Below, in pieces: positions 1-64,000 of a stretch of DNA of 64,000 bases (position 1 is its first letter; each line of letters begins with the position of its first letter). The position numbers and the translations under genes were made by a program. Below the pieces are notes generated by a model that saw nothing but the letters and a program-made list of their open reading frames with translations, had not been told where the DNA came from and did not search any database. This stretch comes from Paenibacillus faecis (lineage in GTDB: Bacteria; Bacillota; Bacilli; Paenibacillales; Paenibacillaceae): NCBI RefSeq assembly GCF_008084145.1, contig NZ_VSDO01000001.1, positions 1,378,840 through 1,442,839 on the forward strand. Reading direction: 5' to 3'.

Positions 1-3
1 GCC

Positions 4-827
4 GTCGCCCCAGGGGCGCCGGATCCGGCTGCTCCGACCGCGTGGTCGCCCATTGGCGGCGAATCACCCCCGTTCCCACCCGGCTCCCACCGGTCCCGGG
101 GCTTCCGAGCGTCCGCGCAGCACCGCCACTTGCCCCAGGTCCGGTTCGCACCCGCCTAGTCCTCTAGCTCTGTGCGCGGAGCGGGGCCCGACGGGACCGG
201 GATTCTAACGGAAATCATAGCCGCTATTTCGGCCAAAACAGCTCATTCAGAATTCTAACGGACGTAGTAGCGGCTATTTCGGTGTTTTCGGGTTGGAAAC
301 CTCCGATTTCTCAGGAATAGCTGCTATTATTTCCGTTAGATTTCCGATGGACCCGTTTTTCACGATTTAGCGGCTATTACGTCCGTTAGAATTTTGGACC
401 GGTCCTTTTTCGGCCGGGCGGTCGCCCCAGGGTCGCCGGATCCGGTTGCTCCGACCGCGTGAAGCCCTGGTCGCCGGATGGCCCCCGTTCCCACCCGGCT
501 CCCACCGGTCCCGGGGCTTCACCGCGTCCGCGCCGCACCGCCACTTGCCCCAGGTCCGGTTCGCACCGCCTAGTCCTCTAGCTCTGTGCGCGGAGCGGGG
601 CCCGACGGGACCGGGACTCTAACGGAAATCATAGCCGCTATTTCGACCAAAACGGCTCATTCAGAATTCTAACGGACGTAGTAGCGGCTATTTCGGTGAT
701 TTCGGGTTGGAAACCTCCGATTTCTCAGGAATAGCAGCTATTATTTCCGTTAGATTTCCGATGGACCCGTTTTTTACGATTTAGCGGCTATTACGTCCGT
801 TAAAATTTTTGGACCGGTTCCTTTTTC
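4..827. repeat. Two-copy direct duplication (~0.4 kb each), non-coding
   Basis: Copy 1 (about 4-410) and copy 2 (about 421-827) read nearly the same for 400 bases, with scattered substitutions and small indels. Each has a GC-rich half (Cys/Pro-like shadow frames only) and an AT-richer half with four inverted modules built on TAACGGA, TAGCCGCTATT and its complement, and CCGTTAGA. The same modules recur at 42719-42915, so this is a dispersed intergenic family that was locally duplicated. No gene with a ribosome binding site is seen. Confidence 0.85.
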
Positions 828-889
828 GCCGCACGGAGCACCTGAGCGCCGGATCGGCCCCCGCTCCCACCGGTCCCGGGTCGCCCCAC

Positions 890-1160
890 GCCCGTGCCGC
901 ACAAGCGCTGCTTGCTCGCGACCGCGCGATCGCCCTTGGGCGCCGGGTCACCCCCCGCGTCCGCGCCGCACAGGCGCTGCTTGCTCGCGACCGCGCGATC
1001 GCCCTTGGGCGCCGGGTCACCCCCCGCGTCCGCGCCGCACAAGCGCTACTTGCTCCGACCGCGCGGTCGCCGGATCGGCCCCCGCTCCCGCCCGGGTCGC
1101 CCCACGCCCGCGCCGCACAGGCGCCACTTGCCCCACGTCCGCTTCGCGCACAGGCGCCGC
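890..1160. repeat. 69-bp GC-rich tandem repeats
   Basis: The block starting CACAAGCGCTGCTTGCTC at 900 recurs at 969 and 1038, an exact 69-bp period. Degenerate partial units follow at 1116 and 1149. The block abuts the 3' end of the cardiolipin synthase gene. Open frames cross it on both strands, as expected for a GC-rich repeat, and none has a start signal, so I read it as non-coding. Confidence 0.8.
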
Positions 1161-1200
1161 TCGCTCCGTTGCGCGAAGCGGCTCTTCCCGCGATCCCGTC

Positions 1201-2631
1201 CTACAGCAGCGGCGAGAGGAGCCGCGCGACCAGTTCGGCCGCGCGCTGCCTGCGGGAGCGACGGGCGAATTCCCGCGGGTTGATGCGGCGGGAGTCGGCC
1301 ATGTCCTGCTGGAAGTCCCGGGACAGGCGGGCGATCGTTTTTTCGTCGAACAGCAGGGCCGTCATTTCGAAATTGTAAAAGAAACTGCGCATATCCATGT
1401 TCGCGGTTCCCACGGAGGCCAGCACGTCGTCGACGATCAGCACTTTGGCGTGCATGAAGCCTTTGGTGTATTCGTAAAACTCGACTCCCGCTTGAAGCAG
1501 TTCCTCCACATAAGACAGTGAGGCCAGCTTTACAAGGCGGCTGTCGGAATTGTAAGGGATGATGATCTTGACATCGATGCCGCTGACCGCCGCAGTTTTG
1601 AGGCCCTCGTAGACGCTCGCGTCCGGGATGAAATACGGGGTCGCGATCCAAATCCGCCGCTTGGCCACGGCGATGGCACCGAAACACATCTCCTGGATGG
1701 CGTTCCAGTGCTGGTCCGGGCCGCTGGCCAGAATTTGCACCTGTTCCCTGCCTAGACAATGATGTTCGGGGAACAGATCCGGGTCGTGAACGGGCTGACC
1801 TGCGGCCAGTTTCCAATCGCCGAGAAACGTATTTTGCAAAAAATAAACGGCGTCTCCCTTGATCTGCAAATGGGTGTCCCGCCAATATCCTACTTTATCG
1901 TAGAGCCCGAGATAATCGTCGCCGACATTCAGTCCGCCCACAAATCCGACCGTTCCGTCCACGACGATGATTTTACGATGATTGCGGTAGTTGATGCGAC
2001 GGTCCAGCGTGGCGATCAGCGGAGGCAGAAAAAAATAAACCTCCACCCCGGCCTCCCGCAGTTCCCGCACAAAAGATCGCGACAAATGGTAGCTGCCCAA
2101 CCCGTCGCAAATCAGACGCACCTTTAAGCCCTCCCGGGCTTTTTGGCTCATAACCTCTTTAAATCGCCCGCCCAGACCGTCATCCCGAAAAATATAAAAT
2201 TCGATATGTATATGATGCCTGGCTTTTCTCATTTCTTCGAGCATGGCCTCAAAAGCTTCTTCCCCGCTGCTGAGCACCCTGGTCTCGTTGCATCCGGTAA
2301 TCGGGCTCTCCGAGAGATGGGTCAACAGGCCGAAAAGGCGCTCCTGCCCTTCGAAGCCTTTGTTGTTCATCTGGCCGGAAGTCTCCACAATGACCGACTG
2401 CTGCCACAGCTTGGCCTTCATCTCCTGGAACAGCCGGGTCCCTTGACTGCGCAGCTTTCTGCGCTTTTTATAATCCTGGGCCACGAAATAATAGAGAATA
2501 AAGCCGATCAGCGGAACGACGAACAGAATGAACATCCAGGCGATCGCCTTGCTGGGCTTCCGAAACTCCAATACAAGAATCGTAGCGATTTGAAAAATGA
2601 ATGCGAGTAAAACGGCCACCAGCCACACCAT
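1201..2631 (-). CDS. cls: Cardiolipin synthase (phospholipase D superfamily)
   Basis: Joins two phosphatidylglycerol molecules to cardiolipin plus glycerol at the cytoplasmic membrane. The 476-residue product begins with two membrane segments (about residues 2-20 and 30-50), then two PLD domains. Both catalytic HKD motifs are visible: HRKIIVVDG with His218 and HAKVLIVDD with His394, each followed by the usual GG/N-rich strand. Length and order match the family. I chose ATG 2631 because AAGGGAAGGGTG lies just upstream; a TTG seven codons earlier has no such site. The 3' end runs directly into the GC-rich tandem repeats with no visible terminator. Confidence 0.93.
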   Translation of the reverse strand: MVWLVAVLLAFIFQIATILVLEFRKPSKAIAWMFILFVVPLIGFILYYFVAQDYKKRRKLRSQGTRLFQEMKAKLWQQSVIVETSGQMNNKGFEGQERLFGLLTHLSESPITGCNETRVLSSGEEAFEAMLEEMRKARHHIHIEFYIFRDDGLGGRFKEVMSQKAREGLKVRLICDGLGSYHLSRSFVRELREAGVEVYFFLPPLIATLDRRINYRNHRKIIVVDGTVGFVGGLNVGDDYLGLYDKVGYWRDTHLQIKGDAVYFLQNTFLGDWKLAAGQPVHDPDLFPEHHCLGREQVQILASGPDQHWNAIQEMCFGAIAVAKRRIWIATPYFIPDASVYEGLKTAAVSGIDVKIIIPYNSDSRLVKLASLSYVEELLQAGVEFYEYTKGFMHAKVLIVDDVLASVGTANMDMRSFFYNFEMTALLFDEKTIARLSRDFQQDMADSRRINPREFARRSRRQRAAELVARLLSPLL

Positions 2632-2801
2632 GGTCTTCACCCTTCCCTTCAATCAGCATTAACCATTCTGCGTTCGCTTTATTCAGGTTCCAGTTCGCCT
2701 CGTCCCCCGATATATCAGACAAAGCCGGATTTTTGACATGTTTTAAGAGTCATAGGAATAGATAAGTTATAGAAGCTCATTTTGAGAGGAAGGGAGATGC
2801 C

Positions 2802-3788
2802 ATGAAAACCGCCAGTTTAGGCCTCGCCCACCCCCAGCGGATGACCTTGCTCGTCCTAAGGGATGCCAACCAGCCTGTAAAACAGCTTCAGGTTTCCAAG
2901 CCGCTGGTCATCGCCGTGCCGCTCCTTGCCATACTGTCCATTTCCGGGCTGATCATCAGCCTCCAAGTTCAATCCAGCCAGACGATTTCCCGATTGGAGC
3001 AGCAGATCCGGAACCAGGAACTGCGATTCGAAGCGGTCGTGACCGACAAGAACGCGGCCATCGAAAGGCTCCAGAATGAAGTGATCGCGTTATCCGGGCA
3101 GTCCCGCGAAGTGATGGACCGGATGGAGCGCGTGTCCGAGCTTGAAACGGAGTTGCAGCAATTCATCAAGAAGTACGGCGGACAGGAAGGCTTGCGGAAC
3201 CTCTCTTCCCTGTCCTACGAAGAACCCGAAACCCTCGGGGTGGGAGGCGAGTTCATAGCGGTCCATGAGAACGAAATCGAACGGTTGGCTGCCGTAACCC
3301 GTGAACAATTTGCGGAGATGAGCTCGCTCCTGGACGAGATGGAACGCAACATCCCCAATACGCTAAAAAAAGCCCGCCAGACGCAGCACTCGATTTCGGG
3401 GACTCCCAGCGAATGGCCCACGTTGTCCAAGCGCCTCACTTCCAATTTCGGTTACAGGAGGGATCCTTTCTCGGGACGGGCCTCTTTTCACGCGGGGATC
3501 GACATTGCCGGACGAACCGGCGACCCGGTCTACGCGGCGGGTGCGGGAAAAGTCATTACGACCGCCAAGGACGGATCTCACGGCAAATACATCGTGGTCG
3601 AGCATCCGGGAGGACTGCAAACCTGGTACCTGCATCTCAGCCAGATCGGCGTTTCCACAGGCGACAGCGTCAAAAAAGGGCAGGAAATCGGCAGCCTCGG
3701 CAGTACCGGCCGCAGTACCGGCCCCCACCTTCATTTCGAGATCGTCAAGCAAGGAGAACCTGTCGACCCGCTGCCTTATCTGAAGTAA
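2802..3788 (+). CDS. Membrane-anchored M23 peptidase with coiled coil
   Basis: A predicted zinc endopeptidase that cuts peptidoglycan cross-links outside the membrane. Seen in the 328 residues: a cytoplasmic N-terminus, one membrane segment (about 33-53), a coiled coil (about 60-130), a linker, and a C-terminal M23 (LytM) domain from about 205. The metal-site residues are present: His230 and Asp234 in HAGID, and His309/His311 in HLHF. The start follows GAGAGGAAGGGAG. The bactofilin gene begins 53 bp downstream on the same strand. M23 peptidases paired with bactofilins occur in many bacteria, where the cytoskeletal polymer is thought to position the hydrolase; that role here is inference. Confidence 0.9.
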   Translation: MKTASLGLAHPQRMTLLVLRDANQPVKQLQVSKPLVIAVPLLAILSISGLIISLQVQSSQTISRLEQQIRNQELRFEAVVTDKNAAIERLQNEVIALSGQSREVMDRMERVSELETELQQFIKKYGGQEGLRNLSSLSYEEPETLGVGGEFIAVHENEIERLAAVTREQFAEMSSLLDEMERNIPNTLKKARQTQHSISGTPSEWPTLSKRLTSNFGYRRDPFSGRASFHAGIDIAGRTGDPVYAAGAGKVITTAKDGSHGKYIVVEHPGGLQTWYLHLSQIGVSTGDSVKKGQEIGSLGSTGRSTGPHLHFEIVKQGEPVDPLPYLK

Positions 3789-3841
3789 GTTACCGTCGTC
3801 CAGTCTGATTTTTATATTCCTAAAGGAGGCTAAAAAAAACG

Positions 3842-4252
3842 ATGCTCAAAAAGAACAATACGATTACAGGCGGTACGGACACGCTGATCGGAAAAGGAAG
3901 TTCGGCGGAAGGAAAGCTGGAATGTCAAACCAACTTGCGCATCGAGGGGAAGTTTTACGGTGACATCGAGTGCGGCGGGCAGGTCGTGATCGGGGAAACC
4001 GGGGAAGCCTTGTCCAATATTAAAGGGAGCGACATTGTCGTGGCCGGTAAAGTGATCGGCGACATCACCAGCCAGGGGCGGCTCACCATTACCGGCAGCG
4101 GGCAGGTTGAGGGAACCGTCAATGTCGCGAAGCTGGTCATCGTCGAAGGAGGGCTCCTGAACGGATCGGCGCAAATGGAGAAGACCTCCCCTTCCGTGCT
4201 TTCCGTCAAAGAGAAGTCCTCGAAAAAAGCGGCTCAGCCTGAAGCGGGGTAA
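3842..4252 (+). CDS. Bactofilin (polymer-forming cytoskeletal protein)
   Basis: A 136-residue protein with a central right-handed beta-helix of the bactofilin/DUF583 family: repeated hydrophobic-Gly strands such as GKFYGDIECGGQVVIGETG and GQVEGTVNVAKLVIVEGG (about 15-120), with short disordered tails, the C-terminal one Lys/Ser-rich. Bactofilins self-assemble into filaments without nucleotide and recruit cell-wall enzymes. AAAGGAGG lies 13 bases before the ATG. It is co-directional with the M23 peptidase and is followed by a strong terminator, so the two genes probably form a short operon for local wall remodelling. Confidence 0.9.
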   Translation: MLKKNNTITGGTDTLIGKGSSAEGKLECQTNLRIEGKFYGDIECGGQVVIGETGEALSNIKGSDIVVAGKVIGDITSQGRLTITGSGQVEGTVNVAKLVIVEGGLLNGSAQMEKTSPSVLSVKEKSSKKAAQPEAG

Positions 4253-4273
4253 TCGCGGTGGATCGAAAAAAAT

Positions 4274-4312
4274 AAGTTCCCGGGTGCATAGACGCAAACG
4301 GGAACTTTTTTG
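4274..4312 (+). terminator. Rho-independent terminator after bactofilin
   Basis: AAGTTCCCG pairs with CGGGAACTT across a 16-base loop, followed by a run of T. It closes the M23-bactofilin operon. Confidence 0.85.
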
Positions 4313-4359
4313 TTGGGTCTCCTTTTAAGGATTACGCGCTTATGATTACACGCTTAAGA

Positions 4360-5136
4360 TTACGCGGCGACATCCCGCTTTTTGAACACGAGCCAGGCGA
4401 TGACCAGGAAAGCAATCACATAGACGCCCAGAACGGCGGCCGAGAAGCCCAGCGTCATTCCCGCAGGCCCGATTTGGCCTCCCCGGTATTTGCCTAAATC
4501 CATATTGACGAACAGCATGTACTTTGCCCAAGGGTAGCGTAACGGATGGAACAGCATCGTAAAAAGGCCGCCGGCAAACAAAATGAACATCGACAGACCG
4601 ATGGCGATTCCCCCCGACCGGAATACGGTGGAAATCATAAACGAAAAGATGGTGATCACCAGAAGATCGATATACCGGTAAAGCAAGTCCTCCATAATCA
4701 TTCCGAACGCTCCAGGCCCTTCCGGGAAGATCCCGGACGAAATATTCGGGAACAGAAGAAACGAAACCGCAATACAGGCCAGCAGAAACACGGCCGTCAT
4801 CAAGACGGTAAACAACAATACCGCCAACAGCTTGGACACCAGGATTTTTGTTCGCGTCCAGGGCCGAATGAGCAGCAGCTTGACCGTCCCCCACGTAAAC
4901 TCTCCCGCGACGATGTCCGAGGCGACGACCACCGAGTAAATCGTGACCAAATAGTAGAGAAAAGATAATTGATCCACCGCTTCCCAGGCTCCGACCATAT
5001 TTAGCGGGCTCCCGAAATAGAACAAAGCGCTGAATAGCATCGTTAGAAAGACCAGAATGGCCGCCATGACCCAGGTCCGTATCCGACGGTATATTTTCAT
5101 ATTTTCATTTTGAACGAGTCTGAAAAAATCAATCAA
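4360..5136 (-). CDS. ABC-2 type transporter permease
   Basis: A 258-residue integral membrane protein with about six hydrophobic segments and an N-terminal cytoplasmic stretch, the usual shape of ABC-2 permeases. It sits directly behind an ATP-binding gene whose last 8 bases overlap its start, so the two are translationally coupled and form one exporter. The substrate cannot be told from sequence; related Firmicute pairs export antibiotics or lipids. No terminator is obvious between its stop and 4320. Confidence 0.85.
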   Translation of the reverse strand: MIDFFRLVQNENMKIYRRIRTWVMAAILVFLTMLFSALFYFGSPLNMVGAWEAVDQLSFLYYLVTIYSVVVASDIVAGEFTWGTVKLLLIRPWTRTKILVSKLLAVLLFTVLMTAVFLLACIAVSFLLFPNISSGIFPEGPGAFGMIMEDLLYRYIDLLVITIFSFMISTVFRSGGIAIGLSMFILFAGGLFTMLFHPLRYPWAKYMLFVNMDLGKYRGGQIGPAGMTLGFSAAVLGVYVIAFLVIAWLVFKKRDVAA

Positions 5137-6040
5137 TTTGCCCGCCCCCCGTCATTTCCAAAAATTGATCCTCCAGCGAACGGGTCAGAACCCGGATGCC
5201 GTATACGGAAATCCCGGCCAAAACGAGCTTCGTATTGATTTCGGCGGTTGCGGACCGGTCGGCGGTGACGATCAAATGATTGCCTTCAAGCCGTCCTTCC
5301 TTAACAAGCCGGAGCGCCCGCTCCGGAGCGTCCACTTCAAATGCGGTTTCTTGAGGCCGGTCCGCGGCGTCGTTTTCCTTTCCAAGGGTTTTGACATCGA
5401 TCAGCCGTCCATGCTGAATAACCGCGACCGTATCACACATCAGTTCCATCTCGGACAAAAGATGGCTGGAGACGAACACCGTCGCCCCTTCCTCCTTCGC
5501 CAAAACCCGCAAGTAATCCCGCAATTCGCGTATCCCTTGGGGATCGAGGCCGTTCGTCGGCTCGTCCAGAATCAACAGCTTCGGGCGGTGCAGAATCGCT
5601 TGAGCCACTCCAAGCCGCTGCCTCATCCCGAGCGAGTAGGTTTTCACTTTATCATGAATCCGGTGCTGCATCCCCACGCGCTCCACCGCTTCCATAATTC
5701 GCTCCTTGGTAATCCCCGGAGACATCCGCGCATAATGCAGCAGATTCTGGTACCCGGTCAGAAATTTGTACATTTCCGGATTTTCCACAATCGCCCCGAC
5801 CGCCGAAATCGCCCGCTCAAAGTCGCTTTTCACGCTCGCTCCCTGGATGAGTATATCCCCTTTGGTGATCGACATCAGTCCGACCATCATCCGGATGGTC
5901 GTCGTCTTGCCGGCTCCGTTCGGCCCCAAAAAACCGAACACCTGGCCCGGTGGTATATCCAGCGTCAAACGGTCGATCAACACTTTCGATCCGATTCTTT
6001 TGGTGACGTTCTGAATTCGCACGACTGGTTCTTGCGCCAT
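5129..6040 (-). CDS. ABC transporter ATP-binding protein
   Basis: The 303-residue ATPase of an ABC-2 exporter. Walker A GPNGAGKTT (residues 39-47), signature SLGMRQR (136-142) and Walker B LLILDEP (155-161) are intact, followed by the D-loop and a switch His. A C-terminal extension of about 80 residues is typical of the BcrA/CcmA-like drug-export group. I chose ATG 6040 because AGGAGAGGGAG lies just upstream; the frame continues another 15 codons without a better signal. It overlaps the permease gene by 8 bp. Confidence 0.92.
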   Translation of the reverse strand: MAQEPVVRIQNVTKRIGSKVLIDRLTLDIPPGQVFGFLGPNGAGKTTTIRMMVGLMSITKGDILIQGASVKSDFERAISAVGAIVENPEMYKFLTGYQNLLHYARMSPGITKERIMEAVERVGMQHRIHDKVKTYSLGMRQRLGVAQAILHRPKLLILDEPTNGLDPQGIRELRDYLRVLAKEEGATVFVSSHLLSEMELMCDTVAVIQHGRLIDVKTLGKENDAADRPQETAFEVDAPERALRLVKEGRLEGNHLIVTADRSATAEINTKLVLAGISVYGIRVLTRSLEDQFLEMTGGGQID

Positions 6041-6198
6041 ACGTTCACTCCCTCTCCTGACCAACCCATCGGATTCTTGATTCATGCGCCGGCATTTTAC
6101 CCTATTTTACCATAAATACCGATAGAATGGGTTCCTGCATATTTACATGCAAAGAAGAGGACAATAACCTGCGAGTCCCCTGAAAGGAGTAGGAAGAA

Positions 6199-6384
6199 AT
6201 GGCCCAGATCAATCAGCAGGAGTTACAAAGCCTGCGTCATCTGATCGGCGCGCATGAAACGGCAAACCAAAAGATGCTGACCTACGCGCAGCAGTGTACC
6301 GATCCGCAGGTGAAGGCTTATTTCGAAAAATCGGCCCAGGACGCGTTAAACACCAAAGAACAGCTTATGTCATTCTTGAACTAG
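6199..6384 (+). CDS. Small spore-coat-like protein (CotF-related)
   Basis: A 61-residue, Gln- and Ala-rich helical protein with HLIGAHETANQKMLTYAQQC, the helix-pair style of CotF/YhcQ coat proteins. AAAGGAG precedes the ATG. Its stop is 17 bp before the start of a second CotF-like gene, so the two are co-transcribed. Function in the spore coat is inferred from family resemblance and pairing. It is too short for a confident family call alone. Confidence 0.7.
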   Translation: MAQINQQELQSLRHLIGAHETANQKMLTYAQQCTDPQVKAYFEKSAQDALNTKEQLMSFLN

Positions 6385-6401
6385 GGAGGAGGCACGGCGA
6401 C

Positions 6402-6650
6402 ATGATGCAGGATAAAGACATGGTCAATGATGCGCTTTCCATGGTCAAAAGCAGCCTGACTACCTATGCCAGCGTGATCTCGGAATGCGCCAACCCCCAA
6501 CTCAGATCGACCATTCAGCAGATCAGAAACAACTGCGAAACCTCGCAGTACGAACTGTTCAGGCTGGCCCAGTCGAAAGGTTATTACCAGCCGGCGATGA
6601 TGGCCGATAACCAGGAAATTCAGCAGGTAAAATCGCAGCTTGGCGGCTAA
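6402..6650 (+). CDS. CotF-family spore coat protein
   Basis: An 82-residue protein resembling the coat F domain: DKDMVNDALSMVKSSLTTYA near the N-terminus, a conserved ECANPQLR turn, and an aromatic tail (SKGYYQPA). The start is ATG 6402, decided by GGGAGGAGG nine bases upstream; an open frame extends further 5' but overlaps the previous gene and has no site. Both genes would be made in the mother cell during sporulation, by analogy. A bidirectional-looking terminator follows. Confidence 0.82.
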   Translation: MMQDKDMVNDALSMVKSSLTTYASVISECANPQLRSTIQQIRNNCETSQYELFRLAQSKGYYQPAMMADNQEIQQVKSQLGG

Positions 6651-6666
6651 TGGAAAAATAGGATGC

Positions 6667-6704
6667 AAAGAAGACGGCCGGGTACCAGGGCCGTCTTCTT
6701 TTAT
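6667..6704 (+). terminator. Terminator between coat genes and convergent fic gene
   Basis: AAGAAGACGGC and GCCGTCTTCTT form an 11-bp stem with a GGTACC-containing loop, T-rich on the plus side and A-rich on the other, so it can stop transcription from both convergent units. Confidence 0.8.
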
Positions 6705-6716
6705 CGTCGTCTTCAT

Positions 6717-7385
6717 TTACTTTACCGTACCGATATATCTCCGCAAGCTCTCCTCTACGCATCCGGCGATCAATTCTACAAACGGCTCCAGCTCACTTTG
6801 CACGCTTGCAGCTTCCAGCGTCTCGTAATACCTTAACCGATCCATGGTCTCAGCCTTGACGATGGCCGGAGGATATCCGTATTTCATAAGGATCAAGTTC
6901 ATCAGGAGCCTTGCCGTTCGCCCGTTCCCTTCGTTGAAAGAATGAATATAGACGAAGCGGAAGTGGAATTCCGCAGCTAATCGGACGGGATGAAGCTTAT
7001 CTTTTTGCACGTCATACCACTGGAGTAATTGCTCCATTTTCTCGGAAAGTTCGTCGTCGATATTTTTCAGAACAAGATGATGAAGCGACTTGATCACGAA
7101 TTCGGTTAATTCAATCTTGCGGTCTACGATATCTTGAACATAATCAATAGCTTCGGAATGGTTGACGACTTCAAAATGCTCACTCAGCTTTTTGCCCCCG
7201 ATGGTCAAACCATCTTCGAGAACAAGTTTCGTTTCCAGAAGGGTCAGCGTGTTTCCTTCCATCGCATTCGAGTGGTAGGTCCATTCGACACGATCGATTT
7301 CTTCCAGATTTTTGACTGCTGCTGCCGGCAAGGGCCGGAGGGCATCCAATTCGCTTTTAAGCTGATCTATTGTACCGAAGTCCAT
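6717..7385 (-). CDS. Fic-domain protein (predicted AMP transferase), self-inhibited class
   Basis: Fic enzymes usually move AMP from ATP to a hydroxyl side chain of a target protein. The 222-residue product has the core motif IHSFNEGNGRTAR with catalytic His148 and the anion-binding GNGR (153-156). An N-terminal inhibitory motif SNAMEGN (39-45, Glu43) fits the class whose own helix blocks the ATP site. No separate antitoxin gene is next to it, which agrees with self-inhibition. The start is ATG 7385, seven bases after AAGGAG; upstream frame extensions overlap the next gene. The target is unknown. Confidence 0.88.
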   Translation of the reverse strand: MDFGTIDQLKSELDALRPLPAAAVKNLEEIDRVEWTYHSNAMEGNTLTLLETKLVLEDGLTIGGKKLSEHFEVVNHSEAIDYVQDIVDRKIELTEFVIKSLHHLVLKNIDDELSEKMEQLLQWYDVQKDKLHPVRLAAEFHFRFVYIHSFNEGNGRTARLLMNLILMKYGYPPAIVKAETMDRLRYYETLEAASVQSELEPFVELIAGCVEESLRRYIGTVK

Positions 7386-7464
7386 ATGACCGCTCCTTAT
7401 CCCGCTATTATCCATCACTTTATCATGAGTGGGTATAATAAAATCCGGATTTCTTCGCCTTTTC

Positions 7465-8295
7465 TTATTTCGAAATAGCCTTGAACGCGGCCGATTGCTC
7501 CCGGATGCCCTTCTCCGCCGCAAAACGCTCGATGCTGGAGGCTCCGAAGAAGCCGTCGATGTCGGGGATATGCTGCATGATATAAGCGGCATCCGCCGGT
7601 TCGGCGATCGGGCCGCCGTGGCAAATGACCATGATGTCCGGACGGACGGCACGACCCGCGGCAATGATGTCCTTGATTTTCACGACACAATCATCCAGGG
7701 TGAGCGCTGTCTTCGCGCCGATCGTACCTTTCGTGGTAAGCCCCATATGAGCCACCAAAATATCCGCACCGGCTTCCGCCATCGCCTTGGCTTGTTCCGG
7801 ATCAAAGACATATGGGCAGGTCAGCAGGTCCAACCGATGCGCTTTGCGGATCATTTCCACCTCCAGGTCGTAACCCATACCGGTTTCCTCCAGATTTTGC
7901 CGGAACACACCGTCGATGAGCCCCACCGTCGGGAAGTTTTGCACGCCGTTGAACCCCATATCCTTTAATTGTTTTAAGTAAATGTCCATGACGCGGAACG
8001 GGTCGGTACCGCAAACGCCGGCCAGCACCGGAATGTCGTTTACGACGGGCAGCACCTCGGAAGCCATTTCGACCACGATCGCATTGGCATCGCCATAGGC
8101 GAGAAGCCCGGCCAAAGAACCTCTGCCGGCCATACGGTAACGGCCGGAGTTGTAAATAATCAGCATATCGGCGCCGCCCGCTTCGCTGCTCTTGGCGGTA
8201 ATGCCGGTGCCGGCGCCTACGCCCAGAAGGATTTTTCCGCCTTCAACTTCCGCTTTGAATTTGGCCAGAATTTCGTTTCGGGTCATCGTATTCAT
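7465..8295 (-). CDS. PEP-hydrolase-like TIM barrel protein (Tm-1 C-terminal half homolog)
   Basis: A 276-residue TIM-barrel protein of the phosphoenolpyruvate hydrolase-like family. Visible signatures are [19 protein letters not shown] near the N-terminus, FPTVGLIDG in the middle, and [11 protein letters not shown] and CHGGPI toward the C-terminus. The family also forms the C-terminal half of tomato Tm-1; a precise bacterial reaction is not established to my knowledge. AAAGGAG stands nine bases before the ATG. It lies 29 bp behind the UPF0261 gene on the same strand, and a clear paralog of it is fused to the AraC regulator upstream. Confidence 0.85.
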
Positions 8296-8324
8296 ATTTG
8301 ATTTCTCCTTTTTCCTGTGAATGA

Positions 8325-9533
8325 TTATTTGCTCTCCATCATAGCGATGAGCTTTTTGGCGGCGGCAAGCGCAAAGGAATCGTCGTTAATGTGCTCATCC
8401 AATTCGCAAAGCTCCACCTTGCTGCGATTTAAGTTGGTTCTTAAAGCATCGAACAAAGCTTCGTTCTCCTCAGGGCCATAGAAAGGTTGACCCTCGGCGT
8501 CAATCATGGAGACGCCCTTTAACGGCAACATTAAAACGCTTTCACCCTTAGCCAGGTTCAGCTTCTCCGCCAACTTCTCGCCAACGGCTTTGTTCTCCTC
8601 CACCGTGGTGCGCATCAGGGTAACCGTCGGGTTATGGCGATAAAGGTTGCGGTGCTTGTAGCGCTCAGGCACGGTATCGATAGGGCCGAAGTTAACCATA
8701 TCGCAAGCCCCCACGGAAACCACCTGCGGGACGCCGTAAAGTCCGGCGGCTTCGCAGCGATTCGGCCCGGCATTCAGCACGCCGCCGAACAGCTCATCGC
8801 ACCATTCGGTCGTGGTCAAATCCAGCACGCCTTGGAAATACCCGCTGCGTACCAGATCCTCCATCGTGCGGCCACCGGTTCCGGTTGCATGGAAAACCAG
8901 CACTTCATAGCCCTGCTCCTCCAAATAGGCCTTCGCCGTTTCTATGCAAGGGGTCGTTACCCCAAACATGGTGGCGGCAACCAATGGTTTTTTCTCCACC
9001 TTCGTAACTTGATGCTCCAGCATGCCCGCCATGGCAAAGACCGCATTGCTGAAAATTCTGGTGGAAATGGAATTAAGTCCGGCCACATCGACAATCGAAG
9101 GCATCAAAATCACGTCGCTGGTGCCCACATACTGTTCGGTGTTCCCTGAAGCCATGGTGGATACCACAATTTTCGGCACGCCGATGGGAAGAGCCCGCAT
9201 GGCCGGCGTAATAATTGAGGTGCCTCCCGAGCCGCCCAAAGAGATGATCCCTTGGAACTTGCCCTCCTGATAAAGGCGGAGAACGATTTTTTCGGTTCCC
9301 TTGGCCATAGCCGCTGTGGCACACGCCCGGTCTTTGCGGGCTACCAGTTCCCGAAGATTTTCGCCCGCCTCGGCGGCAATTTCTTCGTTGGACACATCGG
9401 GAACAAAGGCGGGTTCAAATGTTCCCGTATGCAGGGTCAAGGTGTTAAGGCCGATTTCAGTAAACAGCTCCTTCAAGTAAAGGAACTCCTTCCCCTTGCT
9501 GTCGAACGTCCCCACGATCGCTACAGTTTTCAT
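8325..9533 (-). CDS. Tm-1-like ATP-binding protein (UPF0261)
   Basis: A 402-residue protein of the UPF0261/Tm-1-like ATP-binding family. It opens with a Rossmann-type strand and loop, [14 protein letters not shown], and carries [16 protein letters not shown] and [14 protein letters not shown] as nucleotide- or substrate-binding loops. In tomato Tm-1 this domain is joined to a TIM barrel and blocks tobamovirus replication; the bacterial role is unknown. Start: AGGAGGTG ten bases before ATG. The gene lies between the AraC/TIM regulator and the TIM-barrel gene, all on the minus strand. A cre-like site sits about 50 bp upstream. Confidence 0.88.
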
Positions 9534-9582
9534 GGATGAACAACACCTCCTGAAATGATCCGTTTCTCACCGCCGTTGAGAT

Positions 9583-9596
9583 TGTAACGGCTTTCA
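9583..9596 (-). promoter_or_regulatory. Possible cre (CcpA) site
   Basis: TGTAACGGCTTTCA matches the catabolite-responsive consensus TGWAANCGNTNWCA at all but one fixed position. It lies in the 159-bp gap in front of the Tm-1-like gene, where a second promoter could sit. Sequence match only. Confidence 0.35.
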
Positions 9597-9692
9597 AAAC
9601 TGATAATTTAATTGTACGGCTCGGCGGAAATATTGATATTGCTTGAAATAAGCCGTTTTTGTGCTTATATTGGATTTTGCTTCGCCGTCCGT

Positions 9693-10892
9693 TTATTTCG
9701 GGGTGTTGCTTTTTCGATAACCTGTAGGCGTCATGCCTTTATATTTCTTGAATATTTTGGTGAATTGAAAATAATCGCCATAGCCCACCAGCTCCGCCAC
9801 CTTTCCCACGGGCATGTCGGTCTCCCTCAGGAAGTCCCCCGCCTTGTTCATCCGGAAACGGATCAAATATTCCGTAAAGCTACAACCGACAATCCGTTTG
9901 AACTTGGCGCTCAAATAGGAAGGCGTGACATGGGCCGCCAAGGCCAGCTCGCTGAGGAGGATAGGCTCATTATAGTGATGGGTGATATGCTCTTTGATAA
10001 ACTCCACATAATCATAGTCCTGGGCCTGTCCGTTCAACACCTTGATCAGGCTGTTCTCTTCCTCGTCGCTTTGCGAAATTTTAAAGGATTTGGTGGTGTT
10101 CAAAATCGCCTTTTCCGCCGGAATCCGTTCGAAGGACGATCCGCCCACAAAGCCTTGGCAGGCGGAATTGTCGTAAAAGTAGCGGGCATCGATGGAGGAT
10201 TTGATCGGGCCGCCGTAGACCATCTTTATCGCCTCGGGACGAATCCGTTCGCATGTATCGAAAATCCGCTGGGCGTCCCCTCGCCCTCTTTCCAACGACT
10301 GCACTTTCTTCGCGCCCAAGACGCCGCCGGTCGTCAGCCCCAAATGGGCGCAGATAATATCCGCCCCGGCCTTCAGCATCTGCTCCGCCTGCCAGGCATC
10401 AAAGACGAAGGCCAAGGTAAACAGCCCTTGCTCATGGGCAAGGCGGATCGCCTCGATTTCCTGACGATAGGAGATCCCTTCCTCCTCCAGCGCCTCGCGA
10501 AACTTCCCGTCGATCAGTCCGATCGTGGGCCAGTTGTTTATTCCGTCAAAGCCGGATTTTTTAATATGCCTTATGTATTCCGGGAGGGAAATACCGGGGT
10601 CCGTAGCGTTCAGCCCGAATAAAATCGGAGTATCCTGCAGGAGCGGCATCAACTCGCGCGAGGCAAAATCCATTACGGCTTCATTGCTGTTGGAATAACA
10701 AAGATAACATCCCAGAGACGCCCGGCCCATCTGTCGAAAGCGTCCGGCACTGAGGGCCAGAATAAGATCCGCCCCGCCCAAAACACTGTATTTGGTCGTC
10801 ATCCCGCTGCCCGCAGCGACACCTATAATATGCCCGTTGACTTTGATTTGGGCATTTAGCCGTTTAAGTATCTCTTGTCTGGATATTTGCAT
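9693..10892 (-). CDS. AraC-family regulator fused to PEP-hydrolase-like TIM barrel
   Basis: A 399-residue fusion. Residues 1 to about 275 are a TIM barrel clearly paralogous to the product of 7465-8295 (shared GVAAGSGMT, NWPTIGLIDGKF, HLGLTTGGVLGA and GGPI motifs). Residues about 297-396 are an AraC double helix-turn-helix (LALAAHVTPSYLSAKFK, then VGYGDYFQFTKIFKKYKGMTP). The barrel therefore takes the place of the usual AraC sensor domain. I chose ATG 10892, eight bases after AAAGGAGG. It heads the operon, is likely its activator, and probably senses the substrate or product of the paralogous enzyme; that link is inference. Confidence 0.87.
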   Translation of the reverse strand: MQISRQEILKRLNAQIKVNGHIIGVAAGSGMTTKYSVLGGADLILALSAGRFRQMGRASLGCYLCYSNSNEAVMDFASRELMPLLQDTPILFGLNATDPGISLPEYIRHIKKSGFDGINNWPTIGLIDGKFREALEEEGISYRQEIEAIRLAHEQGLFTLAFVFDAWQAEQMLKAGADIICAHLGLTTGGVLGAKKVQSLERGRGDAQRIFDTCERIRPEAIKMVYGGPIKSSIDARYFYDNSACQGFVGGSSFERIPAEKAILNTTKSFKISQSDEEENSLIKVLNGQAQDYDYVEFIKEHITHHYNEPILLSELALAAHVTPSYLSAKFKRIVGCSFTEYLIRFRMNKAGDFLRETDMPVGKVAELVGYGDYFQFTKIFKKYKGMTPTGYRKSNTPK

Positions 10893-10923
10893 GGGCGACA
10901 CCTCCTTTTATGCCAACGATACC

Positions 10924-10958
10924 AAAAGAACAAGTTGTTCAACAAATTTCGTTCTTTT
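10924..10958. promoter_or_regulatory. Nested inverted repeats upstream of AraC/TIM gene
   Basis: A 13-base palindrome GAACAAGTTGTTC (10928-10940) lies within a second inverted repeat, AAAAGAAC (10924-10931) and GTTCTTTT (10951-10958). The position, about 30-65 bp before the start codon, fits an operator for autoregulation. Confidence 0.4.
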
Positions 10959-11082
10959 CCAACACAATTATACATCCAAATATTGTAAAAATCTATGTGA
11001 TCCTATCATGATTTTATGTGTTTAAATCTTTTATCGGCTAGAAGTATTAGGGATGATTTCTGAAACGTTACATCCGATAATG

Positions 11083-11123
11083 AAAAAAAAAGCGAGAGCG
11101 CACATCCGGCATGCACTCTCGCT
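11083..11123 (-). terminator. Terminator after glycerol dehydrogenase
   Basis: AGCGAGAG and CTCTCGCT pair around a short loop. On the minus strand the hairpin is followed by eight T, just past the gldA stop. Confidence 0.85.
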
Positions 11124-11163
11124 TCTTGTCTTCTTCCGGTATATTTTCAGATAAGCGGTTGAT

Positions 11164-12267
11164 TTAAGCCTCCGCAATCTGTCCGCTTAACACATCCACG
11201 GCCAGGATGGCGGACGCTACCTGCTCGGCTGTGACTTCATCCGACAGATTCACCATGGTTTCATTAGGCTGTGTTGCGGCTTGGCCTACCTTAAGCAACT
11301 CATCAAAAGTAACCTGCTCCAGGTGCAGCTCTTTCAAGGTTGTCGGAAGACCCAGCTTTCGGTAGAAGCTAATATACTTGAGGATCTCTTCTTCCGGATG
11401 GAGTTCAAGCACCAACTGCACCAGCGTCCCATAGGCTACTTTTTCTCCATGGGTTAAGTGGTGGATGTCGCCCGACAACACCGTAAATCCGTTATGAATG
11501 GCGTGCGCCGCCGCCAGGCCGCCGCTTTCGAAGCCAAGACCCGACAGAAGGGTGTTGGCTTCGACCACCGCCTCCACATGTCGGGTGACCAGCCCTTTTT
11601 GCACGGCTTGATAGGCGGGGATCCCGTACTTGAACAGCGTTTCTTCACAAGCCTTCGCAATGGCTTGGGCGGCAATGCTCGGTTTGCCGCCGGACATCGC
11701 GGCACCGTTGCTTTTGACCGTTGCACGCACTTCGATCCATGTCGCCATCGCATCGGCGATTCCCGAAGCGAACAGGCGGGCCGGCGCTTTGGCCACAATA
11801 GCGGTATCCACCAGTACCAGGTCGGGATTTTTATGGTAGAAACGATAGGCCTCAAAGACCCCCTCATCACTGTAAATCACGGACAAAGCGCTTGTGGGCG
11901 CGTCGGTCGACGCGGTAGTCGGGACGATTACCACTTTGGACTTCAACTCATCCGAAACCGCCTTGGCCGTATCCAACGTTTTGCCTCCACCGACCCCAAT
12001 GACGAAGTCCACCGATTGCGCCTTGCCTTCCCGGGCAATGCGGTTGACTTCATTTGAAGAGGCCTCCCCGTTGAACAAAACAAAATGAAAGTCCAGCCGC
12101 TCCGAGGACAAACTTTGTTTGATCCGATCCTCCGTAATGTTCCAAACTACTTCATCGGCCATTATGAGCGGTTTGCGTCCCAGTTCTTTGATGTGTTTAC
12201 CCAGTTCCTGCAAGGCGCCTTGGCCTTGAATGTATTTGCCCGGTGAAATAAAAACAATGTTTGCCAC
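11164..12267 (-). CDS. gldA: Glycerol dehydrogenase (iron/zinc-type polyol dehydrogenase)
   Basis: NAD-dependent oxidation of glycerol to dihydroxyacetone, or a related polyol. The 367-residue protein has the family layout: an NAD-binding half with [12 protein letters not shown] and PTTASTDAP, and a metal-binding half with Asp in [10 protein letters not shown] and two His in AHAIHNGF and [10 protein letters not shown]. The start is GTG 12267 behind GGGGGAG. It is separate from the Tm-1-like operon by 271 bp and has its own terminator, but shares orientation. Whether it acts with that operon is unknown. Confidence 0.88.
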
Positions 12268-12392
12268 AAGGATCTCCCCCTATGAAGTTTTTGCCTACAC
12301 TTGATTTTAACATGTACGAATCGCGCCGATTTATGCTAAAATTCAGTTTCCCTCGCCGCTTCGCCAATAGCTCCTGTGGCGCCTTACACAAC

Positions 12393-12582
12393 TAACGGGA
12401 ATTTCTCCCGCTAATTGTGTTAGATTTTGCCTAAAGAGTCCATTTACCTGGAATTTTTCCCGCTAATTCGGGCGATTCGGCGCCTTACGGCTAATATCCT
12501 CGTTATTAGCGGGACTTCTTCCCGTTATTATTTCTCTGCGGCAGTTTCAGGAGGAATTAACGGGAGGTTTTCCTGTTAATTC
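12393..12582. repeat. Intergenic palindromic repeats (TAACGGGA/TCCCGCTAAT type)
   Basis: Four imperfect palindromes in 190 bases: 12393-12416, 12447-12468, 12503-12530 and 12554-12582. Each pairs TAACGGGA or TAGCGGGA with TCCCG(C/T)TA. They fill most of the 386-bp gap between gldA and gltB, which otherwise holds only a terminator. They resemble, but are not the same as, the TAACGGA modules at 1-827 and 42719-42915. Confidence 0.75.
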
Positions 12583-12598
12583 CATGCGAATGTATATG

Positions 12599-12637
12599 AA
12601 AAAACGCCGCCCCGTCATTTTCCTGACGAAGGCGGCG
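12599..12637 (-). terminator. Terminator after gltB
   Basis: GGCGGCG (12631-12637) and CGCCGCC (12605-12611) form a GC stem read on the minus strand and followed by six T. Confidence 0.8.
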
Positions 12638-12653
12638 CCTTTTCGTTTGCGGT

Positions 12654-15600
12654 TTAGTTGCCGGAGCGGGCAAGCTCCCGCGTGTTGGCTTCGAAGGCGG
12701 CGAGCAGGGCGGCCTCGCCCTTCAAGCCTTCGTTCTCCACCTTACGGATTTGCTCCAGCATCCGTTTGTAATCTTTCGGAATGACGCGGACGAATTTCGG
12801 CAGCAGGTCGTTCCAATTGTCCAGCACGCGGCGGCCGACGATGCTGTCCGTATACAGGACATGGCGGCTGATCAGCGTGCGGAGCTGGTCGGCTTCTTCC
12901 GGTTCGGCCACCTGCTCCAGCAGAACCATCTCCAGGTTGCAGCGCTTGATGAAATCGCCCGTCACATCGAGGACGTAAGCGATCCCGCCCGACATGCCCG
13001 CCGCGAAATTGCGGCCGGTTTCGCCGAGGACGACGACGCGTCCGCCGGTCATATATTCGCAGCCATGGTCGCCTACGCCTTCGACCACGATGTTCGCGCC
13101 GGAGTTGCGGACCGCGAAGCGCTCGCCCGCGATGCCGCGCACGTAGGCTTCCCCGCCGGTCGCCCCGTAGAACGACGTGTTTCCGACGATGATGTTCTCC
13201 TCGGCGGCAAACGTAGCCTGCGGCGACGGCTTCACGACGACCTTGCCGCCCGACAACCCCTTGCCGGTGTAGTCGTTCGCGTCGCCTTCCACCGTCAGCG
13301 TCATGCCCTTCGGCACGAAGGCGCCGAAGCTTTGGCCCGCCGATCCTTCAAACCGGAACGTAATCGTATCCTCCGGCAGTCCAGCCGCGCCGTAAATGCG
13401 CGTCACTTCGCTCCCGAGGATCGTCCCCGTCGCCCGGTTCACGTTGCAGATCGGCAGCACCGCGCTGACGGCTTCGCCGCGCTCCAGCGCCGGCGCCGCC
13501 AGCTCCAGGAGACGCGTCATATCCAGCGTCTCCTCCAGGCCGTGGTTTTGCCGGCGGGTGCAGTAACGGCTGCCGCCCTCAGGCACCTCCGGCATGTGGA
13601 GCAGGGAGGACAGATCGACGCCCTTCTTCTTCCAATGATCGATCGCTTTGAGCGTATCCAGGCAGTCGGTCCGTCCGATCATTTCATCCAGGTTGCGGAA
13701 GCCGAGCTCGGACATCCACTCGCGGAGATCTTCGGCCACGAAGGTCATGAAATTGACCACATGCTGCGGATCGCCCGTAAAGTTTTTGCGCAGCTCCGGA
13801 TTTTGGGTGGCGACGCCGACCGGGCAAGTATCCAGCTGGCAGACGCGCATCATGATGCAGCCGACCGCCACGAGCGGAGCCGTCGAGAAACCGTACTCCT
13901 CGGCGCCGAGCAGCGCGGCGACGGCGAGGTCGCGTCCGGTGAGCATTTTGCCGTCCGTCTCCAGAACGACGCGGTCGCGCAAATTGTTCAGCATCAGCGT
14001 CTGCTGCGTTTCGGCGAGCCCGAGCTCCCAAGGGAGGCCCGCATGGCGGATCGAGCTTTGCGGCGAAGCTCCGGTCCCGCCGTCATAGCCGCTGACGAGA
14101 ATGACGTCGGCACGGCCTTTGGCCACGCCCGCGGCGATCGTGCCGACGCCGGCTTCGGATACCAGCTTGACGTTGATCCGCGCCTGCGGATTCGCGTTCT
14201 TCAAGTCGTAGATCAGCTCCGCCAAATCCTCAATCGAATAAATATCGTGGTGCGGCGGCGGCGAAATCAGACCCACGCCCGGCGTGGAACCCCGGACTTC
14301 GGCGACCCAAGGATACACCTTGCGGCCCGGAAGCTGTCCGCCTTCGCCCGGCTTGGCGCCCTGCGCCATCTTGATCTGAATTTCATCGGCGTTGACCAGG
14401 TAATGCGAGGTGACCCCGAAGCGGCCCGAGGCGACCTGCTTGATGGCGCTGCGGCGCAGATCGCCGTTGGCGTCCGGCACATAACGGGCCGGGTCCTCGC
14501 CGCCCTCGCCGGTATTGCTCTTGCCGCCGATACGGTTCATGGCGATCGCGATCGACTCGTGCGCCTCTTTGCTGATCGAACCGAACGACATCGCTCCTGT
14601 TTTGAAGCGGCGCATAATCGACGCGGCCGACTCCACTTCGTCCAGCGGAACCTTAGGTCCGACCGGTTTCAGATCCAGCAATGAACGAAGCGTAAGATGC
14701 TTCTCGTTTTCCCCTTGAACGAGGGACGCGAATTTTTTATAGAGTCCGTAATCGCCGGTACGAACGGATTGCTGAAGCAGATGCACGGTCTGCGGGTTGA
14801 ACAGATGCTCCTCTCCGTCATTCCGCCATTGGTATTCCCCTACGGAATCCAGCACCGGATCTTTGCCGTCCTGGCTGGCGAAAGCGCGGAAGTGATGGGA
14901 CAGCGTCTCCTGCGCCACCTCTTCCAGCCCGATGCCGCCGATCCGGGACGGCGTCCAGGTAAAGTAACGGTCCACGAAGTCTTCTTTCAAGCCCACCGCT
15001 TCAAAAATCTGCGCCCCCCGGTAGGACTGAATGGTGGAGATCCCCATTTTGGACAGTGTCTTTATGACGCCTTTGGTCGCGGCCTTGATGAAGTTGCCCA
15101 CCGCTTTGTAATGGGAAATGCCTTGCAGCAGTCCCTGGGTGATCATGTCATCCAGCGTTTCGAAAGCGAGGTAAGGATTCACCGCGTTGACTCCATACCC
15201 GAGCAGCAGGGCAAAATGATGGACTTCGCGCGGCTCCCCGGATTCCAGCAGGATGCTGACCTTGGTCCGCGTTTCCTGACGAATGAGATGATGATGCAGC
15301 GATGAAACGGCAAGCAGCGCCGGGATGGCGGCGTTCTCGGCGTCCACGCCGCGGTCGGACAGAATCAGGATGTTATGACCCTTCGCGATCACGCGGTCCG
15401 CCGCTTCGCAGAGTGTGTCGAGCGCCTGGCGCAGCCCCTCCGCGCCTTGATCCGCCGGGAACAGGATCGGAATCGTCATCGCTTTGAAGCCCGGACGGCG
15501 AATGTGGCGCAGCTTGGCAAACTCCTCGTTGGACAATATCGGCGTCTCCAGGCGGATTTGGCGGCAGCTCTCCGGTTCCGGCTTGAGCAGATTCCGCTCC

Positions 15601-17249
15601 TGACCGATCATCGTCGCCGTCGAAGTCACGAGCTCCTCGCGGATGGCGTCGATCGGCGGATTCGTCACCTGGGCGAACATCTGCTTGAAGTAGTTGTACA
15701 GACGCTGCGGACGATCCGAAAGCACGGCAAGCGGAGCGTCGTACCCCATCGAAACGATGCCCTCGGCCCCGGTAAGCGCCATCGGTTCAAACACCTTGCG
15801 CAAATCCTCAAAGCTGTAGCCGAACGCCATCTGGCGCAGCGTAATGTTCTCGTGGCGGTCCGCCGGCGTTTCCGGCGCTTCGGGCAGATCCTCCAGCAGC
15901 ACCATGTGCTCATCCAGCCAGACGCGGTAAGGATTTTCCTTGGCGATGGACGCCTTCACTTCCTCGTCGGAAATAATGCGTCCTTCTTTCGTATCCACGA
16001 GCAGCATCCGGCCCGGACGCAAACGGTCTTTATAGAGCACTTCTTCCGCCGGGATGTCGAGTACTCCCACCTCGGACGAAAGCACGATCAGATCGTTTTT
16101 TGTCACGTAATAACGGGAAGGACGGAGGCCGTTGCGGTCCAGGATCGCGCCGATTTGCACGCCGTCCGTAAAGCCCATGGCGGCCGGGCCGTCCCAAGGC
16201 TCCATTAATGCGCTGTGGTATTCGTAGAACGCCTTCTTGTCCTCGTCCATATCGGCATGGTTGCTCCAAGGCTCCGGAACCATCATCATGGCGACATGCG
16301 GGAGGGAGCGGCCGCTCAGGTACAGAAATTCAAACGTATTGTCAAACATCGCCGTATCGGATCCGTCCGGATTGATCACAGGCTTGACCTTTTCCAGATC
16401 GGCGCCGAAGGCTTCCGTTTCGAACAACGATTGACGGGCCCGCATCCAGTTCACGTTTCCGCGCAGGGTGTTGATCTCCCCGTTGTGGATCATGAAGCGG
16501 TACGGATGCGCTCTTTCCCAGCTCGGGAAGGTGTTCGTACTGAAGCGGGAGTGCACGAGCGCGATCGCCGACTCGAGACGCTCATCCTGCAGATCGAGGT
16601 AGAACTGTCCAACCTGCTCCGTGGTGAGCATCCCTTTGTAGACCACCTTCCGGCAGGACATGCTCGATACGTAAAAAGCGTCCCCCTCCGCCTCGCCGCT
16701 ATAGCGAATGGCCAGCTCGGCCCGGCGGCGGATCACGTACAACTTGCGTTCAAAATCCAGGTCGGTCGTCAATCCCGCGCCGCGGGAAATGAAAATTTGA
16801 CGCACGAACGGCTTCGCCTCTTTTGCCGATTTGCCCAGCATGTCGTCACGGGTAGGCACGGTCCGGAACCCGATCACCTGTTGGCCTTCTTCCTCGATGA
16901 TCCGGGTCAACTCCGCCTCCTGACGGCCGCGGACCTTCTCGTCATGCGGCAGGAACAGCATGCCTACCCCGTATTGACCGGCCTCGGGAAGGCGGTAGCC
17001 CAGCTTCTCGGCCTCCGCCGCAAAAAAGCGGTGCGGGATTTGCAGTAAAATACCTGCGCCGTCCCCCGAATTCGGCTCGCTCCCCTGGCCTCCGCGGTGC
17101 TCCATATTCGTCAGCATCGTCAAAGCCTGACTAACGATGTCATGGGAGGCCTTGCCTTTGATATGGGCCACAAACCCCATGCCGCAGGCGTCTTTTTCGA
17201 ACGTCGGATCGTACAGTCCCTGCTTTGGTGGTATAACCGTATGTTTCAT
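12654..17249 (-). CDS. gltB: Glutamate synthase large subunit
   Basis: Makes two glutamates from glutamine and 2-oxoglutarate. The 1531-residue product has the full family order: an N-terminal class-II glutamine amidotransferase with the catalytic Cys22 in DACGMGF (exposed after removal of a short propeptide), a central domain, the FMN-binding synthase domain ([12 protein letters not shown], then [11 protein letters not shown]), the 3Fe-4S cysteines in [15 protein letters not shown], and the C-terminal GXGXG beta-helix. The start is ATG 17249, after AAAGG; the 17 earlier in-frame codons lack a site. No small-subunit gene (gltD) is adjacent, so the partner must lie elsewhere or ferredoxin may supply electrons. 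Confidence 0.95.
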
Positions 17250-17540
17250 GTTCAGCGTCAACCTTTCTATAAATAAACTAAACCTTACTGTTAACGACAT
17301 GTTTTATTTAGTATTTTTATTCTAACGGAAAACGCCGCTACTGTTTTTGCACTATCTTCTCTTTCTTTTGCACTAAAGCTAATAAATTTTAGAAGGAAAA
17401 TCATCCATCCGCCAAGTTTTTGGTCGCTTCCGCTTCATTTACTAAAAAAAGGCATGGTCGGGCCTGTCCGTTCGCCACATTAGCTGCCCTTGCCGTGTAC
17501 CAAAATCAAACCACCCGTCAGACAACCTTAATAACATAGA

Positions 17541-17736
17541 ATTCCTGCAGATTTGCATGTTTTTTCTTGTTTGGGGCCAAGAATTTCAAAATTCCTGCGA
17601 ATCTGCAGGAATTTTCGGCGAAATCGGCTCGTTTCTCTAAAATCGCTGGAAATGCCTGCAGATTTGCATCTTTTCTCGCATTCCCTCGGGAATCGGCTTA
17701 AATACCTGCAGATTTGCATCCTTTTTGGAGTTGGAA
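17541..17736 (-). repeat. Dispersed CCTGCAGATTTGCA repeat element, locus A
   Basis: Inverted and direct copies of CCTGCAGATTTGCAT recur four times in 195 bases, at a spacing near 50 bp, with hairpin-forming pairs such as CCTGCA-GATT-TGCAGG. The same block, reverse-complemented, occurs at 42388-42586 and 46161-48003. The 768-bp gap from gltB to the YhgE terminator contains nothing else I recognise beyond gltB promoter sequence and a lone TCTAACGGAAAACGCCGCTA motif at 17330. Confidence 0.8.
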
Positions 17737-17951
17737 GTTTAGAAGCACATTAGGCGCGCCTCTTTGTAGGTGAAGTATATATCCCTTCGATTAGCCATTA
17801 AGCCACCTTTTCCTTTCGTTATACATCGTAGCTTGAACACTCCTAGCTAACGCCCCCATCAGATGGTTTTTTCCTATAAGCATCACTACACTACCCGCAT
17901 AGCAGGTGGTTTTTGTTTCGCACGCTTCGCTAATTCAACCGGCTAAAGCCC

Positions 17952-17990
17952 AAAAAGAGAACCCGAACAAAAAGTTCGGGTTCTCTCTTT
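17952..17990 (-). terminator. Terminator after yhgE
   Basis: A perfect 13-bp stem, AGAGAACCCGAAC with GTTCGGGTTCTCT, and a 5-base loop. On the minus strand it is followed by TTTTTG. Confidence 0.9.
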
Positions 17991-18017
17991 TCGGGCTTGC
18001 CGATATGATGAAGATAA

Positions 18018-20198
18018 TTAAGCCTTCAGGCTCGCTTCCACGCTCACATCTTCACTGTGTTTATGCGTGACGAAGTAGAGCAGCGTCAACGCCAGGAAAA
18101 CGACGCCGAAGCCGGCCAGCACGGCCAGTTGATTCCAAGCGTGGCTGAAATCGCCCGTGGAGACGACCGCTTTGTAGCCGCTGACGCTGTAAGTCATCGG
18201 AAGAAGCGGGTTGAATGCCTTCATCCAGTTCGGAATCAATTCCAGCGGGAAGGTACCGGCACTCGTGGTCAATTGGAAAATGAGCATCAGGATCGCCAGG
18301 AAGCGGCCCGGATTTTCCAGCCAGGTCACGAGCGCCTGAATGATAAACATGAAACATAAGCTTGTGACGAAGCTAAAGAGGAAGAACAGCGGAACGCTCT
18401 TCACTTCCAGCCCCAGTCCGTACAGGACCAGCAGCGACGCCATGAGGGATTGGGCAAGACCCATACCGGTAAAGGCGAGCGCACGGCTCACAAACCGGTT
18501 CCACGCGCTGGCGTCCGCCACGGACGATCCGCGGAGCGGCACGACCAGTGTGGAGATCAGAGCCCCCACGAACAGGCCGAGCGACAGGAAGTAAGGAGAG
18601 AAGCCGGTTCCGTAGTTCGGCACTTCGCTAATCTTTTGTTCCTTGACTTGTACGGGTTCGGCGTACATGCTGACCAGCTTGTCGTTTTTCTTCACGCCGG
18701 ACGTTTTTTCGGCCGCTTCATTCAGTTTCGAAGCCAGCTCGCCGGAGCCTTCGGTCAGCTTATCCATGCCGTTCTTCAGCTCGCCCGCACCGGCGCCAAG
18801 CTGCTTGGAACCGCTGGCCAGCGTTTCGACCCCGCCGGACAGTTGGCCCATGCCGTCGCCGAGCTTCCGGGCTCCGGCACTCAGCTTGCCCGCCCCTTGG
18901 GCAAGTTCATGGCCGCCCGCCGCGGCCTCGGACAATTTGCCGCCGAACAGTTTCAGCCCGTCGGTCAACTGCTTCTGACCGGACGTAAGTTGGCCGGCAC
19001 CTTGTGCGAGCTGCTGCTGGCCTTGTGCCAACTGTTCACCGCCTTGCAGGAGCTGCCCGTGGGCGCTATGCAGTTCCCGGCTACCCTGCAGCAGTTGGGC
19101 TTGGGCCTGCTGTACTTGCTCGCTGCCTTGGGCCACCGCCTTGCTGGCGCCCAGCAGCTGTTGAACGGCCGGGCTTTGGGCCAGTTCCGGATTGCTCTTG
19201 GCCAGTTGCTCCAAGCCTTGGGCTACGCTCTTCGCTCCCTCGGCCACTTTGGCGCTGCCTTCAGAGGAAGATTCCAGCCCGGCCACGAGCTTGCCGCTGC
19301 CTTCTTGCGCCGAAGCCAGACCGGCTTTCAGCTTGTTCGAGCCTTCGACGGAGGACTCCAGCCCGCTTAGCAGCTTCACGCCGCCATCATAAGCCTGGGT
19401 CGCCCCGCTCTCCAACTTCTGTTCGGCCGCTTTCAACTGATTAAGCCCGCCGGACAGCTTCGCCGCGCCGGTTTGCAAATCCGCGGCCCCTTTGCTCAGG
19501 TCGCCGACGCCTTTCTTAAGCGGAGTAATGCCGTCGTTCAGCTTATTCGTCCCGGCGACCAGCTTCGACAGGTTTTCTTTCAATTTTTCCGCGCCCTCAT
19601 CCAGCTTCACGGCCCCCTCATTCAGGGTGCTTGCGCCGGACCCCGCGTCGTTTAATCCGCCGGACACTTTCTCCACCTGTTCCAGCAGCGTTTCGGTATA
19701 AGCTTCCGTTACTTTGGCGGAGACTTTGGATTTAATCTCCTTCACGGCCGTACCGCCGATTTGCGCCGCCAGGAAGTTATAGCCCTCGTTCGGCTCGAAC
19801 ACGAGCTCGGCCGGCTGCGGGTTTTCGTCCATAACCGTCGTGGCCTGGGACGAGAAGTTTTCCGGGATAACGATCGTCATATAATACTCGTTCGCCTTCA
19901 TCCCTTTGTCCGCCTCTTCACGCGAGACGAATTTCCATGAGAAATCATTGCCCTTCTTCAGTTCTTCGATCAGGTCCTTGCCGACCTGGAGCGAGTTCCC
20001 TTCATATTCCGCCCCGGTGTCTTCATTGACGACCGCAACCGGAATCTCGTTCATTTTCCCGTAGGGATCCCAAAACGCCGCCAAAAACATCCCGCTGTAC
20101 AACACCGGTATGAACAAGACGACGATAATCGGGATAATGACTTTCGGCTTCTTAAAAGAAGTAACCAGGTCTTGGAAAAACACCGATATTGATTTCAT
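18018..20198 (-). CDS. yhgE: YhgE/Pip-family membrane protein
   Basis: A 726-residue protein with the YhgE/Pip layout: one N-terminal membrane helix (about 18-40), a large extracellular region, and five C-terminal membrane helices (about 545-715) like an ABC-2 permease. The middle (about 190-500) holds long runs of Leu-Gly heptad-like repeats (GA.KL..GL..L..G), predicted extended coiled helices. The family includes the lactococcal phage receptor Pip; a role in export or envelope assembly is assumed. I chose ATG 20198, after AAGGAGAGGGG; seven earlier codons merely contain that site. The frameshifted TetR gene lies 66 bp upstream, as in the yhgD-yhgE pair of Bacillus. Confidence 0.9.
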   Translation of the reverse strand: MKSISVFFQDLVTSFKKPKVIIPIIVVLFIPVLYSGMFLAAFWDPYGKMNEIPVAVVNEDTGAEYEGNSLQVGKDLIEELKKGNDFSWKFVSREEADKGMKANEYYMTIVIPENFSSQATTVMDENPQPAELVFEPNEGYNFLAAQIGGTAVKEIKSKVSAKVTEAYTETLLEQVEKVSGGLNDAGSGASTLNEGAVKLDEGAEKLKENLSKLVAGTNKLNDGITPLKKGVGDLSKGAADLQTGAAKLSGGLNQLKAAEQKLESGATQAYDGGVKLLSGLESSVEGSNKLKAGLASAQEGSGKLVAGLESSSEGSAKVAEGAKSVAQGLEQLAKSNPELAQSPAVQQLLGASKAVAQGSEQVQQAQAQLLQGSRELHSAHGQLLQGGEQLAQGQQQLAQGAGQLTSGQKQLTDGLKLFGGKLSEAAAGGHELAQGAGKLSAGARKLGDGMGQLSGGVETLASGSKQLGAGAGELKNGMDKLTEGSGELASKLNEAAEKTSGVKKNDKLVSMYAEPVQVKEQKISEVPNYGTGFSPYFLSLGLFVGALISTLVVPLRGSSVADASAWNRFVSRALAFTGMGLAQSLMASLLVLYGLGLEVKSVPLFFLFSFVTSLCFMFIIQALVTWLENPGRFLAILMLIFQLTTSAGTFPLELIPNWMKAFNPLLPMTYSVSGYKAVVSTGDFSHAWNQLAVLAGFGVVFLALTLLYFVTHKHSEDVSVEASLKA

Positions 20199-20264
20199 GA
20201 TAGTCCCCTCTCCTTGCATCCAATCTTATTTTCTCTTTATAGTCGGTCCCGGGTTAACCCGGAC

Positions 20265-20842
20265 CTATACCGGTGATAGTCCGCCCGATAAAAAACGGCG
20301 GATAAATTCCTTGATCTGTTCTTTGCTCAAAGGATCGTACATTTTGTTCCAATCCGAAGTCAGCGCGATGTAAAGCTTCAAGAGAACGAAAGAAACCACC
20401 TTGGCATCCAGTCCCCCGATTTCACCCCGTTGCGCCGCCCGGTCCACCTGTTTTTCCAGGTAATCCAGAATCGCCCGTTCGATCTTCTCCAAGCCTTCCC
20501 GGACCTGGGGCGTGCCGAAGTCGCGAACCTCCTGAAACAGCTTGATCAAAAGCTCATGCTCCCCCGGTACTCCAAAAGCGCGTCCATGCTTTGATACAGG
20601 TTTTCGAAGAACGGCCGGTCTTCACGGACTTCGCGCTCCGCAATCCGTTTCATGTCGGAAATGACGGAACGGAGGATTTCGTCAAACAGCTCCTCTTTAT
20701 TGGTAAAAAACGTGTAGATCGTCCCTTTCGCCACATTCGCGATCTTCGCCACATGATCCATCGTCGTCGCTTTATACCCAAACAGCGCAAAGGACTTCTC
20801 CGCCGCTTCGACCACCTGTTTCCTTCGATCCACCACAGCCAT
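20265..20842 (-). pseudogene. TetR-family regulator, frameshifted
   Basis: Two reading frames together make one TetR protein. The N-terminal part (20546-20842) has the helix-turn-helix, VAKIANVAKGTIYTFFTNKE. The C-terminal part (20265-20549) continues as IKLFQEVRDFG and ends in a normal ligand domain. The break is at a run of five G in the coding strand (CCCCC at 20561-20565); one added G restores the expected reading EYRGEHELLIKLFQ. Either the gene is inactive, or the run is slippery, or the base is a sequencing error. The start ATG 20842 follows AAAGGAGGTG. It probably controls yhgE just downstream. Confidence 0.85.
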
Positions 20843-20884
20843 TTGTGTCCACCTCCTTTGGGATTGAGATAGTTTAAACATTAA

Positions 20885-20913
20885 AAATGACCAAAAATCA
20901 ATTTAGGTCATTT
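20885..20913. promoter_or_regulatory. Candidate TetR operator
   Basis: AAATGACC and GGTCATTT form perfect 8-base arms across 13 bases, 43 bp upstream of the TetR start, inside the region where its promoter must lie. A direct TAGTCATTGACTA motif follows at once. This fits autoregulation of the tetR-yhgE unit. Confidence 0.55.
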
Positions 20914-21133
20914 AGTCATTGACTACTTTATCACTTCCCCTGGGGCAATGCAACATTTTTTCAGTAATTTTCACAGAGCATTTCCACAATATTCCGCGGT
21001 CCTGTTCGCTCCCCGACCTAAGTCCAGCCGGAGACCAGTCCCCGGCCTCTTTTTAAAATGGCCGAAAAAAAATAAACTGAAATTGCGAGCGCCGTTCTGC
21101 CGCGCAAACCAGTTTATTGAAGAGGTGAAACTT

Positions 21134-22291
21134 ATGCCGTTTAAAAGAGTGCTGATCCTATCCGAAGGCTTCGGCAGCGGTCATACTCAAGCGGCCTACG
21201 CCGTCGCCGCGGGGTTAAAGAAAATAGATCCCACCATCCGCGCCAAAGTGCTGGAATTGGGCTCGATCCTTCATCCTGTCCTGGCTCCCTGGATTCAAGG
21301 GGCCTATCGTCTGACCATCAACACGAGCCCCGCGCTTGTCGGGATGGTTTACCGCAAACAATACGAGAAGCCCGTAGGGCGCTTAGCCCGACTCGCGCTC
21401 CATAAATTATTTTATAATCATGCCTCGCGTTTTATTGAACAGATGAAGCCCGAGCTGATCATCTGCACGCATCCGATTCCGAGCGCGGTTATCTCCAGGC
21501 TCAAAGCGTCCGGCCTGAAGGTTCCGCTCTATACGCTGATCACCGACTATGACGCCCACGGCTCCTGGATCAGTCCGGAGGTCGACCGGTATTTCGTCTC
21601 CACCCCCGAGGTCAGAAATCTGTTGATCCGCCGGGGAGTCAGTTCGTCCGCCATTCAGGTATCCGGCATCCCGGTCCATCCCGAATTCTGGATTCGGCAG
21701 GATAAAATCTCGGCACGGCGGGAACTGGGCCTCCGCCACCTTCCTACCGTCCTCGTCATGGGCGGCGGCTGGGGCATGATGAAGGACGAATTGGTCGCCA
21801 AAATGGCCGATTGGAAAGATCGCGTTCAGATCGTCTGCTGCATGGGCAGTAACGAGAAGCAAGCGGCCAAACTGCGAAACCATCCGGACCTGCAGCATCC
21901 GAATATCAAAATTCTGGGCTATACCCGGAATATCAGCCAATGGATGGACGCTTCGGACCTGCTGATCACGAAACCGGGCGGTATGACCTGTACCGAAGGG
22001 CTGGCAAAAGGCATCCCGATGCTGTTTTACGAGTCCTTGCCGGGTCAGGAGGAGAAGAACCGCGAATATTTCATGAAAATCGGATGCGGAACGGAACTGA
22101 CCTCCGAAGACATGCTCGATTTTTGGCTGCATAAGATTACCCTGGAATTTACCGAAAAAACACGCACGCTTACCCCGCTGAAACAAAAGGATTCCCGGAG
22201 TGCGTATCAACCGGATCGCTGCGCAAGAACGATCGCCGAGCTGCTGTGCTCCCCTTATGGCGCCGTGAACCTTCAGGGCCGCCGGGCATAG
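21134..22291 (+). CDS. MGDG synthase/UgtP-like glycosyltransferase
   Basis: A 385-residue family-28 glycosyltransferase that probably adds a sugar from UDP-sugar to diacylglycerol on the inner face of the membrane. The N-terminal half has the MGDG-synthase pattern (ILSEGFGSGHTQAA, then CTHPIPSAVI and ITDYDAHGSW). The C-terminal half has the UDP-binding region (GYTRNISQWMDASDLLITKP and GGMTCTEGLAKGIPM). Length matches UgtP. The ATG at 21134 follows GAGGTG; the frame is open 60 codons further upstream but without a start signal. It is convergent with the SleB-like gene. Confidence 0.88.
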   Translation: MPFKRVLILSEGFGSGHTQAAYAVAAGLKKIDPTIRAKVLELGSILHPVLAPWIQGAYRLTINTSPALVGMVYRKQYEKPVGRLARLALHKLFYNHASRFIEQMKPELIICTHPIPSAVISRLKASGLKVPLYTLITDYDAHGSWISPEVDRYFVSTPEVRNLLIRRGVSSSAIQVSGIPVHPEFWIRQDKISARRELGLRHLPTVLVMGGGWGMMKDELVAKMADWKDRVQIVCCMGSNEKQAAKLRNHPDLQHPNIKILGYTRNISQWMDASDLLITKPGGMTCTEGLAKGIPMLFYESLPGQEEKNREYFMKIGCGTELTSEDMLDFWLHKITLEFTEKTRTLTPLKQKDSRSAYQPDRCARTIAELLCSPYGAVNLQGRRA

Positions 22292-22327
22292 TGAACCAAG
22301 CCGGATGCTCAGACGTACCACCGGAGT

Positions 22328-23161
22328 TTATTTATAAAAGGTATGGTTCCCGATCACCTTCGCTTTATCCTTGGTCCGGGCGATGGTCAGATCGGTGGCC
22401 AGCTTTAACGACAAAAAGTAATAGGTGTCGTCCGACACTTCCTTGCGGCCATTCAGGGCTTCATTCACGGCTCTAATGGTCTCCTTATTGGGTTTGACCC
22501 GGTTTAGCCGGCCGTTTTGCACCGGGCTGAACTGTGACTTTTGATAAATAACTTCCTTGATCGTATCGGGATAATTGGCGGACCGCAGCCGGTTTAAGAC
22601 AACGTTGGTGACAGCCACCTTGCCTTCGTACGGTTCGCCCTCTGCTTCTGCCATGACGATTTTTTGAAGAAGAAGCAGTTCTTCCCCGCTCAAAGCGTAG
22701 CTCCAGGTCGCCTGCTCTTTGTCCTCCTGGCTTAACAGCTTTGTTCGAGTGAAGAATAATTGGTCGGGGGGATGTAATGGGTCCGGAGCCTGCTTCTTGC
22801 TTTGGACTGCCGCCGCCTGGGCGCGCAGCCAAGCCCGTTCCGCCGCCAATTCCTTGAGCAGCGGCGCATGGCTTACTCCGTTTTCTTTTATGGAACGCTT
22901 GATCTCTAGTGTTGTTAGATGCGGGAGTATCGGCTGAAATGGCCTCTTTCCCGAAATCGCGTTAGCCGTAAGTTTTTTTCCGACAGGTACCATAACCGCG
23001 CGGCCTGTCCGCGAAGGTTCCGCTGCGCCGGTCAGCTCCCTCAGCTCCCGGTGACTTACCCTCTCGCCCATATGGGGCGCTAGCAAAAAAATAACTCCCA
23101 AACTTACAAGAATCGCTCCGATCAGAAGCGCGACGTAACGGCTTTGCCGAAAAATATACAT
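22328..23161 (-). CDS. SleB-type cell wall hydrolase
   Basis: A 277-residue protein with one N-terminal membrane anchor (about 8-28), a linker of about 120 residues, and a C-terminal hydrolase-2 (SleB/CwlJ) domain from about 165: MAEAEGEPYEGKVAVTNVV with the catalytic Glu, and the downstream SQFSPV and HTFYK ends. SleB enzymes are lytic transglycosylases that cut cortex peptidoglycan during germination, though vegetative relatives exist. There is no peptidoglycan-binding repeat, so it is shorter and differently anchored than classic SleB. ATG 23161 follows AGGAGG; the frame upstream is a shadow. Confidence 0.88.
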   Translation of the reverse strand: MYIFRQSRYVALLIGAILVSLGVIFLLAPHMGERVSHRELRELTGAAEPSRTGRAVMVPVGKKLTANAISGKRPFQPILPHLTTLEIKRSIKENGVSHAPLLKELAAERAWLRAQAAAVQSKKQAPDPLHPPDQLFFTRTKLLSQEDKEQATWSYALSGEELLLLQKIVMAEAEGEPYEGKVAVTNVVLNRLRSANYPDTIKEVIYQKSQFSPVQNGRLNRVKPNKETIRAVNEALNGRKEVSDDTYYFLSLKLATDLTIARTKDKAKVIGNHTFYK

Positions 23162-23302
23162 AGAAAGACCTCCTGCCCGACAGTTCTCCCGAATGAAGGA
23201 ATGCGCTTCTTCCGGAAGATAACATCCGCCTGTAATGACACATTCTTTCATCTATGTAACCGAAAAAAGGAGGTTTGAATACATAATCGATTTTTTTCCA
23301 AC

Positions 23303-23331
23303 AAAAAAAGCCCTCCGTCCGACCGGAAGGC
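23303..23331 (-). terminator. Terminator after thpR
   Basis: GCCTTCCG and CGGAGGGC (one wobble pair) form the stem on the minus strand and seven T follow. Confidence 0.75.
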
Positions 23332-23352
23332 CAATCTGCTGCTTTGCCTCGC

Positions 23353-23925
23353 TTAACCTTGAAAAGAAATCCTTGCCACTTCCTCATACATCGGAGTCAT
23401 ACGCATGCGTGTCCGGTAAATCACCATAGCCTCAACGGTCCAGGCTCCAAATTCCGGAGCTTGGTCCTTGAGGATCGCCGGGTCGAACCGACTACCTTCC
23501 TTGTACTTTCTCGCTAACGTAATATGCGGATGGTAGGGTCGGTCCTCGGGAATATAACCAAGCTTCTCGTTGGCGGCGACGACGCGCTGCTGCAGCTCCC
23601 GCAGCGGTGCCATAGCCCCCTCGACTCCCGCCCACAGTACCCTGGGGGCCGCGGGACGGCCGAAATGCCCGCAGGTCCGGGCCTCGAGAGAGAACGGACG
23701 GATTCCCGCCGCCGCTTCCGAGAGCCCTGCGCCGATCTCCCCGACTCGATCCGGGCGCGTGTCGCCAAGAAACTGCACGGTAATATGATAGTCCTCGGGA
23801 TCAACCCATTTTGCAAAGGCCAGCCGGTTCTTGTGCTCCCCACACCAAGCGGACAAGGCTTCCTTAATCGGGACCGGAAGCGGAATCGCCACGAATATTC
23901 TCCACATCTCGTCTTTTTCTGCCAC
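23353..23925 (-). CDS. thpR: RNA 2',3'-cyclic phosphodiesterase
   Basis: A 2H-phosphoesterase that opens 2',3'-cyclic phosphate ends in RNA to 2'-phosphate. The 190-residue protein has the two family motifs, HITV (47-50) and HITL (134-137), and the typical opening MWRIFVAIPLP. The start is GTG 23925, decided by AGAGGTG. It is a single gene with its own terminator. Confidence 0.92.
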   Translation of the reverse strand: MAEKDEMWRIFVAIPLPVPIKEALSAWCGEHKNRLAFAKWVDPEDYHITVQFLGDTRPDRVGEIGAGLSEAAAGIRPFSLEARTCGHFGRPAAPRVLWAGVEGAMAPLRELQQRVVAANEKLGYIPEDRPYHPHITLARKYKEGSRFDPAILKDQAPEFGAWTVEAMVIYRTRMRMTPMYEEVARISFQG

Positions 23926-24082
23926 GGCTTGTCACCTCTTGTGAATTATAGTACATAATTCGTTTTTTTGACACATAACGACAACTTTAATTAATATACG
24001 CCAATTTATTTCTCATTATAATTTGATGTAGACCTTGCACCCAGAATAACTGCAAACCAATGTAAGTGGGGTAGGAAAATTT

Positions 24083-25777
24083 ATGGGATTTGCTAAAAAA
24101 ATAACCGCCGGGATCATCGCCCTTCTGCTGTTGGTCGGGGCGCTTATCGGGATGACCAGCTATCAAACGGCGTACCGTCAGGTCGAAGAGGCCGTGGGCG
24201 TCGAGACCGTGGGCTGCGCCAATATCACGACGGGGCTGGTTGATCCGGGGGTTATCGAGCGGTTGAATCAGGGGGATTCCACGGGGCTCGACGCGCTGGA
24301 ACAGCGCCTAAACTGGACGGTGGACCACAAGCCGCTTTTTAAGGAGGTTTTCATCCTTTCCTTGGACGGTAAAATCCTGGCCGCCGACCAAAATATCAAG
24401 AAGCGCGGTTATGAGGCCGGTGATCCGTTTTATTTTGACGCCTCCAGTAAAGACATGCTGATGAAGCACAAGCACTCCGTCTATACCAAAATATATACCT
24501 ATGACGGTGTCGACCTTCTTACCGGATATGGCCCGATCTTCAAAGATCATGATCCCACCAAGGAAATCGTGGGGCTCATGGCCATCAATTTCGACGCTTC
24601 CATTATAAATGAACGAGTCTGGGACATCCTCGGACTCCCTTTTGCGATCGGCGGCGGGGTATTCCTGTTCGCCATCCTGCTCGTTTATTGGTTTATCCAT
24701 CGCATGGTGCGTCCGCTGGAACAGCTCTCCCGCCAGGTTAACCGCGTCGCCCAGGGGGATCTATCCGTCGCTCCGGTCGCCTTGTCAAGTAAAGACGAGG
24801 TCGGAACGCTGTCCCGCGATATCGGAAATATGACCTCCAACCTGCGGCAGCTGATTGCCGAAGTGAACCAGACTTCCATGCAAGTCGCCTCAGCAGCGCA
24901 AGAGCTTTCCGCCAGCAGCGAGGAAACCGGCAAAGCCAGCGAACAGACCGTCGAGATTACGCAAGCTCTCGCGGACGGAGCGGAAAGACAATTGCGGAGC
25001 CTGGAGCAGAGCTCGGCCGCGCTGCTGAACATGTCCGAGTCCCTCATCCTGGTTGCGGATAACGCCGACGGGGTTTCCCGGGAAACCCGGCTTTCGGCCT
25101 CCGCCGCCAAAGAAGGAACTGCTTCCATTCAACAAGGCGTACGGCAGATGAATACGATCGAGGAGAATATCGATACCCTTTCCGCCCGTATCGACCTGCT
25201 CAGCGGGCAATCCAAGGAAATTCGGAACATTCTGGATATCATTACGGGGATCGCCGCCGAAACCAACCTGCTGGCGATCAACGCGGCCATCGAGGCCGCC
25301 CGGGCGGGAGATCAAGGCAGCGGCTTCGCCGTAGTCGCCTCTTCCGTGCGCAAGCTGGCCGAACGCAGCGCCGATTCCGCTCAGCAAATCGCCGAGTTGA
25401 TCGCTTTTATCATCAAGCAAATGGAAGACACGGCAAGCACGATGGAAGCAGCCTCCCGCGAAGTGAAGCTCGGCGCGGAGCTTGTCGGTCACGCGGGCGA
25501 ATCCTTCCGCGATATCCAAAGGTCGACCGCTTCCGCGGCGGAGGCGGTCGACCACGTCCGCGATACCGTTCGCCAGCTGTCGGACAAGTCCGGTGAACTT
25601 GTCAAGGCGATGGAGCAGCTTGTGGCGATCGCCGACGAGACGGTGGAGGGAAGTCAGACGATGTCGGCCGCTTCCGAACAACAGCTGGCCGCCATGGAAG
25701 AGGTCGATGCTTCGGCCACGTTCCTCTCCAACCTGTCGGAGAAGCTGCATTCGCTGATCGACCGGTTTAAACTATAG
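24083..25777 (+). CDS. Methyl-accepting chemotaxis protein
   Basis: A 564-residue transmembrane chemoreceptor. Order: membrane helix (about 8-27), an extracellular Cache-like sensor (about 30-183), second helix (about 186-208), HAMP (about 209-262), and a long signalling domain with the conserved hairpin tip [20 protein letters not shown]. It passes ligand state to CheA/CheW. The sensor ligand cannot be read from sequence. The GGGGTAGG site before the ATG is moderate. It stands alone with a strong terminator. Confidence 0.93.
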
Positions 25778-25799
25778 CCGCCGACGCGCGACAAGGCAA

Positions 25800-25838
25800 A
25801 GCGCCCTCATCCGGATAAGATGAGGGCGCTCTTTTTAT
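25800..25838 (+). terminator. Terminator after chemoreceptor gene
   Basis: A 12-bp perfect stem, AGCGCCCTCATC with GATGAGGGCGCT, then CTTTTT. Confidence 0.9.
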
Positions 25839-25890
25839 AAAATCATAACGCTATTGGTTCGGTGAATCTTTAAAAACGAGAGGTTTTAAA

Positions 25891-26226
25891 TTAGTCCCGT
25901 TGACGAGCGCGGGCTTCGCCGCCTTTACGGCCGGCTTCCTCACGGCTCATCTTGCCGTCATTGCCATCGGAATCATTGCGAGCTTCGCCGCCCTTTTGTC
26001 CGATTTCCTGATAGAACTCTTTGCCATGCGAGCGAGATGTGGCTTCCCCGCCTTTTTGTCCGATTTCTTGATAGAACTCTTTATCATGATTGCGGGAAGT
26101 CGCTTCTCCGCCCTTTTTACCAATTTCTTGGTAAAACTCTTTATCATGATTTTTAGCTGTTGCTTCTCCTCCCATACGACCGGCTTCCTCACGGCTCATT
26201 TTACCATCACGATTGTTATTTGCCAT
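25891..26226 (-). CDS. KGG-repeat general stress protein (GsiB-like)
   Basis: A 111-residue, highly hydrophilic protein of five units of the form EFYQEIGQKGGEA or SREEAGRKGGEA, the KGG repeat of GsiB and fungal Con-10. Three central units are near-identical 22-residue copies (about 25960-26165), so the DNA itself is a 66-bp tandem repeat. Such proteins protect against desiccation or heat, though the mechanism is not settled. AAGGAG lies before the ATG. A SigB-like promoter is found 57-81 bp upstream, fitting general stress control. Confidence 0.88.
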   Translation of the reverse strand: MANNNRDGKMSREEAGRMGGEATAKNHDKEFYQEIGKKGGEATSRNHDKEFYQEIGQKGGEATSRSHGKEFYQEIGQKGGEARNDSDGNDGKMSREEAGRKGGEARARQRD

Positions 26227-26282
26227 TTGAAATCACTCCTTATCGTTGTTTGGAAGGTACCGCTGTCCGGTACGTTATTGTA

Positions 26283-26307
26283 TTACCCCCTCTCGGCAAA
26301 ATAAAAC
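26283..26307 (-). promoter_or_regulatory. SigB-like promoter for KGG protein
   Basis: On the minus strand GTTTTA, 13 bases, then GGGTAA: close to the SigB consensus GTTTAA-N12-14-GGGTAT. The placement before a GsiB-like gene supports it. Confidence 0.5.
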
Positions 26308-26351
26308 AGGAACCGTGATTCCAACCCGAATCAATATCACGGTGTTAATAG

Positions 26352-26393
26352 AAAAAAGGACCACAGAGCGGAATGGTGACCCGCCTGTGATCC
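26352..26393 (-). terminator. Terminator after CBM21-like protein gene
   Basis: GGATCACAGGCGG and CCGCTCTGTGGTCC form a slightly bulged stem read on the minus strand, followed by six T. Confidence 0.75.
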
Positions 26394-26409
26394 TGCTTTG
26401 ATTTTTTTA

Positions 26410-27189
26410 TTAAAGTGAATTAGAAACTACCTCGTAATTATGACCATAGTTATTATCCCAGTACGTTTGGCCGGCGGTTGTGTACGAAATCGCATATTTA
26501 ACATTAGTAGCTCCCGGAACATTGATGCTATAGTTCCAGTTTTCAACACTGTTGAAATTATTCAAGGGACCAGTATAAATGGCGTAAGCCTCACGCGTCG
26601 TCGCCCAATCATCCGTGGTGTACAGAATTTTCACTTTTTTCTCTGGATTCAGGTTTTTCACGTAGATATTTCCGCTAAATTCACCGTTGCTAAGTGTACT
26701 GTTAGCGTTAAGCACATTAGGCGCTCCCAAAATCACAGATCTAAGCGGATAATTTCTATTCACTTCATTGTAATAATTCGCCGACCCGTTGTTATCCCAA
26801 TAAGTTTGGTTATTGACTTCGTATTTGATCGCAAACTTTATGGATCTCAGATCCTTCAACTCGGCATGATCTGTTGTAGAACCATTCGTGGAAATACTAA
26901 AATGCCATTTCTCATGGCTTCCGTCCGTCGGGCCTACATAATTCGCACTCGTATCATACCAAGTCGTGTCATCCGTGGTGTAATGGACCGTCACATTCTT
27001 CTCGGGTCCCAGATTGGCAACTTCAATATCGCCGCTGAATCCGACATATCCAGGTTTATAAATAACGCTGACTTCCGAGTCAATCAGCTTGACCTCATCT
27101 CCGCTCGCAAACGCCGATCCAGCAAAAGACACACCCAAAACCAGAGTAAACACCATCAATCCAGCAAATAATTTTTTTATTGCTTTCAC
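26410..27189 (-). CDS. Secreted protein with two CBM21-like carbohydrate-binding modules
   Basis: A 259-residue exported protein with a signal peptide (about 1-29, ending GSAFA) and then two related domains (about 38-140 and 155-255). Each has the CBM21 pattern: a Gly-rich first strand, KNVTVHYTTDD or KKVKILYTTDD with the W that follows, a central WxxSI strand, and FAIKYEVNNQTYWDNN or YAISYTTAGQTYWDNN at the end. CBM21 modules bind starch or glycogen. No catalytic domain is present. The start is GTG 27189, decided by AGAGGAGG eight bases upstream. It is a single gene between two terminators. Confidence 0.85.
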   Translation of the reverse strand: MKAIKKLFAGLMVFTLVLGVSFAGSAFASGDEVKLIDSEVSVIYKPGYVGFSGDIEVANLGPEKNVTVHYTTDDTTWYDTSANYVGPTDGSHEKWHFSISTNGSTTDHAELKDLRSIKFAIKYEVNNQTYWDNNGSANYYNEVNRNYPLRSVILGAPNVLNANSTLSNGEFSGNIYVKNLNPEKKVKILYTTDDWATTREAYAIYTGPLNNFNSVENWNYSINVPGATNVKYAISYTTAGQTYWDNNYGHNYEVVSNSL

Positions 27190-27458
27190 AGTTGTTCCTC
27201 CTCTAATTTTAATTTTCATCCCTGAGCCTGAACCGACAGAAAGACGCACACTTGTAGGGTTTATTGTTTCTCTCACCCCTCCCTTATAACACTTCGAAAT
27301 CGTTTTGTATGTTTCGGAATGTAAATCATTTCCTGTACAAAGGATAACTCTGGTAGATTCATATGTAAATGGTAATAAAGTAACATATTTTGTAAATTTA
27401 TATTGCCGTCTTTTGGCATACAACGTCTAAAATTAGAGGAATCATGATAAAAAGTAAC
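27190..27458. other. Promoter region of the CBM21-like gene
   Basis: About 270 AT-rich bases between the GTG of the CBM21-like gene and the terminator of the toxin-immunity operon. Apart from the ribosome binding site I see no motif that I can support. Confidence 0.5.
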
Positions 27459-27503
27459 TAAAAACAGGTCAATTACGGTGGTATTTCCCCATAATCAACC
27501 TGT
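27459..27503 (-). terminator. Terminator closing the toxin-immunity operon
   Basis: ACAGGTTGATTATGG and CCGTAATTGACCTGT pair with G-U wobbles over 15 positions on the minus strand, followed by TTTT. It lies just past the last immunity-type gene. Confidence 0.75.
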
Positions 27504-27524
27504 CATATACGCAGGGTGAACGCT

Positions 27525-28331
27525 TTAATTGTTTTTACTAACGTGTAATTCAGCCAGTAAGGTTTCACTAATATTGTCGATTTGATTATCTAAATCACCT
27601 GCTATAAACCCACACAAAGCATTGTTCCTAACTTTAATGTAAAAGCTACTGCCGTCTTTAAAACCTATGTAATGGGTCCGGTCACTAAACCATGCTTTTT
27701 GAAAATCATATGTATTTGAAAATTTATCAATAATGCCGAAAACATCCTCTGCATTATGCTTCTTTATTGCTTCTTTTAGCATGTTAGGTAATCCAGTCAA
27801 CATGATACACTTATCATAATTTAAACGTTCATATTTACTAAATGCACATTGAAATAACAATTTTTCAAAGTTATCTGCAAAATAACTTACAAACTGGCTG
27901 TCCTCATTAGTCACAACAATCTGAGGATGATCGGTTTGGGTAAAATCAAATGATAGTTGACCGTCAAATAATTCTTTTTGAAAAAAATGTACATATTTAT
28001 CACTTAAAGTATCCGGTTGTTCCTCATGAATCCCTTCATAAGAGTCAATTATCTCAGAAATTGAAGCATATCCGGGGAGTTGAGTTTTTAGTAATCCCTT
28101 ATCATCCTGCCCCATATAATTCAAATAAATCTCATATTCAATAGGAAAATGATAGTTATATTGATTAATTTGAGTTAGATTTTTCAGCTTTTCTATGTCC
28201 TCTTTTTTTGCTGGTTCTATTACATTTACCCATTTTTCATCAAACCTTGAGATATACTTTGATAATCGATCAAAAAGGTTTGTACAATCCCCTTCGGGTG
28301 GGATGTGGTTACTTTTTATGGGCATTTGCAT
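27525..28331 (-). CDS. SUKH (SMI1/KNR4)-like immunity protein
   Basis: A 268-residue AT-rich gene. The N-terminal half has the SMI1/KNR4 pattern: AKKEDIEKLKNL helix, then HFPIEYEIYLNYMGQDDKGLL, the usual 'LP.dY..fl...nG' strand-turn, and an acidic FDFTQTDHPQIVVTNED. SUKH proteins are common antidotes to nuclease and deaminase toxins. The C-terminal half (about 165-268) is unrecognised. It is the last gene of the VgrG-toxin operon. It may protect against the resident deaminase or against toxins of relatives. Confidence 0.7.
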   Translation of the reverse strand: MQMPIKSNHIPPEGDCTNLFDRLSKYISRFDEKWVNVIEPAKKEDIEKLKNLTQINQYNYHFPIEYEIYLNYMGQDDKGLLKTQLPGYASISEIIDSYEGIHEEQPDTLSDKYVHFFQKELFDGQLSFDFTQTDHPQIVVTNEDSQFVSYFADNFEKLLFQCAFSKYERLNYDKCIMLTGLPNMLKEAIKKHNAEDVFGIIDKFSNTYDFQKAWFSDRTHYIGFKDGSSFYIKVRNNALCGFIAGDLDNQIDNISETLLAELHVSKNN

Positions 28332-28478
28332 AATTCATGCACTCCTTCAGTCTGGTATACCTCATAGGGGGATTCCCACGCGCGGACACAACCCTACTTC
28401 TTGAATCCCTTAATATCTTGGAAGCTCACCGATAAGGCTTTTATCATCGTCATACGAAATATGTTGCTGCTTTTGGAT

Positions 28479-28886
28479 TTATATATATCCGGCAATCAAT
28501 CGAGCAATACTTTCTTGGTTATAGTGTTTCGCCAGAGTAATTGCATCCATATTCTTCATAAATTCATTTGTATATTTCACATTTACGTCTATTCCATTTT
28601 CCAACAATAGATAAGAAGCTTCATAATTCCCTTTACGAATAGCAGTAAAAAGGGGATTTCGTTTTGGACTGCTCACATCAATCATAATATTTTTTGATAA
28701 CAACAATTTAACGAATTGATTTCCCGATTCAAATACTGCATTGTTCAATTTTTCGTTTGTTACATTCCCCTTATCATAATTCTTTGTTCCATAAATCCAT
28801 CCTATATTTTGGGCATTTTCAAAATGGTGAAGAGAATAAAAGGTGCCGTCTCTGTAATATTCCGCCAAGTAGATCTCTCCGTTCAT
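28479..28886 (-). CDS. Ankyrin-repeat immunity-type protein
   Basis: A 135-residue protein. Residues about 45-130 carry ankyrin-type units (NPLFTAIRKGNYEASYLLLE, then GIDVNVKY, then DAITLAKHYNQESIARLI). The first 40 residues are an unrelated lead. Ankyrin proteins are a known class of immunity proteins in polymorphic toxin loci. No strong ribosome binding site precedes the ATG, which lies 27 bp after the previous stop, so translation may depend on coupling. Confidence 0.65.
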   Translation of the reverse strand: MNGEIYLAEYYRDGTFYSLHHFENAQNIGWIYGTKNYDKGNVTNEKLNNAVFESGNQFVKLLLSKNIMIDVSSPKRNPLFTAIRKGNYEASYLLLENGIDVNVKYTNEFMKNMDAITLAKHYNQESIARLIAGYI

Positions 28887-28912
28887 TCGAAGAAATTAAT
28901 AAAATACGTCCA

Positions 28913-29503
28913 TTAAAAAGTCATAAGCAGTCCCTTTTTGTAATCATTGGCCTCTTTGTAAAGTTGAGTCAGTTCATCATATGCTTCAATTAACTCTGGA
29001 AAAGTATACTCATATAAAGAATTATCCATTTCTGAAAATTCACTTTCTATAAATTGACTCCTCAACTCAATAAGGTTTCTAAAAATAATTGGAACATCTT
29101 CTACCCGGACGATTCCGGTACCCATTCCCCCTGGATCAAGTCTGAATTTTTCCGATTCTACTGGATGACCAAGAACCCAATACTCTGGATTAATTGTTGT
29201 TGGTAATTGTTTCAGTGCTTCCAACAAAGAATCCCATGAATAAGAAAGTCCAAATTCTTCTTCTGGAGAGTAAAACTTAGTCAAAGCAAAATCTGCGAGT
29301 TCTTGGACACTTCCCAGTTCCAATTCATCTTCCCAATCCTCATCTAGAAATTCCCCAGTGTACGGGGATCGGATTTTTCCGATATTATTCACAATGTATT
29401 GTATTAATAACCTAGGTTCATCTTTATCACCAGAAGCGATTACGATTTCGCAAAGTTCTAGTTCAAAACCTTTTGTATCGAAGAGAAAGGATTTATGCTC
29501 CAT
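28913..29503 (-). CDS. Hypothetical acidic protein, immunity candidate
   Basis: A 196-residue, acidic, AT-rich protein of no family I recognise; it is likely cytosolic. The start is ATG 29503, with GGAG nine bases before it. Its 5' end overlaps the 3' end of a broken VgrG tail fragment, which is where an immunity gene for a lost toxin tip would be expected. A role as antidote is inference from position and size only. Confidence 0.55.
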   Translation of the reverse strand: MEHKSFLFDTKGFELELCEIVIASGDKDEPRLLIQYIVNNIGKIRSPYTGEFLDEDWEDELELGSVQELADFALTKFYSPEEEFGLSYSWDSLLEALKQLPTTINPEYWVLGHPVESEKFRLDPGGMGTGIVRVEDVPIIFRNLIELRSQFIESEFSEMDNSLYEYTFPELIEAYDELTQLYKEANDYKKGLLMTF

Positions 29504-29717
29504 GATTTTTCTCCATTTCATGTTCTTTTTGGCGAAGCACTTCAATTGTTTGTTCTAGCTCTTTACGAATGTCCCCTCTCACATGCCCGGTGTAGAGGGA
29601 AATATTATCGACCGCGTTGAGCGTTAGCTTCCGATGGCTGGTCAGGATTATGCCTTTTCCATCATCGATGCTGATCTTTAGCGGCTCGACACGAGTGGCA
29701 TCAGGCAAGTTGCTCAT
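29493..29717 (-). pseudogene. Orphan fragment of a VgrG-like toxin carrier
   Basis: The 74-residue frame contains EPLKISIDDGKGIILTSHRK and LTLNAVDNISLYT, which match, with few changes, a stretch around residue 400 of the upstream VgrG-toxin (EPLKISFDDAIGVTLTSHRK, LTFQAAEDISLYT). The text then switches to an unrelated helical tail, EQTIEVLRQKEHEMEKN. The rest of the spike is missing. It looks like the remnant of an older or silent VgrG-toxin cassette left by recombination. Confidence 0.7.
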
Positions 29718-29877
29718 AAGCCTCTTGTGTCTGGCATTTAATCTGCCTACCTAACCATCTATTCAAGTTTTCTCATGCATTCAGCTCTTTCTTTTATTTT
29801 CTACATAAAAAAGCTCAATCCTACTCATAAAAACAAGTTGGAAAGAGCATTGAAAGTTTATCAAGTGTTTAACTTAT

Positions 29878-29960
29878 TTAGTGTTTGGTTTGTTGGATGT
29901 ATTGTACGAACTTGTTGTTGATGTTGTAAGTGAGCGTACACAAAAATATTGACAGACCCA
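29878..29960 (-). pseudogene. Possible transposase C-terminal remnant
   Basis: In the 257-bp gap between the VgrG fragment and the immunity gene, a short frame reads LTYNINNKFVQYIQQTKH and a stop, in the style of transposase C-termini. The remainder of the gap has no recognised feature. Weak evidence only. Confidence 0.2.
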
Positions 29961-29974
29961 TGTAGACTGCTCAA

Positions 29975-30523
29975 TTAATAACTTATAGTGATATTTTCAA
30001 AAATTTTAATCTTTCGGTCCGAATTTCTGTTTTTTACATTTATTTTATATATATGCGGTTTATAGTACTTATATTGCATATTCTCTTCATCATAAGTAGC
30101 TTCTTCCTCAATTATTTCAACTTTTTCTGCACCAATAAAGCATGAAATAAAATCTGCAAATAAAGACAGTATCTCGGCATGTGAGAGTTTGCGTAGATCC
30201 CCCTCATATACAACATTTCCAAAAGTATCACTTGTTGTATAAATACCTTTTGTATTTTCATCGATAAACATTATCTCTTCATCATAAACAAAAATTGATG
30301 TTTGATTTCCATTGAAACTAATAAATAAATCTTGTTTCTCTCCATCAAAACATATAAATTGAATGGGTGTACTTGAGGTTATTTCAATCTCTCTATCATC
30401 ATCAGACAATGCTCTTATAGCTACAGCTGGGTTATTTTCAAATCTAGTTATAAGATACTTCCAAAGTTCTTCATTAGAAAACTTCATACACGCCTTTGAA
30501 CCATAATTCACTTCTTCTTGCAT
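29975..30523 (-). CDS. Immunity candidate for the VgrG-deaminase
   Basis: A 182-residue, acidic, AT-rich protein with alternating beta strands, unlike any family I can name. It starts at TAATG, its A shared with the toxin stop codon, so translation is coupled to the toxin. That arrangement, and its size, make it the cognate antidote by position. An internal ATG at codon 13 has a better AAAGG site and could be the true start. Confidence 0.65.
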   Translation of the reverse strand: MQEEVNYGSKACMKFSNEELWKYLITRFENNPAVAIRALSDDDREIEITSSTPIQFICFDGEKQDLFISFNGNQTSIFVYDEEIMFIDENTKGIYTTSDTFGNVVYEGDLRKLSHAEILSLFADFISCFIGAEKVEIIEEEATYDEENMQYKYYKPHIYKINVKNRNSDRKIKIFENITISY

Positions 30524-33324
30524 TAATCAAACACCGTCCCTTTTATAAACTGATTTACTGGAAACTTTGTCTGGCATCTAGTACATACTGCAATAACTTG
30601 TCCTGTCCTTGGTCTAATTGCAGAAGTCATTATAATATTCGCGTTACTAGGCGGAATAAACTTACTAATTACTAAATCCTCTGCACAGATAGCCTGCCCT
30701 TTATATATTATACTATTTTTAGAACCTACTATTACTTCGCCTGTTCTTATATCTACACCTGCAACTACTGTTGTATACTTACTTTGCTGGGTTTTACTTA
30801 ATGCTTGTATTCTTGCTACCTCAGCATCTCTAGCCGCTGTAGCTTTAGCAAGATAATCATCAATTTTTTGATAGTACTCATCTGGTAAAAACGGCTCTTT
30901 AGCAAAATCATCGATTTTGCCCGTCCCCCCAGTCTTCCCTGCAGCTGCCGCCGCCCGCTCCGCCTCAATTTCCTCCATCGTCCTTCGGTAATTGAGCTGG
31001 ACGTCGGTCGGTTCCAGGTTGTCGTAGTCGATTCGATGGACGTTCGGCACATCCAGGTTGAAGTTCCCTACATTGGTGGCTGGTTTTAAGCCGTTCGTAA
31101 ACTTGGCCCCTAGGGCACTGCCCGCTTCTTTAAGCTGATCAGCAAATGCCTTGAATTTGGTATCGGCTGCCGCCATTCCATCCTTCAGGAATTGTTTGGT
31201 TTTCTTTCCGAACGCGTCGTACGTTTCGGTGAGTTGCTTGGCGTAATCCTTGGTTTTCTTTCCAAGCGCCGCGCCGACTTCGGCCAGATGATCGACGTAT
31301 TGATCGAATTTCTTCCCTACCGCTGCGGCCCCGTCCTTAACGAATTGCGAGGCGGAACCCATTCCTTTGTTCAGCCCCTGCCCGATCAGATTCCCGGCTT
31401 TCTTCGCGATTTTTGAATCCAGGGCTCCGGCCGTCAGTGTCCCGACGCCCGTATCGACCAGCAGCGTTTTAAAGCTGAAGCTGCCTTCCATTAATTGGCT
31501 CATGACGCTCTCTGCCGCGCTCTCCGCCGCATTAAATGCCGTTTTGCCGACAAAACCCGCCGCTCCTCCAAACGGGCCGAATACCGCTCCGGTCACAGCC
31601 CCGATCGACGAGTCCTTAAAGGCGGCCCACATATAATCGCCCGTGTCCGAGACTTCTCCCCGGGCAATATCCGAGATGGCCATCGTCGCCACGGCTGCCG
31701 TCCCCGCCATTGCAGCTCCCGCGACCACCGCCCCGACCACGACTGCCCCCGCGCCCATGGTCGCTACCGTAAATGCCGCTGCCACCGTCACCAAGGCCAC
31801 GACCGCCAACCCTGCCATGACATTCCCAAACAATTTTCCCCAACTGAATTTCTTCTTCTCTTCTTTCGGCGGTGTCCAGGTTGCCGGCTCGTCATCAAAT
31901 TTCGGATAGGTGGTCCGATCGCTTCCGTACTGCAGAACCTGATCCCCCAAAATTTGATACTCGTTTTCGATCGTAAATCCGCTCTGCTTGCTTAACTTTT
32001 TTGCCAGGATCAAGTTCGTCGTCCGGATCACGATGCGTTTCGGCGTGTACAGCGAAATATCCTCCGCCGCCTGGAAGGTCAGCTTCCGGTGGCTTGTCAA
32101 AGTGACCCCTATGGCGTCGTCAAAGCTGATTTTCAGCGGTTCCTTCGACCCGCTCATCACGTTGATCGCCGTCGGCGTGATCTCCAGCTCGCTTCCATGC
32201 TCGGTACCGAAATAGCGGTTGTTCGGATTGCCGGTTTTGGCACAGCCCTCACCGTTGGTCCGCACACACCCGATGACCCGCGCGTTGCCACCCTGATCAT
32301 CCGGGAAATAAAGACTGGCCTCCGTCCCCACCACGGGCATGCTGTACATCGCGTTTCCCGTAGGCGGAGCAAAGGGGAACCAATATGCGGCCCCTTTTGG
32401 CTGCTTCCCGTCGATCTCCAGATGCAGCTTGACCCGCTCGCCTTGGACCTCAAGCACTTTTCCCTGAATAGAAACGCCTGTCATTTGCTGATTATGTATG
32501 ATAGTTTGGCGTAGGCCTTCTCTTCGCGCCAAGCGATAAGTATACCGAAAAACCCCTTTGGTAATCGAAGCATTTACTTCGCCGACCACTAACGATTTAC
32601 CGCGAAAATCTGCCGCATCCCCCAAGCTCAAGCGCTGGTCGCTTTCAATGTCGTAACGAAAAAAATCCGTATGGTGAAGCCCCGCACCGCTTCCGCTCGC
32701 CTGGGTATAGGCCAGCAGATCCTTGCTCGCCCGATAGGGAATGTCGGAGGGAATCGTCAGGGGATTCCGTTTGGGGACACCTACATATATTCTTGGCTTT
32801 GCTTCCAATATATCACTGATAATAACGCTTTGAAAATGACTGGCTATTCGCTTAAGGAACTCCCAATCCGTTTCATCATACTGGACGATCGGCTCCCCGA
32901 TTCGCTTTTCGTTCCCCTCAACCTGAATCACATCATGTCCGGGATAGTCCGCCATCACCGTTTTGATCAGCGTCTCATAAGTCATCTCTTTATTCTGAAA
33001 AGAGCGGCGTTTCTTTCGAATATCCATGAAGGCTGTCGCCGACATCGCCTCGAGTTCAAGCAGAAATGTCCCGTTGCGATGCACCGTTTGCGCCTTGGAA
33101 ATCACCCCATGAAATATTTTGTGTTCCCCGGCCTCATCGTTGATTAAGACCTGAATCGTCTCTTCCATGGAAGCCTTAAGGACCGCGGTGATTTGAGCCG
33201 TTTCGTCCACGAACCCTCGAACCGTCAGCTTCCCATGTTCATTGGGCTTCCATTCGAGCGAGATGTCTTCAAGGACTTTGATCGGATAAGGCGACACGAT
33301 CCTTACTTGTTCGTAACCGACCAC
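30523..33324 (-). CDS. VgrG-like spike protein with C-terminal deaminase-like toxin
   Basis: A 933-residue polymorphic toxin. Residues about 1-300 match VgrG/phage gpD (ETDWEFLKRIASHF, then the OB fold AAYWFPFAPPTGN) and about 300-460 are the gp5-like needle. Residues about 510-620 are Gly/Ala-rich and hydrophobic, possibly membrane-crossing, then a helical stalk with KDG/GKK repeats (about 660-745). The C-terminal 85 residues have AICAEDL (Cys880, Glu882) and CTRCQ (Cys914, Cys917), the zinc and catalytic motifs of nucleic-acid or nucleotide deaminase toxins. The start is GTG 33324, ten bases past GGAGG. The last about 380 bases are AT-rich unlike the GC-rich body, a sign of an exchanged tip. 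Confidence 0.85.
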   Translation of the reverse strand: MVGYEQVRIVSPYPIKVLEDISLEWKPNEHGKLTVRGFVDETAQITAVLKASMEETIQVLINDEAGEHKIFHGVISKAQTVHRNGTFLLELEAMSATAFMDIRKKRRSFQNKEMTYETLIKTVMADYPGHDVIQVEGNEKRIGEPIVQYDETDWEFLKRIASHFQSVIISDILEAKPRIYVGVPKRNPLTIPSDIPYRASKDLLAYTQASGSGAGLHHTDFFRYDIESDQRLSLGDAADFRGKSLVVGEVNASITKGVFRYTYRLARREGLRQTIIHNQQMTGVSIQGKVLEVQGERVKLHLEIDGKQPKGAAYWFPFAPPTGNAMYSMPVVGTEASLYFPDDQGGNARVIGCVRTNGEGCAKTGNPNNRYFGTEHGSELEITPTAINVMSGSKEPLKISFDDAIGVTLTSHRKLTFQAAEDISLYTPKRIVIRTTNLILAKKLSKQSGFTIENEYQILGDQVLQYGSDRTTYPKFDDEPATWTPPKEEKKKFSWGKLFGNVMAGLAVVALVTVAAAFTVATMGAGAVVVGAVVAGAAMAGTAAVATMAISDIARGEVSDTGDYMWAAFKDSSIGAVTGAVFGPFGGAAGFVGKTAFNAAESAAESVMSQLMEGSFSFKTLLVDTGVGTLTAGALDSKIAKKAGNLIGQGLNKGMGSASQFVKDGAAAVGKKFDQYVDHLAEVGAALGKKTKDYAKQLTETYDAFGKKTKQFLKDGMAAADTKFKAFADQLKEAGSALGAKFTNGLKPATNVGNFNLDVPNVHRIDYDNLEPTDVQLNYRRTMEEIEAERAAAAAGKTGGTGKIDDFAKEPFLPDEYYQKIDDYLAKATAARDAEVARIQALSKTQQSKYTTVVAGVDIRTGEVIVGSKNSIIYKGQAICAEDLVISKFIPPSNANIIMTSAIRPRTGQVIAVCTRCQTKFPVNQFIKGTVFD

Positions 33325-33393
33325 ATTTGTCAAGCCTCCATTCGCATAACTGTCATGCTGTCCATTACCTCCGCCTATGCTTATATTTTTTAT

Positions 33394-33789
33394 TTATTCG
33401 CTTTGCTGCCCATTGCTGGCAAACTTAATGATTCCGCCCAACTTGCAATACAGCTCGGAATCCGTGGTCAACGCGCTTTCGCCGTCCACTTTCACTTTGG
33501 ATTTGGTTTTCGTCCAGGTGTCCCCCAGCAGTTCCGGACAACAAGGCTTGCCTTGAATCTGCTGATTGTCCATAGAAATCAAATAGATGGTTTCGCCGCT
33601 TTGATTTTTCTCGCTGTAGCAAATGCCAAAACTCGAGATATTCTCTTCTACCTTGCAGTCCCGTTCGTGCATCATAGGCTTGTCGCCAACAAAACTTCCA
33701 TGACTTACAGGTAAATTCAGCTTCCTCACGTGAGATCCGCAATCACAGAAGATTTCGGCCCCCCGGACGACGTAATAATATTTGTCCAC
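33394..33789 (-). CDS. PAAR-like tip protein (DUF4280)
   Basis: A 131-residue protein with the DUF4280 pattern: YYVVRGAEIFCDCGSHVRKL, NLPVSHG, a KPMMHERDC block, and CCPELLG. Cys and His positions suggest a metal-bound conical tip like PAAR proteins that cap VgrG spikes. The start is GTG 33789; GGAGGGAGGGG directly upstream decides it over the longer frame. It lies between the two VgrG-like genes' region and the toxin-bearing VgrG, 69 bp before the latter. Confidence 0.82.
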   Translation of the reverse strand: MDKYYYVVRGAEIFCDCGSHVRKLNLPVSHGSFVGDKPMMHERDCKVEENISSFGICYSEKNQSGETIYLISMDNQQIQGKPCCPELLGDTWTKTKSKVKVDGESALTTDSELYCKLGGIIKFASNGQQSE

Positions 33790-33820
33790 AACAACCCCTC
33801 CCTCCATAGTTAGGTTATCA

Positions 33821-34351
33821 TCACGAATCCACCTCGACCCGCTTGAGGGAAATCCCGACCAGATCCCGGCGCAAGATGCTTTCGGCCACTTCCAACCGCA
33901 CGACGATTAGCGGCTTTACACTTTCGGCGACTCTGAAAATGCGTTTCCCCTGCAGCTTGTCCTCCTGAAGAACCAGCCTCTTAATGACGCTCCGATCTAC
34001 AGTGAATTCACTCCGCGGGCTTAATGCTTCAATCTCTTGAAAAATCGGCAGATAGTAGATCGCTTGCTTGTTGTGAATCATATCGATTAAAGGAATCAGC
34101 TTGAACAAACAATCCGGCTCATACATTTCAATCAAGGGCTTAAGTCGTTCCGACACCAAAAAGAGCTGCGTACTCAGAACGTCCAGATCATCCGCCTCCG
34201 CTTCCGCCTGCACATGAAACAAGGTTGTGTCCGGAAGATGATGCGGCTGAATCCGGTTGATATGCCGAAAATCGATTTTCTTATGCAATTCCTTTAGGAT
34301 AGGAAAGCTGGTATAACGTTCGTCCTGCTGCAGCGTAAAATACTCCATCAC
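33821..34351 (-). CDS. Unknown VgrG-operon protein (176 aa)
   Basis: A 176-residue soluble protein I cannot assign. It is made of helices and short strands (FPILKELHKKIDFRHINRIQ, then YEPDCLFKLIPLIDMIHNK). It starts at GTG 34351, overlapping the upstream stop by 4 bp, so it is translationally coupled inside the spike operon. The position between VgrG and PAAR-like genes suggests an adaptor or chaperone; this is inference. Confidence 0.75.
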   Translation of the reverse strand: MMEYFTLQQDERYTSFPILKELHKKIDFRHINRIQPHHLPDTTLFHVQAEAEADDLDVLSTQLFLVSERLKPLIEMYEPDCLFKLIPLIDMIHNKQAIYYLPIFQEIEALSPRSEFTVDRSVIKRLVLQEDKLQGKRIFRVAESVKPLIVVRLEVAESILRRDLVGISLKRVEVDS

Positions 34352-34986
34352 ATTCCCCCCGCTTCACTCCGGTCCGAATCGTGATCCGGCTCTAGTAGAC
34401 CGAACAAAACCTCACTTTGATCCTGATATTCCCCTGCCAACACAAGAAAATCAGGTCTTTTCCGCATGACGCCCCAACCTTCGCTCTGCAAAAGATCCGG
34501 CACCAGGGTACGTATGAATTCCACCGCAAAGGAATGGTAGTACACCGCGACAATTTGGAGAATTCGATCCAAGTCCATGGCCGAGATTTTGCGGGCATAT
34601 CCGAGCCGTGCCGATTCCAGTTCATCCATGCGACGAAATAACGGATCAAATATAAAATCCGCCTCCCACCGTGCCGAGCACTCCACCCGATCCAAATACC
34701 AGCGATGGTCATAGACATCGATCCGGTAACATGCCTTTCGTTCCAGTAAACTCGTTCTTAAAAAAGTAAAGTAGAGATACTGACTGTCCCCTTTAAGATG
34801 TTGTTCCTGCAGCAAGGCCGCTTTTCTGCATACTCCATCCACGGCGTTTAAAAGGCCGGCCTCAATTTCAGCCTGATTTTTCTCGTAAGCCTGACCGATG
34901 AGAGGAATATCTTCTTCCCAACGACCGAACACGTATTTTTCCAAAAAGTCGTCGATAGCCGCCTCGCGTTCCATATAAGGTTTCAT
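34348..34986 (-). CDS. Unknown VgrG-operon protein (212 aa)
   Basis: A 212-residue, mostly helical, acidic soluble protein with aromatic-rich middle (YLYFTFLRTSLLERKACYRI). I do not recognise the family. It starts by a 4-bp ATGA overlap with the upstream VgrG gene and ends with a 4-bp overlap into the next, which shows tight co-translation. Likely an accessory protein for spike assembly or effector loading, by context alone. Confidence 0.75.
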   Translation of the reverse strand: MKPYMEREAAIDDFLEKYVFGRWEEDIPLIGQAYEKNQAEIEAGLLNAVDGVCRKAALLQEQHLKGDSQYLYFTFLRTSLLERKACYRIDVYDHRWYLDRVECSARWEADFIFDPLFRRMDELESARLGYARKISAMDLDRILQIVAVYYHSFAVEFIRTLVPDLLQSEGWGVMRKRPDFLVLAGEYQDQSEVLFGLLEPDHDSDRSEAGGM

Positions 34987-36392
34987 TCGATATTCACCCG
35001 GCCCCCGCTCATGGTGATCTGGTCTTCTATTTTCATGGAAGCATTGGCCTGGTTAAGTTCAATTCCCGCCTCGCCCTGAAGAAGGATCTTGGCCCCGCCG
35101 ATAATTTCGATATCCTCCTGGGCATTCAGGGAAATCTTCTTGTCGCTGTTAATTTCAATGCCGCCGTCATCCGTCAAACGCATCAGCAATTGGCCGCTTC
35201 CTATGATTTCTACCGCTCCTGGCTTGAAGACAATTTGCTTTCCGTATTTCGTAGAGATGCTTTTGACCGCCGGATCGCTTCTTTTTTGCGGGTCGGAGGA
35301 CTCCACATCCACGGAGCTTGCGGCAAACGCATTTTTCTCTTCCTTATCCGGAAAATAAAGCCGCACTTCGTCGCCAACCTCGGGCATACAGTACCATCCG
35401 CTTCCGTCCGGCGAAGAGTAAACCGTTGAATAGGGGAACCACATCGCTGCCCCCGATTGGCCTCGGTCGATATGAAGGCTTAATTTCACTTTGTCCTTGG
35501 CTACATCCGTGATCTTCCCAAACAGTGAAGTCCCGGCCAGGGCGGGATTGTATTCCATGGGATAGCGCAATCCGGTCTCGCTTTTGAGTTCGTAAGTATG
35601 CGTCAGCACATCGTGTTCCAGCCTAGTCTCCACTTTGCTCACAAACAGCTTGTTTCGGTGAAATTGAACGCTGGTGCCGAGTTCAAGCCATTTATGGCTG
35701 ACAACGGAATAGCTGATACTGCTTTGCTCGTTGATCCCGTCTATCCCGTTTTCGGATTTGATCTTGTATTCTCTCAGATCTTTTTGAATGGCATAATTGA
35801 ACTCTTGCAGCTCCTTAGGATCGCCCGAATCAGGCACCCCAATATAAACTTTGGTCCCTTCGCTGGAGCTTACGGGGATTAACGGAGCGTGAAAATGAGA
35901 GGCCAGACGCCTCATAAATACCCAATCCGTTTCCTGGTACTGAACGAGCAGGCTGCCGATCGCCTTTCCGCCCGTTGCTTCATCGATCAGGTCGGATGCC
36001 GGGTAGGCCTTGAGCATATTTCTGAACAGTTGATTGTAAGTCATGTGTTCGTCTTGATAGGATCGGCTCTCTTTGCGAATGTCCATCTTGACTGAAGCAC
36101 TATGGGCTTCAATCGTGATGCTCCGGACATCCCGGATCGCTTGGACCGACATATTCGTAATGACGCCTTGGAAGAGAGGGATCGTTCTGTCCTTCTCCTT
36201 CACCGTAACCTGGAGGACCTCGTCAGCTTCAACTTGTTCCACATACTTGTCCAGCACATCTTCGGACATAATGCCGGTAACCGTAAGCTTGGCATGATCA
36301 TTCACTTGTTTGACCATCCGAAGATCGGTAATCCGATCGAAAGGATACTGGGAAACCGAAATATCCGCCGACGAAAAGATCGTATGACTCAT
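34983..36392 (-). CDS. VgrG-like contractile-injection spike protein
   Basis: A 469-residue protein related to VgrG/Pvc8 and phage gpD. The N-terminal part has IRKESRSYQDEHMTYNQLFR and YQETDWVFMRRLASHFHAP, counterparts of which are present in the toxin-bearing paralog. An OB fold follows (AAMWFPYST, then PEVGDEVRLYFPD), and a C-terminal beta-prism-like repeat (INSDKKISLNAQEDIEIIGG). It has no toxin tail, so it is probably the plain spike subunit. It overlaps its neighbours by 4 bp at both ends. Confidence 0.88.
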   Translation of the reverse strand: MSHTIFSSADISVSQYPFDRITDLRMVKQVNDHAKLTVTGIMSEDVLDKYVEQVEADEVLQVTVKEKDRTIPLFQGVITNMSVQAIRDVRSITIEAHSASVKMDIRKESRSYQDEHMTYNQLFRNMLKAYPASDLIDEATGGKAIGSLLVQYQETDWVFMRRLASHFHAPLIPVSSSEGTKVYIGVPDSGDPKELQEFNYAIQKDLREYKIKSENGIDGINEQSSISYSVVSHKWLELGTSVQFHRNKLFVSKVETRLEHDVLTHTYELKSETGLRYPMEYNPALAGTSLFGKITDVAKDKVKLSLHIDRGQSGAAMWFPYSTVYSSPDGSGWYCMPEVGDEVRLYFPDKEEKNAFAASSVDVESSDPQKRSDPAVKSISTKYGKQIVFKPGAVEIIGSGQLLMRLTDDGGIEINSDKKISLNAQEDIEIIGGAKILLQGEAGIELNQANASMKIEDQITMSGGRVNIE

Positions 36393-36985
36393 GTTTCATC
36401 CTCCTCTTCTTCCTTTGCGACAGTGATCGTCCGTATGGCCTGATACGCTACATCCCTCCAGTCCGAATACGCCTTATAGTCACAGCAGAACGTTCCCATC
36501 AGTACCTGTCCTTCGAATTCCAAGAAGTACATGATGTTAAATAAGTAGCCTTCAATGACGGTACTTTTAAATTCAAAAAAGCCTACGGTCTTCCCGCCAA
36601 TCTCTTCAATGCCGCTCTCATAAAATACGTGGGTTGGGTTAACCCTCTGGATCATGGCTTTCATACCGGTGGTCAGTTCCTCTACCAACGCGTCTTCGAG
36701 CTCGTGATCGATTAGCTTAAATGTAAAGTCGACGCTGCCCGCTTCATCGCTTCGAATGATTTCCGGCCGCTGCTCGTAAGGATATTTAATTGAACTGAAC
36801 TTTAGCGGCATATCCTCAAACTCTTTTGGCAAATACATGGATAACTTGTCATCGAAGAACGATTGCTGTGTAAATTCGAAAATGCGTTGACCAATCCTGA
36901 CGGGGCCCGAAAGAATGGAGCGGGGGGTTAGGGACTGCTCCGCCTCATTGATCATTCGTGCAATTTTCTCGTCCATAAAAGACAT
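36389..36985 (-). CDS. Possible Eag/DcrB-like chaperone (first gene of the operon)
   Basis: A 198-residue protein with a central region resembling the DcrB/DUF1795 fold (LSMYLPKEFEDMP, a Gly-rich centre, GKTVGFFEFKS, then DVAYQAIRTI). DUF1795 proteins of type VI systems (Eag) chaperone membrane-embedding effectors loaded on VgrG or PAAR, and the toxin here does have a hydrophobic region. The homology is weak, so the call is tentative. AAGGAGG precedes the ATG. The promoter must lie in the 119 bp between this start and the terminators at 37105-37146. Confidence 0.55.
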   Translation of the reverse strand: MSFMDEKIARMINEAEQSLTPRSILSGPVRIGQRIFEFTQQSFFDDKLSMYLPKEFEDMPLKFSSIKYPYEQRPEIIRSDEAGSVDFTFKLIDHELEDALVEELTTGMKAMIQRVNPTHVFYESGIEEIGGKTVGFFEFKSTVIEGYLFNIMYFLEFEGQVLMGTFCCDYKAYSDWRDVAYQAIRTITVAKEEEEDET

Positions 36986-37104
36986 AGTAAGCCTCCTTCC
37001 GCCTTGGTTTTCATCTTAACTGTGAAATTAACCCATCTATCCCTATATTTAGGATACAAAATCGGATAAATTAACCCACTTTCATACAAATCATCCCATT
37101 TCTC

Positions 37105-37146
37105 CAAAAAAACACCCTGACCTCGGAGTTTCCTCCGAGTCAGGGT
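37105..37146 (-). terminator. Second terminator downstream of dps
   Basis: A long stem, ACCCTGACTCGGAG with CTCCGAGGTCAGGGT, tight loop, and GTTTTTTT on the minus strand. With the hairpin at 37165-37194 it insulates the spike operon from dps read-through. Confidence 0.85.
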
Positions 37147-37164
37147 CGAGATGTCACAACAAAC

Positions 37165-37194
37165 TAAAAAAGGCCGCCCGTTAAAGGGCGGCCT
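37165..37194 (-). terminator. Terminator after dps
   Basis: AGGCCGCCC and GGGCGGCCT form a 9-bp GC stem read on the minus strand, then TTTTTT. Confidence 0.88.
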
Positions 37195-37208
37195 CTTAAG
37201 GCTCTCGC

Positions 37209-37673
37209 TTATTTCCCCAGATAGGCGTTCAGCATCCAGGAATGTTTCTCCAGCGCCGACAGAATGCCGAGCAGCAAATCCGAAGTCGCTTCGTCCCCGG
37301 CTTCCTCGGCCGCTTGCATGCCTTGTTTCAGCTCGTCCGAAACTACGGCAAAGTCGCTCACGATCGCCGACACCATGGCTTCCGGCGTTTCGCCGCCCTT
37401 GGCTTCAGACAAAGTGGCCAGTTCCAGCGATTCACGCAAGGTCGCCACCGGTTTGCCGCCAATGGCCAACAGGCGTTCGGCCAATTCGTCGATATACCCG
37501 GCCGCTTCGTTGTACAATTCTTCGAATTTTTCATGAAGGGTGAAGAAGTTCGGCCCTTTCACATACCAGTGAAAATTATGCAGCTTGGTGTACAGCAGCG
37601 TCCAGTTGGCGATTTGCAGGTTCAATTGTTTCTCCAGGGCCAGTTCGTTTTGCGTCATACTTTGTTGAGTCAT
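37209..37673 (-). CDS. dps: Dps-family DNA-protecting ferritin
   Basis: A 154-residue mini-ferritin that stores iron by oxidising Fe(II) with peroxide and shields DNA. The intersubunit ferroxidase residues are visible: His35 in HNFHWY, His47 and Glu51 in FTLHEKFEE, Asp62 and Glu66 in YIDELAERL. The start is ATG 37673, eight bases after GGAGG; five earlier codons are in frame but hold the site. A PerR-type palindrome sits about 70 bp upstream, which fits peroxide induction. Confidence 0.93.
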   Translation of the reverse strand: MTQQSMTQNELALEKQLNLQIANWTLLYTKLHNFHWYVKGPNFFTLHEKFEELYNEAAGYIDELAERLLAIGGKPVATLRESLELATLSEAKGGETPEAMVSAIVSDFAVVSDELKQGMQAAEEAGDEATSDLLLGILSALEKHSWMLNAYLGK

Positions 37674-37738
37674 GATCATTTCCTCCATTCAAATATAGTG
37701 ATAAAGTAAAAGAAGCAGCTAACTTAAGTATCTTAAAT

Positions 37739-37753
37739 TTAGACTAATTCTAA
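37739..37753. promoter_or_regulatory. Candidate PerR/Fur box upstream of dps
   Basis: TTAGACTAATTCTAA is a 7-1-7 inverted repeat with one mismatch between arms and resembles the PerR consensus TTATAATnATTATAA. It lies 66 bp before the dps start. Confidence 0.45.
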
Positions 37754-37871
37754 ATCTAAATCCTGTATTTATCTTACCACTGTCCTCCAATTTCCGCAAG
37801 CTTTTTATACATGAATTTCCCGTGAAAAACGGCTCACTCTACAGTCTTTGTTGTTCACCCGCCGGTTATGC

Positions 37872-37904
37872 AAAAAAAAAGCCGCCCCCTCCGGGTCTGC
37901 GGCT
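37872..37904 (-). terminator. Terminator after DivIVA-like gene
   Basis: AGCCGC and GCGGCT stem read on the minus strand, then nine T. Confidence 0.8.
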
Positions 37905-37910
37905 CCTTGT

Positions 37911-38294
37911 CTATTCCCGAATATGCAGTTTAAGCTGTTCCAGGGTTCGCTCCAACTGGCGAATGCCGTCCTCAACCACCCGCCGGTCCACCGAGTTGGC
38001 GGTATCGATCTGCGGCTGCTTCCGCAGCGCGGCAAAGGTTTTCTTCTCCTCTTCCCAGTACGCTTGACGGCGCTGGATCTCTTTATATTTATCCAGCAAG
38101 TCCGTAATAATATCGTAAAAACGTTCGTAATCCACGATAATGTCGTCGAGAAAGCGGTCGACCTCCTCTTTTTCATAACCGCGCATTTTCACATCAAAAT
38201 CCTTCTCATGAATGGCGAGCGCATTCAGCTTAATGCCAAGCTGCTTGAACAGGCCCTTCTGATCCTCCAGCTTGCGTGAGTAATCATCCTGCAT
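37911..38294 (-). CDS. DivIVA/GpsB-like cell-division protein
   Basis: A 127-residue protein. Residues about 25-65 are the DivIVA lipid-binding domain ([20 protein letters not shown] and VDYERFY), followed by a coiled coil and a short C-terminal helix ([19 protein letters not shown]). The length and the C-terminal helix look more like GpsB than full-length DivIVA. GpsB sits at the septum and organises penicillin-binding proteins. It is single, with a terminator behind it. Confidence 0.85.
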
Positions 38295-38481
38295 TCGGTA
38301 TCCCTCCGTACCTTAACTTGCAAAATTTTCGAAATTCATACTATATAATGTACCATAATTGCTGTCATTTTTCGACGCGGTGCCCGCCGAGTAATCCTCC
38401 CCACCTCATGATATAATACAGAAAGCAAGGATATTCCAATTATTCAACATTCCCATTACATAAGCGAAAAGAGGTTCAACC

Positions 38482-39924
38482 TTGTCTAAACAATCCAACC
38501 CGATGAACCAAGCCGCCCGCCGATGGAACAATCCCTGGTTGATCCTCGGCAATGTTTCTGTCGGAACGTTCATGTCGACGCTGGACGGCAGTATCGCCAA
38601 TGTGGCGCTGCCCACGATCGCCGGCTCATTGCATGCCGAGCTCCATGTCGTCCAGTGGGTACTTACCGCCTATCTGCTGACCATTTGCGCCACCCTGCCC
38701 GTAATGGGCAAAATCTCCGACATGTTCGGACGCAGCCGGATTTACAATATCGGCTTTTTGATTTTTGCCGTCGGCTCCGCCCTCTGCGGTCTCTCCGATA
38801 CTTTGGGCCTGCTGATCGGTTCCCGGATTTTGCAAGCGCTGGGAGCTGCGTGCCTCATGTCCAACAGCCAGGCGATCATCGCCGAGGTGTTCTCCAGCAA
38901 GGGGCGGGGACGAGCCATGGGCATCACGGGCACCATGGTCTCGCTCGGTTCACTCACCGGCCCCGGGATCGGAGGGATTCTCGTCGAGCACCTGGGCTGG
39001 ACTTCGATTTTCTGGATCAACGTCCCGATCGGGGTGCTCGGCTTTATCGCCGGCTGGTTCATCCTGCCGAAAGACCGGGATCGCAAAGCCGCCCAGCCCT
39101 TTGATTATACGGGATCCGTTCTATTCATGTTGGGGATGGTGGCGTTTCTGTTCGTCATTTCGGGCGGTCAGGACTGGGGCTGGATGTCCCCGGCCGTGCT
39201 GCTGGGCGGCGGCCTTTCTCTGGTCGTGCTCGTATTGTTCTACGTATGGGAACAACGCTCCCGCCATCCGATGCTCGATTTCAGCCTTTACCGGATTCCG
39301 GCCTTTGCCATCGGCAATCTGACGGCGCTCCTGTCGTTCGTGGCCCTGTTCTTTACCAATGTGCTGATGCCTTTTTACATGCAGGACGTGCTCGGTTTCA
39401 CCCCGGCGAAGACTGGATATACCATGATGGTCTATCCGCTCGTCATGGCTGTCGTCGCTCCCGTCTCCGGATGGCTGTCCGACCGGATCGGGTCCTTCAC
39501 CCTGACGACGGCCGGTCTGCTCATCAACGCGCTGGCGTTCGGGCTGCTGAACACCTTGTCGACGGATGAAGCGGCCTGGATGGTCGGCCTGCATCTCGGG
39601 TTGTTCGGCCTGGGCGGGGGCTTGTTCCAATCCCCGAACAATTCCAGCGTCATGGGCTCCGTCCCCCGGGACCGGCTCGGCACCGCGGGAGGGTTGAACG
39701 CGCTGGTCCGGAATATCGGGATGGTGCTCGGCACCTCTTTGTCCATCTCCTTGTATTCTTCGCGTCTTGGCGCGGTGCGCCCCTATGCTCCGGGTGAGCG
39801 GGAAGCCGCTTTGAGCGCGCTGCATACCGTATTTTGGACGGCCATGGCCATCTGTCTGCTGGCTCTGCTCGTTTCGGTCCAACGTCGGCGGACTAAACCA
39901 AGAAAAGATAGCATGCCCGCGTAA
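38482..39924 (+). CDS. DHA2-family drug exporter (MFS)
   Basis: A 480-residue proton-driven exporter with 14 predicted membrane helices and the family motifs DGSIANVALPTIAG in helix 1 and GKISDMFGRSRIYNIG in the loop after helix 2, plus motif C with SLGSLTGPGIGG in helix 5. Such proteins (EmrB/QacA type) expel dyes, disinfectants and antibiotics. The start is TTG 38482, eight bases behind GAGG; an ATG six codons in is the alternative. A single gene 63 bp before the TagO-like gene, with no terminator between them. Confidence 0.9.
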   Translation: MSKQSNPMNQAARRWNNPWLILGNVSVGTFMSTLDGSIANVALPTIAGSLHAELHVVQWVLTAYLLTICATLPVMGKISDMFGRSRIYNIGFLIFAVGSALCGLSDTLGLLIGSRILQALGAACLMSNSQAIIAEVFSSKGRGRAMGITGTMVSLGSLTGPGIGGILVEHLGWTSIFWINVPIGVLGFIAGWFILPKDRDRKAAQPFDYTGSVLFMLGMVAFLFVISGGQDWGWMSPAVLLGGGLSLVVLVLFYVWEQRSRHPMLDFSLYRIPAFAIGNLTALLSFVALFFTNVLMPFYMQDVLGFTPAKTGYTMMVYPLVMAVVAPVSGWLSDRIGSFTLTTAGLLINALAFGLLNTLSTDEAAWMVGLHLGLFGLGGGLFQSPNNSSVMGSVPRDRLGTAGGLNALVRNIGMVLGTSLSISLYSSRLGAVRPYAPGEREAALSALHTVFWTAMAICLLALLVSVQRRRTKPRKDSMPA

Positions 39925-39987
39925 TTTTTACATTCGACAGAAATCACGTTTCTTTTTATAATAGGATTTAGCCTTGCAAAAAATGGT

Positions 39988-40962
39988 TTGGTGGTGAGTA
40001 AGATTTTATATATCTATACTTTGGTGCTCTCGTTTTTGATCGTATACGTTCTGATTCCACCCCTCGGCAAACTCGCCTTCCGGCTGGACTTCGTGGATAA
40101 GCCACGGGAGGATGTCGAGCGCAAAATACACCGGAACCCGATTCCGCTGACCGCCAGCTACGCGATCTTCATCGGTTTCTTTACGTCTTATCTTCTGTTT
40201 ACCAGGGAGTTCACTTGGGAAACCGGCGCTCTTTTTCTGGGCGGTATCCTGCTGCTGGCCATCGGCACGGTCGACGATTGGTTCAAAACAAAGGGCAAGG
40301 ATTTTCCGGCGCTTCCCAAGCTGATCGTCCAGGTATCCGCAGCTATACTGGTGTTCTTCTCCGGTATCGCTTTCAGCGGATTCGTCAACCCGTTTAACGG
40401 CGAATACGTCCTGCTGCCTACTTGGCTGCAATTTATTCTGACCATCCTGTGGATTTTTGGAGTAACCACGGTCATTAATTTTTCGGACGGGCTTGACGGT
40501 CTGGCGGGCGGTTTGGCCGCCATTTCCGCCGGAACGCTGTTCGTTGTCGCCCTTTCCAAAGGGCAGACCTCTTCGGCCATGCTGTCGATGACGCTGATCG
40601 GTGTGACCCTGGCCTATCTGCGGTACAACAAACCGCCGGCCAGAGTATTCATGGGCGATGCGGGCGCAACGTTCCTGGGCTTTATTCTCGCCGTCATCGC
40701 GCTGGACGGGGCTTTCAAGCAAGCGACCGTACTCTCGCTGTTCATCCCCGTGCTGGCTTTGGGCGTCCCGATTTTCGACAACCTGTTTGTCGTCATCAAA
40801 CGATTCCTCCAAGGGAAATCGATCTATCAGGCCGATGCGAGCCAGGTTCACTACCGCCTGCTCCGGGCCGGAATGAATCATAAGCAAGCCGTGATGTTCC
40901 TTTATCTGATCAGCACCTGTCTGGGCTTGTCTTCCATCATCCTCCTGCTGCTGCAGGGGTAA
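39988..40962 (+). CDS. tagO: TagO/WecA-type undecaprenyl-phosphate sugar-1-phosphate transferase
   Basis: Moves GlcNAc-1-phosphate from UDP-GlcNAc to undecaprenyl phosphate, the first step of wall teichoic acid or other surface polymers. The 324-residue protein has ten or so membrane helices and the catalytic loops DDWFKTKGKDFPALPKL, NFSDGLDGLAGG, and FMGDAGATFLGF, then HYRLLRAG. The start is uncertain: TTG GTG GTG are consecutive and the upstream site is poor. A strong terminator follows. Confidence 0.88.
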   Translation: MVVSKILYIYTLVLSFLIVYVLIPPLGKLAFRLDFVDKPREDVERKIHRNPIPLTASYAIFIGFFTSYLLFTREFTWETGALFLGGILLLAIGTVDDWFKTKGKDFPALPKLIVQVSAAILVFFSGIAFSGFVNPFNGEYVLLPTWLQFILTILWIFGVTTVINFSDGLDGLAGGLAAISAGTLFVVALSKGQTSSAMLSMTLIGVTLAYLRYNKPPARVFMGDAGATFLGFILAVIALDGAFKQATVLSLFIPVLALGVPIFDNLFVVIKRFLQGKSIYQADASQVHYRLLRAGMNHKQAVMFLYLISTCLGLSSIILLLLQG

Positions 40963-40964
40963 CC

Positions 40965-41000
40965 AAACGGACCTCATCCGATGATGAGGTCCGTTTGTTC
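40965..41000 (+). terminator. Terminator after tagO-like gene
   Basis: AAACGGACCTCAT and ATGAGGTCCGTTT form a perfect 13-bp stem with a 6-base loop, then T-rich sequence. Confidence 0.88.
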
Positions 41001-41267
41001 ACTTTCGGGAAGATTTCTTATATGATTGCTCCACCATAAACTGTCCTTCCCGGTTCCGTTCGTTTCGGCGTACCCGGTGCGCACGCTATCGGAAGCTCAA
41101 GCATCTACAGCCGGCTGCAGGATCGCCTTCCAGGCATCCGAAGCAATGTGCTTGGAAACTCGCGAGAAACCCGAATTTTTCAATCCCTCTCTATTCAAAA
41201 TCACCATAAAAACAATTCATTGCCATGCCCGATTTCTCAAGACAATAGGAAGCAGGAAAAAAGGCAA
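41001..41267. other. Gap without recognised gene
   Basis: About 270 bases between the convergent tagO-like and tatA units. Open frames exist but have no start signal and resemble nothing I know. I see no repeat of the families found elsewhere in the window. Confidence 0.5.
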
Positions 41268-41293
41268 AGAAAAAAGGCACCGAATCAGTGCCT
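41268..41293 (-). terminator. Terminator after tatA
   Basis: AGGCAC and GTGCCT with a 7-base loop on the minus strand, followed by six T. Confidence 0.7.
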
Positions 41294-41306
41294 GTATATC
41301 AAGAGG

Positions 41307-41513
41307 TTATGGTGTTTTGTTCGTTTCTCCGGCGGCGGCTCCGACTTCCTTCGGTTTCTCTTCTTCAAAGTCCCCACGGGCGCCCTTCTTGAACTCCTTG
41401 AGCATCGTTCCGAAGCTGCGGCCCAATTCCGGCAGTTTGCTCGGTCCGAATAATATTAACGCAGCGATAACCAGCAACAGCAAATGGGTCGGCCGCAACA
41501 AATTTTCAAGCAC
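41307..41513 (-). CDS. tatA: Twin-arginine translocase subunit TatA
   Basis: A 68-residue membrane protein: a short N-terminus, one membrane helix, then the signature FGPSKLPELGRSFGTMLKEF with the amphipathic helix, and a charged tail. TatA forms the pore for folded proteins with TatC, which is not in the window. The start is GTG 41513, six bases after GAGGTG; the GTG at 41522 lies inside that site and is rejected. Confidence 0.9.
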   Translation of the reverse strand: MLENLLRPTHLLLLVIAALILFGPSKLPELGRSFGTMLKEFKKGARGDFEEEKPKEVGAAAGETNKTP

Positions 41514-41694
41514 AAATATCACCTCTTTAGGCTATCTTTTTTAAAATTATACTACTTTATACAGGATAAAGGAAAACTATTTCTGCGAAAACGCCGATTA
41601 AATTTCCCGCCTTTCCTAGAAAAGTTCCGAAAGAAACCAAAATCCGCTGACGGGCATATGCTGAGACATCAATGTATGCAAAGGAGCGAGCACC

Positions 41695-42306
41695 ATGAAC
41701 ATGTACAGTCTGTGGGCTGTCATCGCCATCGGATTGGCCTCCAATCTGGACAATGCGGGCGTAGGAATCGCCTACGGCGTCCGAAAAATCCATATTCCCT
41801 GGTATTCCAATCTCACCATCGCGGTCATTTCTTTTCTCGCCACCCTCTTATCAGGATTGTTCGGAAACTGGATGACCCTGTGGGTTCACCCCGCGATCGG
41901 CCAATGGGTCGGTACGATCGTAATCGTCACCGTCGGAGTCTGGGTCCTGCTTCAACCTTTTGTGGAAAAGAAAACCGTCCCCCGGGACGAGGAGCCCCCG
42001 ATTCTGACCCGGCTGCTTCGCAATCCCGAAGAGGCGGACCGCGACAGCTCGAAATCGCTCAGCATCGGAGAATCCTTGCTGCTCGGTGTGGCGCTCGCCA
42101 TGAACGCGCTGGCCGGGGGCTTTAACGCGGGCATCACCCATCTGAACGTGTTCTACACCTCGCTGTCGGTCGGCCTTTTCAGCTTTATCCTGCTGGCCCT
42201 ATGTGCCGGATTCGGAGAGAAATACGCCGCCGAGAAGCTCGGTAACCGAGCCACGATCATCTCGGGGCTGCTCCTGATTTTTATTGGAATTCGTCAAATC
42301 TTCTAG
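41695..42306 (+). CDS. ytaF: YtaF/MntP-like sporulation membrane protein
   Basis: A 203-residue protein with six membrane helices and the duplicated Asn-Asp or Asn-Ala pattern of the MntP/YtaF family (LASNLDNAGVGIAYG in the first half, ALAMNALAGGFNAG in the second). A hydrophilic loop with PRDEEPPILTRLLRNPEE separates the halves. The closest named relative is YtaF, linked to sporulation; the related MntP exports Mn(II). AAAGGAG precedes the ATG. Confidence 0.85.
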   Translation: MNMYSLWAVIAIGLASNLDNAGVGIAYGVRKIHIPWYSNLTIAVISFLATLLSGLFGNWMTLWVHPAIGQWVGTIVIVTVGVWVLLQPFVEKKTVPRDEEPPILTRLLRNPEEADRDSSKSLSIGESLLLGVALAMNALAGGFNAGITHLNVFYTSLSVGLFSFILLALCAGFGEKYAAEKLGNRATIISGLLLIFIGIRQIF

Positions 42307-42387
42307 TTCCTCCAAACATTAACTCAGCGGACATAATAGCCGAAGAATATAGCGGTCAAGGTGCTTGGCACACCTCCAATCCTTCCT

Positions 42388-42586
42388 CCAACTCCAAAAA
42401 AGATGCAAATCTGCAGGCTTTTAGGCCAGTTCACGAGCGTAATGCGAAAAAGGATGCAAATCTGCAGGCATTTCTAGCGATTTTGGAGATACGAACCGGT
42501 TTCGTCGAAAATTCCTGCAGATTTGCAGGGATTCTCAAATTTTGGCTCCAAACCAGAAAAAAACATGCACATATGCAGGAATTTTA
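42388..42586 (+). repeat. Dispersed GATGCAAATCTGCAGG repeat element, locus B
   Basis: Direct copies of GATGCAAATCTGCAGG at 42402 and 42453 (51-bp period) are followed by inverted CCTGCAGATTTGCAGG and a final CATGCACATATGCAGG. The block is the reverse complement of locus A (17541-17736) and parallel to locus C. The shared core includes TTTCGTCGAAAATTCCTGCA. Confidence 0.82.
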
Positions 42587-42718
42587 AGTAATCCAGGTTG
42601 CCTGACGGGACACTAAATTCCCGGATTGGGCACCCGCCTGCCTGCTCCGCGTCGCCTTTAGCGGCAGGGCGGTCGAATGAGACGGTGCAGCCACGGCGGC
42701 AAGCCGGAACCATGGCCC

Positions 42719-42915
42719 GTTAACGGAAGCCATAGCGGCTAATTCCGTTAATTGAAGGCCATTTGGAAATGTAACGGAAACAGCAGCCGCTATTTGGGCC
42801 AAACACAGCCAATCGAATGGGGATGTGCTCAAATAGCCGCTCTGGATTCCGTTAGATTTTCCAAAATACGATTTCGCGTGGAATAGGCGCTATTATTTCC
42901 GCTAGAGTCGTGATA
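42719..42915. repeat. TAACGGA/TAGCCGCTATT intergenic repeat
   Basis: Four modules of TAACGGAA, TAGCCGCTATTT or their complements within 200 bases, close in order and spacing to the AT-rich halves of the duplicated block at 1-827. It is a third copy of that dispersed family. Confidence 0.75.
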
Positions 42916-43061
42916 TTAAAGCAACGGTTAGCCCGGACTGGAGGTCCGCCAATGAAAGCCGCTTGCGGTCAAATAAATCTAAAATGAGACCCAAGCATGG
43001 ACAAGCCCATTTGAATTCACTCTAAAGCTACCTACCTCAACATCAAAATTCTCCGACCTCA

Positions 43062-43196
43062 ATGGTCAAGGCAGCTTTCATATCGCAAGGTACGTTTTAC
43101 GGGCATTTTGAGATCAAGGAAACAAATGACGCTGAATTGATCCGTGCCGGTAGGGACAAATTAGTGGAAACGATTGCCGCAGGCCGCCGCAATTAG
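43062..43196 (+). pseudogene. Possible TetR-type DNA-binding remnant
   Basis: A 44-codon frame reads FISQGTFYGHFEIKE, which is the recognition-helix signature of TetR proteins (SxGTFYxHFxxKE), then an unrelated C-terminus. There is no ribosome binding site and the rest of the domain is missing. Probably the relic of a deleted regulator in the 0.9-kb gap between ytaF and the ABC genes, which otherwise holds only repeats. Confidence 0.35.
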
Positions 43197-43245
43197 CGGG
43201 AAACCGGGCTGTAGACGACATATTAACTGAAGGAGATACCCTACT

Positions 43246-44097
43246 ATGAAAAAGAAAACATCCATTCTATCCTCGATCCTGATCATGGCTTTGACCCTCA
43301 TCTTGGCCGCTTGCGGCAACAATGCCGCTAAACCGAATCCTCCGGCGCAGTCAGGCAATCCAAATCAAGCCGCCGGAGGCAATTCCCTGGAGCGGATCAA
43401 GAGTAAGGGCAAGATGACGATCGGCCTGATGGGGACGTACGCGCCTTATAATTTCGTAAATGAAAATAACGAAGTCGATGGCTACGACGCCGATTTGTCC
43501 AAGGAAATCGCCAAGCGGCTCGGTGTGGAAGCCGAATTTGTAACCGGCGAATTTTCCGGTCTGATCGAAGGGTTGAAGCAGGGCAAATTCGACGCCCTGG
43601 TGAGCCAGGTGACGATTACCGATGAACGTAAGCAATCGATTGATTTTTCCGAACCCTATGTGAAGAATGATGTCAGCATTATCGTCAAAGAAAGTAATAA
43701 CAATATCCAGTCCGTTGAGGATTTTAAAGGCAAAAAGGTGGGCGTCGCCTTGGGCACGAACGATGAGGCTTACCTTCGCGACGAAGTTCTGCCTAAAGTC
43801 GGAACGTTTGAAATCGTCACCTACAACGACAATTTGAATGCGCTGATGGATTTGAACAACAAGCGGATCGACGCAACGATCAACAACGTATTCGCTCTAA
43901 AACCGCTGATTGAGAAAAATAATCTGAAGCTGAAAACGGTTGGGAAGCCTTTGAAATCCGACTATGCCGGCGTGGCGATGCCGAAGAACAGCCCCGAGCT
44001 GAAAGACGCGGTTGACCAAGCCCTCAAGGAAATCAAGGAAGATGGTACACTCAAAACGTTGTACAACAAATGGTTTGGCGTAGATCCTAACTTTTAA
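43246..44097 (+). CDS. Amino-acid ABC transporter substrate-binding lipoprotein
   Basis: A 283-residue lipoprotein of the family-3 solute-binding group. The signal peptide ends in LAAC, with Cys23 lipidated; a Pro/Asn/Gly linker follows. The binding domain has GTYAPYNFVNENNEVDGYDA, DFSEPYVKND and GVALGTNDEAY, typical of polar amino acid or cystine binders. GAAGGAGA precedes the ATG. The permease gene starts 32 bp after its stop. No ATPase gene follows. Confidence 0.9.
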   Translation: MKKKTSILSSILIMALTLILAACGNNAAKPNPPAQSGNPNQAAGGNSLERIKSKGKMTIGLMGTYAPYNFVNENNEVDGYDADLSKEIAKRLGVEAEFVTGEFSGLIEGLKQGKFDALVSQVTITDERKQSIDFSEPYVKNDVSIIVKESNNNIQSVEDFKGKKVGVALGTNDEAYLRDEVLPKVGTFEIVTYNDNLNALMDLNNKRIDATINNVFALKPLIEKNNLKLKTVGKPLKSDYAGVAMPKNSPELKDAVDQALKEIKEDGTLKTLYNKWFGVDPNF

Positions 44098-44129
44098 GCG
44101 GGGCTTAAGGCCGAGGGGAGGCAAAACGG

Positions 44130-44774
44130 ATGAAGCTGGTGCTCGACAATCTTGAATATTTGCTGACCGGGGCATTTTTGACACTGCAGATCACCTTGAT
44201 ATCCATGTTTTTCGGCATTCTCATCGGACTGATCACCGCGATCGCCCGATTAAAGGGGAACCGGGTCCTGCGTGGCATGGCAAAAGGGTATGTCTCGATT
44301 ATCCGGGGTACGCCGCTGATGGTGCAGATTTTTATCGTTTACTTCGGCCTGCCGGATCTCGGCATCCAATTGAGCCCGATGATGTCGGCCTACATCTCCA
44401 TGAGCCTGAACGTCGGCGCTTACTTGTCCGAAACTTTCCGGGCCACGATTTTATCGGTGGAGCACGGGCAGACCGAAGCGGCCCAATCGCTCGGGATGAC
44501 GCCGTGGCAGACGATGCGGTATGTGATTCTGCCACAGGCCGCCCGGATCGCGATTCCGCCGCTCGGCAACACGTTTATCGGCATGCTGAAGGAAACGTCG
44601 CTCATCTCGGTCGTGACGGTCGTGGAACTGTTCCGGGCGGCCCAAATTCTCATCGCCCGCTATTATGTGGCCATGCCGTTCCTGATCGCGATCGGGATCA
44701 TGTACTGGATTATGAGCACCGGGCTGTCGATCATTCTGAACCGGGTCGAAAAACGTTTGTCGAAAGCGTATTGA
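44130..44774 (+). CDS. Amino-acid ABC transporter permease
   Basis: A 214-residue inner-membrane subunit with five helices, the N-terminal HisM-type motif RGTPLMVQIFIVYFGLP, and the EAA loop AAQSLGMTPWQTMRYVILPQ that contacts the ATPase. It forms the channel for the amino acid delivered by the upstream lipoprotein. Site GAGGGGAGG precedes the ATG. The gene that would code for the ATPase is absent: an M24 peptidase follows instead. The ATPase must be shared or encoded elsewhere. Confidence 0.92.
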   Translation: MKLVLDNLEYLLTGAFLTLQITLISMFFGILIGLITAIARLKGNRVLRGMAKGYVSIIRGTPLMVQIFIVYFGLPDLGIQLSPMMSAYISMSLNVGAYLSETFRATILSVEHGQTEAAQSLGMTPWQTMRYVILPQAARIAIPPLGNTFIGMLKETSLISVVTVVELFRAAQILIARYYVAMPFLIAIGIMYWIMSTGLSIILNRVEKRLSKAY

Positions 44775-44820
44775 CCCCCTGTTAAATGTGGCGAACCCAT
44801 TCAAGGAGCTGAAGACAAGC

Positions 44821-46038
44821 ATGACTACTTTACAGGAACATTTGCCGGACGTGGCCGGTCGGGCCAGGGACATGCTGGAGCGCAGCGGGTACGACGCCCT
44901 GATCGCTTCCAGTCCCGAGAACGTCTATTATTTATCCGGTCAACCCAGCATGTTTATGTATACGTTCCGGATGAGCGAGGCGGCGTTCGCCGTCGTCTTC
45001 CGGGACCCCAACCGCCCTTCCCTTTTGCTGATGAGTGAATTCGAAGCCTCGGGATTGCCGAACGACATCCCGGGCTTTTCGATCGTCACCTATCCGCAGT
45101 GGATTGATCTGGACGATCCCTATAGTCTCAACAGGGATCGGTTCCGCGGCGAGCGTCCGGACGCGCCCCGCCCGGACGCCGCGTTGGCGGCGCTGGCCGC
45201 GGCGCTCCAGGCCGGCGGGCTCGCGGGCGGCGGACGGACCGTCGCCGCCGAGCTCAGCGGCATGCGCGCGCCGTCGCGGGCCGCGCTGGCGGAGCGGCTT
45301 CCGCAGGTGCGGTGGGCGGAAGCCGCTCCGATCTTTACGCGGCTGCGCGCGCGTAAAACCGGGTTCGAAATCGCGCAGCTCCGCGAGAGCTGCGCGATTT
45401 CGGAAGCGGCCCTCCGCGAGGCCGCGGGGTTGATCGCTCCCGGCGTGACCGCCGCGGAGCTGGCGGCCTCGTTCCGGATCGCGGTGACGCGCCGCCGCTT
45501 CGGCTTCAGCGAGCGCTTCACCACGATCTCCGTCGGGCCGCACTTCGCGCCGGCGACGGTATACGGGCCGCACCGTGCGGCTCCCGGCGACATCATCAAA
45601 TTTGATGTCGGGGCCGACGTTCGGGGCTACGGGGCGGACATCGCCCGTACGTTCGCCCTGGGCGAGCCGGCCGATGCCGCCAAGCGCGCCTATGCGGCGC
45701 TGCGCCCGGGGCACGACCGCATGCTTGCGCTGGCGGGTCCCGGCGTCCCCATGGCCGAGGTGTTCCGGGAAGGGATGGACGTCATCCGGCGCTCCGGGCT
45801 GCCGGACTACAACCGGGGCCACCTCGGCCACAGCATCGGCCTGGCTCTCGCCACGGAGGAGGCGCCGTTCTTCAGCGCCGCCGAAACCACCGTGCTCGAG
45901 CCAGGGATGGTCGTATGCATCGAAACGCCATACTACGGGTATGGCGTCGGCGCGGTGATGATCGAGGACATGCTCCTCATCACCGAAAACGGCAATGCGC
46001 GGTTCAATCAACTGACCCGCGACTTGGTCATCTTGTGA
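44821..46038 (+). CDS. M24-family metallopeptidase (Xaa-Pro peptidase-like)
   Basis: A 405-residue protein with a creatinase N-terminal domain (about 1-160) and a pita-bread M24 catalytic domain. The five metal ligands are visible: Asp262, Asp273, His in GHLGHSIG (334-337), Glu368 and Glu382. It likely removes an N-terminal residue before proline, or splits a dipeptide. AAGGAG lies before ATG 44821; a GTG 33 bases earlier has no site. It is 46 bp behind the permease and is likely part of that operon, suggesting import of a peptide-derived amino acid. Codons from about 45150 to 45480 are strongly GC-biased. Confidence 0.88.
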   Translation: MTTLQEHLPDVAGRARDMLERSGYDALIASSPENVYYLSGQPSMFMYTFRMSEAAFAVVFRDPNRPSLLLMSEFEASGLPNDIPGFSIVTYPQWIDLDDPYSLNRDRFRGERPDAPRPDAALAALAAALQAGGLAGGGRTVAAELSGMRAPSRAALAERLPQVRWAEAAPIFTRLRARKTGFEIAQLRESCAISEAALREAAGLIAPGVTAAELAASFRIAVTRRRFGFSERFTTISVGPHFAPATVYGPHRAAPGDIIKFDVGADVRGYGADIARTFALGEPADAAKRAYAALRPGHDRMLALAGPGVPMAEVFREGMDVIRRSGLPDYNRGHLGHSIGLALATEEAPFFSAAETTVLEPGMVVCIETPYYGYGVGAVMIEDMLLITENGNARFNQLTRDLVIL

Positions 46039-46256
46039 GGCGGGGATACCGGCCGCGCGTCCGGTGCCTCACGTTCCCCATCCTCTGATTCAGACCGCAG
46101 ACCTCCCAACCGCAGGTGGAGCCCGCGACGGTCAAGGTCTCCCAGCAGGCTTCCGCCACTCCCAACTCAAAAAGGATGCAAATCTGCAGGTATTTAGACC
46201 GATTCACGCTTGAATGCGAAAAAAGATGCAAATCTGGTTACTACTTAGGTAGCAGT

Positions 46257-47702
46257 TTAGAATTGGAGACGGCCCTGAAGAGCGGAAGAGAGCGATTCCA
46301 GGATAGGGCGTTTTTGTTTGAGGAGGGTAGAGATGACTCCGCGAATACGGGCGAAATGTTCTGCGCCGGCTTCGGTGCGGAATGCTCCAGAAATTTTAGT
46401 CTTCACCTTGACCATACGAATATCTCGCTCGGCTTGGTTATTGTCAAACGGTACGTGGGCATCTCGAAGAAAGGCGAGGATAGCAGATTTCCATTTCTCA
46501 AACCGCTCTGCTAAATTCCCGGCCTTCCCTTTGGCTTGTCTGCCGCGTACGCCCTTTTTCCTGGCAACGACGTTCTTACTCCATTCTTCTCTGCCACGAA
46601 AAAGAATATCGTCATAGTGCTGCTCGATTTCCTGGACCACCAGTTCCGGGAGAGGCTTGCCGGATTCGCGGGAGGCGCACACCAGGCTCCAACTTTCTTG
46701 CAGCAATGTTTTCATTTCCCCCGACCATTGGTGATTATCGTTCTCGGTAATGCCCTGACATTCCCGAAGGAGATGCGCATTGCACAGAACGTGGCGGAAC
46801 GAAAACGACTTTGGGTTGAAGTACGGACCATAGCAATCATGGACAACCGTACCTTTATAGGCGGGCAGGATCCCTCCGGCCGCCATTCCTTGGGTACCGC
46901 GGCTACTGTGAACGGTGAGGTGTGTGAAGCTGCCATTGCTCGCCGTATGCATCCAGACCCCGCTTCCGTTAACGCGAAACCCGGTCTCATCCGCATGGAT
47001 GAGCGGGCTCCGGAGCAGGTGCTGTTGGATTTGTTGCTCAGGCGTAGTTAAGGAGGTATACATCTGCTGGAGGTGCGAGAGCAGCGTAGCCTCACTCGGA
47101 CCGTGATCTGTCAAATCTTCGAAAAGCTGAGCAATGCGTTCCAAAGGCAGCAATTGGTAGACACTCAAATAGCTGGTCCAAGCCCGTAGCGTATCACCGT
47201 ACTGCACAGGGGCCTTTACTCGCTCAGGAAAAGCAGCTGTACTTGTGGCCCTGCAGGACGGACAGCACTTCGTTTCGGCCCGATGTTCGGTGACGCTCCA
47301 TTTGACAGGAGGTAGATCGAAGACTTGCCGGGCTTCATACCTTTGAGCAGGGATGTCTGCCAGAGACGTATGGCAGAAAGTGCAGATCGCATGCGGATGA
47401 ATCTGGATTTCATCCGGTTGTGCCACCATACGCAGCGTCTGCCCGGGATGACCTTTGGGTGCCCCTTTTTTTCCACCGGATTGCCGGAGATTGTTGGTTT
47501 TACGGAACCCATCGCTAGAAGGCGGCTTACTGCTGTTGTTGCTATTTTGACCGAGTTGACGTTCAAGTTCCTGAACGCGTTGCTCCAACTCTACAATACG
47601 TTTGGCCTGCTGATCGATCACCTGCAGCAAGGCGTTAAAGGCAGTGATAATTTCGGGGTCGCCCTTGCATATGGCATGGACTTGTTCAGGGGATAGATGC
47701 AT
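46257..47702 (-). CDS. IS66-family transposase
   Basis: A 481-residue DDE transposase. The N-terminus has a leucine zipper-like coiled coil (about 25-55) and NSNNSSKPPSSDG, the IS66 N-terminal signature; a four-Cys zinc-finger-like part (CTFCHTS, then CCPSCRA) follows. The catalytic acids are in IHADETGF, VVHDCYGPYF and NNQAERDIRM. The C-terminal domain is complete. The start is ATG 47702, eight bases after GAGAGGAG. No frameshift or early stop is seen, so it should be active. Confidence 0.95.
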   Translation of the reverse strand: MHLSPEQVHAICKGDPEIITAFNALLQVIDQQAKRIVELEQRVQELERQLGQNSNNSSKPPSSDGFRKTNNLRQSGGKKGAPKGHPGQTLRMVAQPDEIQIHPHAICTFCHTSLADIPAQRYEARQVFDLPPVKWSVTEHRAETKCCPSCRATSTAAFPERVKAPVQYGDTLRAWTSYLSVYQLLPLERIAQLFEDLTDHGPSEATLLSHLQQMYTSLTTPEQQIQQHLLRSPLIHADETGFRVNGSGVWMHTASNGSFTHLTVHSSRGTQGMAAGGILPAYKGTVVHDCYGPYFNPKSFSFRHVLCNAHLLRECQGITENDNHQWSGEMKTLLQESWSLVCASRESGKPLPELVVQEIEQHYDDILFRGREEWSKNVVARKKGVRGRQAKGKAGNLAERFEKWKSAILAFLRDAHVPFDNNQAERDIRMVKVKTKISGAFRTEAGAEHFARIRGVISTLLKQKRPILESLSSALQGRLQF

Positions 47703-47775
47703 GGGTGACGCTCCTCTCATGAATTGGATTAACTTACCTTTTTGACAAAAGAGTTATAAACCCTTTTTTATAGAA

Positions 47776-47807
47776 AAAAAAAAACTTCCCGCACTTAAGC
47801 AGGAAGT
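47776..47807 (-). terminator. Hairpin with T-run at the upstream end of the IS
   Basis: ACTTCCTGCTTAAGTGCGGGAAGT forms a stem on the minus strand (7 bp, GC-topped), then a run of over ten T, between the inverted repeat and the transposase start. It would stop transcription entering from outside and so dampen transposase expression. Confidence 0.6.
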
Positions 47808-48091
47808 CCTAAGTAGTAACCAAATCTGCAGGTATTTTAGGCTGATCCCCGAGGGGATGCGAAAAAAGATGCAAATCTGCAGGTATTTTTAGCAATATTA
47901 GAGAAACGAGCCGGTTTCGTCGAAAATTCCTGCAGATTTGCAGGCATTTTGAAATTTGGGTTCCGAACACGAAAAAAACTTGCAGATATGCAGGAATTTT
48001 TAATCGAGGGTTGTCTGATTCGGCCCCAAATCGGAATCGCGGGGAACAGCAGCAGCTCAAAAATAACTTACGATCTCCCGAAAAGCCCCAG

Positions 48092-48868
48092 TCAAATCCT
48101 TGCCCCTATCATGACCTCCACTTCGCGCTCCCTCAGCCCTTTCACCCACTCCTGCGGGCAGGAGGCGTCGGTTAGCAGTACAGAGACGTTTTCCAGCGGG
48201 CAGATTTTGGCGAATGTCGTCACGCCGAGTTTGGTATGATCGGCCACGATGAGGGATTCTTCCGCCCGCTGCATCATCTTGCGGGAAACCGCCGCCTCTT
48301 CAAGATCATAGTCGGTCACGCCGTCGGTCAGCGAAACGCCGCCCACCGAAATAAACGCCTTGTCGGCCTTGAATTCGTCCAATGTTCGATGAACAACAGG
48401 ACCCACGGCCGCTTGAACCTTGGGATCTATCTCCCCACCGGCGAACACGACCCTGCCCCGAAACTCATTTAAAGCGTAATTCAAGATCGGCACCGAATTA
48501 GTAATGACGGTTACTTGTGTCCGATCCTTAATCGCCCGCATAATCTCAAGCGTCGTTGTTCCGTTGTCGAGCAAAACCGTCTCTCCGTCCTTGATCAGGG
48601 ACGCGGCGAGAGCCCCGATTTCCGACTTCTCCTGCTGCTGCATCAGCGATCGCTTGAAGAAGGGCGGTTCCGTTTGCTCGACACGTACCCGGACGGCTCC
48701 GCCGTAAACTTTTCTCAAGCGCCCCTCCTTCTCAAGCCTTTCCAAATCACGGCGCACGGTTTCCGTGGACACATTGAGCTGTTTGGCCAGCCTATGTACA
48801 TGAACCTTGCCTTCCTTGTCCAATTGGTCCAAAATGGTGGTCTTTCTATCCTCAAATGTTAATGACAT
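48092..48868 (-). CDS. DeoR-family transcriptional regulator
   Basis: A 258-residue repressor. Residues about 6-60 are the DeoR helix-turn-helix (VHRLAKQLNVSTETVRRDLE, then RLRKVYGGAVR), and about 75-235 the sugar-phosphate sensor domain (LDNGTTTLEIMRAI, then SVGGVSLTDGVTDYD and ADHTKLG). It is divergent from the metallophosphatase gene, with ACAAC-repeat operators in the gap. It probably represses both. Confidence 0.9.
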   Translation of the reverse strand: MSLTFEDRKTTILDQLDKEGKVHVHRLAKQLNVSTETVRRDLERLEKEGRLRKVYGGAVRVRVEQTEPPFFKRSLMQQQEKSEIGALAASLIKDGETVLLDNGTTTLEIMRAIKDRTQVTVITNSVPILNYALNEFRGRVVFAGGEIDPKVQAAVGPVVHRTLDEFKADKAFISVGGVSLTDGVTDYDLEEAAVSRKMMQRAEESLIVADHTKLGVTTFAKICPLENVSVLLTDASCPQEWVKGLREREVEVMIGARI

Positions 48869-48918
48869 CGCTCTCCCTCTGCTCCTTTTGCTTTGCGCCC
48901 AGGCGCTTCTCGTTTGTA

Positions 48919-48941
48919 TTGTTGTGGTTTTTTGTTGTTTT
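48919..48941. promoter_or_regulatory. TTGTTGT operator half-cluster near deoR gene
   Basis: Two TTGTTGT motifs, at 48919 and 48932, separated by 13 bases, 50-70 bp before the DeoR start. This is the complement of the ACAAC motif repeated at 49045-49090. DeoR/GlpR proteins bind such short AT-rich direct repeats. Confidence 0.5.
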
Positions 48942-49044
48942 AAATCAGTTTATTCGCCGTCAAGCCGCTTGTCAAACAAAGTCCAACCGCGCCGGATGCT
49001 AACAATTTCATTGACAGGTTCCGCTTCCGGGGATAAAATCTCTT

Positions 49045-49090
49045 AAAACAACAAGAAACAACACAATACAACAGTACAACAATACAACAT
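49045..49090. promoter_or_regulatory. Five-fold ACAAC operator cluster
   Basis: ACAAC occurs at 49048, 49058, 49068, 49076 and 49084, three at 10-bp and two at 8-bp spacing, 40 bp before the metallophosphatase start. The spacing by one helix turn fits cooperative repressor binding on one face of the DNA. Confidence 0.6.
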
Positions 49091-49130
49091 ATCTGCAAGT
49101 AGTGAGATATAAAATCGGGAGGAACAGCGG

Positions 49131-50090
49131 ATGAGCCAACGTTTAACTTTTCGGGAAGACGGCACATTTACCATCGTTCAGTTCACGGATTTGCATTGGA
49201 AGGACGGCAAGGAAATAGATCAGCGCACCCGGGCGCTTATGGAGCTCGTTATAGAAGAGGAGCGGCCGGATCTTGTGGTGTTTACGGGGGACGTGATTTA
49301 TACTGGTCCGTCCCCGGACGGAATCGCCAAGTGCGAAAATCCGTCCCAGGCGCTGCGGGAGGCGGTAGCGGCGGTGGAGGAACGCGAAATTCCCTGGGCC
49401 CTCGTGTTCGGTAATCACGATACCGAGCAAGGGATAACCCGGGAGGAGCTGATGCAGGTCGTCACGGAGCACCGGCACACTTTGGCGGTACCCGGGCCGG
49501 CGGATCTCCCCGGCGTGGGAAACTATGTCCTTGAGTTGGCGGATCAGAGCGGACAGCCTGCGGCCAATCTGTATTTTCTCGATTCGGGGAGCTATTCGAG
49601 TCACGAGCACATTCCCGGCTATGGCTGGGTTACGCGGGAGCAAATTCAATGGCTGACTGCGGAGTCGGCTAGATTAAACCCTCCCGAAGCGGCGGTCAAG
49701 ACGCCGGCCTTGGCTTTTTTTCATATTCCGATTCCGGAGTATCAGGAACTTTGGGACAAGCAGGTGTGCTATGGTCATAAATATGAACCGGTATGCAGTC
49801 CGCAGATCAACTCGGGGCTTTTCGCGGCGCTGGTGGAGATGGGCGATGTCATGGGCACGTTTTGCGGTCATGACCACGTGAACGACTACTGGGGCGTTTT
49901 GCACGGTATCCGGCTGTGCTACGGCCGGGCGAGCGGCTTCCATACCTATGGCAGGGAGGGCTTCCCCCGCGGAGCCAGAGTCATCCAATTGACCGCAGGC
50001 GCCCGCGGCTTTGATACCTGGCTGCGGCTTGAGGATGGCAGCGCCGTTCATGAACAGCCCGAGCACCGGCCGACTCAGGATCATTCGTAA
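49131..50090 (+). CDS. Metallophosphatase (calcineurin-like)
   Basis: A 319-residue phosphoesterase with all five metal-site blocks in order: FTDLHW (18-23), FTGDVI, GNHDTE, FFHIPIPEY and CGHDHVNDYW. It resembles the YvnB/purple-acid-like branch found in Firmicutes. The substrate could be a sugar phosphate or phosphodiester. No signal peptide is present, so it is cytoplasmic. GGGAGGAA precedes the ATG. Divergent DeoR regulator and ACAAC boxes suggest sugar-phosphate control. Confidence 0.88.
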   Translation: MSQRLTFREDGTFTIVQFTDLHWKDGKEIDQRTRALMELVIEEERPDLVVFTGDVIYTGPSPDGIAKCENPSQALREAVAAVEEREIPWALVFGNHDTEQGITREELMQVVTEHRHTLAVPGPADLPGVGNYVLELADQSGQPAANLYFLDSGSYSSHEHIPGYGWVTREQIQWLTAESARLNPPEAAVKTPALAFFHIPIPEYQELWDKQVCYGHKYEPVCSPQINSGLFAALVEMGDVMGTFCGHDHVNDYWGVLHGIRLCYGRASGFHTYGREGFPRGARVIQLTAGARGFDTWLRLEDGSAVHEQPEHRPTQDHS

Positions 50091-50145
50091 ATTTACCGGC
50101 ATACAGCCTTCAAGTTAAAAATTTCCTTCTTGGCGAAGCTTCACT

Positions 50146-50151
50146 TATAAT
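50146..50151 (+). promoter_or_regulatory. Possible -10 box of the ComQ-like operon
   Basis: TATAAT, 48 bp before the TTG start. The -35 position (50123-50128) is only a loose match. Weak support. Confidence 0.3.
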
Positions 50152-50199
50152 TAGGAATAAATTAGAAAATCGCTGATGGCTGATAAAAGGAGGATAAAC

Positions 50200-51138
50200 T
50201 TGAATTGGTTGCATGCCTATGAAGAGGAATTAAAGCTGGCATTTGACGATGCCGAGAAGAGGCTCACCGTTCTGCCCGCATCATTACGGGAACCGGCTGT
50301 GGAATTTCTTCACAAATTTCATGTTCTTCGAGAAAAGTCCTCTAAAAATTATATCTGCTACCTTCTGCCCTTCTGGTTAAAGGAGCCGGCCGATATCGAT
50401 TTGGCGGACTGTCGCCGGATAGCGGCGGCCAATATTCTCGGCATGTTGTATTACCAGCTTGTCGATGCGGCCATGGATGAACCCGATTCCGCCAAAACCG
50501 GTCGGTTGCCGATGGCCCAGTTGATTCACCTGGAGTTTATCCAGATGTACCAACGCTATTTTCCGGGAAATTCTCCGTTCTGGGCTTATCATCAAAAATA
50601 CGTTGCCGAATGGGCGGAAGCCGTATCCAAGGAGGCCGTGTCCGATTATTTTTATGATGACCCGGTAAAAATGGCGCACAAAGCTGCGCCCGTCAAGCTT
50701 TCCGTTGCGGGTGCGATGCTGCTGGCCAAACGGGGCGAACGGATCCCGCAAATCGAACAAGCCGTGGACACCGTTTTGATAACCCTGCAATTGCTGGACG
50801 ACTGGGACGATTGGGAGAAAGACCTCAAGGAGAACAGTTACAACGCCTTGGTATCGGTCATCCAGACCGAGCTGGACATTCCCAAAGAACGACGCCCTAC
50901 AGCCGATGAAGTGCGGAGGGGCATTACGGTTTTCGGAGCGTTATCCCGGCTAGCGGAGCTTGGAAACCGGAATCACGATTCCTTGCTGAACATTCAGGAA
51001 TTTGTGCCCGATCTGGTTGCTTTTCATGCCACTCTCCGAACCAATCTTAATGACGGAGCCGCAGAGATGGAGCGGGAGCGAAACGCATTGCTCCAAGCGG
51101 GAGGATTGGGATACTGGCTGACCAAACATATGAGTTGA
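50200..51138 (+). CDS. ComQ-like class I isoprenoid-synthase-fold protein
   Basis: A 312-residue, all-helical protein of the trans-isoprenyl diphosphate synthase/terpene cyclase superfamily. The first Asp-rich motif is degenerate, LVDAAMDEPDS (Asp89, Asp93, Glu94). The second is LQLLDDWDDWEKD (Asp200, 201, 203, 204), which would bind magnesium and a prenyl diphosphate. The short N-terminus and spacing are closer to ComQ and small terpene-like enzymes than to housekeeping FPP synthase. The start is TTG 50200, six bases behind AAAGGAGG; the ATG at 50176 has no site and the frame runs through that motif. The peptide gene follows 74 bp on. Confidence 0.75.
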   Translation: MNWLHAYEEELKLAFDDAEKRLTVLPASLREPAVEFLHKFHVLREKSSKNYICYLLPFWLKEPADIDLADCRRIAAANILGMLYYQLVDAAMDEPDSAKTGRLPMAQLIHLEFIQMYQRYFPGNSPFWAYHQKYVAEWAEAVSKEAVSDYFYDDPVKMAHKAAPVKLSVAGAMLLAKRGERIPQIEQAVDTVLITLQLLDDWDDWEKDLKENSYNALVSVIQTELDIPKERRPTADEVRRGITVFGALSRLAELGNRNHDSLLNIQEFVPDLVAFHATLRTNLNDGAAEMERERNALLQAGGLGYWLTKHMS

Positions 51139-51164
51139 AAGTAGATTTCATAAAAGATTCATGA

Positions 51165-51170
51165 TATACT
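51165..51170 (+). promoter_or_regulatory. Possible -10 box of the NHLP peptide gene
   Basis: TATACT lies 43 bp before the peptide start, in the 74-bp gap after the isoprenoid-fold gene; the -35 region is unclear. It would let the peptide be made at a higher level than the enzyme. Confidence 0.3.
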
Positions 51171-51212
51171 GACTAGGAAAATATAACCATTTTCATAGGA
51201 AAGGGTGATCTT

Positions 51213-51455
51213 ATGACATCAGGAGCTCTCCTTCAAAACAAGGTTATTGAAAAAGCATGGCAAGATCCGAGTTTTAAAGAAAAACTTCTCACCGATCCCA
51301 AAGCCGCAATCCAGGAGGCACTCGGTGTAATTCTCCCGGATCACATCAAAGTAAAAACTATAGAAGAGAATTCCGATGAATTTTATCTTGTACTGCCTCC
51401 AAATCCTTCTAATGTAATTAAGTCCGAAGTCAAGCCTAATGCAGTCTGGAGTTAA
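51213..51455 (+). CDS. NHLP-leader RiPP precursor peptide
   Basis: An 80-residue peptide. Residues about 10-62 are a nitrile-hydratase-alpha-like leader (AWQDPSFKEKLLTDPKAAIQ, then LPDHIKVKTIEEN and FYLVLPPNP), used in many post-translationally modified peptide families. The C-terminal part, about 64-80, ends in KSEVKPNAVWS with the only other Trp at position 79, next to last. That matches the pattern of ComX, whose near-terminal Trp is prenylated. AGGAAAGGGTG precedes the ATG. No Gly-Gly cleavage site and no maturation enzyme other than the isoprenoid-fold protein are seen. Confidence 0.85.
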   Translation: MTSGALLQNKVIEKAWQDPSFKEKLLTDPKAAIQEALGVILPDHIKVKTIEENSDEFYLVLPPNPSNVIKSEVKPNAVWS

Positions 51456-51510
51456 TTCTTGCCTATTGTTTAGTACTGAGTAGGGATACGAGTGAACCTT
51501 GGTCCAGTTC

Positions 51511-53406
51511 TCAAGCATGCTTCAATGCGGGGAATCGGATCACCGCCTCGGTCCCTACTCCTTTTTTACTAGTAAAGTTGATTTTCCCGTTCATGATTTC
51601 GATGATACGGAAGGTTACCATAAGCCCCAATCCAGTCCCTTTGGTTTTGTTGGAGAAGTAAGGTTCGCCCAATCGGGACAGCACTTCTTCATCCATTCCC
51701 TCTCCGGTGTCCTTAATGTGGATACTGACCTCCCCATCCTTCTCATATGCCCAAATTTGAATCTCTCCTTCTCCGTGAAGAGATTCGATACTATTTTTAA
51801 TAATATTTATGAAGGCTTGCTTGAATTTCGAAGAATTGCCTTTAATGTATAGATCCTGCGGAATATGGACGGAAATTTTGCCTCCCTGGAGATTGGCCAT
51901 CGGTACCAAAATACCTTCGATATGAATAAACTCATTTAGCACATTTAACTCGGTTACCTTTCCGACTTCCGGCTTTGCGAATGTCAAAAAATCGGTGATG
52001 ATACTGGAGGCGCGGTCCAGTTCTTCCAGAGCCATGCTTAAATAAACCTTATCGGCAGAATTCTGCTTGGCTACGAGTAACTGCAGAAAACCTCGGGTTA
52101 CTTGCAATGGATTCCGCACTTCGTGTGCGACGGAAGCCGCCAGTTCACTGATGATCTCCATTTTCTCGGAACGTTGAAGTTCATTGTTAAACATTTCGAG
52201 CTGCTTCGAGTATTCGACCACCTGCTCATGATTCCTTGCAAATCTTTTACCAAGGATGATAATCAGAGAAATTACAAAGCAAACAACGCCCCACTTCCAA
52301 AGATAAAGATCATAGTAGGCAGATTTAAAGAAGAACCAGCTCAATTCAACAATACCCAGAAGTGCAAATATAGCAAATCCGACAGAAAAAATAATGGCCT
52401 CCTGATTCCCACGAATTGTATAAATCGTTGAAACGGTAATCAGAAGAATAAACTGGACGATCATAATAATACCTAGTACCGTTACTGTAGCTATTTTATA
52501 GTAATCGTAAAACTGGTTGCCGCTGAGTAAGTTCACGATCATGAAGAGTACGCAAAAAAGAGAATACCCTAGTTGAAATTTCTTGTACTTGCTGATAATT
52601 GACTTGTAGCCTTTACCAAAAATACTTTCAAAAAAAGTTGTAAACGACGGCAACAAAACAAGAAGTGACAGATCAAACAACACTACATAAATACCACCAT
52701 ATTTCCCATACAGAGAATAGAGAAATGATGAATAAGTAATAACAATGATGCCGCTGGCTAAAATAATTAAACATAAGGAGAACCAGCTGGACAGATTCTT
52801 GTTTTTTAAAAAGAGCGAACAGATCAGCATGACTACTGCTATAAATATTAAGGCACAACCGATTATGAAATCCGTCAGATTGTCCTTAATATACGTATTC
52901 TGCATCTCCGCATAATCGCCTAAAAGCACGCCGCTCTGCAATCCAATTCTTGAACCTGATTTGATACCAACATATATGGAGTTACCTTCTGCCGACTGGT
53001 CCAACGGCAGCAAAATCGTATTGGTTTCGTACTTGTATTTTCGTTCCGATTCAAAGATTACTCGATCTCCGGAAAGAATGACCACATTGTATCCGTAAAT
53101 TTTTTCAAAAAGGACGGTAGGCTTACCTTTATCGAATTCAGGAATTCCAATCTTGACCCACTGGGCCTTAGCCCAAGTTGGAACTTCTGGCTTGGGGCCA
53201 TCAGCTTCCACCCTCGTCCATCCCGGCAACCGCTCCAAATCTTCCACGCTCATATTCGGATCGAATCGATCCGTCCAGGTGACTTCCCACTCCTTGATCG
53301 CCCGGTCGCTTCCATGCTTGGAATCCGGAACTTCCAGTAAAAATGCGCAAAAAGCCACCACAACCAGTACAAAAATGATGGCTACCGCTTTAAAAAAGGC
53401 TTTCAT
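51511..53406 (-). CDS. Multi-TM sensor histidine kinase (DISM type)
   Basis: A 631-residue kinase. Residue order: an N-terminal helix (about 5-25), an extracellular beta-rich domain (about 28-180), seven membrane helices (about 185-395), HisKA with the phosphorylated His428 in VAHEVRNPLQ, and HATPase_c with N, G1 and G2 boxes (NIIKNSIE, DTGEGMD, GTGLGLM). This is the 7TMR-DISM layout and its kinase core is like the KinB/KinC sporulation kinases. There is no response regulator beside it. It is convergent with the peptide gene, ending 56 bp from it. The start ATG 53406 follows GGGGTG. Confidence 0.88.
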   Translation of the reverse strand: MKAFFKAVAIIFVLVVVAFCAFLLEVPDSKHGSDRAIKEWEVTWTDRFDPNMSVEDLERLPGWTRVEADGPKPEVPTWAKAQWVKIGIPEFDKGKPTVLFEKIYGYNVVILSGDRVIFESERKYKYETNTILLPLDQSAEGNSIYVGIKSGSRIGLQSGVLLGDYAEMQNTYIKDNLTDFIIGCALIFIAVVMLICSLFLKNKNLSSWFSLCLIILASGIIVITYSSFLYSLYGKYGGIYVVLFDLSLLVLLPSFTTFFESIFGKGYKSIISKYKKFQLGYSLFCVLFMIVNLLSGNQFYDYYKIATVTVLGIIMIVQFILLITVSTIYTIRGNQEAIIFSVGFAIFALLGIVELSWFFFKSAYYDLYLWKWGVVCFVISLIIILGKRFARNHEQVVEYSKQLEMFNNELQRSEKMEIISELAASVAHEVRNPLQVTRGFLQLLVAKQNSADKVYLSMALEELDRASSIITDFLTFAKPEVGKVTELNVLNEFIHIEGILVPMANLQGGKISVHIPQDLYIKGNSSKFKQAFINIIKNSIESLHGEGEIQIWAYEKDGEVSIHIKDTGEGMDEEVLSRLGEPYFSNKTKGTGLGLMVTFRIIEIMNGKINFTSKKGVGTEAVIRFPALKHA

Positions 53407-53623
53407 TCCAGCACCCCTGCCAATGAAATAAAGAGCTACTCCAAATATATCAATTCGCTGCGGCAAAACCGTTAACCTTCAATTATATGGAAAATAAAGA
53501 ACTTTTTTAATGTGACCTGCATCAGAAATATTGTACCGTTAATGATGCGTTTAATCTATGAATACTTTTGTCGATATGCAATTAACTTCCAATTTACTAG
53601 TTTTCCAGGGAAGCCGTTCCAGC

Positions 53624-53669
53624 GAAAAATAGGCCCTGGATATCCGTAGATCAGGAGAATCCAGAGCCT
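53624..53669 (-). terminator. Terminator after GH94/GH161-like gene
   Basis: AGGCTCTGGAT and ATCCAGGGCCT pair with one mismatch on the minus strand and are followed by ATTTTT. Confidence 0.7.
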
Positions 53670-53715
53670 AAAGAAAGATTTTACTATGATTTCAGAAATG
53701 TCTGCGGCGCGGGAT

Positions 53716-56700
53716 TTAGGCCATGTCGATGTCGATCCGGATCGCCCCTCCGCCGCGGATGTCCTCCGCAAGACCGCCGGCAATCACGGAACCCTCCAGG
53801 TTCACCGTCGATCCGTCGGCTTTATGCACGGCTATGCCGCGAATCGTTGCCGCGTCGCTGCCGTAGGTGTCCTTCTTCCTCGGGTTGCGATAGGTGACCT
53901 GCGTCTTGCCCAAGAAGGTGAAGCTCACCTCGCCGCGTTCGTCAAACAGCCAGCCCGGCAAAGCGGGGTTGAAGCAGAGCTGCAGTTCGCCGCCGGAAAC
54001 GCGGAACACCCGCTTGCCCGCCATCATCGTGATCCACATGCTGATAAACTCCGCGGTGGAGCCGCTTAATCGGGCGACGAAGCCCCGGCCGTGCACCTGG
54101 GGATCGGGATTGACGCTGGAGGCGATGAACGAGGAATTCTCCAGCGTACTGCGCCCGTAAACCTCCGGATCGAGGAACGGGATGAGCGAGGTCTGGATTT
54201 CCTCGAAGAACTGTTCCTTCAGCCCCGCCTTCAGCAAGGCCAACAAATATTTGTAGCTCATGTGCAGGAAGATCGATTCCCGTTCCAGCCATCCCGGCGT
54301 AAACGCGCGAATCCGGCCGATTTCATGTGATTCCCCGCCCAGGCTGACCGAGGTTTTGTACATGCGCAGCTTGTCGTCAAACAGGTCGCTGGCGCGAATC
54401 AATTCGTAAGCGCGCTCCGCTTCCGCCGGGTCCTCCAGCGTCTTCATCCAGCGGGCCGGACCCTCCAGGAAATGAGGCAGCGGGCGGACGGCAAATTTCT
54501 TCACCGCCGCTTTAGGCAGCCCGTAGCCGCTAATCACGGGTTTCCCCTGGCCGTCCAGCACAGGTTCGTACGCTACGGCTTCAAAGGCGAAGTAGGTCGG
54601 CGCGAGCCCGTTCCCCAGCGACACGGCTTCCGCGATCCCGGCGTCGATTTTGTCCAGCATCTGACGGAAAGCCGGAAGCAGATCCGAAAGCCGAAGCGTG
54701 CGCTCCTCCCCGGTGATGCCGTAACGGATGCTCTCCCGGTAACGCTCGCGGGCCGAGGTTACCTGGTCCCAATAGGAGAAGGAATCCAGTTCGCCGCTTA
54801 GATGACGAGAGAGCAGGGCGGTCACGGTCCGCAACAGGTCCGCGATCTCCTCGGGGACAGCGATCTCCCGCGAGGCGGCTTCTTCGGCGGATTCCGACAC
54901 GAACTTCAGCATCCGCTTCAGCTCGAAGGTTTCGCTCATTCCGGAACCGAAGAGGCCCGGCAGCCCGTTCATGGCATCGTTCCAGCCCGGCTTGTTCCCC
55001 TCCATCTCGATCCCCATGCCGAAAGGATCGAGGGTCGCAAATTTGACCAGGGAAAGGGACAGCAGCTTCACGAACAAGTTGGTACGGTAGATCTCTCCGC
55101 CGCCGTTGTTCGTTTTCAGCCAGTTCGTACTTTTTGCCGTCAAACCCTGCCGCTGCATTTTTTCCTCATCCAGCACCATGGCCCCGTACTGCCGAACTTG
55201 CCCCCCGCTAATTACGTACTTCTCGCTCCGCGGCAAAACTCGGGCCGGGCTGTCAAAGTACGTATAGTCCTGCTCCTCGTACAGCAAAGCGGCCTTCCGA
55301 TCCGGGAATATATCGAGATAACTGTCGATCAGATCCATATTGTAAGTCCAGTGATCGGACCAGTAACCTTCCCCGAAGGTCGCTTCGATTTCCTGTTCGG
55401 CCAGGGACAAAATGCCGGTCAAAAACGCCTCTTCCTCCACTTGTAGAGATACCTGGTGCTGCGCCACATAGGAAATCAGCTTGCCCGGCGTAAATTTCCG
55501 GAGACAGAGCTCCCGCAGCTCCTTCCGGGAATTGCCGGCGGCTTTGGCCAGCCATTGTTCCAGCTCCGAAGAACGGCTTTCCGGCACGCGGAAGCTCGTT
55601 CCCTCTACGCCGAGCGGATTGTAGCCGTCAGCCTGCATCAGGCTGAAGAACGTTTTGATGTTGAAGGTGCCTACGCGTGGGTTGAAGTAAATGTCGCTGC
55701 GACGGTTTTGATTGGCGTCCCGGAAGTTGCCGTTGCCTTGGGAATAATACTCGGGCGCGATCGAGAAAAAGTTATAGTCCCGTTCCAAATCCCCATGTTT
55801 GCGGGAATACAGGTGTATCACGAAGCCCTCTCTGCCATTCTCGAAAATAAACGGGTAACCGCCGCGCAGAAAATTGTCCAGATAGCTCTGCTTGGCGTAC
55901 GCGTCAAACAGCGGCATCGCTGTTTTCGTGGTCACGTCGGCCGTCAAGGCTTCCGTCAATTCCCGGGCTTCCTTCCGCTTCCGCTCAATATAGGCCGGTA
56001 CCGCGATCGAAGGGGCTTTCTCATTCAGCCGTTCCACACTGTCGAAGTGACCGATCAGCGTAAAAATACGCTTGGACTCCCCCGGCGCCAATTCCACGGC
56101 TGCCCCGGAAAATCCGCACGGCACCTTGTTGGTGCAGTACTGCGTCTGTTCCGCCAGCTCGGACAGCGGCGTCCCGGCAAAGCGCTCGGGATAAGCCAAT
56201 GACGTATTGCTGCCGAAAATCAGCTCAAAATCGGCGAACGGCCGGATCAGGCTGCCCTGTTCATCGAAGGACAGGTAGAAGTGGCCGCTGCGGATTTCGC
56301 TCACCTCCGCTTCGTCGTGCGTACTGGAGCGGTTCCGGTAGTAGGGAATTCCGTTCTCCAGATTTTCGACCTCCATCCAGCTCCGCAGCAGATTGCCGAT
56401 TTCTTTGTATCCCGCATTCTCCACCCCGTAAGGCAGAATTTCCGGCAACCCGTCGAGTACCTCGAAGCGAAGCGTCCGATCCGAATCGTTCGTGAAGTCC
56501 ACTTGGCGGACCAATGCCGCATAATCGTCGTTCGGGATATGAAAATAAGTGACTTTCGTGCTTAATCCCTTGCCTTCATGCTTTTCTTCAATGCCGACTT
56601 CATTAGCCAGAATCCGCATGCTGCGGTGAGCCTGGGGATCCGGATGCATACTTTGGAACGGCTCGTATATCTCCGAGCTTCCGCTCTCCTTGATAAAGGT

Positions 56701-56937
56701 TCTGAACCCTTTCATCGAAACGGATTGATAAGTAACGCTGGCCGGGGAAAATTCCATGATCGGGCTGTTCTTGTCCCGAATCCCAAAACTGCAGACCGCC
56801 TGCCCCCGATTGACGTAAAACGTCCACATCGGAATCCCTTTAAGCCCGGCCAGACCAGGCAGGAAGCTGGAAAACGGCTTAGCCTTATCGAACTGTTGAA
56901 TGACAAAAGCATCCTGCTCAAACCTGTAATTTGACAT
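53716..56937 (-). CDS. Large inverting glycoside phosphorylase (GH94/GH161-like)
   Basis: A 1073-residue cytoplasmic enzyme of the cellobiose-phosphorylase-like superfamily. N-terminal beta-sandwich (FEVLDGLPEILPYGVENAGY at about 180), a helical linker, and an (alpha/alpha)6 barrel with GYWSDHWTYNMDLIDSYLD and GWNDAMNGLPGLFGSG. Asp654 in the latter is at the place of the general acid of GH94. At this length the closest class could be GH161, beta-1,3-oligoglucan phosphorylases, rather than classical GH94 (about 800-900). It would use phosphate to make glucose-1-phosphate. ATG 56937 follows GGAGGAGG. A LacI palindrome lies 84-97 bp upstream. Confidence 0.85.
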   Translation of the reverse strand: MSNYRFEQDAFVIQQFDKAKPFSSFLPGLAGLKGIPMWTFYVNRGQAVCSFGIRDKNSPIMEFSPASVTYQSVSMKGFRTFIKESGSSEIYEPFQSMHPDPQAHRSMRILANEVGIEEKHEGKGLSTKVTYFHIPNDDYAALVRQVDFTNDSDRTLRFEVLDGLPEILPYGVENAGYKEIGNLLRSWMEVENLENGIPYYRNRSSTHDEAEVSEIRSGHFYLSFDEQGSLIRPFADFELIFGSNTSLAYPERFAGTPLSELAEQTQYCTNKVPCGFSGAAVELAPGESKRIFTLIGHFDSVERLNEKAPSIAVPAYIERKRKEARELTEALTADVTTKTAMPLFDAYAKQSYLDNFLRGGYPFIFENGREGFVIHLYSRKHGDLERDYNFFSIAPEYYSQGNGNFRDANQNRRSDIYFNPRVGTFNIKTFFSLMQADGYNPLGVEGTSFRVPESRSSELEQWLAKAAGNSRKELRELCLRKFTPGKLISYVAQHQVSLQVEEEAFLTGILSLAEQEIEATFGEGYWSDHWTYNMDLIDSYLDIFPDRKAALLYEEQDYTYFDSPARVLPRSEKYVISGGQVRQYGAMVLDEEKMQRQGLTAKSTNWLKTNNGGGEIYRTNLFVKLLSLSLVKFATLDPFGMGIEMEGNKPGWNDAMNGLPGLFGSGMSETFELKRMLKFVSESAEEAASREIAVPEEIADLLRTVTALLSRHLSGELDSFSYWDQVTSARERYRESIRYGITGEERTLRLSDLLPAFRQMLDKIDAGIAEAVSLGNGLAPTYFAFEAVAYEPVLDGQGKPVISGYGLPKAAVKKFAVRPLPHFLEGPARWMKTLEDPAEAERAYELIRASDLFDDKLRMYKTSVSLGGESHEIGRIRAFTPGWLERESIFLHMSYKYLLALLKAGLKEQFFEEIQTSLIPFLDPEVYGRSTLENSSFIASSVNPDPQVHGRGFVARLSGSTAEFISMWITMMAGKRVFRVSGGELQLCFNPALPGWLFDERGEVSFTFLGKTQVTYRNPRKKDTYGSDAATIRGIAVHKADGSTVNLEGSVIAGGLAEDIRGGGAIRIDIDMA

Positions 56938-57020
56938 TCGTATTCCTCCTCCATCTTTGGTTATAAAACTGCTCTCCAACCTTATTCAAATCCTCTTGAA
57001 AAATAGCTTGGCGAAAGGGT

Positions 57021-57034
57021 CGAAACCGGTTTCG
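57021..57034. promoter_or_regulatory. LacI-type operator
   Basis: CGAAACCGGTTTCG is a perfect 14-base palindrome with the central CG typical of LacI sites, between the LacI gene's stop and the phosphorylase start. A half-copy, TTTCG, follows at 57040. It is probably the operator for the phosphorylase gene. Confidence 0.7.
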
Positions 57035-57065
57035 ATTTGTTTCGAAAAAAAAACCAGGGACCGCG

Positions 57066-58070
57066 TTAAAGCGAACGACAAGACTCCCTGATGACAATTT
57101 CTACCGGCAACATAGCGGTTTGCACTCCGCTCCCGCCTTCTATCGTATAGATTAACATGTCGGCTGCTTTGCTGCCAAGTGCATAAGTATCCTGCCGGAC
57201 GGTGGTTAAGGCCGGTGTCAAAAATTTGACCATTTCAATGTCGTCGAACCCGATCAACGAGATGTCGTCCGGTACGCGGAGCCCCCGTTTTTTCAGGGTC
57301 ATCATGGCTCCGACCGCAAGGTTGTCCCCGGCGGCAAACACCGCCGTAGGGAGCTCATCCGTCAGAAGCAGCTCCTCCATCGCAGCCTGGCCGCTCTCCA
57401 TAGTATAATCATAGCTGCCTTGAATCACATACTGGGGTTCGACAGGCAGATTTAAGTTTTCCATCGCGCGAAGGTAACCCTGAAGCCGCTTCTCCCCCGC
57501 GAAACTATGCCCGCCGCCGATATGGCCGATCCGCCGGTGGCCGAGCCGATGCAGGTACTCCACTGCCTGCATGGCGCCCGCGATATTGTCGGAACAGATC
57601 GTGCTCTTTTGCTCCGACTCCTGATCCAGAAGCACGCACGGAATGTCGGAATCCAGCAGCTCCTGAAAATACGGATCCCCATAATCGGGCAGAATGACGA
57701 CAACCCCGTCCACACCGCGAATTTTGCAGTGCTCCACATACCCGCTTTTTTTTCCGCCGATATCCTTGGTGACGAACATTAAATCATAGCCCTTCGAAGT
57801 GGATACCTTCTTAAATCCTTCGATGACCCCGGCAAAATAAGGATGCAAAATCCCCGCACCCGAAGGCTCGTTAAAAAGCACTCCGATCGTCCAAGAGCGT
57901 TTCATCGTCAGCGAGCGGGCATGGGCATTCGGGAGATACCCGAGCTGCTCGGCCGTCTCCAATATTTTGGCACGCGTCTTGGGGCTGACATCCGAATAAT
58001 CGTTAAACACTTTCGACACCGTGGTCGGGGAACAACCGGCGATTTTGGCAATATCGTATATGGTTACCAC
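57066..58070 (-). CDS. LacI-family transcriptional regulator
   Basis: A 334-residue repressor: helix-turn-helix at 1-55 (VTIYDIAKIAGCSPTTVSKV) with a hinge, then a periplasmic-binding-like sensor (about 60-334) with the usual SDNIAGAMQAVEYLHRLGH and TTVRQDTYALG. Ligand probably a sugar. Start GTG 58070 is twelve bases past AGGAG; an ATG at 58082 touches that site and is less likely. It lies upstream of the phosphorylase gene on the same strand, with the CGAAACCGGTTTCG site between them, so it should control it. Confidence 0.88.
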   Translation of the reverse strand: MVTIYDIAKIAGCSPTTVSKVFNDYSDVSPKTRAKILETAEQLGYLPNAHARSLTMKRSWTIGVLFNEPSGAGILHPYFAGVIEGFKKVSTSKGYDLMFVTKDIGGKKSGYVEHCKIRGVDGVVVILPDYGDPYFQELLDSDIPCVLLDQESEQKSTICSDNIAGAMQAVEYLHRLGHRRIGHIGGGHSFAGEKRLQGYLRAMENLNLPVEPQYVIQGSYDYTMESGQAAMEELLLTDELPTAVFAAGDNLAVGAMMTLKKRGLRVPDDISLIGFDDIEMVKFLTPALTTVRQDTYALGSKAADMLIYTIEGGSGVQTAMLPVEIVIRESCRSL

Positions 58071-58262
58071 TTGAACGTTCATCTCCTGCTTTAGCTCGGA
58101 AAACCGCTCCGAGGGTTCTTGAGAAATTGTAGCCGTCCTGCCGCGAAAAAGTCAACAGCCATCGCTGCCCCCCGTTTGCGCCCGTTTTCCCCTTGTTTCA
58201 TCAAGGCGCCAAGCGTTTAAGAATAGGCAAACAGACCACTAGCGATGAAGGAGGGAAATTCC

Positions 58263-58439
58263 GTGTACGAGCCTCGGGATCGGAAGGAAGTCAACAGTGT
58301 CGATGTGGAGCGCAGGGACGTCCAGGAAAGATCGGAGCCCAGCATGGTTGCGGCAACCTTTATCAAATATGCGGCCTATTTAATTATCTTTTTCGGTTTC
58401 CTGTACTTTCTGGTCAAATACGTGTTTCCCAAGTTCTAA
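58263..58439 (+). CDS. Small single-span membrane protein
   Basis: A 58-residue protein with a charged N-terminal half (YEPRDRKEVNSVDVERRDVQ) and one hydrophobic helix (about 34-54, FIKYAAYLIIFFGFLYFLVK). The start is GTG 58263, decided by AAGGAGGG; the ATG 18 bases earlier lies before that site. I do not recognise the family. It begins a run of plus-strand envelope genes ahead of the germination operon. Confidence 0.7.
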   Translation: MYEPRDRKEVNSVDVERRDVQERSEPSMVAATFIKYAAYLIIFFGFLYFLVKYVFPKF

Positions 58440-58463
58440 ACGGCTTCCGGGCCCTATCGAAAA

Positions 58464-58518
58464 AAAGAGGCTGACCCGATCATCCTTAGAGGTGACGGTG
58501 ACAGCCTCTTTGCTTTTT
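58464..58518 (+). terminator. Terminator after small membrane protein gene
   Basis: AAAGAGGCTG and CAGCCTCTTT pair over ten bases with a 28-base loop, then T-rich sequence. Confidence 0.65.
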
Positions 58519-58612
58519 GGGGTTTACCGTCGCCGAAAACAGCCGCTCGTTTGAAATTGTCCGATTGGGGTAAACTCCAAGTAAACGTTCTGAAATAAGG
58601 AGGCGAAGCAGA

Positions 58613-58936
58613 ATGCCGAATGAACCGAGCCCCAATGCGGGGGAACAAGCCTATGAAAGATATAATTTGCTCAAAGAGTACCGACCCGAGAATGATATTC
58701 CCGGAGATGATCTGCTCCCCCACGACACGCGGATTACCCAAAGCTTAAGCGAACCCGGCGACGAGTCGGAAGCCCGCCGTGCCACTGGTGCCGAAGACAC
58801 CACGGAACCGCTGCCGGACGTTCCGGACGCCGACGCGATCCAGAAGGACAGTCCCGTGGACCCTTCGGCGCCCGATCCGGACGCCATGCACGGCACGGAT
58901 CTGCTTAACGGCTATGACGGAGACGACAGCGAGTGA
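58613..58936 (+). CDS. Acidic disordered protein, unknown
   Basis: A 107-residue, Asp/Glu/Pro-rich protein with no predicted fold; repeated DPDA and DADA and a tail GYDGDDSE. AAGGAGG before the ATG and a strong terminator behind it show it is a real gene. I do not recognise it. Such proteins in spore-formers are often spore-associated, but nothing here proves that. Confidence 0.65.
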   Translation: MPNEPSPNAGEQAYERYNLLKEYRPENDIPGDDLLPHDTRITQSLSEPGDESEARRATGAEDTTEPLPDVPDADAIQKDSPVDPSAPDPDAMHGTDLLNGYDGDDSE

Positions 58937-58946
58937 CTTCGACATT

Positions 58947-58984
58947 CCCCCATCCCGGTTTGTGCGGGATGGGGATTCTTTATG
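58947..58984 (+). terminator. Terminator after acidic protein gene
   Basis: CCCCATCCCG and CGGGATGGGG form a 10-bp stem with a 7-base loop, then ATTCTTT. Confidence 0.85.
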
Positions 58985-59070
58985 GAGAAGGACTTTTTCA
59001 AGGCATCTACATAACCCCCGCCGGAACAGGAAATCCTTAGTAGTATCGGTTGATGAGAGGCGGTCCTCAG

Positions 59071-59859
59071 ATGGATAATTTTCGAACTCCACACCGCAAC
59101 AGGCGGTATCAGGCTTATGTGAGCCTTTTGGGCACGACGCAAATTCATTTTAGAAATCCCTATATCGTTGCCTGCTGGTCAATGGCCTTTCCGGGCTTCG
59201 GGCATCTGCTGCTGAACAAATATCTTCGCGGATACGCTCTGGTGACCTGGGAAATGTATATTAATCAAAAAATTCACTTGAATTTGGCGATGGTCCATTC
59301 CTTTAACGGCCAATTTCAGGCGGCCAAAGAAGTTCTTAACCCCGAATTCGTCATGCTGTACATTCCGGTATACCTGTTCGCCATATGGGACAGCTATCGT
59401 ACGTCGGTAGACCTGAACAAGGTTTATGTACTCGCCGAACGGGAGAATGCTCCTTTTAATACGTTCAGTATAGGAGCGTTGGAGATTAACTATCTTGACA
59501 AGCGAAAACCGTGGCTCGCCGCCTTATGGTCGGCGGCCGTTCCGAGTATGGGTCAACTGTATCTGCACCGTATTGTACTGGCCGTTTCGGTATTGATCTT
59601 CACGATCCTGATCATTGACGGATCCAATTTTATTTTGTCCCTGCATTACTTGATCCTTGGAGATCTTCGGCGATCGTCCGCCGTGCTGGATGCGCAATGG
59701 CTGCTTTACTTGCCATCCATGTATTTGTTCAACATCTACGAGTCCTACACAAACGCTGTTGAGAACAACAAGTTGTTCAACAAGGATTTAAAAAACTTTC
59801 TGCTGCGCAACTACCAGCCGAAGGGGCGATTTTTCACCATAAGGAGTAGAGTGGATTGA
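59071..59859 (+). CDS. Membrane protein with internal duplication
   Basis: A 262-residue protein made of two related halves. The first has WSMAFPGFGHLLLNKYLRGY and IPVYLFAIWDSYRTSVDLNK. The second has WSAAVPSMGQLYLHR and LPSMYLFNIYESYTNAVENNK. Each half has two or three membrane helices. I know of no function for it. The start ATG 59071 is in frame with a weak site. Its stop TGA overlaps the next ATG (TGATG), so the next protein is translationally coupled. Confidence 0.72.
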   Translation: MDNFRTPHRNRRYQAYVSLLGTTQIHFRNPYIVACWSMAFPGFGHLLLNKYLRGYALVTWEMYINQKIHLNLAMVHSFNGQFQAAKEVLNPEFVMLYIPVYLFAIWDSYRTSVDLNKVYVLAERENAPFNTFSIGALEINYLDKRKPWLAALWSAAVPSMGQLYLHRIVLAVSVLIFTILIIDGSNFILSLHYLILGDLRRSSAVLDAQWLLYLPSMYLFNIYESYTNAVENNKLFNKDLKNFLLRNYQPKGRFFTIRSRVD

Positions 59860-60317
59860 TGCAGTTTTTTGCGACGTTCGAGTATTCCGTATTCACCGAA
59901 ATTTTGGTGTCCGAGCTTGAAGCGAAGGGGATTACCGATATTTACGCGGTTCCGCTCGATGCACGGAAGCAAACTCCACGACTGATGGATTCCCTCCACC
60001 GCAGTGACGGGGTGTCCTTCCTGGACAAACCTTTTGTCTTTGGGTTCCTGTTCTCCACCATTGGAGCGAGCAAAGGATTCGTATGGACCTGGGGACCCGT
60101 CGTTTGGGGCTTGATCGGCGCAGCGGCAGGTATAATCTTCGGACTCCTGATCAGTGTGTTGATGTACTTGTTAAAAGAACGCAAGCCTCGAAGCAGGAGA
60201 ACGGACAAGAGAGGGAGCGAAATCATCCTGATTGTAACCTGTGAGGATAGCCAATCCGAACTGGTGGAGGATCTGCTTTGGGACCATATGGCGCTGGGGC
60301 TGGCCAAAACAAAATGA
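59859..60317 (+). CDS. Unknown protein with two membrane helices
   Basis: A 152-residue protein: an N-terminal cytosolic domain (about 1-55, MQFFATFEYSVFTEILVSEL, the sort of alpha-beta fold seen in stress-protein-like GspY domains), two membrane helices around 60-110, and an acidic C-terminus. Start at ATG 59859 is coupled to the previous stop. AAGGAG lies 14 bases upstream. I cannot assign a function. Confidence 0.7.
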   Translation: MQFFATFEYSVFTEILVSELEAKGITDIYAVPLDARKQTPRLMDSLHRSDGVSFLDKPFVFGFLFSTIGASKGFVWTWGPVVWGLIGAAAGIIFGLLISVLMYLLKERKPRSRRTDKRGSEIILIVTCEDSQSELVEDLLWDHMALGLAKTK

Positions 60318-60333
60318 GAAGACGGAATCGGCT

Positions 60334-60897
60334 TTGATATCCTATAAAGAAATCGAACAGTTAAGAGGACAACTTGCGGAGTTGGAGCAGCAGTTCTGGC
60401 TCGATCACGTGTTGTTTTCGATCCAGTGGTGGATTTTGCTTGCAACCCTCCTCATTCCCTGGGTCGTTTGGTGGAGGCTCGTAGACAAGCGAAATTTTAA
60501 AGTGATCTTGTTGTACGGGCTGATCATTATAGTCCTGATTAACATCATGGATCATACCGGTCTTCAATTGAGGTTATGGTCCTACAAATACAAACTTTCC
60601 CCCTTGGTTCCCATTTTGTCTCCTATTGATCTTTCGCTCCTGCCGGTGCTTTATATGCTGATGTATCAATACTTCAGAAGCTGGAAAGCGTTTTGGATCG
60701 CCCAGATCGTGGGTGCGGCCGTCTTCAGTTTTGTGGGTGAACCGATATTTGTGGCGCTAGGCATCTACCGTATGTTGAATTGGGAACATTATTACTCCTA
60801 CCCGATCTATATCGCATTGGCGGTTCTGATCCGCTGCTTCCTCGTATGGTTGCTGAAGAAGAGCAGTGATCGACTAGAAGATAAACGGGCACAGTAA
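60334..60897 (+). CDS. CBO0543-like multi-pass membrane protein
   Basis: A 187-residue protein with a short amphipathic N-terminus (IEQLRGQLAELEQQF) and five membrane helices; the tone (WHVLFSIQWWI-like opening, then MDHTGLQLRLWSYKYKLSPL) fits the CBO0543 family of sporulating Firmicutes. Start TTG 60334 is uncertain: the site upstream is weak and longer frames overlap the previous gene. The gene ends at a terminator facing the germination operon. Function unknown. Confidence 0.68.
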   Translation: MISYKEIEQLRGQLAELEQQFWLDHVLFSIQWWILLATLLIPWVVWWRLVDKRNFKVILLYGLIIIVLINIMDHTGLQLRLWSYKYKLSPLVPILSPIDLSLLPVLYMLMYQYFRSWKAFWIAQIVGAAVFSFVGEPIFVALGIYRMLNWEHYYSYPIYIALAVLIRCFLVWLLKKSSDRLEDKRAQ

Positions 60898-60925
60898 AAA
60901 AGCCTGCACTTCGGCAGGCTTTTTG
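60896..60925 (+). terminator. Bidirectional terminator between CBO0543-like and gerC genes
   Basis: AAGCCTGC and GCAGGCTT with a 6-base loop, T after it and A before it, so it can serve both convergent units. Confidence 0.85.
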
Positions 60926-60942
60926 CTCGTCAACGTCCGGAC

Positions 60943-62052
60943 TTAACGGATCATTCCGGAATATTGAATTTTCACATTTGCCTTGACCTGGAATTCGGCT
61001 TCCGGATAAAGCTGCTGCCATTGCTTCAGCTCGGTGTTATTGTTCCAGTTCCTGGAAGTATAACGCAAGCCCCAGCCGAAAGGGTCGACGCCGAGAGACT
61101 GGACTTTCTTCAGCAGCTTCATGCTATCTTCTTCCCACCGCTTGTTGGCCGTCTTTGAAGCCTCTTTCATTCGGAGGCCGTCCATCTTGGCGCCTTCTTC
61201 GTTGGTTTCTATCATCGCTTTGCCGCTGAGCTTGTACGCAATGACGGCTTTCCCGTTTTTCCCCGTCTTGATGCGGTATTTGGGCCTTGAACTCTCCAGA
61301 TTGTAGTCGATCTTTTGCCCCTCCGCCTCGATATGAAAGCTTGTACGCAAATTCCGGGTCCGCAGTAAATTCAGCATTCTCGTCTCATCCGGAGACAAGA
61401 TGCTGACCATCTTCTTCTTGTCAAAAAGCGCGACTTTGTCGATCACCAGCATATCCGGCTTTTTCGCCTCAACGACAGGCATCAGGGGATCCATGCCGCG
61501 CTCGTTAACCCGTCGATGCAGGTCGAAGGAATAGATCGTCGTAATGAACGGCGATTCCGTCCCTTCCGTCCCCAAGCTTAAGATAAGGGCGTTTCCGGGG
61601 AGGCGTTCGCTCTTGGTCTGCATATTCACAACTTCTTTGGCCGAAGGCTTGCCGACCGCGACGTACATAATCAACTGAATATCCCGGCGTCTGGCGGTCC
61701 AATCGGTCATCGAAACGATATTATCCCGCGCAAAAGATTCGCCGAACACCATCACCTTGCAGTGACTGAAATCAGGTTCTTTATCGATCTTGGACTTGAT
61801 TAAACGGATCGCTTCCGGTACGCTTTTCGCGATTTCCGTAATGATTACGGCTTCTTGGCTTCGCTTGGTCGGGTCCCCCTCCGGGATCGCCATTTTCAGC
61901 GTCACTTCATACTGATCCCTTTGGTTCGGATCCTCGGGACGGTCGACGCCAATGGCCAGCACGAACGATCGCTTATCGATATCTTTGAACTGGCATCCCG
62001 TCAGCGTCACGAGCAGCACGATCGCGATCAAGCAGCAAATACCCTTTCTCAT
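60943..62052 (-). CDS. Spore germination lipoprotein (GerC/Ger(x)C)
   Basis: The C subunit of a nutrient germinant receptor, a lipoprotein on the outside of the spore inner membrane. 369 residues; the signal peptide ends LTGC with Cys20 lipidated. The three-domain Ger(x)C body follows, with RSFVLAIGVDRP near the start and KKVQSLGVDPFGWG near the end. It starts inside the stop of the B gene (ATGA overlap). Confidence 0.92.
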   Translation of the reverse strand: MRKGICCLIAIVLLVTLTGCQFKDIDKRSFVLAIGVDRPEDPNQRDQYEVTLKMAIPEGDPTKRSQEAVIITEIAKSVPEAIRLIKSKIDKEPDFSHCKVMVFGESFARDNIVSMTDWTARRRDIQLIMYVAVGKPSAKEVVNMQTKSERLPGNALILSLGTEGTESPFITTIYSFDLHRRVNERGMDPLMPVVEAKKPDMLVIDKVALFDKKKMVSILSPDETRMLNLLRTRNLRTSFHIEAEGQKIDYNLESSRPKYRIKTGKNGKAVIAYKLSGKAMIETNEEGAKMDGLRMKEASKTANKRWEEDSMKLLKKVQSLGVDPFGWGLRYTSRNWNNNTELKQWQQLYPEAEFQVKANVKIQYSGMIR

Positions 62053-63155
62053 GTTCGCCTCGCACTCCTTTTATTGGCTATATAAAGGGCGATCAGCAGC
62101 ACAAATTCATTGGCAAACCGAATATTTAAAAACCATTGTCCCATTTGAGCCAGTCGGACCTGATTCATAAACGACATCAGCAGCAGCGTCACGATGCAAA
62201 CGGGAATCAGGATCCACCAGTCGCCTTTCTTACTTTCCTTTTTCTCATGCCTGGACCTAAATACCCCTTTAAACAACTCCAGTCCGACATGCCAATGAAT
62301 CGTCATGCTAAATAGGGAAAGCGACAAGTAAGTGGTATAGAACAGGAACAGCACCCGCTCGATAATAAAAAGCTCCATTCGGATCGAATCCGCCGTGGAG
62401 AACCAGCTGTAAACATGATCTTCCACTCCCACCGTCCCGTGATAACCGATGGGGACAAGAAAGGTGACCAGCAGAATGACAAAGGCCGTAACCGGAATGA
62501 CCCATAATAATCGGGTCTTTAAATTGCGAAAATTCCGGTTAAACACCACCAGATTCATATAGCCCGAGAAGATAAAGGTAGCTCCGGCCACCGCAGAATA
62601 ATTCGGCTTGGTCCATAAATAGGTAATCGTCTGCAATACGGCATCCCAACTGAATCCCTCGCTGGTTAACGATTTGACCAGAATATAGACGATCAGCGGC
62701 GTGATCAGCAGCAGGATCGTCTCCAACGCGTACAGAATCGACTCCGACGAAAGCCGCGCACAGATGGAGGAAAGGAGCAGAAACCCGATCATGACGGCAT
62801 ACGGGGAGATATCCGGGCTGATAAAGCGGAGCGTGATATCCACGAAGGAAAGCATCGTGACGATCGCCGCGCCGAACCAGAATATCGAATAAAGGAGCAA
62901 GAGCGGGACGGAGAAAACACGCGGGAGATACCGGTTGAAGATTTCCGGCAGCCCCTTCCCCTGAAAACGGGACATCAACCGCGTAAAAGCAAACAAAATG
63001 GCCGTTCCCACGACCGTCCCGATGAGTATGGCCATCAAGGCACCGTGAAACCGCATCAATACAAGAATCCGGGGCACGAAGTTGATGATGTTAATCAACG
63101 CGTTCATCAGGAACAAATAGTAAATGTATTTGCCGCTAACCATTTCTTCGCTCAC
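62049..63155 (-). CDS. Spore germination protein GerB (amino-acid-permease-like)
   Basis: The B subunit of the germinant receptor, 368 residues with ten membrane helices, of the amino-acid-polyamine-cation superfamily. It probably binds the germinant. Its start lies inside the last 20 bases of the A gene and its end overlaps the C gene by 4 bp, so the three are made together in the forespore, as is known for ger operons. Confidence 0.92.
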   Translation of the reverse strand: MSEEMVSGKYIYYLFLMNALINIINFVPRILVLMRFHGALMAILIGTVVGTAILFAFTRLMSRFQGKGLPEIFNRYLPRVFSVPLLLLYSIFWFGAAIVTMLSFVDITLRFISPDISPYAVMIGFLLLSSICARLSSESILYALETILLLITPLIVYILVKSLTSEGFSWDAVLQTITYLWTKPNYSAVAGATFIFSGYMNLVVFNRNFRNLKTRLLWVIPVTAFVILLVTFLVPIGYHGTVGVEDHVYSWFSTADSIRMELFIIERVLFLFYTTYLSLSLFSMTIHWHVGLELFKGVFRSRHEKKESKKGDWWILIPVCIVTLLLMSFMNQVRLAQMGQWFLNIRFANEFVLLIALYIANKRSARRT

Positions 63156-64000
63156 CCTTTGACTTGATTTCCAATAAGGTCATTTTCAGATAGGGCCTGC
63201 CGAAGCTGCGCATCCCCGAAAGATACAAGATCAGTCCGACGACCGAGACGACCATCCCGACCAGCCCAAACGTGATCGCAAACAGGACGATAATGTACTT
63301 GATCACGCGAACGGTGTATCCCATCATGCTTAACGGGATAATGAAATTCGAGATCGCGACGGCCGAGACGAGAATAATCATGATATTGCTGACCAGACCG
63401 GCCTGCGTGGCCGCTTGACCGAGAATCAGCCCTCCCACCGTCGTGGCCGTAGGACCGATCGCCTTGGGCAGGCGCAAGCTCGCCTCCGTCAGAAACTCCA
63501 TCATCAGAAGCATCAGGAAGACCTCCATAAAAGACGGATAAGGGACCGCGGCCCGGCTTCCCGCTATCAAGAGCGAAATTTGAACTTTCAGAATTTCCGG
63601 ATTGTAAGAGGCGAAGGTCACATAAAACCCGGGCAGCGTCAGCGTCATAAACAACCCGATGTAACGGATCACCTTCAAAAACCACCCCACCAAAGGCACC
63701 TGGATTTTATCGTCCATGGCCGTAAAGAAGTCGGTAAAGATCGTCGGAGCCAAAATCGCAAACCCGGTCGTATTCATCAGTACGGCGACTTTACCTTCGG
63801 CGATATTAAACACGACCCGATCGGGGCGTTCGGTAACGACCATGGTCGGGAACACCCGGAATTTCTGCGTGGTGATGTATTTCTCCAGTTCACCGGCCGA
63901 CTGCAAAATATCCACCTTGACGCCTCCGATCTTCTCCCGCATTTCATCGAGCACCTGCCGATCCACCCGGTCGGCATCATACAGAATCGCCACCGTGGTC
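63136..64000 (-). CDS. Spore germination protein GerA (partial, 5' end outside window)
   Basis: The A subunit, C-terminal part only: about 287 codons with the family signature ASYNPEILKVQISLLIAGSR, YPSFMEVFLMLLMMEFLTEA and LPKAIGPTATTVGGLILGQA, and five membrane helices. The frame is open to the right edge, where the residues before MAILYD read TTV, so the true start is beyond 64000. It is the first gene of the gerA-gerB-gerC set. Confidence 0.93.
   Translation of the reverse strand, partial: TTVAILYDADRVDRQVLDEMREKIGGVKVDILQSAGELEKYITTQKFRVFPTMVVTERPDRVVFNIAEGKVAVLMNTTGFAILAPTIFTDFFTAMDDKIQVPLVGWFLKVIRYIGLFMTLTLPGFYVTFASYNPEILKVQISLLIAGSRAAVPYPSFMEVFLMLLMMEFLTEASLRLPKAIGPTATTVGGLILGQAATQAGLVSNIMIILVSAVAISNFIIPLSMMGYTVRVIKYIIVLFAITFGLVGMVVSVVGLILYLSGMRSFGRPYLKMTLLEIKSKGERRNG

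Follow-up and report, generated by a model that had tools for sequence, protein, structure and literature searches.

A probable PalQ-PalX-PalP-type module in Paenibacillus faecis with a tailed precursor tryptophan, a candidate lipopeptide input to the Spo0F relay

In Paenibacillus alvei, the enzyme PalQ prenylates the C-terminal Trp of the peptide PalX in vitro, and the product was analyzed by NMR (Miyata, Ito, Fujinami 2023, PMC10853753). As far as the available text of that report goes, the cluster PalQ-PalX-PalP is conserved in Paenibacillus, and D89, D93, Q197, D200 and D204 are named as catalytic residues of PalQ. The PalX leader helps prenylation, and lysate cleaves the peptide before its last eight residues. 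P. alvei PalQ, the only enzyme assayed to date, does not work on a C-terminally extended peptide: activity is lost when Ala follows the Trp. Nor does it accept GGPP. The accessible part of a review (PMC13290415) describes low activity when the Trp is internal and has Gly on its flanks, and adds that some prenylated products of PalQ have antimicrobial potential. PalP is only named in the available text of PMC10853753; the present analysis assigns it a class and a likely output.

The ComQ-ComX-ComP-ComA system of Bacillus subtilis has a comparable layout. An isoprenoid-synthase-type enzyme is accompanied by a small peptide with a Trp near, not at, its C-terminus, and by an adjoining membrane kinase. 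This kinase, ComP, carries HisKA_3 (PF07730) and mostly 10 transmembrane (TM) segments (PMC4008528, available part). The same source describes 'hypothetical comX' loci in Paenibacillus curdlanolyticus YK9 and Bacillus coagulans 36D1. There, a peptide that lacks ComX homology except for its C-terminal Trp adjoins comQ- and comP-like genes. These loci have the canonical gene order including comA, which sets them apart from the locus studied here by description only. The available text of a P. polymyxa genome study reports that no comQXPA homologues were found (PMC4209062).

The window, a stretch of 64,000 nucleotides from Paenibacillus faecis, contains an enzyme gene, a peptide gene and a convergent kinase gene. 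Open reading frames and DNA confirm this trio, as proposed in the initial annotation. The features are listed below (positions are those of the window).

50200..51138, forward strand: predicted PalQ-type peptide prenyltransferase, 312 aa, TTG start
50464..50478, forward strand: first Asp motif, D89-A-A-M-D93, with A where the usual DDxxD has its second D
50788..50811, forward strand: Q197 to D204, a Gln presumed to recognise the Trp, then the presumed second Asp motif (role from the available text of PMC10853753)
51162..51170, forward strand: tgatatact, putative extended -10-like box before the peptide gene, conserved in the clade
51197..51205, forward strand: ribosome-binding site of the peptide gene, from sequence and clade conservation
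51213..51455, forward strand: PalX-type NHLP precursor peptide, 80 aa
51447..51452, forward strand: Trp79 (presumed acceptor, 51447-51449) and the one-residue tail Ser80
51511..53406, reverse strand: orphan histidine kinase of the PalP type (631 aa), in convergent orientation with the peptide gene; alternative start at 53466
52123..52125, reverse strand: presumed phosphorylated His428 in HEVRNPLQVTRGFLQLL, invariant in A3 and aligned with KinB
52207..52866, reverse strand: 7TM region of the kinase (residues 181-400), from hydropathy
52867..53334, reverse strand: N-terminal part of the kinase (about residues 25-180), presumably an extracytoplasmic domain, from hydropathy
53474..53493, reverse strand: conserved block TTTCCATATAATTGAAGGTT with a TATAAT box before the kinase gene, from 31 loci

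The window shares with PalQ-PalX-PalP its three parts: an enzyme with the catalytic residues at the same numbers, an NHLP-type precursor with an invariant near-terminal Trp beside it, and a histidine kinase in the cluster. The same search families also take in P. alvei-like loci (L261, L262). The combination had been thought to lack an experimental description; this does not hold, since the P. alvei report gives the cluster, the in vitro prenylation and the product NMR. Two differences stand out. The Trp of the window is penultimate and followed by a variable tail, and the first Asp motif of the enzyme has A as its second residue, where P. alvei has D.

Kinship with ComQ-ComX-ComP, also suggested initially, is not supported, and membership in ComQXPA is rejected. 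The peptide belongs to the NHLP family, and Pfam searched up to E 1 gives it no match to the ComX family (PF05952). The kinase has HisKA (PF00512) instead of HisKA_3 and 1+7 TM-like segments, and lies on the opposite strand, whereas the ComQXPA genes share one. No ComA-type regulator adjoins it.

Enzyme homologues are found in 122 of 195 genomes (the window's own and relatives), and each of these 122 also has peptide and kinase sensor. That enzyme, peptide and kinase occur together had been put forward as support, and loci without the kinase as a point against; none of the latter were seen, the sensor lying about 15 kb away in 2 of 170 loci. In 166 of the 170 loci a kinase is convergent and within 2 kb of the peptide, thus the arrangement is more than chance. 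A strong kinase-sensor match without enzyme or peptide occurs in five genomes, which counts against a module.

The 170 loci are distinct enzyme sequences from the window, from 127 further stretches and from the best 80 among 156 named matches. The 127 stretches comprise all enzyme matches in the 121 other enzyme-positive genomes and overlap with the named matches before merging. L127 and L128, pieces of one split enzyme, were both dropped. Peptide starts were picked by a simple rule of start codon and ribosome site. For loci with several peptides, Trp invariance over the 170 loci refers to the best-scoring peptide, while a count over 182 peptides takes all of them. A later genus search with 13 peptide matches lies outside the 170-locus counts.

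The TTG start of the enzyme at 50200 is preceded by aaaaggagg (50185-50193); an alternative in-frame ATG at 50176 would yield 320 aa. Pfam and NCBIfam contain no family that matches the enzyme above cut-off. Searched alone against PDB sequences, the enzyme had three matches, all at chance level. Resemblance to FPP synthase profiles is weak (E 0.02-0.06), and membership in the all-helical isoprenoid-synthase superfamily is hinted at by sequence. D89, D93, Q197, D200 and D204 are invariant in 170/170 distinct enzymes, the window's included, and a P. alvei-like enzyme aligns under the same residue numbers.

The peptide matches TIGR03793, the NHLP family, with 68.6 bits (cut-off 50.9). The translation ends in PNAVWS and places the next-to-last Trp at residue 79 of 80. 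The aligned Trp is invariant in 170/170 loci, and none of the 182 peptides lacks it. The leader is conserved and the core variable, which speaks for a module. By comparison across loci, Trp79 is the likely prenyl acceptor, as had been suggested. Peptides without Trp beside a conserved enzyme were named as evidence against that suggestion. Within the 170 loci there are none; in the genus search, one of the 13 matches (L247/L261, a single genome with the enzyme present) has a frame that departs just before the Trp, which counts against the module.

A Trp at the very end, a property of the P. alvei pair, is lacking in the window peptide, which ends in VWS. We do not take it as family-defining, because 66 of the 170 homologous loci, the window among them, have 1-6 variable residues after the Trp. 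The tail state has switched at least 11 times across the 170 loci. Sixteen kinds of first tail residue occur over 77 tailed peptides, and the tail column is the most variable peptide column in the window's clade (31 loci). Such a non-terminal Trp with a variable tail is new here, although the figures of PMC10853753, beyond its available text, may already show tailed peptides. D90, which follows D89 in the first Asp motif, is kept in 103 of 104 loci with a terminal Trp and in 30 of 66 tailed loci. A test of the 15 enzyme columns that track the tail state most strongly gave no significant one over 7 supported independent pairs. D90 is only a lead.

The kinase carries HisKA and HATPase_c. Its closest solved structure by sequence is KinB (3d36) at 180.7 bits, with the next at 95.2, and core and H-box are closest to KinB-type sporulation kinases; the NCBIfam KinD model scores 164.5 against a cut-off of 775. 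One has to go about 22 kb from the kinase to reach the start of the nearest receiver domain. Among the best 20 of 52 matches in the genome, the five nearest kinase paralogues are orphans and the next 14 all adjoin receivers. The kinase thus groups with KinB-type orphans in a Spo0F-bearing genome, unlike ComP/ComA. The initial annotation's KinB-type core, its missing partner regulator and its sporulation-type orphan kinase all stand. From this resemblance we infer that Spo0F could be the target. The 7TMR-DISM sensor was labelled too firmly for the window sequence alone, which scores 17 bits against 7TMR-DISM_7TM (PF07695; cut-off 29). Nevertheless, family-averaged hydropathy gives 8 TM-like peaks (1 + 7), the first separated from the second by about 155 residues, and the model matches 19 of 39 relatives at E<=0.01 (best 3e-8). 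Linkage of such a 7TMR-DISM-like sensor to a peptide and to the enzyme of that peptide sets the kinase apart from KinB-type sporulation kinases.

The distance-matrix test was run twice. In the window's clade of 31 loci, the peptide core co-varies with the kinase 7TM region, and 14 of 1000 tree simulations score as high. Over all 160 loci the signal is weak, the 7TM region is not singled out, and the enzyme correlates better than the kinase sensor. The missing regional co-variation over 160 loci counts against a module.

On balance, the trio is probably a PalQ-PalX-PalP-type module that acts as a lipopeptide density input via the Spo0F relay. The enzyme would attach a C5-C15 prenyl group to indole C3 of Trp79, with the NHLP leader helping to hold the peptide. 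The C20 shift (+272 Da) initially considered is unlikely because P. alvei PalQ did not accept GGPP (PMC10853753, available text). Proteolysis would then free a short C-terminal peptide bearing the prenylated Trp, which, once exported, would be sensed outside the cell by the 7TM region of the kinase. Phosphate would pass from the kinase to Spo0F and on to Spo0A without a dedicated regulator. Thus the module would provide a cell-density input, with species-specific cores, to sporulation or another Spo0A-controlled decision. The trio contains no transporter or protease, which counts against this explanation, as does the tail itself, since PalQ loses activity when Ala follows the Trp.

Alternatively, a carboxypeptidase could strip the tail before a strictly C-terminal PalQ-type enzyme acts on the now terminal Trp. 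The chemistry would then be exactly that of P. alvei, whose PalQ requires a free terminal Trp (PMC10853753, available text), and the tail would be a guard. The tails are short and varied, so no single endoprotease site would be needed. However, no carboxypeptidase belongs to the module, the tail position is not relaxed to any trend, and Pro stands right after the Trp in 2 of 77 tails. Proline there makes a poor substrate for most carboxypeptidases. The low activity on an internal Trp between Gly residues (PMC13290415, accessible part) also speaks against trimming first, which we consider unlikely. A different product, a membrane-active or antimicrobial RiPP, would turn the kinase into a sensor of product or damage that triggers a stress or immunity response instead of a quorum signal. 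NHLP precursors are by name mostly RiPP precursors, and PalQ-made peptides can be antimicrobial according to the same review. Against this, the trio, judged by the window, has no recurring gene for transport, immunity or additional modification, and the kinase accompanies the enzyme in 122/122 genomes. Moreover, short arrays of peptides with differing cores adjoin one kinase; together with the co-variation in the clade, these suit a receptor-ligand pair. We judge a RiPP quite improbable. Least credible by far is a terpene or prenyl diphosphate synthase with an incidental peptide neighbour. The weak FPP synthase resemblance favors it, and we reject a synthase unrelated to the peptide because the peptide is present in every enzyme genome, its Trp is invariant, and a homologous enzyme is proven on a homologous peptide (PMC10853753, available text).

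Returning to the prenylated signal, we tentatively propose, with somewhat less conviction than doubt, a more specific version. The clade's PalQ-type enzymes would act on a non-terminal Trp as ComQ does, and both flanks of the prenylated Trp would encode the pherotype. An orphan kinase of the Kin type would read the mature peptide through its 7TM region, feeding a prenylated quorum signal straight into the Spo0F phosphorelay. This route would exist in much of Paenibacillales and would have been reached independently of ComX-ComP-ComA. If tailed peptides are prenylated intact, the strict demand of PalQ for a C-terminal Trp does not extend to its family, and nature already offers enzymes that lipidate a non-terminal Trp. 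Should the kinase indeed read the peptide, the sporulation relay of Paenibacillus species would receive cell-density information from a lipopeptide whose core differs between species.

Promoter and terminator scans of the DNA gave counts at or below the shuffled mean, and the generic promoter scan misses the box at 51162..51170. Nevertheless, ATGnTATAnT is kept before the peptide gene in at least 85% of the 31 clade loci.

An enzyme gene, a peptide gene and a kinase gene convergent to the latter lie side by side in the window, as the initial annotation had reported:

50200–51138, plus strand: PalQ-type enzyme of 312 aa, with a TTG start preceded by a good ribosome site
51213–51455, plus strand: PalX-type peptide of 80 aa with the C-terminus PNAVWS
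51511–53406, minus strand: PalP-type histidine kinase of 631 aa, convergent to the peptide gene

The peptide is an NHLP-family precursor (profile search, 68.6 bits against a cut-off of 50.9). The annotation read the trio as a ComQ-ComX-ComP-like module that would make a prenylated-peptide signal. In outline this interpretation is right, but the combination, which it took to be undescribed, has a published relative: Miyata, Ito and Fujinami (2023; PMC10853753) had already described it as PalQ-PalX-PalP of Paenibacillus alvei, where PalQ prenylates the C-terminal Trp of PalX. The main text of that paper, as far as it was accessible, contains no signalling tests. Apart from this paper and a 2026 review (PMC13290415), we found no further related report in the openly licensed literature, which is not proof of absence.

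The occurrences of the three parts are nested. In a set of 195 genomes (relatives plus the one that carries the window) the sensor part of the kinase (residues 1–400) is found in 138, peptide profile matches in 130 and the enzyme in 122, and every enzyme genome has both peptide and sensor. The best peptide match in each enzyme genome has an E-value of 1.3e-26 or better; the NHLP matches in the eight peptide genomes without enzyme are weak (best E 2e-16). The sensor occurs without the enzyme in 16 genomes, with strong matches in five (G053, G055, G063, G129 and G176). Around the sensor kinases of G063, G129, G053 and G055, 9–11 kb were fetched (L257, L258, L259 and L260), and these stretches contain neither enzyme nor peptide. 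Such kinases are possibly eavesdroppers or remnants. In a phylum-wide draw the enzyme was found in 6 of 398 genomes, all six from the window's family; the 195-genome search also found it in three other families of the order. Among the best 80 of 156 named matches, 76 bear Paenibacillus in their title; the match closest to the window comes from Fontibacillus phaseoli (61%).

Merging of loci left 170 distinct enzymes. A convergent kinase lies within 2 kb of the peptide at 166 of these loci; at L236 and L074 it is close by but rearranged, and roughly 15 kb separate the two at L098 and L122. Seven fetched loci (L036, L038, L041, L045, L050, L080 and L090) have two related kinases (matches above 300 bits) beside one peptide. 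The kinase of L259 is divided between two frames. Five loci hold arrays of two to five peptides with differing cores, from which one cell may send several signals. The arrays have five PalX-type peptides at L107, four at L096, three each at L104 and L110 and two at L095, each array beside a single enzyme and a single kinase.

The PalQ residues that PMC10853753 discusses (D89, D93, Q197, D200 and D204) are invariant in all 170 enzymes, and W59, W138, D201 and D208 in 126 of 126. These residue numbers also hold in the alignment with the P. alvei-like locus L261, whose peptide contains PTDNVRRF, the beginning of the published PalX core. Profiles of the enzyme reach farnesyl diphosphate synthases weakly (E 0.02–0.06).

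Conservation of the presumed acceptor Trp, which the initial annotation proposed as a check, holds across all 170 aligned loci, with one departure elsewhere. All 182 peptides of these loci have a Trp among their final eight residues. It is the last residue in 105 peptides and is followed by one to six residues in 77. Tailed loci number 66 of 170, and the state has changed at least 11 times on the enzyme tree. In the window's clade, with the aligned Trp as reference, 31 of 31 loci are tailed; their peptides share a conserved leader and never vary at Pro75 or Trp79, and variability is highest at the tail position. The departure comes from an additional search of the genus, in which 12 of 19 genomes were positive: in G587 (L247/L261) the enzyme is present, and the peptide frame leaves the published core directly ahead of the Trp, through either a sequencing error or a real change.

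According to the review, which reiterates an earlier finding, extending the C-terminus abolishes activity, and an internal Trp surrounded by Gly allowed low activity (PMC13290415). Under this C-terminal rule there are two readings of the tailed loci: their enzymes act on a Trp that is not terminal, or a trimming step removes the tail beforehand. Directly behind D89 stands a D in 103 of 104 loci with a terminal Trp versus 30 of 66 tailed loci (A in the window), a difference that is not significant over seven independent pairs. What remains new is that a tail follows the presumed acceptor Trp, a placement like that in ComX, and that this state has changed repeatedly.

The kinase has HisKA and HATPase_c domains. 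Family-averaged hydropathy gives eight TM-like peaks, one near the N-terminus and seven within residues 189–376. The 7TMR-DISM sensor named in the annotation scores 17 bits in the window, below the cut-off of 29, but its model matches 19 of 39 relatives at E≤0.01. Canonical ComP has HisKA_3, mostly 10 TM helices and a ComA neighbour (PMC4008528); the window's kinase differs in all three respects. Among solved structures its core is closest to KinB (3d36; 180.7 bits, next 95.2), with the H-box HEVRNPLQVTRGFLQLL aligned to HEIRNPLTAARGFIQLI of KinB. In the window's genome the five paralogues most similar to it in the kinase core (114–149 bits) are orphans, with every receiver start 14.7 kb or more away; the 14 that follow (77 bits or less) have a receiver within 1.5 kb. 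The genome also carries a Spo0F gene (168 bits to solved Spo0F). This probable placement among orphan sporulation-type kinases remains new.

Whether the kinase may be the receptor of the peptide was examined by co-variation. Within the 31-member clade the distances of peptide core and sensor correlate at 0.38 once kinase core, enzyme and leader are controlled for, a value that none of 2000 permutations reached; the kinase core gives −0.01 and the enzyme −0.05. By region, the 7TM part carries the correlation (0.45) and the N-terminal domain does not (−0.10). Peptide cores were also evolved randomly on a tree of the clade (plain identity distances, 1000 runs). Here the 7TM region gave 0.22, a value reached in 14 runs; for the N-domain it was −0.02 (797 runs) and for the enzyme 0.03 (520 runs). 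Across the full set of 160 loci the sensor correlates weakly at 0.11 (1 of 2000) and the enzyme more strongly at 0.21 (0 of 2000); neither half of the sensor stands out (0.06 and 0.07). Sequence co-variation thus lends modest support, confined to close relatives, to the kinase as the putative receptor. This clade-level co-variation remains new.

Upstream of the peptide gene an extended −10-like box and a ribosome site are conserved in the 31 clade loci. So is the block TTTCCATATAATTGAAGGTT with TATAAT upstream of the kinase gene (window 53474–53493, minus strand), whose conservation extends well past a −10 box. A generic promoter scan performed no better than on shuffled sequence, hence we treat these elements as leads. 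The neighbourhood contains:

46257–47720, minus strand: IS66-family transposase (PF03050, 162.5 bits), a few kb from the module
53716–56979, minus strand: 1087-aa protein matching no Pfam family at E≤0.001
57066–58082: LacI-type regulator, adjoining the gene of the 1087-aa protein
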